33,947 nt of DNA from an uncultured Acidobacteriota bacterium (lineage in GTDB: Bacteria > Acidobacteriota > Thermoanaerobaculia > UBA5066), in NCBI GenBank assembly GCA_903845115.1, contig CAIMWE010000166.1, positions 1-33,947 on the forward strand, in the 5' to 3' direction. Numbering within the stretch: the first letter of the stretch is position 1; the number at the start of each line of letters is the position of its first letter. Positions 1 through 33,947 of this stretch are shown here, piece by piece. The position numbers and the translations under genes were made by a program. The notes beneath the pieces are model-generated. The model was not told the origin of the DNA. It saw only the letters and a list, made by a program, of their open reading frames with translations, and made no database searches.

Positions 1-43
1 CGGAAGAGAGAAGGAGCGCCGCCGCGAGGAACAGGGTGCGGCT
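1..43 (-). CDS. Possible 5' edge of a gene leaving the window (signal-peptide-like)
   Basis: Read on the minus strand, positions 40 to 2 give RTLFLAAALLLSS, which looks like the core of a signal peptide. No ATG or GTG lies just upstream in frame. The frame runs back into the inverted-repeat element at 41-322, where only a TTG is available. The gene may use that TTG, or the element may have landed on its original start. It would be the next gene after the kinase/TPR operon on the same strand. Only about 13 codons are visible, so this is a weak call. Confidence 0.25.
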
Positions 44-322
44 AAGTACCCCGCTCCACAAATACGGTGACGTGCGCGCATGGCGCCTGCGAGGCGCTTT
101 CAAGGCGCGCCGACGCAGGCTGGAGTTGGCTCTCCGCCGAGGAGGCGCAACGCAGAAATCGCCCGCAGCCGCCTTGCGCCCTTTGGGTTCGGGCGGCGCG
201 CGGCCATCTGCTTTGTTGTCGCTCCTCCGAGGTCGGACGGCCACGTTCGTCGCGACGCCTCGCATCTGGCCGCGCGGCGCTCCGAACGCACGTCATCGTA
301 TTTGGGGAGCGGGGTACTAAGC
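41..322. repeat. 282-bp near-palindromic element with 36-nt inverted ends (MITE- or REP-pair-like)
   Basis: Positions 41-76 and 287-322 are inverted copies matching at 33 of 36 positions, with differences at 44, 58 and 67 of the left arm. The inside is also partly symmetric: the stretch around 134-173 resembles the reverse complement of about 191-232, and the centre carries GCCGCC...GGCGGC. The whole unit could therefore fold into one long imperfect hairpin. It encodes no credible protein. The right arm ends five bases before the stop codon of the TPR gene, so it could also end transcription of that operon. No clear target-site duplication is visible. The G-rich block beside AAATACG recalls repeats mobilised by Y1/RAYT transposases, but family membership is inference. 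Confidence 0.75.
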
Positions 323-327
323 ATGCC

Positions 328-1170
328 TCAGCGCCCGTCCAGGAGCACGACGAGCGACGGCGGGAGCAATTCCGCCGCCGCCCCCCCGGCGCGCCGGCTC
401 GCGACGTTCCAGTCCTCCCTCGCCCGCCCGAGGAGCGCCGCGTCCCTCCTCCCCTCCAGGACGTACCGCGCCGCCAACGAAAGAGCCAGGAACCGGCGGG
501 CCACCGGATAGCGGCCCGCGAGCGGCTCGAGCCGGCGAGCCGCCTGGCCGTACTCCGCGCGGAAGAACGACCGGAGCCCCTCCCGCAGCGCCTCCTTCGC
601 CTCGGCCTCCCCGGCGACGGAACGGGCGGCGGGCGCCGGTCCCCTCGTCGATGCGGGGAGAGCGGCGGCCACCGGGGCAGGAGCCGCCCGCTGGACGGAG
701 AAGGCGCCGACGGTCGCCTCCGGAGTCGGCCTCGGCGAGGCCGGGATCGCGGGCGGAATCGAGGTCGGGACGGGCGGAGGCGGCTCCAGCTTCCTCATCG
801 TCACCTGTAGAACCCGGTAGGAAGCGGCGCGCTCCCTGATGATCCCCTGCCTCTCCGATTCCGCGAGGGAGGCCCTCGCCGCGGCGGGATCGCCGACCTC
901 GGCGAGCGCCAGGCCGAGGTGGAAGTGCGGAAGGTAGTCCTCCGCGACGAGGCCCCGGTACCTGAACTTGCGCAGGCCCTCGGCCGGGTCCTCCTGGATC
1001 GCGGCCCGAAGGAGCCGCACCGCGCTCGGGTGATCGCCCGAGTCGTAGGCGCGGACGCCGTCCATGTAGGCCTTCTGTCCCGGCGTCGGCTCCGCCATCG
1101 CGCGCGACGGGCCCAGGCCGGCGAGGAGAAGGCCGGCGAGGAGGAGGCCGGAGGCGAATCTAAGGCGCAT
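328..1170 (-). CDS. Secreted TPR-repeat protein
   Basis: 280 residues. A signal peptide is clear at the N-terminus (hydrophobic run LLLAGLLLAGLGPSRAMA, likely cleaved near residue 26). Residues about 30-105 look like TPR helices (GQKAYMDGVRAYDSGDHPSA, then LGLALAEVGDPAAA). Residues about 118-185 are a Pro/Ala-rich linker, and residues about 190-280 form a second helical TPR-like segment (LREGLRSFFRAEYGQAARRL). It is probably a periplasmic or surface scaffold; no catalytic motif is seen. Its ATG overlaps the end of the upstream kinase by 11 bases, so it is probably translated with that kinase and is the last gene of the kinase operon. The stop codon sits directly beside the palindromic element. 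Confidence 0.8.
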   Translation of the reverse strand: MRLRFASGLLLAGLLLAGLGPSRAMAEPTPGQKAYMDGVRAYDSGDHPSAVRLLRAAIQEDPAEGLRKFRYRGLVAEDYLPHFHLGLALAEVGDPAAARASLAESERQGIIRERAASYRVLQVTMRKLEPPPPVPTSIPPAIPASPRPTPEATVGAFSVQRAAPAPVAAALPASTRGPAPAARSVAGEAEAKEALREGLRSFFRAEYGQAARRLEPLAGRYPVARRFLALSLAARYVLEGRRDAALLGRAREDWNVASRRAGGAAAELLPPSLVVLLDGR

Positions 1171-2563
1171 AGCTCCTCACGGCCTTCTCGAGGTCAAAAC
1201 CCGGGATCTCCACCTGCACCCTCGTCTCCGCCGCCGGCCGGACCTCGGCCGACACGGTCGTTTCGCCGGTGCCGGGAAGTTCTCCCCGCAGGGTGATCCG
1301 GTACCGGCCGGAGGGCAGGTCGAGGCGCGCGGGCGTCGTCGAGGCGGGGATCGTCGGCGCTGCGCCGCCACCCTCGGGGACGACGGACTCGACTCGGGCC
1401 CACGGCGTCGAGGTGAGGACGAGGACCCCCGGCACGACCGGCCCGGCCGCCGGAGCCTCCTTCGGCGCCACCCATCGCTTGATCCCCAGGCCCCCCGCGA
1501 CGACGAGGACGAGGACCGCCAGGGCCAGGGCGACCAGCACCCGGCGGGGAGCCGCAACGGCCGGAAGAGGCTCCGCCCGCACCTTGCGGAGCGGTGCGGC
1601 CGGGAGCAGCTCGGTCTTCTCCCGGTCGGGATCCGCCACGGCCGTCCGGATCTCCTCCAGCTTGTCCCGGCGGAACCTCTCGATCGTCTCGCGGATCCCG
1701 CCCGAAGCCGCCGACGGCCCACCGACCCCGCGGAACGTCTCCAGGGCGGCGGCCAGCTCGTCCGCCGACTGCCAGCGGGCATCGCGCGGCTTCTCCAGGC
1801 ACTTCAGGATGATCCTTCTCAGCCCCCCGGGAACCCGTCCTCCCAGGGCCGTGCTGTCGAAGGAGACCGGCTCCCGCATCAGGTGCGACATTGCGTATCC
1901 CTGCGGGGTGGTCGACTGGAACGGGAGCTCCGCCGTCAGGAGCTGGAAGAGGAGGACGCCGAGGGAGTAGACGTCGGACCTCCCGTCGATCCCTCCCCCA
2001 GGCTCCAGGGAGCCGAGCTGCTCCGGCGAGGCGTACTTCAGCTTCCCGAGGAAGACCCCGGTCATGGTGACGCCCTCGCCGCCCTCCTGTTTCGCGATGC
2101 CGAGGTCGATCAGCTTGACGAGGATCCCGCCGTCGGCGGCCGTCGTCAGGAGGATGTTCTCGGGCGAGACGTCCCGGTGGACGATCCCCTTCCGGTGGAG
2201 CGCGCCGAGGGCGTGGAGAGTCTGGATCGCCACCTCGAGCGCGTCCGGAAGCGCCAGCGGCCCACCCCTCTCCTGGAGCTCCACCAGGTTCGGGCCGTCC
2301 ACGAATTCGAGGACCATGTAGAGGGCGCCTTCGCGGTCCTCGGCGAAGTCGTGGAGCGTCGCAACGTTCGGATGCTGGATCGAGCGTGCGAGCTTCCCTT
2401 CGCGGAAGAAGCGCACCTTGGCTTCCGGGTCCTCCGCAAGGTCCCGGCGGAGGACCTTCACGACGCGAATCTCGTCCAGGTGCGTGTGCCTCACCTTGTA
2501 GACGGTCCCCATTCCGCCTTCCCGGATCCGCGCCAGCACCTCCCAGCGTCCGTCGATCAGCAT
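1160..2563 (-). CDS. Membrane Ser/Thr protein kinase with PEGA-like outer domain (second of pair)
   Basis: 467 residues. The kinase domain spans about 5-275: glycine loop EGGMG (15-19), catalytic Lys36 in VVKVL, HRDVSPEN at 129-136 with Asp131, DLG at 153-155 instead of DFG, and SPEQ at 179-182. The Lys usual after HRDx is Ser133, a variant common in bacterial kinases of the HRDVSP type. A juxtamembrane linker follows, then one transmembrane helix (about 341-361). The C-terminal 90 residues (STPWARVESV...LDLPSGRYRITL) resemble a PEGA domain and should face the periplasm. The ATG at 2563 fits the start of the kinase fold; a longer open frame upstream is antisense or out-of-frame DNA of the neighbouring gene. 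Cotranscribed with the outer-membrane protein 20 bases upstream. Confidence 0.93.
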   Translation of the reverse strand: MLIDGRWEVLARIREGGMGTVYKVRHTHLDEIRVVKVLRRDLAEDPEAKVRFFREGKLARSIQHPNVATLHDFAEDREGALYMVLEFVDGPNLVELQERGGPLALPDALEVAIQTLHALGALHRKGIVHRDVSPENILLTTAADGGILVKLIDLGIAKQEGGEGVTMTGVFLGKLKYASPEQLGSLEPGGGIDGRSDVYSLGVLLFQLLTAELPFQSTTPQGYAMSHLMREPVSFDSTALGGRVPGGLRRIILKCLEKPRDARWQSADELAAALETFRGVGGPSAASGGIRETIERFRRDKLEEIRTAVADPDREKTELLPAAPLRKVRAEPLPAVAAPRRVLVALALAVLVLVVAGGLGIKRWVAPKEAPAAGPVVPGVLVLTSTPWARVESVVPEGGGAAPTIPASTTPARLDLPSGRYRITLRGELPGTGETTVSAEVRPAAETRVQVEIPGFDLEKAVRSYAP

Positions 2564-2583
2564 CCGTCCACCCGACGCCAGGG

Positions 2584-4092
2584 CTACAGCCTCAGGAACG
2601 CCGAGACGACGAGCTGCCGCGAGGTCTTCGCCAGGTCCGCGGCCACGTCGACGGCCAGGAAACGCCCCAGGACGAGCCCGACGCCGAAGCTCCCGTGGCT
2701 CTCGGCCTGGCCTCCGTCGAAGGAGGTCGCGAACGCCTGGGAGAAGGGCGGGTTCACGAGGACGACCGGAGTGCCGGAGGCGGGCTGGCGGTTCGCCTGC
2801 GGATAGAACGAGATCTTCGTGCCGTGGGCGGGCTCCCGGTACCAGCCCCCGCGGAGGGAGAGCTGGGTCCCCGACGAGAACTCCAGGGTGTACTCGGCGC
2901 CCAGCCGCGGGACGGTGCCGTCGTCCGAGGACCCCTTGCTGATCGCCCGCACCGCCTGTCCCGCCGTGCACCCGGCCCCCGCGGCCTCCGGACAGGCCGT
3001 GTAGGTGAAGAGAGGCACGTACCCGTCGTTGAACTGCGAGTAGAGGACGCGCTGCACCTCGGCGACGACCGTCAGCTGGTGAAGGGGCGAGATGGAAAGG
3101 CCGATCGACCAGTCGTCCGGGACCTTGAAGCTCCCGCAGGCGCTCGCCCCGCTCCCCGGCACGCTCGGGTCGTCGACGCCGCACGAGAAGGAGACGCGGG
3201 TTCCGTAGGCCGGATAGACCGCGCTCACCGAGTAGCCGACGTCGAACCGGGGCGACTTCCTGTAGACGCCCCCGACCGAGAGCCGCGGGGCCTCGGCCAG
3301 GTCGAGCTTGAATCCCGCGATCCACCCCGCCTTCGTGCCGCTGGCGACCGACGCCGAGACGGTCGCGTCGATCCTCGGCGCCGACGGGTCGTTCGTCCGG
3401 CTCCCGTTGTCGGCGTTGGCGATGACGAGGTGGCCGCCTCCGGCGGAGCCCCCCGTCAGGTCGTAACGCAGCCTGCTCAGGGTCACGCCCCCGCCGATCG
3501 AGAGGACCTTCGAGAGCCGCGCTCCCAGCGAGGCGCCATAGACCTCGCTCCCGAGGTCCACGCCCCCCTGCTCGTCGAAGGAGAGGGAGCTCGCCCCGCC
3601 CCGGTTCACGTAGAAGGCCCGGTAGTTGCCTCCGACGAGATCGGAGGCGTCGAGGCGGTAGCGGAGGTTGACGGCCCGGTAGGCGGCGAAGGTCAGGTTC
3701 TCGACGATCGGGATCACGAGGGACGCGTATTCCAGCTCGGTCGCGCCGCCGGTCGGCTCCGAGAGGTACGAGCCCTGCGGGGTGAGGGTCCCTGCCGGGT
3801 TCTCGAGGAAGTTGTCGGTCGAGAGCTTCGGCTTGAAGAGGAAGTTCTTTCCGGACATCCCGAGCTCCCAGGAACCGAGGGCAGGAAGGCCCGCGGGGTT
3901 GGCGAACGCGGCGGTCGCGTCGTCCGCGAGCGCCACGAAGGCGCCTCCCATCGCCAGGGACTTCCCCCCGGGGTTCACCAGGTTCGGAAAGACCTTGGAA
4001 AGGAGCGGGGCCTCGAACTGGCCGTGCGCCGGCCGGACGATAGCGAGCGCCATCGCCAGCCACAGACCCACTCGTAGGCGCATCCGACTCAC
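2584..4092 (-). CDS. FadL/OmpP1-PorV-like outer-membrane beta-barrel protein
   Basis: 502 residues. Signal peptide at residues about 1-25 (LWLAMALAIVRPAHG). The mature start NPGGKSLAMGGAFVALADD followed by ATAAFANPAGLPAL is the typical N-terminal signature of the FadL/OmpP1 and PorV/UPF0164 beta-barrel group. The rest alternates short amphipathic strands and ends in aromatic/hydrophobic strand-like sequence (VVSAFLRL), as expected for a barrel. FadL proteins take up hydrophobic compounds, while PorV-type proteins serve secretion; the sequence alone does not decide. It sits between two kinase genes, 24 bases after one and 20 bases before the other, which suggests its function or assembly is tied to kinase signalling. 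MRLRVG, a few codons in, is an alternative start. Confidence 0.8.
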   Translation of the reverse strand: MSRMRLRVGLWLAMALAIVRPAHGQFEAPLLSKVFPNLVNPGGKSLAMGGAFVALADDATAAFANPAGLPALGSWELGMSGKNFLFKPKLSTDNFLENPAGTLTPQGSYLSEPTGGATELEYASLVIPIVENLTFAAYRAVNLRYRLDASDLVGGNYRAFYVNRGGASSLSFDEQGGVDLGSEVYGASLGARLSKVLSIGGGVTLSRLRYDLTGGSAGGGHLVIANADNGSRTNDPSAPRIDATVSASVASGTKAGWIAGFKLDLAEAPRLSVGGVYRKSPRFDVGYSVSAVYPAYGTRVSFSCGVDDPSVPGSGASACGSFKVPDDWSIGLSISPLHQLTVVAEVQRVLYSQFNDGYVPLFTYTACPEAAGAGCTAGQAVRAISKGSSDDGTVPRLGAEYTLEFSSGTQLSLRGGWYREPAHGTKISFYPQANRQPASGTPVVLVNPPFSQAFATSFDGGQAESHGSFGVGLVLGRFLAVDVAADLAKTSRQLVVSAFLRL

Positions 4093-4116
4093 CCTCCTCG
4101 ATTTGTGCCGGGCAGT

Positions 4117-5613
4117 TTACTCCAGCAACGAAGTCGTCCTCTCGGACGGGGCGAAGACGATCGACCGGTTCTCCACGCGGCCGTCCCGGATCTCCACGGC
4201 GAAGACCTCCCGGTCGCTCCCGACCCCCGAAACGACCTCGACCGCGTACCGGCCGACCGGCAAGGTGATGAGCATCGGCGTGGTCTCGCCCGGCACGTCG
4301 AGCCTCCGGCCCGACGTCTCCTCGACGATCGAGGTGACCCGGGACCACGGGACGCTGTGAAGCGCCAGGATCCCGGTCGGCGCGGCGGCCGGGCTCGAGG
4401 GCTCCGCGCTCCGGGCCGTCTCCTTCCCGGACGATCGCGAGAGCGAGCGGACGAGCAGCGTCCCGCCCGCGACGAGGCCGAGGAGGAGAGCCACGGTCCC
4501 GACGACCCTCTTCAGGGACCGGGCCGGCCGTGTCGGCGCCCGGGGGAGCGCCACGGTGGGAAGGTCGCCGATGACGGTCGGCAGCGTGGCCGGGCTGGAT
4601 CCGAGACCGGGCACCCGCTGCATCGACGGTCCCCCTCGCGAGGTTGCGGGGCGGGAGCTCTCCCGGATGCGGTCGAAGGCGCCGCGAGCCGGGAGGACCA
4701 GCTCTCCGACCCGGGCGAGGAGCTCGGGAGGGGCCGCGGCGAGGGCTCCGCGGAGGACGGCCTCGACCTCTTCCCAGCTCCGCGGCCGGTCCGCCCGGTC
4801 CTTCGCGAGCATCCTCGCGACGAGGGCCCGGATCCCGCCGGGGATCTCGAGGCCTCCCTCGGGCACCGACAGGGGCGGCGGGGGGGCTGCCGCGTGGAGC
4901 GTCACGTATTCGATCGGGTTCGCGGCCTGGAACGGGAACTTCCCCGACAGGACGCGGAAGAAGATGACGCCGCACGCGTAGAGGTCGCTCCTCCAGTCGA
5001 TGTCCTCCCCTCGGCCGAGGACGCCGACCTGTTCCGGCGACCAGTACTGCGGCTTGCCCATCAGGACGCCCGTCCGCGTGAAGTCGTGAAGGGTCTCGTC
5101 GCGAGTCGTGTCCTTCGCGATCCCGAAGTCGAGGATCTTCGGGGACGGCCGCCCGTCGCGGGTCACCACGAGGATGTTGTCAGGGGAAAGGTCGCGGTGG
5201 ACGATCGACTGCGAGGCAAGGTACGCCATCCCGTGGCAGATCTCGACGAGGAGCGGCACCGTCTGCGGCCAGGGAAGACCGTGGAACGCGGAGAGCGTCG
5301 TCCCGTCGAGGAGCTCCATCGCGAGGTAGGTCTGCGTCCCCACCGCCCCCACCTCGTAGAGGCTCACGACGTTGGGATGTCTCAGGGACTCGAGGATCTT
5401 CGCCTCCCGCTGGAAGCGGAGCGCCGGGTTGTCGTGCTTCGTCTCGCCTCGCCACGCGATGACCTTCAGCGCGACGAGCTGGCCTTCGTGCCGGAGGTCC
5501 TCCGCGCAGTAGACGACGCCCATCCCCCCCTGCCCGAGCCGGAGGAGGGGCCGGTAAGGCCCGATCCGCTCCGGAAGGTCCCCGGGCGGCTGCTGCGAAC
5601 TGGACGGAGCCAT
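4117..5613 (-). CDS. Membrane Ser/Thr protein kinase with PEGA-like outer domain (first of pair)
   Basis: 498 residues. The kinase domain spans about 18-290: glycine loop GQGGMGVVY (27-35), catalytic Lys50 in VALKV, HRDLSPDN at 139-146 with Asp141 and Ser143 in place of the usual Lys, DFG at 162-164, and SPEQ at 192-195. A low-complexity linker follows, then a transmembrane helix at about 369-389 (VVGTVALLLGLVAGGTLLV). The C-terminal outer part (HSVPWSRVTSIV...ITLPVGRYAVEVV) matches the PEGA-like tail of the second kinase, so the two are paralogues. First gene of the four-gene minus-strand operon and divergent from the efflux operon. The ATG at 5613 lies after an AT-rich patch, and no strong Shine-Dalgarno site is seen. 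Confidence 0.93.
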   Translation of the reverse strand: MAPSSSQQPPGDLPERIGPYRPLLRLGQGGMGVVYCAEDLRHEGQLVALKVIAWRGETKHDNPALRFQREAKILESLRHPNVVSLYEVGAVGTQTYLAMELLDGTTLSAFHGLPWPQTVPLLVEICHGMAYLASQSIVHRDLSPDNILVVTRDGRPSPKILDFGIAKDTTRDETLHDFTRTGVLMGKPQYWSPEQVGVLGRGEDIDWRSDLYACGVIFFRVLSGKFPFQAANPIEYVTLHAAAPPPPLSVPEGGLEIPGGIRALVARMLAKDRADRPRSWEEVEAVLRGALAAAPPELLARVGELVLPARGAFDRIRESSRPATSRGGPSMQRVPGLGSSPATLPTVIGDLPTVALPRAPTRPARSLKRVVGTVALLLGLVAGGTLLVRSLSRSSGKETARSAEPSSPAAAPTGILALHSVPWSRVTSIVEETSGRRLDVPGETTPMLITLPVGRYAVEVVSGVGSDREVFAVEIRDGRVENRSIVFAPSERTTSLLE

Positions 5614-5625
5614 CGGCGGTCGAGA

Positions 5626-5631
5626 ATATTA
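5626..5631 (-). promoter_or_regulatory. Candidate -10 element for the kinase operon
   Basis: TAATAT on the minus strand is the only AT-rich patch in the 122-bp gap between the divergent kinase and efflux operons, and matches the -10 consensus at 4 of 6 positions. It lies about 12 bases before the kinase ATG, which would give a nearly leaderless transcript. No good -35 is visible. Because AATATT is itself palindromic, it could also serve the other strand. Confidence 0.22.
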
Positions 5632-5735
5632 CGGACCTCCCGGATCGCTCACGACCGGGCCTCCGGCAGGGCCCTGACCTCGCGGGCGACGTGGTACCGT
5701 TGGCGGCAGGATTGCTGGACGGCATCTCGTCACCG

Positions 5736-7073
5736 ATGACCCTGACATTTCGACACGTTCGAGCCGCACTGGCGGCTCTTTTGCTCGCCCTCCCCCGCCT
5801 CGCGGGCGCCGGACCGTCGGCCGAGTCGCTCTCCCTCCAGGAGGCCGTGGCGCGGGCCCTCGCTCGCAATCCCGACGTCCAGGCCGCCCGGTCGGATGTC
5901 GCTCAGGCCGGGGCCCAGCTCGTCATCGCCAGGCAGGTCGCGAACCCGACGCTTTCGGCCTCGACGTCCAAGATCCCGACGGACGGCAGCCCGGCCGGAA
6001 CCTCGATGGGGAACGGCTTCTTCGAGAGGAGCTACGACACGGTCGTCTCCCTCGAGCAGCCGCTGGAGATCGGCGGCAAGCGACGCAACCGGAGACTCTC
6101 GGCCGAGGCGGCCCTCGCCGCGGCGAACGCCCGCCTGCGGGACGTCGAACGGGCGACGGGGAATGCCGTCGCGAGGGCCTACGTGGCCGCTCTGGTCGCC
6201 GGGGAGAGCGCCGGGATCGCGCGCGCGACCGCCGCCTCGCTCTCCCGCAGCTCCGAGCTGGCGAAGGTCCGGTTCGACGCCGGCGACATCTCCGCCTCCG
6301 ACCGTCTCCAGATCGAGATCGCCGAAGGCCGTTTCCGGGCAGACGCCGAGACCGCCGAGGGAAACGCCCGGACGAGCCTCGTGACTCTCGCGGTCCTGAT
6401 GGGGGCCGCCGGAGACTCCGGCCAGGCCCCGCCGCTCCGGCCGTCAGACTCGCTCCAGGCCCTCTCCGTCGCCGCCCTCGCGTCCGAAGTCCCCCCTCCG
6501 GGGACCGAGAAGGCCCCGGAGCTGATCGAGCGGCGGCCCGACGTGGAGTCGGCCCGGCGAAACGTCGACAAGGCCGAGGCCGACCGGTCTCTCCAGCTCG
6601 CCTTCCGGATCCCCGACCCGACGATCCTCGTCCAGTACGAACGGGAGCCGCCCGACCGCCCGAACTCCGCCGGCGTCGCCGTCTCCTTCCCGCTGCCGCT
6701 GTTCAACCGGAACGCGGGGGCGATCCAGGCCGCTGGCGCGGCGCGCGAGGCGTCGCGGACCGAGCTTCAGCGGGTTCGCTCCCGTGCCGCCGGCGAGATC
6801 GCGGCAGCCTCCACGAGCCTGGAGACGGCCAGACGCCGCGTCCGCGCCCTGGCGGGAGAGCTCCTCGAGAAGGCGCGCCAGGTCCGCGACACCGTGGCGT
6901 TCGCGTGGCGCGAGGGGGGAGCCTCCCTCCTGGAGCTTCTGGAGGCCGAGCGGAGCCTGAACGACCTCGAGCTGGCCGCGGCGACGGCCCGGGGGGACCT
7001 GATCCAGGCCGCCGCCGACGAACGCGCCGCCCGGGGCCTCCTGCCGCTGGAAGACCCCAGGGAGAAACGATGA
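5736..7073 (+). CDS. TolC/CzcC-type outer-membrane efflux channel
   Basis: 445 residues from the ATG at 5736. An in-frame GTG at 5691 exists, but the signal peptide starts immediately after the ATG (FRHVRAALAALLLALPRLAGA). Outer-membrane efflux protein family: SLQEAVARALARNPDVQAAR opens the first repeat, followed by long helical coiled-coil segments; LEQPLEIGGKRRNR and FPLPLFNRNAGAIQ are typical of the CzcC/CusC branch. It should form the trimeric outer-membrane and periplasmic duct of the tripartite metal pump made by the next two genes. Its stop overlaps the start of the adaptor gene (ATGA). First gene of the efflux operon. Confidence 0.92.
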   Translation: MTLTFRHVRAALAALLLALPRLAGAGPSAESLSLQEAVARALARNPDVQAARSDVAQAGAQLVIARQVANPTLSASTSKIPTDGSPAGTSMGNGFFERSYDTVVSLEQPLEIGGKRRNRRLSAEAALAAANARLRDVERATGNAVARAYVAALVAGESAGIARATAASLSRSSELAKVRFDAGDISASDRLQIEIAEGRFRADAETAEGNARTSLVTLAVLMGAAGDSGQAPPLRPSDSLQALSVAALASEVPPPGTEKAPELIERRPDVESARRNVDKAEADRSLQLAFRIPDPTILVQYEREPPDRPNSAGVAVSFPLPLFNRNAGAIQAAGAAREASRTELQRVRSRAAGEIAAASTSLETARRRVRALAGELLEKARQVRDTVAFAWREGGASLLELLEAERSLNDLELAAATARGDLIQAAADERAARGLLPLEDPREKR

Positions 7074-8221
7074 CCTCGAAACGACCGTCCGGTCCTCTCC
7101 TCCTGGCCGTCCTCGCCCTGGCCGGCCTGGCGGACGCCTGCTCCGGCCCCTGGGCGACCCCGCCGCCGGCCGGCGCCTCCCCCACCGTGGAGAAGGACCG
7201 CGTGTCGTTCGCGGCCGGAGCGGCCCAGCTCGGGTCGCTTCGCATCGAGGAGGCGGCCCTCCAGGAGGAGCCCCCGCTGAAGCTGACCGGACGCCTGGTC
7301 TGGGACGAGGACCGCACCACCCGGGTCACGGCCCCGGTGGCGGGCCGGGTCGTGGAGATCGAGGGGAAGCTCGGGGCCAGGGTGGCGGCGGGAGCCCCGC
7401 TGGCCACGATCTCCTCTCCCGACTTCGGCCAGGCCCAGTCGGACGCCGCAAGGGCCGCTGCCGATCTCGACGCGGCGCGGAAGACCCACGACCGGGTCTC
7501 GCGCCTGGTCGAACGGGGGGCCGCTCCCAGAAAGGACCTGGACGCCGCCGCGTCCGACGTGGCCCGCGCGAAGGCCGAAGCCACCCGCACGGCCGCGAGG
7601 CTGCGCCGCTGGGGCGGGGAGGAAGGGCGGACGGTGGACCAGGCCTTCGTCGTCGGCTCGCCGCTCTCCGGCGTGGTCGTGGAGCGGAACGTCAACCCCG
7701 GGATGGAGGTCCGGCCCGACCTCCCGGCGCCCCTCTTCGTCGTGACCGATCCGGCCCACCTCTGGGTCTCCCTGGACGTCCCCGAGGCGGACCTCTCGTC
7801 GGTCGAGAAGGGCGCCGTCCTTTCCGTCGCCTCGCCCGTCTTCCCCGGCCGTCCCTTTCCGGGTCGGCTCGACTACGTCGGTGAGTCGCTCGACCCGGCC
7901 ACCCGGACGCTGAAGGCGCGGGGCTCGGTCGAGAACGGCGCGGGGCAGCTGAAGGCCGAGATGTACGTGACGGTGGAGGTCCTCCGCCGGAACGCCCCGA
8001 AGGCCGTCGTCATCCCCGCCCGCGCCGTCCTCTCGGCCGGCGAAGTGCGCTACGTCTTCGTCGAGGAGAAGCCGGGCCAGTTCGTGAAGACCGTCGTCTC
8101 GGTCGGCCGTGAGAGGGACGGGCGGGTCTCCGTCACCTCCGGGCTGCCGGCCGGGTCCAGGGTCGTCACCGAGGGGAGCATCCTCCTGGCAGGCCTCCTC
8201 GGCCCCGGGGCCGGAGCGTGA
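7070..8221 (+). CDS. RND efflux periplasmic adaptor (membrane-fusion protein, CusB/CzcB-like)
   Basis: 383 residues. Hydrophobic N-terminal export segment (PLLLAVLALAGLADACS); the Cys could be a lipid-attachment site, but the preceding residues are a poor lipobox. The lipoyl-like half VTAPVAGRVVEIEGKLGARV and its partner VGSPLSGVVVERNVNPGMEV flank an alpha-hairpin (about 125-185) rich in Ala and Arg. A beta-barrel domain (LWVSLDVPEADLSSVEKG) and a membrane-proximal domain (VIPARAVLSAGEVRYVFVEE) follow. It bridges pump and channel. It starts inside the stop of the channel gene and ends inside the GTG start of the pump gene, so the three are translationally coupled. Confidence 0.93.
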   Translation: MTSKRPSGPLLLAVLALAGLADACSGPWATPPPAGASPTVEKDRVSFAAGAAQLGSLRIEEAALQEEPPLKLTGRLVWDEDRTTRVTAPVAGRVVEIEGKLGARVAAGAPLATISSPDFGQAQSDAARAAADLDAARKTHDRVSRLVERGAAPRKDLDAAASDVARAKAEATRTAARLRRWGGEEGRTVDQAFVVGSPLSGVVVERNVNPGMEVRPDLPAPLFVVTDPAHLWVSLDVPEADLSSVEKGAVLSVASPVFPGRPFPGRLDYVGESLDPATRTLKARGSVENGAGQLKAEMYVTVEVLRRNAPKAVVIPARAVLSAGEVRYVFVEEKPGQFVKTVVSVGRERDGRVSVTSGLPAGSRVVTEGSILLAGLLGPGAGA

Positions 8222-11200
8222 TCCGGGCGGTCGTCTCCTGGGCGCTGCACCGGCGCGCCATCGTCCTGGCGCTGCTCGGGCTCTTCGTCGTCTTCTCCGT
8301 CGTCGCCTTCCAGCGCCTTCCGGTGGAGGCGTATCCCGACGTCACGAATACCCAGGCCCAGATCATCACGCTCTTCCCCGGGCACGCGGCCGAGGAGGTC
8401 GAGCGCCTCGTGACGATCCCGGTCGAGAACGAGATGAACGGCATCCCCAAGCGGGCCTCCATGCGGTCCGTCTCGATCTTCGGCCTCTCCGTCGTGACGA
8501 TCGTCTTCGAGGACGACGCCGACCGCGCCTACGTGCGGAGCCAGGCGTTCGAGCGCCTCCAGTCGGTGACGCTTCCGGCGGGGGCCCAGGCCAACCTCTC
8601 CCCCGACTCGACCCCGGTCGGCGAGATCTACCGGTACACCCTGGTCGGGCCGGAGGGCTTCTCTCCCCTGGAGCTGAAGTCCCTCGAGGAGTGGGTGGTG
8701 GAGAGGAAGCTCCGGACGGTCCCGGGAATCGTGGACGTCGTCGGCTTCGGCGGCCCGACGAAGCAGTTCCAGGTCATCGTCGACCCGGCGAAGCTCAAGT
8801 CGTTCGGGCTGACCCTCTCCCAGATCCTCGACGCGCTGGCGAAGGGCAACCGCAACGCGGGCGGCTCGTACATCGAGCACGGTTCCGAGATGTACGTCGT
8901 CCGCGGCCTGGGCCTCGTCCAGAGCCTGGACGACATCGGCGAGATCCCCGTGACGAGCCGCGGCGGGACGCCGATCCGGATCCGCGACCTGGCGCGCGTC
9001 GACACGGGCCCGAGGATCCGCCTCGGGCGGGTCGGGAAGACGGTCGGAAACGACGACCAGGACGATGTCGTCCAGGGGATCGTCCTCCTCCGCAAGGGCG
9101 AGAACGCCCTGGAGGTCCTGAAGGCCGTCCGCGCGAAGGTGCAGGAGATCAACCGGACGGCGCTGCCCCCCGGCGTGAAGATCGTCCCCCACTACGACCG
9201 GACCGACCTGATCGAGCGGACGCTCCAGACGGTCCGCCGGAACATGATCGAGGGGATCCTCCTGGTTCTCCTGGTCCTCGTGGCCTTCCTGGGCCTCTCG
9301 AACCTCCGGTCGGCCCTCGTCGTGGCGGCGGTGGTGCCGCTCTCCCTCCTCGGCGCGTTCCTCCTGCTCGACCTCCGGGGCATCCCGGCGAACCTGATCT
9401 CGATGGGGGCGATCGACTTCGGGATCATCGTCGACTCGGCGGTCGTCGTGATCGAGAACCTCCTCCGGATCCTGGGCGAGAAGGGCGCCAGGGTCCGGTC
9501 CCTCCCGGCCGCCATCGTCCAGGCGACGACCGAGGTCGGGAAGCCGATCCTCTTCTCGAAGGCGATCCTGATCACGGCCTTCCTCCCCCTCTTCACCCTG
9601 CAGCGCGTGGAAGGCCGGATCTTCCGTCCGATGGCCTACACGCTGACGTTCGCCCTGATCTGCGGGACCGTCCTGGCGATCGCGGTGGTGCCGGTCCTGG
9701 CGAGCTTCCGGTCGAAGAAGGGGGCGGCAAAGGCGTCGGTGCCCCACGAGTCGATGCTCGTCGGGTTCCTGAACCGCCTCTATCGCCCGGCCCTCGACGC
9801 GGTCCTCGGCCACCGGAAGGAAAGCCTCGCCGTGGCCGCCCTCTCCCTCGCCGTGGCCGGCTTCGTGGCGGTGAAGACCGGCTCGGAGTTCCTGCCCAAG
9901 CTCGACGAGGGGTCGCTGTGGGTCCGGGTGACGATGCCCGGGTCGATCTCCCCTTCGGAAGCGGCCAAGCTGACCGCTCACGTGCGAAAGGCGCTCGCTT
10001 CCTTTCCCGAGGTGAAGACCGTCGTCAGCCAGCTGGGCCGGCCCGACGACGGCACCGACATCAACGGGTTCGAGACGGCGGAGTTCTACGTCGACCTGAA
10101 GCCGCGGGAGACGTGGACGACCGCGAAGAGCCGGGAAGGCCTCTCCGAGGTGATGAACCGGAAGCTCTCCGAGATCCCAGGGTGCGAGTTCAGCTTCTCC
10201 CAGGTGATCGAGGACAACGTCAACGAGGCGGTCTCGGGAATCAAGGCCGAGCTGTCGATCAAGATCTTCGGGGAGGACCCCGCGACCCTCCAGAGCCTCG
10301 CGGACCGGGCGGCGGCGGTTCTCGAGAAGGTCCCGGGTGCTGCCGACGTCTCGGCCGAGCAGCTCTCGGGCCAGTCCCAGATCCAGATCACGGTCGACCG
10401 GGCGGCGGCCGGCCGGGTCGGCCTGACGGTGAGCGACGTCGAGACGGTCATCGAGACGGCCCTCGGCGGGGCGGTCGCGACCCAGGTCCTGGAGGGCGAG
10501 CGGACCTTCGACCTCGTCGTCCGGATGGACCCCGGAGCCGTCTCCGACGTCGATTCGATCCGGACCCTTCCCATCCTGGGTCCGAACGGCGAGAAGCTGA
10601 CGCTCGGGTCGGTCGCGCAGGTCGCCATCCGGCCCGGCTCCGCCCGCGTCTTCCGCGAGGAGAACTCCCGCCGCATCGCGGTGAAGCTTTCGGTGCGCGG
10701 CCGCGACCTCGGGTCCCTCGTCCGCGAAGGGCAGCAGAAGGTCGAGGCGGCCGTCCCGATGCCGACGGGATACCACCTGGAGTGGACCGGGTCGTTCGAG
10801 AACCAGCAGAGGGCCGTGCGCCGGCTGATGGTCATCGTGCCGATCACCCTCGGGGCGATCTTCTTCCTCCTGTTCACCGCGTTCGACTCCCCCAGGCTCG
10901 CGCTCCTGATCCTCCTCAACGTCCCGTTCGCCGCCGTGGGCGGGATCCTGGCCCTGCCGGTCGCAGGGCTGACGTTCTCGGTCTCCGCCCTCGTCGGGTT
11001 CATCGCCCTGTTCGGCGTCTCGGTCCAGAACGGCGTCCTCCTCGTCGAGCGAATCCGGGAGCTGCGCCGGGGCGGGAAGGACCTGCTCGAGGCGGTCCGC
11101 GAGGGAGCCCGGTCCCGGTTCCGGCCGGTCCTGATGACCGCCGCCATGGCCACCTTCGGCCTCCTCCCCGCCGCCCTCTCCCACGCGGTCGGGGGCGAGA

Positions 11201-11316
11201 CCCAGAGGCCGTTCGCCGTCGTCATCATCGGCGGCCTCGTCACCGCCACGATGCTCACGCTCTTCATCCTGCCGGTCATCTACGAGGTCTTCGAACGGGA
11301 AGACGAGGAGTATTGA
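8218..11316 (+). CDS. CusA/CzcA-family heavy-metal RND efflux pump
   Basis: 1032 residues, the usual length. GTG start overlapping the adaptor stop (GTGA). N-terminal helix, then LPVEAYPDVTNTQAQI and PGHAAEEVERLVTIPVE, typical of the heavy-metal efflux RND branch. The TM4 proton-relay motif is DFGIIVDSAVVVIEN, placing acidic residues at 400, 406 and 413, equivalent to the essential Asp/Asp/Glu of CzcA. It has the two-fold RND layout of TM1, large periplasmic loop, TM2-6, TM7, loop, TM8-12, ending in a membrane block (GGLVTATMLTLFILPVIYEVF). It exports metal by proton antiport. Monovalent (Cu/Ag) or divalent (Co/Zn/Cd/Ni) substrate cannot be fixed from the sequence. Confidence 0.96.
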   Translation: MIRAVVSWALHRRAIVLALLGLFVVFSVVAFQRLPVEAYPDVTNTQAQIITLFPGHAAEEVERLVTIPVENEMNGIPKRASMRSVSIFGLSVVTIVFEDDADRAYVRSQAFERLQSVTLPAGAQANLSPDSTPVGEIYRYTLVGPEGFSPLELKSLEEWVVERKLRTVPGIVDVVGFGGPTKQFQVIVDPAKLKSFGLTLSQILDALAKGNRNAGGSYIEHGSEMYVVRGLGLVQSLDDIGEIPVTSRGGTPIRIRDLARVDTGPRIRLGRVGKTVGNDDQDDVVQGIVLLRKGENALEVLKAVRAKVQEINRTALPPGVKIVPHYDRTDLIERTLQTVRRNMIEGILLVLLVLVAFLGLSNLRSALVVAAVVPLSLLGAFLLLDLRGIPANLISMGAIDFGIIVDSAVVVIENLLRILGEKGARVRSLPAAIVQATTEVGKPILFSKAILITAFLPLFTLQRVEGRIFRPMAYTLTFALICGTVLAIAVVPVLASFRSKKGAAKASVPHESMLVGFLNRLYRPALDAVLGHRKESLAVAALSLAVAGFVAVKTGSEFLPKLDEGSLWVRVTMPGSISPSEAAKLTAHVRKALASFPEVKTVVSQLGRPDDGTDINGFETAEFYVDLKPRETWTTAKSREGLSEVMNRKLSEIPGCEFSFSQVIEDNVNEAVSGIKAELSIKIFGEDPATLQSLADRAAAVLEKVPGAADVSAEQLSGQSQIQITVDRAAAGRVGLTVSDVETVIETALGGAVATQVLEGERTFDLVVRMDPGAVSDVDSIRTLPILGPNGEKLTLGSVAQVAIRPGSARVFREENSRRIAVKLSVRGRDLGSLVREGQQKVEAAVPMPTGYHLEWTGSFENQQRAVRRLMVIVPITLGAIFFLLFTAFDSPRLALLILLNVPFAAVGGILALPVAGLTFSVSALVGFIALFGVSVQNGVLLVERIRELRRGGKDLLEAVREGARSRFRPVLMTAAMATFGLLPAALSHAVGGETQRPFAVVIIGGLVTATMLTLFILPVIYEVFEREDEEY

Positions 11317-11318
11317 CC

Positions 11319-11666
11319 ATGCGCTACATCGTCGGGTTCTTCCCGCCGGACCGCATCTTCGCCCTCGTGGACGCCCTCTCGGAGATCCACGTCCACGGCA
11401 TGACCGTCTCGGACGCCCGCGGCTTCGGCCAGGAGCATGATGCGGACCATCCGGAGCACCGCGAGCACATGGGAGTAGAGATGACGAAGAAGACGCGGAT
11501 CGAGATCTTCTGCCGCGACGACGAAGTCGACCCGATCCTGGACGCCATCTACGCGGCCGCCCACAGCGGCCGACGGGGGGACGGGAAGGTCTTCGTCCTC
11601 CCGGTCCTCGACGCCCTCCGTCTCAAGACCGGCGAACGCGGCGAGGCCGCGCTGGGGCCGGCGTGA
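11319..11666 (+). CDS. PII-family signal protein linked to metal efflux (PII-NG-like)
   Basis: 115 residues, three codons after the pump gene stop. It has the GlnB fold order: MRYIVGFFPPDRIFALVDAL (strand, helix), GMTVSDARGFG leading into the T-loop, RIEIFCRDDEVDPILDAI, and the B-loop SGRRGDGKVFVLPV with GDGK at 87-90. The T-loop (about 38-55) contains four His (40, 44, 47, 50) plus Asp/Glu and lacks the uridylylated Tyr of classical GlnB/GlnK. A divergent PII group next to CusABC/CzcABC genes is known (PII-NG); this gene fits by context and sequence. Nucleotide binding by the B-loop is expected. Metal binding by the T-loop is inference. It probably regulates the pump rather than nitrogen metabolism. 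Confidence 0.85.
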   Translation: MRYIVGFFPPDRIFALVDALSEIHVHGMTVSDARGFGQEHDADHPEHREHMGVEMTKKTRIEIFCRDDEVDPILDAIYAAAHSGRRGDGKVFVLPVLDALRLKTGERGEAALGPA

Positions 11667-12469
11667 CGACGGGCCTCGACCTCGACCTCGAGGCCGGCGG
11701 GCACCGGCTCCGCGCCCGGCGGCTGCCTTCTCCCTCCGGCCGCAGCGGCCCGACCCTCGTCTTCCTCCACGAGGCGCTGGGGAGCATCGGCCAGTGGAAG
11801 CACTTCCCGGCCGCCCTCTGCGCGGCGACCGGCCTCCCCGGCTTCGTCTACGAGAGATGGGGCTTCGGGAAGTCCGAGCGGCGCGGCCCGGGCCCGTGGC
11901 ACCCCCTCTACCTGCAAGACGAGGCGGCGGTGCTGGACGAGGTGCTGACGGCGGCCGGGATCGAGCGCCCGATCCTCTTCGGGCACAGCGACGGGGGGAC
12001 GATCGCGCTCCTCTACGCCGCAGCCTTCCCCGACAAGGCCGAGGCCCTCGTCTCCGAGGCCGCCCACGTGTTCGTGGAAGAGGTCACGCTCAAGGGGATC
12101 CGGGACGTCGTCGCGTCCTCCAAGGACGGGCGCCTCCTGCGCGGCCTCTCTCGGTACCACGGAGACAACACCCCAGACGTCTTCAGCGGGTGGGCCGACA
12201 CCTGGCTCTCCCCGGCGTACCGGGACTGGAACATGGTGGGGCGCCTCGCGGCGATCCGCCGTCCGCTCCTCGTCCTCCAGGGGACGGACGACCAGTTCGG
12301 GACCGCCCTGCAAGTGGAGACGATCCGGACCTCCGTTTCGGGCTCCGTGGCGGCCCACCTCTTCCCCGGGGTGGGCCACGTTCCCCACCTGGAGTCCGGG
12401 GAGGCGGTGGTCCGGGAGGTCCACGCGTTCCTGTCCGGGTGCGGAGTTCGCGTCAGCCCGGTACAATGA
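11663..12469 (+). CDS. Alpha/beta-hydrolase
   Basis: 268 residues, GTG start overlapping the PII gene stop (GTGA). Classic alpha/beta-hydrolase features: oxyanion region VFLHEALGSIGQW, nucleophile elbow GHSDGG with Ser109, acid in QGTDDQFG (Asp209 or Asp210), and catalytic His239 in GVGHVPH. A helical cap lies between about 135 and 195. The substrate is unknown; HEALGS and ERWGFGKS put it near small esterase/lyase-like members. Coupling to the efflux operon is by position only and no metal-related role is evident. No secretion signal, so cytoplasmic. Confidence 0.85.
   Translation: MTTGLDLDLEAGGHRLRARRLPSPSGRSGPTLVFLHEALGSIGQWKHFPAALCAATGLPGFVYERWGFGKSERRGPGPWHPLYLQDEAAVLDEVLTAAGIERPILFGHSDGGTIALLYAAAFPDKAEALVSEAAHVFVEEVTLKGIRDVVASSKDGRLLRGLSRYHGDNTPDVFSGWADTWLSPAYRDWNMVGRLAAIRRPLLVLQGTDDQFGTALQVETIRTSVSGSVAAHLFPGVGHVPHLESGEAVVREVHAFLSGCGVRVSPVQ
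12462..12467 (+). promoter_or_regulatory. Candidate -10 element for the small secreted protein gene
   Basis: TACAAT matches the -10 consensus at 5 of 6 positions and would start transcription about 27 bases before the ATG at 12501. It overlaps the stop codon of the hydrolase gene. No convincing -35 is seen at 16-18 bases upstream, so this is only a candidate. Confidence 0.28.
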
Positions 12470-12500
12470 ACGAAACCGGAACTTGATAAGGAGAAGAAGT

Positions 12501-12788
12501 ATGAAGCGAACAGTCGTGGCCGCGGCCATCGTCCTCGCCCTCGTCGTTCCCGGGATCGCCAGAGCGACCGACGCCTACCAGGTGACCGGGACGGTGACCG
12601 ACTTCGAGAAGGGCAAGTCGATCACCGTCAACAAGGACGGGGAGAAGTTCGAGATCGCGATCGACAAGAAGACGAAGGTCGAAGGCGAAGTGAAGAAGGA
12701 CGCCAAGGTCACGGTCAAGTACAAGATGACCGCCACCTCGATCGAGAGCAAGGACAAGGACAAGAAGGAAAAGAAGGACAAGAAGTAG
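12501..12788 (+). CDS. Small secreted lysine-rich protein, OB-fold-like
   Basis: 95 residues. The ATG at 12501 is chosen because AAGGAG lies 7 bases upstream and the signal peptide follows at once (VVAAAIVLALVVPGIARA). The mature part (YQVTGTVTDFEKGKSITVNK, then FEIAIDKKTKVEGEVKKD) has short beta strands like the small OB-fold/DUF5666-type periplasmic proteins. It ends in a very basic tail (KDKDKKEKKDKK). Function unknown. It could bind polyanions or act as a periplasmic accessory protein. It may have its own promoter, since a 31-base gap separates it from the hydrolase gene. Convergent with the cytochrome gene. Confidence 0.82.
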   Translation: MKRTVVAAAIVLALVVPGIARATDAYQVTGTVTDFEKGKSITVNKDGEKFEIAIDKKTKVEGEVKKDAKVTVKYKMTATSIESKDKDKKEKKDKK

Positions 12789-12813
12789 CCTTCTCTTCGG
12801 GCGTACGAGACAC

Positions 12814-12847
12814 GAAGCGGCCGGCCCCTCTCGGGACCGGCCGCTTC
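12814..12847. terminator. Hairpin between convergent genes
   Basis: GAAGCGGCCGG (12814-12824) pairs perfectly with CCGGCCGCTTC (12837-12847) across a 12-base loop, giving an 11-bp GC-rich stem. On the plus strand it is followed by TGCTTTC, a weak T-rich tail. It lies between the stops of two convergent genes and probably terminates the plus-strand transcript, possibly both. Confidence 0.65.
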
Positions 12848-12870
12848 TGCTTTCGGGGCTCCTGGTGCCG

Positions 12871-13200
12871 TTACTTGGAGGCCGGGTCGCCGGGGTTCGT
12901 GCCGGCAGTCAGCTCCTCGAGGTTCGTCTTCCCGTCCTTGTCGCTGTCGAGGGCGTCGATCTTCTTGTAGTCGTACACCTTCTTCTCGGCCTTCGGGTCG
13001 ACGATCGCCTTCGCAACGGCGTCCTTGCCGAACGGGTTCAGCTCCGCGTCGCCCTTCTTCGCCATCTTCTTGACGTGGCAGGTGGCGCAGTTCGCCTTGG
13101 ACGTGGGGTACTTGGCGATCAGGTCCTTCTGGAGCTCCATCGTGGCGAGGACCGTCGTCGAGAACGCGATCATCGCGAGCGCTGCCAGGAACTTCTTCAT
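12871..13200 (-). CDS. Small periplasmic monohaem c-type cytochrome-like protein
   Basis: About 109 residues. Signal peptide KKFLAALAMIAFSTTVLA. One haem-attachment motif CATCH (residues about 38-42) follows soon after cleavage. NPFGKDAVAKAI precedes DALDSDKDGKTNLEELTAGT, an EF-hand/thrombospondin-type-3-like calcium loop near the C-terminus. Two ATG codons are adjacent (13203 and 13200). The second is preferred because GGAGG is 6 bases before it but only 3 before the first. It probably carries electrons in the periplasm. A distal Met ligand cannot be assigned with certainty. Not in an operon with either neighbour, and preceded by a good promoter candidate. Confidence 0.85.
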   Translation of the reverse strand: MKKFLAALAMIAFSTTVLATMELQKDLIAKYPTSKANCATCHVKKMAKKGDAELNPFGKDAVAKAIVDPKAEKKVYDYKKIDALDSDKDGKTNLEELTAGTNPGDPASK

Positions 13201-13248
13201 CATTGCCCTCCGGCTAAATTTTGGTCCCCGTCCCCGGGGCCACCCGTG

Positions 13249-13276
13249 ATTTTAGGAGCGCCCCCGAGAAAATCAA
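13249..13276 (-). promoter_or_regulatory. Sigma70-like promoter for the cytochrome gene
   Basis: Minus strand: TTGATT (13271-13276) as -35 and TAAAAT (13249-13254, 5 of 6 consensus) as -10, with a 16-base spacer. Transcription would start near 13242, about 40 bases before the gene. This is one of the few AT-rich places in the window, which supports it. The leader downstream carries the G-rich block GGGGACGGGGACC followed by AAAATTTAG. Confidence 0.5.
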
Positions 13277-13411
13277 TAATGCGGATAGATCCCGCTCGAC
13301 TACGAACCGAGACTCGCTTTCATCGGCGGCTGGACCGGTCAGGCCCGCGCCTCGAGCTTCGACGCCGGCATGCCGGCGCTCCTGAAGCTCATCGCCCGCG
13401 CCCCGGGGGCC

Positions 13412-13903
13412 TCATCGCTCGTTCTCGAACACGCCCAGCTGCCGGATCTTCCGGACGTTGTCCCAGGGGAAGACCATCCCGTGCATCGCCACGTAGACGC
13501 CGGCCGGGAGGGTCTGGACGAACGAGAGAGCGCTCCCGAGGTTGAAGAGCCCGTCGGAGCTCCCGAACGCATACGGGATCATCGCCCCGGTCAGGACGAT
13601 GGTCTTCCCCTCGATCTTCGCCTTGCCGAGCGCCTTCGCCGTCTCGGACATGGTGTCGGTGCCATGCGTCACCACGATTCGGTCCTCGGGCGACTTGCGG
13701 CAGTTCCGGACGATCAGCTCGCGGTCCTCGTCGGTCATCTCGAGGCTGTCGACCATCATCACCGTCCGCACCTTCACGTCGAGGCGGCTCCGCCCCAGCC
13801 TCAGCATCTCGTGGATGTGCGTGTCCTTGAACTTCAGCGTTCCGTGGAGCTCGTCGTATTCCTTGTCGAACGTCCCGCCGGTGATCAGCAGCTTGATCGT
13901 CAT
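13412..13903 (-). CDS. Single-domain asparaginase-like protein
   Basis: 163 residues, about half the length of a full L-asparaginase, corresponding to the N-terminal catalytic domain only. Visible motifs are LLITGGTFDKEYDE (first catalytic Thr in TGGT), VVTHGTDTMSETAKAL (second Thr and Asp in GTDT), EGKTIVLTGAMIPYAF (the Lys-containing strand) and SSDGLFNLGSAL. The small C-terminal domain and the usual Arg of GAMRP are missing. Such short versions exist as a family, so it need not be a pseudogene. It may be an amidohydrolase with another substrate. Its ATG overlaps the htpX stop (ATGA), and it is the last gene of the long zinc/envelope operon. Confidence 0.82.
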   Translation of the reverse strand: MTIKLLITGGTFDKEYDELHGTLKFKDTHIHEMLRLGRSRLDVKVRTVMMVDSLEMTDEDRELIVRNCRKSPEDRIVVTHGTDTMSETAKALGKAKIEGKTIVLTGAMIPYAFGSSDGLFNLGSALSFVQTLPAGVYVAMHGMVFPWDNVRKIRQLGVFENER

Positions 13904-14775
13904 CAACTCGGCCGAAGCGCCTGTTGTCCCCCGACCGCCATCGCCTCGAGCCGGGCGATTCGTTCCTCGGTCGAGGGGTGCGTGCTGAAGAGCTTCGCCA
14001 TGCCGCCCCCCGAGAACGGATTGACGATGAAGAGGTGGGCGGTGGCCGGGGAGCCCGACTGCATCGGGATCTCCTGCTTCCACGCCTCCAGCTTCCGGAG
14101 GGCGTTCGCGAGGAAGATCGGGTTCCCGCTGAACTGGGCGCCGGCCTCGTCGGCCAGGTACTCGCGCGACCGGGAGATCGCCATCTGGATCAGCATCGCG
14201 GCGAACGGGGCCACGATCATCGCGACGAGCCCGGCGATCGGGCCGCCCCCCTCGTCGTCGTCGGAACTCCGGCCACCCAGCATCCCTCCCCACATCGCCA
14301 TCGTCGCGAGGTGGCTGATGGCGCCGGCGAACGTGGCCGCGATCGCCATGATGAGGGTGTCCCGGTGCTGGACGTGCCCCAGCTCGTGCGCGAGGACGCC
14401 CGACAGCTCGTTCCGGTCCAGGATGCGGAGGATCCCCTGGGTCACCGCCACTGCGGCGTGCTCCGGGTTCCGGCCGGTCGCGAAGGCGTTCGGCGCCTCC
14501 TCGGGGATGATGTAGACCTTCGGCATCGGGAGGTTGGCCCGCTGCACCAGCTCCGCCACGATCCCGTAGACCTCGGGCGCCTCCGATTCCGTGACCGGCT
14601 GCGCGTGGTACATCGCGAGGACGATCCTGTCTGAGAACCAGTAGCTCCCCAGGTTCATGACCGCCGCGAAGATCAGCGCGAGCATCATGCCGCCCCGCCC
14701 GCCGAGCATCTGCCCGACCGCGAGGATGAGGGCCGTCATGGCGGCGAGGAGGACGAGGGTCTTGAGACGGTTCAT
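13903..14775 (-). CDS. htpX: HtpX-type membrane zinc metalloprotease (M48)
   Basis: 290 residues, the usual HtpX size. Two N-terminal membrane helices ([18 protein letters not shown] and [18 protein letters not shown]), then [20 protein letters not shown] and [19 protein letters not shown]. The zinc site is HELGH (in [13 protein letters not shown]) with the third ligand in [11 protein letters not shown]. Two further hydrophobic stretches ([39 protein letters not shown]) complete the topology. It degrades misfolded membrane proteins. It follows the LolA-like gene by 42 bases on the same strand. As a zinc enzyme, its place downstream of zinc-uptake genes is suggestive. Confidence 0.95.
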
Positions 14776-14817
14776 ACGCTCAATTTACGACAAATCCCGG
14801 TTCAGGGTTTTGCCGGC

Positions 14818-15543
14818 TCATCCGGCCGGCTTCACCTCGAAGAGCTCGTCCGGCAGCGCCCTCTTCTCGTACGACAGGTACTCGACCTCGGTGGTGCCTG
14901 GCCGGAGGGCATCCACGATCGTCATCTTCGCAAGGACCGGCCGCCCGCCCTGCTCCCGGTAGGCGTCGAAGGCGACCTCCCGGGCCGTCCGCCCGGAGTT
15001 CAGCAGGAAGACCGCCTTCCGGTAGAGCGACTCCTTCCGGTCGACCCAGAGGCGGACGATCGGGAACGACGGGCTTTTCCCCTTCCGCGCGTTCAGCCGG
15101 AAGACGTCGCAGTCGAGGCCTTCCAGCGTGTCTGGCCGCTCGATCACGGCGTCGTAGTCCTCGGCGAAGCGGATCCGGGAGACGTCGGACACCGCGAACC
15201 CGCCCGTGACCCGGTGGCTCTTCGGCACCTTCACCGGCTTCGCCTTCGGAAAGATCAGCCAGGTGTCCGCCCCGTTCATCACGAGCGCCTTCCCCTCGTC
15301 GCCGGGCTCCAGGAACCGGATCCGCGTCCGGTCGCGCCCCTTCACCGAGACCTCGAACCGGGCCGGCTTCGCGCTCGCGGCCGCGTCGCCCGGCCTGGAC
15401 GCCGTCACCCGGATCGTGATGACCGCCTCCTCCCAGTCGGTCCTCACGCGGTCGGCCTTCTCGAGCCGCTCGAGCGGCGTCAGGGCGAGGAGGGCCGGGG
15501 CGAGGAGAAGGAGCGCGGCGGCGCAGACGACCCGTCTAGACAT
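14818..15543 (-). CDS. LolA-like outer-membrane lipoprotein-sorting protein
   Basis: 241 residues. Signal peptide VVCAAALLLLAPALLALTP. The body has the half-barrel strand pattern of LolA/LolB-like proteins: WEEAVITIRVTASRP, ARFEVSVKGRDRTRIRFLEP, GKALVMNGADTWLIFPKAKP, LDCDVFRLNAR, then ALPDELFEVKP at the end. The family is usually annotated as outer-membrane lipoprotein-sorting protein and often sits beside FtsX/MacB or MMPL-type transporters, as here. It probably carries a lipid or lipoprotein across the periplasm for the adjacent ATPase/permease. Its ATG overlaps the permease stop by 8 bases. Confidence 0.85.
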   Translation of the reverse strand: MSRRVVCAAALLLLAPALLALTPLERLEKADRVRTDWEEAVITIRVTASRPGDAAASAKPARFEVSVKGRDRTRIRFLEPGDEGKALVMNGADTWLIFPKAKPVKVPKSHRVTGGFAVSDVSRIRFAEDYDAVIERPDTLEGLDCDVFRLNARKGKSPSFPIVRLWVDRKESLYRKAVFLLNSGRTAREVAFDAYREQGGRPVLAKMTIVDALRPGTTEVEYLSYEKRALPDELFEVKPAG

Positions 15544-16768
15544 GCGCGATCGCCTCCACCGGGTCGAGCCGGGCGGCCCGCCGCGCCGGCCACCACGAGG
15601 CGAGGAGGAGCGTGGAGGTCATCATGACGAAGCCGGCCAGGTAGGCCAGCGGGATGAAGTCGACGTGGAGCGGGGCGCCGTGCGTCCCCCCGGGGGGCGG
15701 CGGCAGCTCGATCCCGGAGGCGTTCAGGGCGGCGCGGAGGAGAAGCGAGAGGATCGCGCCGAGGACCGACCCGCCCAGCGCCATCAGCATCCCCTCGCGG
15801 AGGAAGAGGGCCCGCACCGCCCCCCGTTCCATTCCGATCGCCAGCAGCGTCCCGATCTCGCGCGTCCGCTCGAAGACCGACATCGTCATCGTGTTGGCGG
15901 TCGCGAGGATGACGACCGTCGCCAGGATCAGCCCCATGAAGAAGAAGATGCTGACGTAGAGGAGCTTCACCTGGCGGTAGAAGGTGGCGGTCTCCAGCCA
16001 GGTGCGCGCCACGACGGGGCGGCCGTCGCGCTTCAGCGATTCCGCGATCCGGCCGGCCACCTCGGCCGCGTCGGCCCCCGGCTTCAGGAGGAGGACGACC
16101 GAGCTGGCCTTCCCCTCCGCCTTCAGGAGCCGGGAGGCCGGGCGGTACGGCATGTAGAGGAGCCGGTCGTCCAGCTCCTTGATCGGGTAGCGGAGGATCG
16201 CGGCGACCGGAGCGTCCACCGCGTTCAGGGCCCCGTCGGGGGTCGTCGTCATGACGGTGACCAGATCTCCGGCCTTCGCCCCGATCGCCTTCGAAAGGCC
16301 CGTCCCGAGCATCACTTCGTCGGCCTCCGGGTCGGCGAGGAACTTCCCTTCTCCCACCGCCTCGACCAGGCTCGAGGCGCGCTGCTCCATCGCCGGGTCG
16401 GTCCCGGTCCCGAGGTAGCCGGCGCTCCGGTCCCCCTTGACGACCAGCCCGAAGAACGACAGGCGCGGCATCGCCTGGACGACGGCCGGGTCCTTCGCGG
16501 CGCCCCGCGCCACCGCCTCCCAGCTCTCCAGGAGGAACGCCGCCGCCTCGTCGTCGGTCTTTCCGGCGGCCCTCGGGTCGACCAGCCGGATCTCGCCCCC
16601 GAGGCCCTTGACCGTCACGTCGCGGAGCCCGGTGAAGGTCTGCGAGACGAAGCCGGCCGTCATCGTTGTCGCGATGAAGCCGATGACGACGATGGAGCCG
16701 GTCAGGACCGTCCGCCTCCGGTGGCGCCCCAGGTTCCGGGCGGCGAGCTTCCACCAGCGCCCGCTCAT
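15536..16768 (-). CDS. FtsX-family ABC permease (LolC/E- or MacB-like)
   Basis: 410 residues. First membrane helix at about 20-42 (VLTGSIVVIGFIATTMTAGF), then a large periplasmic domain (about 43-280), then three helices: SIFFFMGLILATVVILATAN, EGMLMALGGSVLGAILSLLL and PLAYLAGFVMMTSTLLLASW. The region after the second helix (MSVFERTREIGTLLAIGMER) and the C-terminal PARRAARLDPVEAI are hallmarks of FtsX/LolE permeases. It should work with the ATPase encoded just upstream (ATGA overlap) and with the LolA-like protein downstream, by mechanotransmission rather than classical transport. The cargo is unknown. The ATG at 16768 is chosen because the cytoplasmic N-terminus MSGRWWKLAARN fits the family. 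Confidence 0.92.
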   Translation of the reverse strand: MSGRWWKLAARNLGRHRRRTVLTGSIVVIGFIATTMTAGFVSQTFTGLRDVTVKGLGGEIRLVDPRAAGKTDDEAAAFLLESWEAVARGAAKDPAVVQAMPRLSFFGLVVKGDRSAGYLGTGTDPAMEQRASSLVEAVGEGKFLADPEADEVMLGTGLSKAIGAKAGDLVTVMTTTPDGALNAVDAPVAAILRYPIKELDDRLLYMPYRPASRLLKAEGKASSVVLLLKPGADAAEVAGRIAESLKRDGRPVVARTWLETATFYRQVKLLYVSIFFFMGLILATVVILATANTMTMSVFERTREIGTLLAIGMERGAVRALFLREGMLMALGGSVLGAILSLLLRAALNASGIELPPPPGGTHGAPLHVDFIPLAYLAGFVMMTSTLLLASWWPARRAARLDPVEAIAHV

Positions 16769-17520
16769 GACGGCGTCCCCTCGCGCCCGGAGCCGGAGGG
16801 CGGCGCGGCCGTGGGGATGGTCCCGGCCGGGGAGACGGTCACGTCGGAGACGATCCGCCCGTCGATCAGGTCGATCCGGCGCCGCGCCCTCCCGATGATC
16901 CGGGGATCGTGGCTGGAGAAGAGGAAGGCGACGCGGCGGGACCGGTGTAGCTCCACGAAGAGGTCGAGGAGCCGCTCCGAGGTCGCGGAGTCGAGCGAGG
17001 CGGTGGGCTCGTCGGCCAGGATGAGGGCCGGTTCGCCCACGAGCGCCCGCGCGACGGCGACCCTCTGACGCTGCCCGCCCGAGAGGGCTCCTGGGCGCCT
17101 CGATTCCAGCCCCTCCAGGCCCACGTCGCGGAGGGCCTGCCGCGCCCTGGAGCGGCACTGTTGCTCCGGCAGCTCGCGCAGCCAGAGAGCGAACGCCACG
17201 TTCTCCTCGGCCGAGAGGACCGGGATGAGCTGGTGCGCCTGGAAGACGAAACCCAGCTTCTCGCGCCGGAGGCGGGCGCGGGAGGTCTCGTCGAGGGAGG
17301 AGGCGTCGCGCCCCTCGAACAGGAGCCGCCCCGAGTCGGGCGTGTCCAGGAGCCCGAGGAGGTTGAGCAGCGTCGTCTTGCCGCTCCCGGAGGGGCCGGC
17401 CAGGACGGCGAACTCCCCCGCTTCGACCGAGAAGGTGGCCTCCTGGACCCCGACCACCGCCTCCTCCCCGAGGCGGTAGACGCGGGTGAGGCGCTCGGCC
17501 GAGAGGAGCGGCTCGGTCAC
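16765..17520 (-). CDS. LolD/MacB-type ABC ATPase
   Basis: 251 residues, GTG start at 17520 overlapping the stop of the zinc permease gene (GTGA). Walker A GPSGSGKTT (42-50), Q-loop FVFQAHQLIPVLSAEENVAF, signature LSGGQRQRVAVARAL, Walker B LILADEPTASLD and switch His in FSSHDPR. LGLLDTPDSGRLLFEGRD is typical of the LolD/MacB/FtsE branch. It drives the FtsX-like permease encoded next. The C-terminal 20-odd residues (TIPTAAPPSGSGREG) are a loose extension. A longer upstream open frame belongs to the antisense or another frame of the permease gene. Confidence 0.94.
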   Translation of the reverse strand: MTEPLLSAERLTRVYRLGEEAVVGVQEATFSVEAGEFAVLAGPSGSGKTTLLNLLGLLDTPDSGRLLFEGRDASSLDETSRARLRREKLGFVFQAHQLIPVLSAEENVAFALWLRELPEQQCRSRARQALRDVGLEGLESRRPGALSGGQRQRVAVARALVGEPALILADEPTASLDSATSERLLDLFVELHRSRRVAFLFSSHDPRIIGRARRRIDLIDGRIVSDVTVSPAGTIPTAAPPSGSGREGTPS

Positions 17521-18317
17521 CTCCGGAACCTCCTGAGGGCGAGCGAGACGAGGAAGAGGAGCGTCCCCACCAGGATGATCGCCGCGCCGGGCGCGATGTC
17601 CACGGAGACCGAGAAGACGAGGCCTCCCAGGAGCATCAGCACGGCGGCGCCGATGGAGCCGGCCAGGAAACCGGGCCAGCGGTCGGTCAGCGGGCGGGCG
17701 ATCGCCCCCGGAAGGACGAGGAGGGCGGAGACGAGGAGGATGCCGACCACCTTGAGGGCCACCACCACCGCCATGCCGACCAGCGAGAGGACGAGGAGGC
17801 GCATCCCCCGGACGTTCACGCCGTTCGCCTCGGCCCCCTCGTCGTCGATGGACGAGAGGAGGAGGGGCCGGAAGTACCAGGCCAGGAGGAGGAGGATCGC
17901 CCCCGTCGCCCCGGCCAGGAACCAGAGGTCGGCGGCCGAGGCGGTCAGGATGTTCCCGAACATCAGGCCGAAGAGGTCCACGTTCGACTTCAGGAAGCCG
18001 ATCGCCACGACGCCGAGCGCCATGGCGGCGACGGTGAAGACGCCGACCGCGGTGTCCTCGCTGACGCTGGAGTCGCCGGACGAGCGCGACGTCGCCCACG
18101 CCACGGCCAGCGCCGCCGCGGCGCCGCCGAGCGGCGTGGGGACCCCGAGGAGCGCGGCGATGGCCACGCCGCCGAACGCCGCGTGGGCGACGCCGGAGCC
18201 GACGAAGGCCAGCCGCCGGAGGAGGACGAAGAACGAGAGCGACCCGCAGAGGACGGCCGTCAGCAGCCCGGCCAGGAGCGCCCGCTGGAAGAACGGGTAG
18301 GCGAGGAAGTCGATCAC
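17517..18317 (-). CDS. znuB: Zinc/manganese ABC transporter permease (ZnuB/TroC-like)
   Basis: 266 residues, GTG start overlapping the ATPase gene stop (GTGA). About eight hydrophobic helices: PFFQRALLAGLLTAVLCGSL at the start, VGSGVAHAAFGGVAIAALLG with the conserved small residues of the metal path, VGVFTVAAMALGVVAIGFL, then LFGLMFGNILTASAADLWFL and the conserved loop VKVVGILLVSALLVLPGAIA-like segment (written here ALKVVGILLVSALLVLPGA). ABC-3 family. It takes up divalent metal with ZnuC and ZnuA encoded directly upstream. Zinc rather than manganese is inferred from the His-rich binding protein. Confidence 0.93.
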   Translation of the reverse strand: MIDFLAYPFFQRALLAGLLTAVLCGSLSFFVLLRRLAFVGSGVAHAAFGGVAIAALLGVPTPLGGAAAALAVAWATSRSSGDSSVSEDTAVGVFTVAAMALGVVAIGFLKSNVDLFGLMFGNILTASAADLWFLAGATGAILLLLAWYFRPLLLSSIDDEGAEANGVNVRGMRLLVLSLVGMAVVVALKVVGILLVSALLVLPGAIARPLTDRWPGFLAGSIGAAVLMLLGGLVFSVSVDIAPGAAIILVGTLLFLVSLALRRFRR

Positions 18318-19012
18318 GAGACGGGCACCGCTCGGACCGTTCCGTCCACGCGCCAGATGGCGTCGGCGCCTCCCATCGAGTCGCTGTCGTGCGTCACGTA
18401 GACGACGGCCCGGCCGTGGTTGACCTCCTCGGCGACGATCCGCCGGAGGGTCTTCATCCCCTCGGCGTCGAGCGCGGTGTCCGGCTCGTCCAGGACCAGG
18501 ATCGGCGGGGAGCCGGCCAGGGCGCGGGCCAGGAGGACCCGCTGGCGCTGCCCGCCCGACAGCTGCCCGACCGGGCGCTCGAACAGCTCGGGCGAAAGGC
18601 CCGCCCGGGAGAGCGCCGCCCGGGCCTCCCCGTCGAGCCGCTTCGCCGGGCGGAGACCGGGCCGGGGGTCCAGCTCGAGGCGGATCAGGTCCATCCCCGA
18701 GACGGGGGCGTCGGGAGAGAGGGTGCTCCGCTGGGAGAGGTAACCGATCCGGGGCTTCGGCAGGGGCGTGCCGGCCGCATCGAGGAACGTGACGGTCCCT
18801 TTGACCGGCCGGAGGAGGCCGAGCATCACGCGGACGAGCGTCGTCTTGCCGCCCCCGTTGGGTCCGACCAGCGCCGTCCGCTCCCCCGCGCGGATGTCGA
18901 ACGAGGCGTCGCAGAGGATCCATCGCCCGTCGCGCGCGACGACGATGTCGCGAAAGGCGACCGTGGTCACCTGGGGGGCCGGGGCGGCCACGGGGACCGG
19001 TTCGGCAGTCAC
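18314..19012 (-). CDS. znuC: Zinc ABC transporter ATP-binding protein (ZnuC-like)
   Basis: 232 residues, GTG start overlapping the znuA stop (GTGA). Walker A GPNGGGKTT, Q-loop IGYLSQRSTLSPDAPVSGMD, signature LSGGQRQRVLLARAL, Walker B ILVLDEPDTALD and switch His in VTHDSDSM. The order and spacing, and PKPRIGYLSQRS in particular, match metal-type (ZnuC/MntB) ATPases. The first 15 residues (VPVAAPAPQVTT) are a Pro/Ala-rich leader before the fold. Energises uptake with ZnuB. Confidence 0.93.
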   Translation of the reverse strand: MTAEPVPVAAPAPQVTTVAFRDIVVARDGRWILCDASFDIRAGERTALVGPNGGGKTTLVRVMLGLLRPVKGTVTFLDAAGTPLPKPRIGYLSQRSTLSPDAPVSGMDLIRLELDPRPGLRPAKRLDGEARAALSRAGLSPELFERPVGQLSGGQRQRVLLARALAGSPPILVLDEPDTALDAEGMKTLRRIVAEEVNHGRAVVYVTHDSDSMGGADAIWRVDGTVRAVPVS

Positions 19013-20016
19013 GGCTTCGGCGGGCTCTCGCCCCGGAACGTCGTCGTCAAGGCGGCCCCATTAAACCGCATCATCTCGAAGTAGGTCGCGCGCCCCGGGA
19101 CGCCGCCGATCGGGTCGAGGAGGCCGATGCGGAGGCCCGCGTCCGACGCGATGGCCTTTGCGGCCGACTCCGGGAACTGCGGCTCGGTGAAGAGGACGTC
19201 GAAGCCCCCCGCGCGCGCGTCGTCCACGAGGGCGCGGAGCTGCCGCGGCGACGGCTCGCGCCCCGGGGCCGGCTCGATCGACCCGGCCAGCCGGAGGCCG
19301 TACCGGGCGACGAAGTGGGGCCACGCGGGGTGGGCCGCGAGAAAGGCCTTCCCCTTGAACGGAGCGAGGGCGACCGCCAGCTCCCGGTCGAGCCGGTCGA
19401 TCTCCGCGATCGTCTCCGCCCCCCGCGCCCGGTACGCTCCCGCTCCGGCCGGGTCGACCCGGCAGAGCGTCTCCGCCATCGCCCCGGTAGCGCGGGCCGC
19501 CAGAGGCGGGGAGAGCCACCAGTGCGGGTCGGGTTCGTCTCCGCCATTCCCCTCGCCGTGGGAATGCCCCTCGTGGCCTCCCCCGGCCACCAGGCCGATG
19601 CCGAGCGAGCCCCCGGCGTCCAGGAGAACGGCTCCCGCGGCCGCAGCCCGCGCCAGCTGGGCCGCCCAGTCGTCGTACCCTCCCCCGACCGTCACGACGA
19701 GCCGCGCGCCGGCCAGCCGGCGGACGTCCTTCGGGGCCGGCTCGAACATGTGGGCGGAGGTCCCCGGCGGCACGATGGTCCGGACCTCCCACGCGGGTCC
19801 GGCGACCCGGGCCAGGAGGTCGGAGAGCGGGGCGATCGTGGCCGCCGCGACCTTCTTCCCGGAGGGCGCGGAGGTCCGGCCGCAGCCCGGGCCCAGCAGC
19901 AGGACGCCGCAGAGGAGAGGAAAGCGGAAGAGCCCCGCGGCCGACCTCCATTGACGGGGCCGCCGCGCCGCGAGACGATCTCCCGAAGGCGGAGCGCGAT
20001 GACCTGTACCGACCAT
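19009..20016 (-). CDS. znuA: Zinc-binding protein of ABC transporter (ZnuA-like)
   Basis: 335 residues from the ATG at 20016. The export signal is placed late (GLFRFPLLCGVLLLGPGC, Cys45 possibly lipidated), after an Arg-rich stretch of about 30 residues; no later ATG, GTG or TTG start exists in frame before it. Probable zinc ligands are His89 (GTSAHMFEP), His165 (DPHWWLSP), His229 or His234 (AAHPAWPHF) and Asp301 (LLDPIGG), in the order of the ZnuA family. A short His/Asp/Glu-rich loop at about 147-165 (GGHEGHSHGEGNGGDEPD) is typical of zinc-specific members. First gene of the eight-gene operon. Its start overlaps the start of the divergent His-rich gene by 18 bases. Confidence 0.9.
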   Translation of the reverse strand: MVGTGHRAPPSGDRLAARRPRQWRSAAGLFRFPLLCGVLLLGPGCGRTSAPSGKKVAAATIAPLSDLLARVAGPAWEVRTIVPPGTSAHMFEPAPKDVRRLAGARLVVTVGGGYDDWAAQLARAAAAGAVLLDAGGSLGIGLVAGGGHEGHSHGEGNGGDEPDPHWWLSPPLAARATGAMAETLCRVDPAGAGAYRARGAETIAEIDRLDRELAVALAPFKGKAFLAAHPAWPHFVARYGLRLAGSIEPAPGREPSPRQLRALVDDARAGGFDVLFTEPQFPESAAKAIASDAGLRIGLLDPIGGVPGRATYFEMMRFNGAALTTTFRGESPPKP

Positions 20017-20313
20017 GGAGTTCACCCGCACGTACACGGCCCTGGCTGCGGACATCAGCAAATCACCCATGGCGACCACACGGATTATCTCCACGACGGC
20101 CATCTCCACTCGCCGCACGGCTCCCACAACGACGAGCACCACCTGGACGTGAACCGGCGGCTCCCGGCCGCCTGCGCCCCTCTCGACTGCCCGGAGCGCC
20201 ACCACGAGGGCCGCGACCCCGCCGTCCCTCACGGGGACCACGTCGACTACGAGGTGGACGGCACGCTCCACCACCCGCACGAGGACCACTGCGACCTCCA
20301 CGGCCGCATCTGA
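19999..20313 (+). CDS. Histidine-rich small protein, probable zinc binder
   Basis: 104 residues with about 26 His plus many Asp/Glu and four Cys. Repeating motifs are HPHVHGPGCGHQ, HGDHTDYLHDGHLHSPHGSH and, near the end, HGDHVDYEVDGTLHHPHEDH, suggesting two related metal-binding halves around a Cys segment (ACAPLDCPERHHE). No signal peptide, so cytoplasmic. Similar His-rich proteins occur in other bacteria near metal genes. The role may be zinc storage, buffering or delivery. It is divergent from znuA, with which its first 18 bases overlap. GGAG lies shortly before the ATG. Confidence 0.8.
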   Translation: MTCTDHGVHPHVHGPGCGHQQITHGDHTDYLHDGHLHSPHGSHNDEHHLDVNRRLPAACAPLDCPERHHEGRDPAVPHGDHVDYEVDGTLHHPHEDHCDLHGRI

Positions 20314-20328
20314 GACGCTCCCGGGCGG

Positions 20329-21375
20329 TCAACGCCCCGGGCGCCGTCTCTCGGCGAGCAGGCGGGCGAGGATCCGGCGAACCGGCCCCTCGAACGTGAA
20401 CGACGACGTCCACTGAAGGCCGCGCTCCGCGGATTCCGAAGCGTCCCAGGCGTCCAGCGCCCGCCGCCTCTCCTCCACCCACTCCGCCGTCACCTCGCCC
20501 CGCTCGGCCAGCCTTTCCATGCGGACCCTCTGCTTTCCCTGGTCCCCTATCTCGGGATGGAAGTTCACGCCCCAGACGCGCGGGCCGACCCCGTCCGCGT
20601 CGCGGGAGAACTCGAGCATCGTCACCGCTTCCCCGGGAGTCTCCGGGACCGGCCCTTCTTCGGTGGCCAGGGGGAGCGCCGTCTTCACCCCGGTAGGGAT
20701 CAGGTCGTAGAGGCGGCTGTCGAGGACGCGGAAGACCTCGCCCCCGTTCGCCCGCGCGAACCCCGAGAACCAGGGATGCTCCAGCGCCGCCGGCGTCAGG
20801 ACGTTTCCCTTCACTCCCATGCTCTTGCCGCCCTTCGCCTCCGGCCGGAGGACCGACGCCGCCACGCCCGACCAGCGCCCCAGGAGGCCGAAGCTGTGGC
20901 AGATGCCGAGGAGCGCGACCGACGGGTCGAGGAGGACGCGGTCGAAGAACCGGAACAGGGGGGCCTCCCAGGCGATCGTCTCCCGGACTCCCTGGCTCGC
21001 CTCCGACACGCCGTCGTTCTCGCGGGGGTCGAGGGAACCGGGACCTCCCGTCCCGACGACCAGGCTGAACCGGCCCGGGAGGCCCTCCGGGACGGCGCAC
21101 CCCGCCCGGACGTCGTAGCTGAGGACGCGGACATCCGGCGCCCCTGGCAGGTGAGCCCGTTCCTGCCGGGCGATGTCCAGAAGGGTGTCGACGATCGACT
21201 CGTGCCCGAGGTTGGGATACCCGTGGTGCATGTCCAGGACCGCCAGGTCGACCGTTCCCGGGAGAGGTCCCGGCTCGTCGCCGGCCCTTTCCACCCGCAC
21301 GTAGTGGAGGCCCGGGTCGTCGTAGACCTGGCTCGCGACGAGGATCGCCGGGGCGGCGGAGAGGGCCGCCGCCAT
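20329..21375 (-). CDS. Class I glutamine amidotransferase-like protein
   Basis: 348 residues. The triad is visible: Cys159 in LLGICHSFGLLG (nucleophile elbow), with His273 and Glu275 in GVNFHPEIG. The oxyanion region is VVGTGGPGSLDPREN (about 106-120). About 100 residues precede the fold (VDLAVLDMHHGYPNLG and following), and the C-terminal 60 are charged and helical. No synthetase partner domain is fused. The substrate is unknown; it could be a gamma-glutamyl hydrolase or a stand-alone amidotransferase. Its ATG overlaps the gpsA stop by one base (TGATG). Last gene of its operon, ending 15 bases from the convergent His-rich gene. Confidence 0.8.
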   Translation of the reverse strand: MAAALSAAPAILVASQVYDDPGLHYVRVERAGDEPGPLPGTVDLAVLDMHHGYPNLGHESIVDTLLDIARQERAHLPGAPDVRVLSYDVRAGCAVPEGLPGRFSLVVGTGGPGSLDPRENDGVSEASQGVRETIAWEAPLFRFFDRVLLDPSVALLGICHSFGLLGRWSGVAASVLRPEAKGGKSMGVKGNVLTPAALEHPWFSGFARANGGEVFRVLDSRLYDLIPTGVKTALPLATEEGPVPETPGEAVTMLEFSRDADGVGPRVWGVNFHPEIGDQGKQRVRMERLAERGEVTAEWVEERRRALDAWDASESAERGLQWTSSFTFEGPVRRILARLLAERRRPGR

Positions 21376-22373
21376 CAGGCCCGTTCGTCCTTCAGCTCGC
21401 GGGTCATGAGGCGCTTGACGGCCGCCAGCGGCTGCATCTCCCCCGAGAGGATCGACTGGATCGCCTCGGCGATCGGCATCACGACGTCCACGGAACGCGC
21501 CAGCTCGACCAGCGACGTCGCCGTCGGGACTCCTTCCGCCACCGCGCCCCCGAGTGACGCGAGAGCCTCGTCGACGGAGGAGCCCCGCGCCAGCGCGAGT
21601 CCGACGCGCCGGTTCCGGGAGAGGTCGCCGGTCGCGGTCAGGATCAGGTCCCCCGCGCAGGCGAGGCCCGCGAAGGTCTCCGGCGCCCCGCCCAGCTTCA
21701 TCCCCAGCCTCCGGATCTCGGCCAGCGCCCGGGTCAGCAGCGCGGCCCGCGTGTTCTGCCCCAGCTCCAGGCCGTCGGTGATCCCGGCCGCGATCGCCAC
21801 CACGTTCTTGGCCGCCCCCGAGATCTCCACCCCCACGACGTCGGTGGTGCGGTAGAGCCGGAAGGTGGGTGAGGAGAGGAGCCCCTGGAGGGACTTCGAG
21901 AGCGCGGCGTCCTCCGATGCGACGACCGCCGCCGTGGGGAGGCCGAGGGCCACCTCCGCGGCGAAGGTCGGCCCGGAGAGGACCGCGATCCCGTCGCCGC
22001 GGCTCGCCACCTGGCGAATGATCTCCGTCGTCCGCCGGCCGGTCCCGATCTCGATCCCCTTCGAGGCCGAGACGAGCGGGACCGACGCCGGGAGCACCGG
22101 CTGGAGGCGCCGCAGCTCCGAGGCGGTCGCCTGGACCGGCACCGACCAGAGGATCGCCTCGGCCCCGTCGAACGCGCCCTCGGGCTCGGTCGTGATCGTC
22201 ACCGTGTCGGGGACCTTCGCGCCCGGCAGCGCCGCGAGCGTCCGGGTGGCCTGGAGAAAGTCCATCCCGGCGTCCCTGCGCCCGAACAGCGTCACCCCGA
22301 CTCCCGCCCTCGCGGCGTGCAGCGCCAGGGCGGTGCCCCAGGCTCCGGCCCCGACGATCGTGATCCGTCTCAT
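21375..22373 (-). CDS. gpsA: NAD(P)H-dependent glycerol-3-phosphate dehydrogenase
   Basis: 332 residues, the usual GpsA length. Nucleotide-binding loop VGAGAWGTALALHAARAG at the N-terminus, VPLVSASKGIE, SGPTFAAEVALGLPTA, the catalytic Lys region EISGAAKNVVAIAAGI, and GLACAGDLILTATGDLSRNR. It reduces dihydroxyacetone phosphate to sn-glycerol-3-phosphate for phospholipid synthesis. Its ATG overlaps the plsY stop (ATGA), so synthesis of glycerol-3-phosphate and its first acylation are coupled. Confidence 0.97.
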   Translation of the reverse strand: MRRITIVGAGAWGTALALHAARAGVGVTLFGRRDAGMDFLQATRTLAALPGAKVPDTVTITTEPEGAFDGAEAILWSVPVQATASELRRLQPVLPASVPLVSASKGIEIGTGRRTTEIIRQVASRGDGIAVLSGPTFAAEVALGLPTAAVVASEDAALSKSLQGLLSSPTFRLYRTTDVVGVEISGAAKNVVAIAAGITDGLELGQNTRAALLTRALAEIRRLGMKLGGAPETFAGLACAGDLILTATGDLSRNRRVGLALARGSSVDEALASLGGAVAEGVPTATSLVELARSVDVVMPIAEAIQSILSGEMQPLAAVKRLMTRELKDERA

Positions 22374-22990
22374 CCTGTAAGGTCCTCCTCGTCTCCCAGT
22401 CTCCGTTCGGTCCCCGCGATGAGCCTCGCGATGTTCTTCCGGTGCGCCGCGACGAGCAGCGCGGTGGTGGCGGCGGCCGTCACGACGATCGCGTCGGGCG
22501 CGCCGAAGACGAGCCCCGTCACCAGAGGGAGGAGGCTCGCCGCGGTCAACGACCCGAGCGAAACCAGCCGGGTGCCCGCGACGACGGCGGCGAAGACCGC
22601 CATCATCGAGAGCGCCGCCAGCGGGGCCAGAACCAGGAAGGCCCCCAGCGCCGTCGCCACCCCTTTTCCCCCGACGAACGCGAACCAGACGGGGAAGACG
22701 TGCCCGACCACGGCGGCGAAGCCGGCGATCCCCGCCCAGAACGGGTCGTGCGTCACGAGCCGCATCGCCCCGACGGCGATCGCCCCCTTGGCCGCGTCCA
22801 GGAGCAGCGTGACGACCGCCAGGCGCCCCCCGGCCGTCCTGAGGACGTTGGTGGCCCCGGCGTTCCTCGAGCCGGCCTCGCGGACGTCCAGGCCGTGGAA
22901 CGCCCTCACGACGAGGGTCGCGAACGAGACCGATCCGAGAAGGTAGGCCCCGGCGACGATCGCGACCTGGAGCGCGAGGAATCGATTCAC
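22370..22990 (-). CDS. plsY: Glycerol-3-phosphate acyltransferase PlsY
   Basis: 206 residues, GTG start at 22990 overlapping the cinA stop (GTGA). The membrane protein carries the PlsY motifs: GSVSFATLVVRAFHG with DVREAGSRNAGATNVLRTAG (acyl and glycerol-phosphate site) and GHVFPVWFAFVGGKGVATALG. About five to six hydrophobic helices. It transfers acyl groups from acyl-phosphate to glycerol-3-phosphate in the inner membrane. Partner of GpsA encoded next. The acyl-phosphate maker PlsX is not in the window. Confidence 0.96.
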   Translation of the reverse strand: MNRFLALQVAIVAGAYLLGSVSFATLVVRAFHGLDVREAGSRNAGATNVLRTAGGRLAVVTLLLDAAKGAIAVGAMRLVTHDPFWAGIAGFAAVVGHVFPVWFAFVGGKGVATALGAFLVLAPLAALSMMAVFAAVVAGTRLVSLGSLTAASLLPLVTGLVFGAPDAIVVTAAATTALLVAAHRKNIARLIAGTERRLGDEEDLTG

Positions 22991-24270
22991 CGGCTCCTTT
23001 CCCTTTCCTCGCGCCCGCCCCCGAGGAGGTGGACCCGCAGCATCGAGAGCGCGACCGACGTCGTCCAGCGGCGGACCATCGCTCGGTCGCCCGGCAGCTG
23101 GAGGCGCCGGTGGACGACGGTGCCATCCTCGTCGGCGAGGGCGACGTGGACGAGGCCCACCGGCTTCTCCAGCGTCCCTCCCGAGGGGCCGGCGATGCCG
23201 GTGACGGCGAAGCCGACGGAGGCGCCGAAGCGCTTCCGGATCCCTTCGGCCATCTCGCGCGCCGTCTCCTCTGACACCGCCCCGGCCCGCTCCAGGGTGG
23301 CGGGATCGACTCCCGCGAGAGCGACCTTCGCCTCGTTGGCGTAGGTCACGGCGCCGCCCAGGAAGAAGTCCGACGAACCCGGGGCGTCAGTGATCCGCCC
23401 GGCCAGCGTCCCGCCCGTGCACGACTCGGCGACCGCGAGCGTCTTCCCCGCTCTCCGGAAGAGGCCCCCGACGACGGCCTCCAGCGTATCGTCGTCGCGC
23501 CCGAAGATGTCGTCCCCCAGCACGGTCCTGAAGGCCGCCTCTATCCGGTCGAGCTTCGCAGCGGTCTCCCCGTCGCTCCCCAGGGCCGTGAACTGGAGGA
23601 GGATCTCCCCGGCCGCTGCGAGGATCGTCACGGGATCGCCGGAGAACGCCGCGTAGACCGGCTGCACCTTCTCCTCCACGACGCTCTCGGCCATGCCGGC
23701 CACCTTCAGCGTCCGGCGGTGGATCCCGCCGGCGGAAGGGAACCTCCCCTTCACGAGAGCCGCGGCCCCGTCGGTCCACATCCCCCGCATCTCCACCGGG
23801 ACCCCCGGCAGGAGGACGGCGACCCTGGCCCCGTCGTCCACCAGGTAGCCCGGCGCCGAGCCGCGGGGGTTCTTCAGGACCGTCGCCCCCTCGATGACGT
23901 CCGCCTGCTTCTCGTTCACCTTCGGCATCGGGAATCCGCGTCTTGCGAAGCGCTCCTTCAGGCGGGCGAGGATCTCCTCGTCGCGGACGAGCCGATACCC
24001 GAAGACCTGCGCCACCACTTCCTTCGTCCGGTCGTCGTCGGTCGGGCCGAGGCCGCCCGTCACGATGAGCAGGGGGGCCCTCTCCAGGGCGATCCGCACC
24101 TCGGCGGCCAGGTCGTCCCACCCGTCCCCCGAGCAGGCCTTGCGGACCACCTGGATCCCGAGCGATTCGAGGCCGGCCGTCAGGAAGAGGGAGTTCGTGT
24201 CGGTCCGGCTGGTCCCGAGAAGCTCGCTCCCCACGGCCAGGATCGAGGCGGTGGGCCGATCTCCGCTCAC
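22987..24270 (-). CDS. cinA: CinA: competence/damage-inducible protein with NMN amidase domain
   Basis: 427 residues, GTG start at 24270 overlapping the ABC-F stop (GTGA). The N-terminal MoaB/MogA-like domain carries SILAVGSELLGTSRTDTNSL and VTGGLGPTDDDRTKEV; the middle has GSAPGYLV and LLPGVPVEMRGMW. The C-terminal PncC domain has AVAESCTGGTLAGRITD, GGAVTYANEAK and FAVTGIAGPSGGT. Full-length two-domain CinA. It hydrolyses nicotinamide mononucleotide (and ADP-ribose in the N-terminal part) in NAD salvage; older work named it for competence. Cytoplasmic. Confidence 0.96.
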   Translation of the reverse strand: MSGDRPTASILAVGSELLGTSRTDTNSLFLTAGLESLGIQVVRKACSGDGWDDLAAEVRIALERAPLLIVTGGLGPTDDDRTKEVVAQVFGYRLVRDEEILARLKERFARRGFPMPKVNEKQADVIEGATVLKNPRGSAPGYLVDDGARVAVLLPGVPVEMRGMWTDGAAALVKGRFPSAGGIHRRTLKVAGMAESVVEEKVQPVYAAFSGDPVTILAAAGEILLQFTALGSDGETAAKLDRIEAAFRTVLGDDIFGRDDDTLEAVVGGLFRRAGKTLAVAESCTGGTLAGRITDAPGSSDFFLGGAVTYANEAKVALAGVDPATLERAGAVSEETAREMAEGIRKRFGASVGFAVTGIAGPSGGTLEKPVGLVHVALADEDGTVVHRRLQLPGDRAMVRRWTTSVALSMLRVHLLGGGREERERSR

Positions 24271-26204
24271 GCCGGCACCTCGGCCTCGAGCCTCAGCGAG
24301 GTCTCCTCCCACTCCGCCAGGCGCTCCGCGAGCTTCTGCTCCAGCGTCGCCTGCTTCCCCTTCAGCTTCCGGGCCCTGTCGCCGTCGCGCCAGACCTCGG
24401 GGCCGGCCATCTCCGTCAGCAGCTCCTTCAGAGACTCTTCCACGCACTCGATCTCCCCTTCCAGCTCCGTCAGCCGCCGCTGGACTTTCAGCCGCTGCCT
24501 CTCCGCCGTGCGAGCGTCCCTGGTGGGCCTCGGCGCTGGCGAGGGCTCACCCTTCGCTCCGACCGCCTCAACGGCGCGCGCGGCCAGGCGCCGGCGGACC
24601 ATGTCGCCGTAGTTCCCCTCGTTCAGCTCCGCCCTTCGATCTTCGATCTCCAGGACGTGAGTGGCGATCCGGTCGATGAACCAGCGGTCGTGCGAGACGA
24701 AGACGATCGCCCCCTCGAAGTCCGAGAGCGCCTCCTCCAGCTGCTCCCGGGCGTCCAGGTCCAAGTGGTTCGTCGGCTCGTCGAGCAGGAGGAGGTTCGC
24801 CCCGCCGAAGACGATCCGGGCGATGGAGAGGCGGCCCCGCTCGCCGCCCGAGAGGGTGGCCACCGTCTGCTCGACCTCGTCCCCCTTGAAGTCGAAGAGG
24901 GCGAGGAAGTCGCGCGCCTCTCCCTCCTTCATCGAGGGGTCCTCGTCCCTGATCACGTCGATGACCCGTCGCGAGGGGAGGAGGTCGGCCATCTCCTGGT
25001 CGTAGTAGCCGACCAGGACACCGGTCCCGAACTGGCTCGACCCCCGGAGCGGAGGGAGGACCCGGGCCAGCGATTTCAGCAGGGTCGTCTTCCCGCAGCC
25101 GTTCGGACCCCAGAGCGCGACGCGGTCGCCCCGGCGCAGGAGGAAAGAGACCGGCTCGAGAAGCGCTCCCGTCTCCGGATAGCCCGGGACGATCCCCTTC
25201 GCCTCCAGGACCCGCCCCCCCGACTGCCTGGCCTCCTCGAACCGGAAGTTCAGGTCGTTGGCGTCCTCCCGGGGCGCCTCGATCCGCTCGATCCTGGCGA
25301 GGAGCTTCCGCCTCCCCTGGGCCTGCTTCGTCTTCTGCCCCGCGATGTTCCGGCGAATGAAGTCCTCGGTCCGCTCGATCATCTTCCGCTGCTGCTCGGC
25401 GGCCTTCGCTCTCAGGCGCTCCCGCTCGGCCTTCAGCTTCCGGAAGGTGTCGTAGTCGCCCGGGTACTCCTCCAGGCGGCCGTGGGCGACCTCCACGATC
25501 CGGTCGGCCACGGCGTTCAGGAAGCGGCGGTCGTGCGAGACGACGAGAGCGGCCCGCCCCCCTGCTTCCTTTCGCTCGACCAGCCAGGTCTCCAGGAACT
25601 CGATCCCGGCGACGTCGAGGTGATTCGTCGGCTCGTCCAGCAGGAGGACCGACGCGTCGGTCAGGAGGAGGCGGGCGATCTGCGCCCGGTGCTTCTGCCC
25701 CCCCGACAGCTCGCCGACGGGCCGCTCCCAGGTCTCGCGCGGGAGGCCGACGCCCGTGAGGACGCGGTCGACCCAGGAATCGGCCTCGTACCCCCCCATC
25801 CGCTCGAAGTGCTCGCGTGCCTCCTCGTGCTCTCCCAGGAGCGCCGCCACCTCGTCCGGGTTGCCGGCCGCCCCGAGCGCGGCCATCGCCTCCTCCAGGC
25901 GGCCCATCTCCTGCTCGAGCCGGACGAGGCCCTCCTGGGCCCTCGCCACGAAGGCGCGGAGCGGCTCGTCCCCTTCGGGCTCCACCGCCTGGTCTAGCGA
26001 GGCGAAGGTGGTCCCGCCCGCCACGAGCCGCCGGCCGCCGTCGGGCTCGATGTCGCCCAGCACGATCCGGAGGACGGTCGTCTTCCCGGCGCCGTTCCGG
26101 CCGACCAGGCCCACGACCCGCCCCGGGTCGTGCTGCCAGGTGGCCTCCTTCAGGACGTCCTTCGTCCCGAAGCTCTTCCGGACGTTCTCGAGCCTGTAGA
26201 GCAC
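24267..26204 (-). CDS. ABC-F family ATPase (Uup/ribosome-associated type)
   Basis: 645 residues from the GTG at 26204, which places LYRLENVRKSFG at the N-terminus as in other ABC-F proteins. First ABC domain: GRNGAGKTT, LSGGQKHRAQIARLL, LLLDEPTNHLD. A charged linker of about 80 residues follows (YPGDYDTFRKLKAERERLRA). Second domain: GPNGCGKTT, LSGGERGRLSIARI, LLLDEPTNHLDLDA. A C-terminal coiled coil (about 560-640: VQRRLTELEGEIECVEES) resembles the Uup tail. No membrane helices. It probably acts on the ribosome or on branched DNA. The reading frame is open beyond the GTG to about 26425, with a second GTG at 26276, so a longer start cannot be excluded. First gene of its operon. Confidence 0.93.
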   Translation of the reverse strand: MLYRLENVRKSFGTKDVLKEATWQHDPGRVVGLVGRNGAGKTTVLRIVLGDIEPDGGRRLVAGGTTFASLDQAVEPEGDEPLRAFVARAQEGLVRLEQEMGRLEEAMAALGAAGNPDEVAALLGEHEEAREHFERMGGYEADSWVDRVLTGVGLPRETWERPVGELSGGQKHRAQIARLLLTDASVLLLDEPTNHLDVAGIEFLETWLVERKEAGGRAALVVSHDRRFLNAVADRIVEVAHGRLEEYPGDYDTFRKLKAERERLRAKAAEQQRKMIERTEDFIRRNIAGQKTKQAQGRRKLLARIERIEAPREDANDLNFRFEEARQSGGRVLEAKGIVPGYPETGALLEPVSFLLRRGDRVALWGPNGCGKTTLLKSLARVLPPLRGSSQFGTGVLVGYYDQEMADLLPSRRVIDVIRDEDPSMKEGEARDFLALFDFKGDEVEQTVATLSGGERGRLSIARIVFGGANLLLLDEPTNHLDLDAREQLEEALSDFEGAIVFVSHDRWFIDRIATHVLEIEDRRAELNEGNYGDMVRRRLAARAVEAVGAKGEPSPAPRPTRDARTAERQRLKVQRRLTELEGEIECVEESLKELLTEMAGPEVWRDGDRARKLKGKQATLEQKLAERLAEWEETSLRLEAEVPA

Positions 26205-26475
26205 GGTCGGAGGATAAACGAGGCGCCGGCGTTCAGGACCGCGTGGGCGACGGACCGTCTCGCCGAGCTCCCCCACCCTGGCCCCGGTCTCGCCGTCGAA
26301 GAGCTCGATCCGGACCTCGGGATGGCCCTCTTCCTGGCGGGCTTCTTTGTCGGCGTCGCCCAGGGAGGTCCCCTGCTCCAGGCGGGCGGCTACGGGAGGC
26401 TCTTTCTCGACTGCGCGGGCCTTTCAGCCACCGCTGTCGCGATAGCATCGTCCTCGACTACGACAGGAGGACCCG
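26205..26475. other. Divergent intergenic region (271 bp) with open frame on the minus strand
   Basis: This gap separates the divergent ABC-F and ACP genes and must hold both promoters, but no convincing -35/-10 pair is visible. On the minus strand the ABC-F frame stays open back to a TGA near 26427. The stretch reads like protein (for example GHPEVRIELFDGETGARVGE) with mostly G/C third positions. It may be a leftover of an older gene end or a longer ABC-F N-terminus. Confidence 0.3.
26465..26470 (+). promoter_or_regulatory. Shine-Dalgarno site fixing the ACP start
   Basis: AGGAGG, a perfect Shine-Dalgarno sequence, lies five bases before GTG at 26476. It settles the start of the acyl carrier protein, which has no ATG nearby in frame. 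Confidence 0.75.
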
Positions 26476-26721
26476 GTGCCCTTGAATGTCGCGGACCTCA
26501 AGACCCTGATGAAGAGGGCCGGAATCGAACCGGACCTCGTCGATCAGCTCGACCCGGCCGTGCCGGTTCTCAGACAGGGATTGGACTCCATCGACCTCCC
26601 GCTCGTCGCCATGGCGGCGGAGAAGGAGTGGGGCATCACCATCCTGGACGCCGACGCGGTCCGCCTCCGGACGCTCGACGACTTCGTCGCCTACGTCGTG
26701 AAGCGGCGAGCCGGTGGATAG
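26476..26721 (+). CDS. Acyl/peptidyl carrier protein
   Basis: 81 residues, GTG start set by AGGAGG five bases upstream. ACP fold: helix 1 (VADLKTLMKRAG), loop, then GLDSIDLP with Ser38 as the phosphopantetheine attachment site, helix 2 (LPLVAMAAEKEWGITI), and final helix (LRTLDDFVAYVVKRR). It differs from housekeeping AcpP in having a more basic C-terminus and no acidic DSLD helix, and stands apart from any fatty-acid genes. It probably serves the GNAT-like and ligase proteins encoded next. It overlaps the following gene by 8 bases. Confidence 0.88.
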   Translation: MPLNVADLKTLMKRAGIEPDLVDQLDPAVPVLRQGLDSIDLPLVAMAAEKEWGITILDADAVRLRTLDDFVAYVVKRRAGG

Positions 26722-27757
26722 GGCCGAGGCGATCCGGCGGGTCGTCGCGACGACCTCGCTCCCCGAGGCCGGGGAGGAGTTCGTCGTCGAGCGATTCCGC
26801 GAGGAAGACGCGGGCGGCGTCGCGAGGCTCTTCGTCGAGGTCTACGGCGACACCTATCCGTTCGACCTCTACTACCGGCCCGGCGCGATCGCCGAGGCGA
26901 ACGCCCGGGGCGACCTCTCGAGCGTCGTGGCCCGGACCCCATCGGGCGGCATCGTCGCCCACGGAGCGTTCTACCGCAGCGCCGCCCCGAATCCCGGCCT
27001 CCTCGAGGTGGGACAGCTGATCGTACCGACCTCGTACCGCGAGACCTTCGCCGCCTTCCGCGTCATGCAGACGCTCTTCGAGAAGGTTGCGCCCGCTCTC
27101 GGAATCGAAGGGGTCTTCGGCGAGGCGGTGTGCCACATCCTCGCCTCCCAGAAGGTGGCGCACGTCTCCGGGATGAGCGCCGTCGGCATCGAGGTCGACC
27201 AGATGCCGGCCGGGAGCTACGAACGCGAGGGAGCGAGCGGGCGTGTCTCGTGCCTTCTTCTCTCGCGGACGTACCGCGACGCCCCGGGGCCCCTCTCCGT
27301 TCCGGCTGCCTGCGTGGACGAGACGGAGCTCGTCCTGGCCGACCTCGGCCTTTCCCGCGAGGTCACGATCTCGACCGGCCCCCTGCCGGAAAATCATCCC
27401 TCCAACGTCAGGGTGGAGGCGATCCCGTCTGCCGGAGTCCTCCGAGCCTGGGTCTCTTCCGCCGGATTCGACCTGGAGGAGCGGGCGAGGGAGATCGACG
27501 CCCGCGCCGATTCAGACGGGCTCGACGTCCGCCAGCTCTACCTGTCGCTTCACGGGCCGGGTACCGGGGCTGCCGTCGACATCCTCCGTTCGGAGGGCTG
27601 GTTCTTCGGCGGCTTCCTCCCCCTCTGGTTCGGCTCCGACGCTTTGTTTCTCCAGAAAGTCGCGCGACCGCGGTTCGACGGACTGAAGCTCTTCACGCCG
27701 AAGGCCCGGCGCCTTCTGGAACTCGTCCGGGCCTCCTGGGAACGGACGCAGACGTGA
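26714..27757 (+). CDS. Two-part GNAT-like acyltransferase
   Basis: 347 residues, GTG start inside the ACP gene. Residues about 20-190 follow the GNAT pattern: FVVERFREEDAGGVARLFVE, HGAFYRSAAPNPGLLEVGQL and TSYRETFAAFRVMQTLFEKV. The C-terminal half (about 200-347) ends in GWFFGGFLPLWFGSDALFLQ, recalling the second half of bacterial proteins annotated as long GNATs. The classic acetyl-CoA loop (Q/RxxGxG/A) is not obvious, so the acyl donor might be ACP-bound rather than CoA-bound. That is inference from the gene order. No signal peptide. The substrate is unknown. Confidence 0.65.
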   Translation: MDRAEAIRRVVATTSLPEAGEEFVVERFREEDAGGVARLFVEVYGDTYPFDLYYRPGAIAEANARGDLSSVVARTPSGGIVAHGAFYRSAAPNPGLLEVGQLIVPTSYRETFAAFRVMQTLFEKVAPALGIEGVFGEAVCHILASQKVAHVSGMSAVGIEVDQMPAGSYEREGASGRVSCLLLSRTYRDAPGPLSVPAACVDETELVLADLGLSREVTISTGPLPENHPSNVRVEAIPSAGVLRAWVSSAGFDLEERAREIDARADSDGLDVRQLYLSLHGPGTGAAVDILRSEGWFFGGFLPLWFGSDALFLQKVARPRFDGLKLFTPKARRLLELVRASWERTQT

Positions 27758-27784
27758 CGGCTCTCCTTCGACCAGGAGGATTCC

Positions 27785-29269
27785 ATGAACACCGTCGCCG
27801 CCCTCCTTGCACCCAACGTCGCCCGGCACCCTCGGCGCGCCGCCTACTTCTGCGAGGGGGAGACACTGACCTACTCGGACCTCGACGAACGGTCCGGCCG
27901 ATTCGGACAGGGCCTCCTGGCGTCAGGCGTGAAGGCAGGGGACCGGGCTCTCCTCGTCCTGCCGGACGGGTTCCCCTTCCTCTACGCGTTCCTCGGCTGC
28001 CTCAAGGCGGGCATCTGGCCGGCGCTCGTCTCGCCCCTCCTCTCCAAGGACGACACCGGCTTCGTCCTCTCCGACTCGGAGGCCACGGCCCTGGTGACGG
28101 CCCCCGATCTTCCCGCCGCGGCCGCGGACTCACCGCACCTGAGGACCCGGCTCGCCCTCGACCCGGACTCGATGGGGAGATTCCTCTCCTCCGCGCCGGG
28201 CGGCATCGAGACCGCCCCGGCGGACGACGACGACACGGCGTTCTTCCTCTACACGTCCGGCACTACCGGCGAGCCGAAAGGGGTCCCGCACGCTCACGGT
28301 GACATGCCGTTCACGGCCGACTCGTACGGAGTGTCCATCCTCGCGCTCGCCCCGGCGGACACGGTCTTCTCGGCGAGCAAGCTCTTCTTCGCCTACGGCC
28401 TCGGGAACAGCGTCTCGTTCCCGCTCCGGGCCGGGGTCCCCGCGATTCTCCATCCGGGAAAGGCCACGGCCGACGAGGTCGTCCGCCTCTTCAACTCCCA
28501 CCGTCCGACCGTCTTCTTCGGCGTCCCGACCCTTTACAGCCTGCTCCTCCGGTCGCTCGACGACTGGACAGCGTTCGGGTCGCTCCGCCTCTGCGTCTCG
28601 GCGGGCGAGGCGCTCCCGGCGCCGCTCGCCGTCGAGTGGCGGAGCCGCGCCGGCGTCGAGGTCGTCGACGGTCTCGGCACGAGCGAGACCCTCCACATCG
28701 TTCTCTCGAATCGTCCTGGGGCGGTCAGGCCCGGGTCCGCCGGAATCCCTGTGCCCGGGTACGAGCTGAGGCTGGTCGACGAGGAGGGACGCGACGTCCC
28801 CCGGGGCGTTCCCGGCCAGCTCCTCGTCCGGGGCCGGAGCCTGGCCCGCTCCTACTGGAAACGGCCGGAGAAGACGTCCGAGACGATGCTGCCCCACGGA
28901 TGGCTCAGGACCGGAGACGTCCTGATCGAGGAAGCGGGCGTCTACACGCACCAGGGACGCGCCGACGACATGTTCAAGGTGGACGCCCAATGGATCTCGC
29001 CCGTCCAGGTGGAGAGCGTCCTTTACGGCCACGCGGCCGTGAAGGAGTGCGCGGTCACGGCGACAAAGGCCGAGGGGCTGGTCAAGGTCGGAGCCCACGT
29101 CGTCCTCGGGCCCGGCTTCACCGACAGCATCGAGACGATCGCCTCTATTCGAAGGCACGTCCTATCGCACCTGCCACCCCACATGTGTCCGGCCCGATTC
29201 ACCTTCTGCGCGGAACTCCCGAAGACCGCCACCGGAAAGGTGCAGAGGTTCCGCCTGCGCGGAGCCTGA
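27785..29269 (+). CDS. Benzoate-CoA-ligase-type adenylate-forming enzyme
   Basis: 494 residues. Perfect AGGAGG five bases before the ATG. Adenylation motifs: FFLYTSGTTGEPKGVPHAHG (A3), DGLGTSETLHIVLSNRPG (A5, with the LHIxLSNRPG form of the benzoate-CoA ligase family), WLRTGDV (A7), GRADDMFKVDAQWISPVQVE (A8) and PKTATGKVQRFRLRG with the catalytic Lys (A10). All catalytic motifs look intact. It should activate an aryl or short acyl acid as the adenylate and pass it to CoA or to the carrier protein encoded two genes upstream. Located 27 bases after the GNAT-like gene, last of the cassette. No aromatic ring-degradation genes are nearby, which argues against simple benzoate catabolism. Confidence 0.9.
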   Translation: MNTVAALLAPNVARHPRRAAYFCEGETLTYSDLDERSGRFGQGLLASGVKAGDRALLVLPDGFPFLYAFLGCLKAGIWPALVSPLLSKDDTGFVLSDSEATALVTAPDLPAAAADSPHLRTRLALDPDSMGRFLSSAPGGIETAPADDDDTAFFLYTSGTTGEPKGVPHAHGDMPFTADSYGVSILALAPADTVFSASKLFFAYGLGNSVSFPLRAGVPAILHPGKATADEVVRLFNSHRPTVFFGVPTLYSLLLRSLDDWTAFGSLRLCVSAGEALPAPLAVEWRSRAGVEVVDGLGTSETLHIVLSNRPGAVRPGSAGIPVPGYELRLVDEEGRDVPRGVPGQLLVRGRSLARSYWKRPEKTSETMLPHGWLRTGDVLIEEAGVYTHQGRADDMFKVDAQWISPVQVESVLYGHAAVKECAVTATKAEGLVKVGAHVVLGPGFTDSIETIASIRRHVLSHLPPHMCPARFTFCAELPKTATGKVQRFRLRGA

Positions 29270-29580
29270 GCGCCCTTCCGCAGGATTGCCGAGGAGACTC
29301 GGAACCGAGGATCCCGCAGACGACACCTCCTGGAAACCCATCGCGATCAACAGGGCTCTCCTCTCGAACGTCTCTGGGGAGGAACGCATACCGGAAACTC
29401 TCGTCCATACCCAGCCGTCGTTCACCACCTCGTAGGCGCACCAGGCGGCGCTCCCGCCGATCCGCTCCACGACGACCCAGCCCGTAGATGTCCGACGCCG
29501 ACGCGAAGCGAGATCCGCAGTCCGTCGATCAGAACCGCGACCGGCCCGACAAGCTCGAAGACCTTCTGGTCCGAGGGGAA
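29270..29580 (-). pseudogene. Decayed coding stretch between ligase and phosphoesterase genes
   Basis: No intact gene fits this 311-bp gap. On the minus strand, directly after the TAG of the phosphoesterase gene and in the same frame, 29580-29485 reads DQKVFELVGPVAVLIDGLRI and so on, with about 25 of 32 codons ending in G or C. From about 29488 a different frame reads GWVVVERIGGSAAWCAYEVV then NDGW down to 29411, every codon ending in G or C, and then the bias fades. This looks like a former C-terminal region broken by a stop and a frameshift. The open frame continues to 29162 but loses its coding bias. No terminator for the ligase gene was seen. Confidence 0.45.
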
Positions 29581-32500
29581 CTACCAGGAGTACGGGCCGA
29601 CCGGCACCGGCGCCTCGGCGCCGCCGCCGACCAGCCGCACCGGATCAAGGTCCGGAAGCCGATGACGGGGTACGGATTCCCCGGAGATGGGAGCTGATTT
29701 CTTCTTCGTTCCGTACTTCCAGACAGAGTCGAACGCGGGATTCTTCGCCTTCAGCTTGTCGTAGTCGAAATGGACGATGTCGTACGCCACGCGGCGCACG
29801 GTGACCTCCGTCCCGTCGACGGTCACGAGGACATAGCCCATTCGCGCGTTCTCGTGCTTGTGAAACGTCTCGGGGCCGATCTCCGTCGTGATGGGGGTGT
29901 AGTCGCATCCGGCCACGAAGCGGGGATCGGTGAAAGGAGGAGTGAACTTCTTGTCGCGGTCGAGGTCGGCCCCGCCCACCCCGACGAGGATCTGATGCAG
30001 GCCGTCCAGGTTCTCGTAGCCCTTCGCCGCCTTCGTGTTCTTCACGACTGAGTGGTCCCACAGGTGGTCGTGCCCGCAGAAGAAGATCTCGACGTCGTGC
30101 TTGCTCAGGAGCGAGACGAACTGGTCGCGCTGCGGCCCCTGGCCGTTCTCGCCTCCGGTCTGATACTTCGTGTCGCCGGTGGGATAGAGCGGGCTGTGCC
30201 CGAAGGCCCACGCGTGCTGGAGGCGCGTGGCGTTGCTGTCGTAGTACGTGAGCATCCCGTCCAGCCAGTTCTTGTTCTTGCTGATCTCGCCCGAGGGTTC
30301 CTTCCAGGTGTTGTCCGACAGGCAGAAGAACCCCGGGACCGTTCCATCGTTGAAGTCGACGTCCCTCCTGGCGTCGTACTGGTCCACGAGAACGAAGAAC
30401 GCGTTCTGGAACTCGAAGGCGAAGGTCATCCCGCGAGAGTCCAGGCCGTCCGAGTTCTTCTCGGCGCCGGTGCTGACGAACTTCACCAGGGGGGCGTAGG
30501 AAGAGGCGTTGGCGACGTACTTGCCGAAGTACTTCATCCACTTTTCGCGGGTGTCCGCGATCCAGAAGTAGCTCTCGTGGTTTCCCTTGACCACCTGCAG
30601 GGTGCTGCCGGTGGTGTAGGGCGCCCACTTGACGAAGGTGTCGTCCGGCCGGCGGAAGACGCGCAGGTCGCCTTCGTGACCGGGTCCGTGAACGAGCCCG
30701 GTGGACTTGTAGAAGCTGCGGTATTGCAGATCCACGTACATCAGGTCGGGCCTGAGATATCCGGAGACGAGGTCGCCTGGAATCAGGACGAGAGAGGCGC
30801 CCTGGGCGTACGCATCCGCGGTGAGAGGACCGAGATTCCAGTAGGCGGTGCCGCTCGGGGCGCCGTCGATGATCGTGCCCCCGCGCGTGTCGTCCAGGAC
30901 GGCGAAGCTCCATTTCAGGGCTGGCCCCCCGGCGCCGGGATCCTTCCCGGGCGGCGAGAAGAGAGCGATGTGGAAGTCACCAGCCTGCACGGACGCAGCA
31001 GGGCCGGAGAGGTCCTGATAGACCTGGGCCGTCCACCCGTCGGAAACCGAACCGACGGAGTAGCGGGCGAGGGAGACCTTCTGCGCGCCCAGTCCCGAGG
31101 CCGGCAGAACCGACGTCTTCGCGACGTTCCCGAGACTCGCTTCCCCGATGATCGCCGCTGCGATCACGCTGTCCGTCACGGTGGCGGCGGACCCGGGCAA
31201 CATCGCTCCCGTGACGCTGATCGTGCCGATCCGGGCCTGGGCGACGAAGTCCGTGGAGCGGTACGGCATCCCGACCAGGTCGCGCGCCATGCCCGCCAGG
31301 ATCCGGGTGGCGAAGAGTCCGGCGGCCCGGATCTCGCCGATGTCCCCGGCGGTTTCGATTCGGGTCTGCTCCATCGCTCCGCTGACCAGAAGGTGTCCGA
31401 TACCGGAAGCACGGACATAGGCAGGGGCTGCGGATGACGACGTGACCTCTTCCGCTTCGAAGCGATCGATCGGACCGTCGACGTCGAGAGTCAGACCATC
31501 CACCTTGCCGAAGCGGAGGATGACGCCTGGGCTCTCGGCTTTCAGCGTCACGGCCACCCGTCCGGACCAGTCGTTCGAAAGCGCCCCACCTTCGATCTCC
31601 CCGCAGGGCCCGGCGATCTCGATCGGTCCGCGAAAGACGACGCCCGGGGCAATGACGCTTCCCACGGGCCCGTCCGCCTGCAGTCCAGCGAGGACGAAAC
31701 CGTCCCCCTGCCCGACGGAGAGCCGGGTGTCGCGGGCGGACCCGGTCAGACCGACGAAGAAGAGCTTTCCGAGCGGGTAGAAGGACAAGGTGCCTTTGCC
31801 CGAGCCCGTCAGAGAGACGCGAACCTGGCTTCCGTCCCTGGCGTACAGCGAGACGGGGCTCCCGGGCTCGAGAGCGACGACCTCGACGGGCGACTGCACC
31901 GCCCCCAGGTCCGAGGGAGCGCCGGCCTTGCGAAGGACGCCATTCTGGTCCGGAGAGTCCGTGGCGGGAACGCTCCCGTATCCGATGAGAAGGCTCTCGA
32001 GGAGGGGCGTGAGGACAGGCGGCCGGTTCCCGTATCCCTTCAGCTCGCCGAGACCGGCTTCGCGTTCCACGAGATTCCTGTCGCCGAACACGATGGAGCC
32101 ATCCCGCACGAGGGAGGAATCGCTCCACATCGGTCCGAGAGAGTCGGGCGGACAGAAATCACCGGCGGTCGAGCTGTTTTCCGCGAAGACCGAGTCGTAG
32201 ACCCGAGCGACGCCCGCTCCCTTCTCCAGCTCTTCGCCACCCGTGAAGTAGTCGATCCGGTTACACAATCCACCTCCACCGCCGGCCGTATTCCGCGCCA
32301 CGGTCACGTGGCTCAGGAGGATCGAGGCCATTTCGCCGTCCCGCCGCTCGTCCGAGCTGGCGGCGCCAGGGGCCGAGTCGTTGTAGATCCCGCCTCCGAG
32401 GCCCCGGCGCTGGGTGTGGAGGTCGCGGGTCTCGCTCGCAGCCGGAGGCGGAAACGAGAACGCCACGTTGCCCGCGAACGTCGTGTCGGCCAGCTCGGCG

Positions 32501-33126
32501 CTCCCCCGCAGTCCGCGCGTCACGTCGACTCCGTTCGAGAGGCCGCCACCATTGCCTGAACCGGAAGCCGGGCTCAGGGACGCCGCGGCGTTGTTCGTGA
32601 GACTGGAGGCCGTCAGCCTGAGGTGCCCGAGGTTGTGGATCCCTCCCCCGTTTCCTCCCCGCGAGCCGGACAGCGATCTGAGCGCCATCGAGCCCTCGAC
32701 CCAGCAGCTCTCCAGTGCGAGGTTTCCCTCGTTCGCGATGGCTCCGCCATCCGCATCCAGGACGAACCCTTGCCGCAGCCTCAGCCTGCGCAGAACGACC
32801 TGGGTCGCCGGCGGTCCCTGGACGACCCTCAAGAGCTGGGTCTTCATGCCTCCGTCGAGGACGACACCGCCACCGGCGGGTCCTTCGACGGTCACCGCTC
32901 TCGTTCCCACGAAGATCGGTGACTCGAGGTGGATCGTCCCCTGCACCTCGAAGGTGACGAGAGTGCCAGCCGAGGCGTTCTCGAGCACCGCTCGCAGGGA
33001 ACCGTCGCCGCCGTCTGCCAGCGAGGTCACGGTCGCGGATGGCCCGGTCTGGCCCTCCAGGTTCGAGATGCCGAGGAACGTGAGAAGGAAGACGCCCAGG
33101 ACAAGTTGGACGGTCATGCGTCGCAT
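29581..33126 (-). CDS. Large secreted beta-helix protein with calcineurin-like phosphoesterase domain
   Basis: 1181 residues from the ATG at 33126. Signal peptide VQLVLGVFLLTFLGISNLEG. Residues about 28-380 look like a right-handed parallel beta-helix of the polymorphic outer-membrane type (TSLADGGDGSLRAVLENA; repeated GGGIHNLG, GNGGGLSNG, LGGGIYND). A middle region (about 385-690) has short repeating strands (AGDIGEIRAAG, ARIGTISVTGAM). The C-terminal part (about 740-1125) is a metallophosphoesterase: LIPGDLVSG near 783, VKGNHESYFW near 848, FGHSPLYPTG near 970, CGHDHLWDH near 1018. The first metal motif reads LDDTRGG, with Arg where DxH is usual. Surface-exposed or secreted; substrate unknown. 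Coding-like sequence continues beyond the TAG. An in-frame TTG at 33132 is a weaker start. Confidence 0.85.
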   Translation of the reverse strand: MRRMTVQLVLGVFLLTFLGISNLEGQTGPSATVTSLADGGDGSLRAVLENASAGTLVTFEVQGTIHLESPIFVGTRAVTVEGPAGGGVVLDGGMKTQLLRVVQGPPATQVVLRRLRLRQGFVLDADGGAIANEGNLALESCWVEGSMALRSLSGSRGGNGGGIHNLGHLRLTASSLTNNAAASLSPASGSGNGGGLSNGVDVTRGLRGSAELADTTFAGNVAFSFPPPAASETRDLHTQRRGLGGGIYNDSAPGAASSDERRDGEMASILLSHVTVARNTAGGGGGLCNRIDYFTGGEELEKGAGVARVYDSVFAENSSTAGDFCPPDSLGPMWSDSSLVRDGSIVFGDRNLVEREAGLGELKGYGNRPPVLTPLLESLLIGYGSVPATDSPDQNGVLRKAGAPSDLGAVQSPVEVVALEPGSPVSLYARDGSQVRVSLTGSGKGTLSFYPLGKLFFVGLTGSARDTRLSVGQGDGFVLAGLQADGPVGSVIAPGVVFRGPIEIAGPCGEIEGGALSNDWSGRVAVTLKAESPGVILRFGKVDGLTLDVDGPIDRFEAEEVTSSSAAPAYVRASGIGHLLVSGAMEQTRIETAGDIGEIRAAGLFATRILAGMARDLVGMPYRSTDFVAQARIGTISVTGAMLPGSAATVTDSVIAAAIIGEASLGNVAKTSVLPASGLGAQKVSLARYSVGSVSDGWTAQVYQDLSGPAASVQAGDFHIALFSPPGKDPGAGGPALKWSFAVLDDTRGGTIIDGAPSGTAYWNLGPLTADAYAQGASLVLIPGDLVSGYLRPDLMYVDLQYRSFYKSTGLVHGPGHEGDLRVFRRPDDTFVKWAPYTTGSTLQVVKGNHESYFWIADTREKWMKYFGKYVANASSYAPLVKFVSTGAEKNSDGLDSRGMTFAFEFQNAFFVLVDQYDARRDVDFNDGTVPGFFCLSDNTWKEPSGEISKNKNWLDGMLTYYDSNATRLQHAWAFGHSPLYPTGDTKYQTGGENGQGPQRDQFVSLLSKHDVEIFFCGHDHLWDHSVVKNTKAAKGYENLDGLHQILVGVGGADLDRDKKFTPPFTDPRFVAGCDYTPITTEIGPETFHKHENARMGYVLVTVDGTEVTVRRVAYDIVHFDYDKLKAKNPAFDSVWKYGTKKKSAPISGESVPRHRLPDLDPVRLVGGGAEAPVPVGPYSW

Positions 33127-33309
33127 CGCCAACCCCTTTCCCCCGCCGGCGTGTCGACAACGTGTTCTCGGCCAGATCCGGGAAGGCGTTGCGGCGCGTC
33201 CAGCGAAACCGGACCCTCCCTGAATTCTAGGCCTGTTCGTCGCTTCTCCGGGCCGTCTCGAGCGCGTCGAGGGCCGACCGCCTCTGAAGAGATCTCCCCC
33301 TGTCCCGCG

Positions 33310-33759
33310 TCACCTGTCGGCGTGGAAGTGCGCCACCGCCCCGAGCGGGAGGCGCACGCCCGCCAGGTAGTCGTCGAGGCACCTCAGGACGACGCTCGAG
33401 CGGGGCCGCCCCGCGGCGATCTCTTCGCGCGTGAGCCAGTGGCAGGCGAGGATCTCGTCCGGGTCCTCGGCCTTCGCCTCGCCGCCGTCCGGGACCGTGC
33501 CGGCGAAGCAGAAGCGGCAGTAGTCGCGGCCACTCCGCGCGAGGAGCTGGTAGACGCCGACGAGGCTCTCGGGAGTGAAAGCGAGCCCTGTCTCCTCGCG
33601 CACCTCGCGGACGACGGCGTCGAAAAGCGCCTCGCCCGGATCGACATGCCCCGCGGGCTGGTTCCAGACGGGCCAGGGATACCCCGGGTCCATCTCCTCG
33701 ACCACGAGGAAGCGTCCGGCACGTTCGACGATAGCGGCGACGGTGACGTTCCAGGTCAT
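33310..33759 (-). CDS. Nudix hydrolase
   Basis: 149 residues. A complete Nudix box runs from Gly37 to Leu59 (GHVDPGE...REVREETGL), with Glu43, Arg51, Glu52, Glu55 and Glu56 in place. VEEMDPGYPWPVWNQPAGHV just before it is typical of NudJ-like phosphatases acting on nucleoside or thiamine pyrophosphates; the exact substrate is unknown. GGAGGAG lies about seven bases before the ATG. Stands alone on the minus strand: 183 bp of non-coding sequence follow it before the phosphoesterase gene, and it diverges from the gene at the right edge, with only 36 bases between the starts. Confidence 0.93.
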   Translation of the reverse strand: MTWNVTVAAIVERAGRFLVVEEMDPGYPWPVWNQPAGHVDPGEALFDAVVREVREETGLAFTPESLVGVYQLLARSGRDYCRFCFAGTVPDGGEAKAEDPDEILACHWLTREEIAAGRPRSSVVLRCLDDYLAGVRLPLGAVAHFHADR

Positions 33760-33795
33760 GGGGATCTCCTCCAGGGATGAGTCTATTCACCCCTG

Positions 33796-33947
33796 ATGAA
33801 TGGTGGGGACATCGTCTGGCTGGCCGTGTACCACCCCCTGGACAAGCTGAGCACGAAGCGCGACAACCTCCGCTACAAGGTGATCGCCTCGACCGAGAAT
33901 AATAGGGACTACCTGGCCATCGACATCGCCGGCCGCTACGTCGCCCA
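33796..33947 (+). CDS. Unidentified gene, 5' part only
   Basis: About 50 codons are visible from the ATG at 33796 to the edge; a TGA at 33778 closes the frame upstream. The translation begins MNGGDIVWLAVYHPLDKLST and continues with NLRYKVIASTENNRDYLAID. Nearly all codons from the fourth on end in G or C, which supports real coding. No signal peptide, no recognised domain and no clear Shine-Dalgarno site. Divergent from the Nudix gene. Confidence 0.6.
   Translation, partial: MNGGDIVWLAVYHPLDKLSTKRDNLRYKVIASTENNRDYLAIDIAGRYVA

Follow-up and report, generated by a model that had tools for sequence, protein, structure and literature searches.

What a PII-type signalling protein does beside a heavy-metal efflux pump is the question raised by a packed forward-strand operon in the window, a 33,947-nucleotide stretch of DNA (contig CAIMWE010000166.1) from an uncultured Acidobacteriota bacterium. 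Its genes run in the order TolC-adaptor-pump-PII: that of a TolC-like outer-membrane protein (OEP; 5736..7073) overlaps by 4 nt the start of that of a periplasmic adaptor (CusB/HlyD_D23, ATG start; 7070..8221), both assigned by profile matches; the adaptor gene in turn overlaps by 4 nt the start of the gene of a CusA/CzcA-family RND pump of 1032 amino acids (GTG start; 8218..11316), and the pump stop is followed, after the gap of 2 nt that had already been noted, by the ATG of a 115-residue PII protein (11319..11666). The order is kept in the two close relatives, G008 and G002. An alpha/beta hydrolase gene (11663..12469, forward strand), which by the ORF list begins with a GTG overlapping the PII stop, is no conserved neighbour of PII in the relatives examined; it was rejected as a conserved operon partner and probably lies outside the PII-pump system. 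The sequence-only reading of this DNA had proposed that the PII protein is a direct sensor and regulator that gates transport by metal and ATP/ADP. We consider the protein very probably a dedicated partner of the pump, and the comparisons described here incline us, by a little, to see in it a dedicated direct regulator.

The window protein matches Pfam P-II (PF00543) with 67.6 bits against a cut-off of 25, and both its domain profile and its fold place it in the PII superfamily; its single-chain AF2 model has a confident core and a disordered stretch at residues 39-52, and the best Foldseek matches of the model are all PII structures (E 3e-11). DUF3240 (PF11582) was considered as a better family and rejected, its match being weak (23.1 bits, cut-off 21) and far below that of P-II; a CutA1 match was not returned by Pfam. 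The alignment with E. coli GlnB is gapless through the T-loop, which is of equal length in the two proteins. K58 and the GDGK B-loop (residues 87-90; 11577..11588) are kept, and Arg103 is replaced by Lys; judged from the alignment, the B-loop is the ATP/ADP motif. At the nitrogen-signalling positions the protein has Glu39, His47 and Met51 in place of the Gln39, Arg47 and Tyr51 of GlnB/GlnK; Gln39 is the 2-oxoglutarate/Mg contact of canonical PII, and Tyr51 is the residue whose absence had been taken to preclude uridylylation. The retained B-loop and the missing Tyr were thus both read correctly from the sequence alone. In overall sequence and fold the protein matches a canonical PII, as would an ordinary nitrogen-type GlnB/GlnK lying beside a pump by chance, but the loss of all three signalling residues and the placement of the protein in a clade of RND-linked PIIs led us to reject that identity. 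Canonical PII genes are moreover present on C117 of the same genome, and we regard a chance neighbour of this kind as a very remote prospect.

Just under 2000 genomes were sampled overall, and a scan of genome contigs for PIIs matched mostly canonical PIIs. In a tree of 87 PIIs, whose inner branches are rough because the columns are few and the bootstrap is unsettled, all 41 RND-linked PIIs sampled fall in one clade (100/100) together with one unlinked orphan, L272. The window PII shares a long stem with those of G008 (80% identity) and G002 (76%), and next to these stands the group of L016/L024/L129/L261/L263, with support of 91/82. When PIIs of the window's class are scored with a profile of the RND-linked proteins, genes reaching at least 129 bits adjoin a pump, L135 aside, for which the stretch fetched holds no pump; the genes below this score are canonical PIIs, together with the unlinked L141 and L151. 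On these comparisons the window's PII group has a genuine and ancient linkage to RND pumps, as the sequence-only reading had expected of its homologues. A PII group linked to heavy-metal RND operons was named PII-NG (PII new group) by Sant'Anna et al. in 2009, according to later papers (PMC11617674, PMC7726332). By its pump linkage and its place in the RND-linked clade the window PII is of the PII-NG kind, in a tree built without the original 2009 sequences (e.g. GSU2134). Like it, GSU2134 of Geobacter sulfurreducens combines a PII domain with linkage to a heavy-metal RND operon, and induction of the Geobacter PII-NG-czcABC operon by cobalt has been reported (PMC7726332). PII-NG was published for proteobacteria and some bacteroidetes (PMC11617674), whereas the range found here adds Acidobacteriota, Planctomycetota and Nitrospirota plasmids.

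The pump matches TIGR00914 with 961.6 bits (cut-off 701). The sequence-only reading had spoken of CusABC-type genes and of a CusA trimer, and for the metal class of this pump it needs correction. The nearest solved relative is ZneA, the Zn pump of Cupriavidus (PDB 4k0e/4k0j; 842 bits, against 602 for CusA). CusA, the E. coli Cu/Ag pump, shares the TIGR00914 family, but its Met triad at 573/623/672 reads R/T/E in the window pump, and a Cus-type Cu/Ag pump was rejected for want of that triad. ZneA D602, E610 and D654, which we take to be involved in Zn binding, are conserved as D/E/D, and TM4 reads DFGIIVDSAVVVIEN, with the DFG-D-EN residues of the ZneA/Czc type. Positions 678 and 684 of ZneA were tried as further ligands and dropped, as they did not fit the alignment. 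From these site residues the substrate is likely a divalent metal. What sets the window pump apart from ZneA is its EDEEY tail; we know of no PII partner of ZneA.

The four proteins of the operon are not equally conserved. Between the window and G008/G002 the PII and the pump are about equally identical (76-80% and 79%), whereas the adaptor (55-57%) and TolC (50%) are much less so, a pattern that fits a PII acting on the RND protein. It is harder to square with the proposal that PII-NG signals cytosolic metal or energy state to another target, such as a transcription regulator, and is merely co-expressed with the pump. PII proteins do have many partners, and a sensor role in a regulatory cascade has been proposed for Geobacter (PMC7726332), both of which would suit such a target; however, no metal regulator is recognisable beside the operon, judging from the ORF list, and the C-terminal tail of the pump itself covaries with PII linkage, as described below. 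We consider a target other than the pump rather improbable.

The T-loop (residues 37-55; 11427..11483) carries the four His (H40, H44, H47 and H50) and several acidic residues (E39, D41, D43, E46 and E49) that first drew attention to the locus. The chance of at least four His in 14 positions is ~3e-4 at a His content of 2.5%; proteins of the window contain 1.8% His. All four are unreplaced in both close relatives (three sequences with the window's), which agrees with the earlier expectation of their conservation. Silent sites in this clade are near saturation (pS 0.81-0.91, against pN 0.12-0.14), and His codons 40, 44 and 47 have silent changes in at least one relative; the T-loop appears to be under purifying selection, although three sequences give support for this and not proof, and with the codon argument left aside the chance that all four sites are kept at ~79% identity is near 0.4.

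A wider comparison set the 41 RND-linked PIIs against 221 scored as unlinked. Three of the latter (L129, L135 and L163) are actually linked and were cut by contig ends, and because a few of the 221 are thus linked the contrast is conservative. Gln39 is found in 0 of 41 linked and 196 of 221 unlinked proteins, Arg47 and Tyr51 are likewise lost in the linked set, and Lys90 of GDGK is retained in 34 of 41. The mean number of T-loop His plus Cys is 1.68 in linked against 0.90 in unlinked PIIs (raw p 2e-6; once the proteins are clustered, 0.005 at 75% and 0.025 at 60%). Of the 221, nearly all have no T-loop His or a single one, as a rule the canonical H42; two are present in ten proteins and three in L163 alone, whose gene is divergent from a CusABC operon. 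Among linked PIIs the window clade has 4-5 T-loop His, Thauera 4 (with GDGM in place of GDGK) and L016/L024 3; L018/L132 have the motif RCDCTPxPC, with Cys in place of His, and L021 and L023 have no T-loop His at all. Since the loops vary in this way, some lacking His and others carrying 4-5 of them or a motif of Cys, T-loop metal binding would be at most a clade trait, the His loop possibly being one of several solutions. The survey of T-loop His beside RND pumps that the sequence-only reading had called for thus divides: the residues are kept in close relatives, and a family-wide rule was rejected. The loops without His, together with the members without Lys90, indicate that neither metal nor nucleotide sensing is universal in PII-NG.

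These comparisons bear on how much of a sensor the T-loop is. It may be proposed that PII-NG gates the pump by ATP/ADP alone and that the His-rich loop, as a metal buffer or decoration particular to a lineage, takes no part in signalling, a proposal in keeping with GDGK in most members and T-loops of 0 to 5 His. The retention of all four His despite near-saturated silent sites and the excess of His plus Cys in linked PIIs that persists after clustering speak against it, and we hold such energy-only gating to be unlikely, if worth serious consideration. That the T-loop of the window clade binds metal is a tentative proposal, to which we give slightly less than an even chance.

If the PII acts on the pump itself, the pump might be expected to bear the mark of it, and its C-terminus is where such a mark may lie. 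The window pump ends in FEREDEEY (11290..11313), and in PII-NG-linked pumps the last residue tends to be hydrophobic or aromatic and the one before it acidic (EEEY, RVEY, QTEF, EVEI, DVEL). The pattern was first noticed on 33 linked and 21 unlinked pumps and was then scored on 120 stretches holding pumps of the window's class with their flanks, most linked pumps of which were already in the discovery set. A simple pattern, [DE][YFILVMW] at the end, occurs in 20 of 22 PII-NG-linked pumps against 14 of 103 others, 12 of these 14 forming a single subclade with LEV as its ending; when the pattern is tightened to fit the data, the counts become 20/22 against 1/103. The linked pumps of the class set without the motif are L289 and L401, and different tails are found on linked pumps from the alpha/planctomycete and plasmid groups. 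Among 11 independent pairs on the pump tree with contrasting linkage, the tail differs in the same direction in about 8 and in the opposite direction in none (p ~0.008). Because most linked pumps sat in the discovery set, Desulfobacterota, which were fetched afterwards, provide a cleaner test: of the 12 linked pumps whose tail could be read, 7 show the simple pattern, p being 0.001 when compared with unlinked pumps of the window's class rather than Desulfobacterota's own. Those not matching belong mostly to a group ending in KWFAID..., like L083, L103 and L260. This covariation of tail and linkage suggests a direct contact between pump tail and PII, and argues for the PII being a direct partner of the pump; for contact through the tail we put the chances at about even. 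Neither the covariation nor the His-rich T-loop is described in the literature we found, from a search that mostly left subscription journals outside, and on contact between PII and RND proteins that literature yielded only mentions of the PII-NG linkage; the novelty of the tail finding is accordingly provisional.

Taken together, a scheme can be proposed by analogy with GlnK-AmtB, in which, as here, a PII gene adjoins the gene of a trimeric membrane transporter and which, from general knowledge, serves as a working model of gating for the window pair. A PII-NG trimer would dock against the pump trimer from the cytosolic side, recognising the short acidic-hydrophobic C-terminal tail of the pump, and the ATP/ADP state would set the conformation of the PII. 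In the window clade, the T-loop, rich in His, Asp and Glu and probably disordered in the unbound state, would bind a divalent ion (Zn/Co/Ni class) at high cytosolic metal, and this would alter the hold on the pump in a manner similar to the gating of AmtB by GlnK. The likeliest scheme would have PII-NG restraining the pump when metal is scarce or energy is low, and releasing it or shifting its pose once metal is bound by the T-loop; an effect of the reverse sign would be just as conceivable. The window pair differs from GlnK-AmtB in the transporter, in a His-rich T-loop without Gln39, Arg47 and Tyr51, and in a proposed contact that includes the transporter's C-tail. CutA1, a metal-binding protein (PMC7726332), offers a second likeness, a PII-like fold linked to metals, whereas the window protein has a genuine P-II domain that includes GDGK. 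That the full metal- and nucleotide-gated mechanism holds in every part is unlikely. It is possible, though we doubt it, that pumps of this kind in general carry a docking tail for a dedicated PII that gates them by nucleotide state, its T-loop having been rebuilt as a His/Cys sensor of cytosolic metal in some lineages, the window's included. If true, this would amount to GlnK-AmtB-like allosteric control of RND efflux, undescribed in the literature searched, and would place RND metal pumps under rapid post-translational control responsive to energy state and, in certain lineages, to cytosolic metal. PII-NG has been known since 2009 and its function never established; a candidate docking element makes the question directly testable.

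The tail codons also lie where a ribosome-binding site might be sought, and the motif could be a by-product of the pump 3' end holding the ribosome-binding site of the PII gene, with GAG read as Glu. The last codons are indeed purine-rich in the window clade and in L291 (gap 3-6 nt), and in the window clade GAGGAG sits where the site of the PII gene would be, so that these codons may serve both purposes. At most other linked loci, in contrast, the ribosome-binding site is intergenic and the tail is spelled with differing codons (GAA, GAG, GTT, GTC), and unlinked pumps with a close downstream gene lack the motif, except L324 of the LEV subclade. The ribosome-binding site would account for the tail only where the two genes almost touch, as they do in the window; as the cause of the motif it was rejected for most loci and may apply in the window clade, and as a full explanation it has a slim chance. 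A separate observation concerns the pump L341, which reads RVEVD and then continues into a stretch resembling the end of a PII, as if a deletion had fused the two genes and the PII had been lost.

In locus L018, a tandem PII gene pair (1081-1410 and 1483-1872) lies 3' of a single pump, and one of the two encoded proteins has a Cys-rich T-loop, RCDCTPAPC, which is also found in L132 and which could possibly provide a ligand set for a thiol-seeking metal. The window's own genome has a short divergent PII-like gene (L037, contig C121, 7989-8273; Pfam P-II, 35 bits), located between another RND pump gene directly 5' and an ArsR-like regulator gene 3'. One member of the RND-linked PII clade, L272 (L287, 5917-6252), has no pump beside it and neighbors a DNA polymerase III alpha-like gene.

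Plasmids from Thauera, Cupriavidus and Ca. Manganitrophus (L150, L163, L164, L165 and L166) also carry PII-NG genes adjoining RND metal operons; Lys90 of the GDGK motif is absent from all five encoded proteins, and nikR adjoins two of the Ca. Manganitrophus plasmid operons. A second kind of PII-like protein, possibly of separate origin from PII-NG, is encoded immediately 3' of CusA in L432, L438, L444, L446, L448, L449 and L455; it features the T-loop GVGYGYEP... and GDGI in place of GDGK. The pumps of these seven loci are true Cu/Ag-type CusA proteins that possess the Met triad, and their C-terminal tails differ from those of the PII-NG-linked kind.

A subclade of divalent-type pumps (L323-L333, L336, L347 and L357) has no adjacent PII gene and likewise carries an acidic-hydrophobic tail, with endings such as ...DRLEV and ...DKLEV. 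In L341 (genome G091, contig C123), the pump C-terminus extends into a stretch, TVMIRTGGRSREAL, that resembles the terminal part of a PII protein and is apparently the leftover of a lost PII gene.

The window also encodes a ZnuABC-like zinc importer on the minus strand (within 17517-20313), whose ZnuA contains a His-rich stretch, and, in a small plus-strand ORF (20002-20313), a His-rich product with repeated HGDH motifs and no match in Pfam. Elsewhere in this genome (L038, contig C31, within 6652-13352), a further adaptor-pump-TolC operon has, just 5' of it, genes for a CrcB-like fluoride channel and for a two-domain PII-like protein of DUF190-like type, all as assigned by eye.
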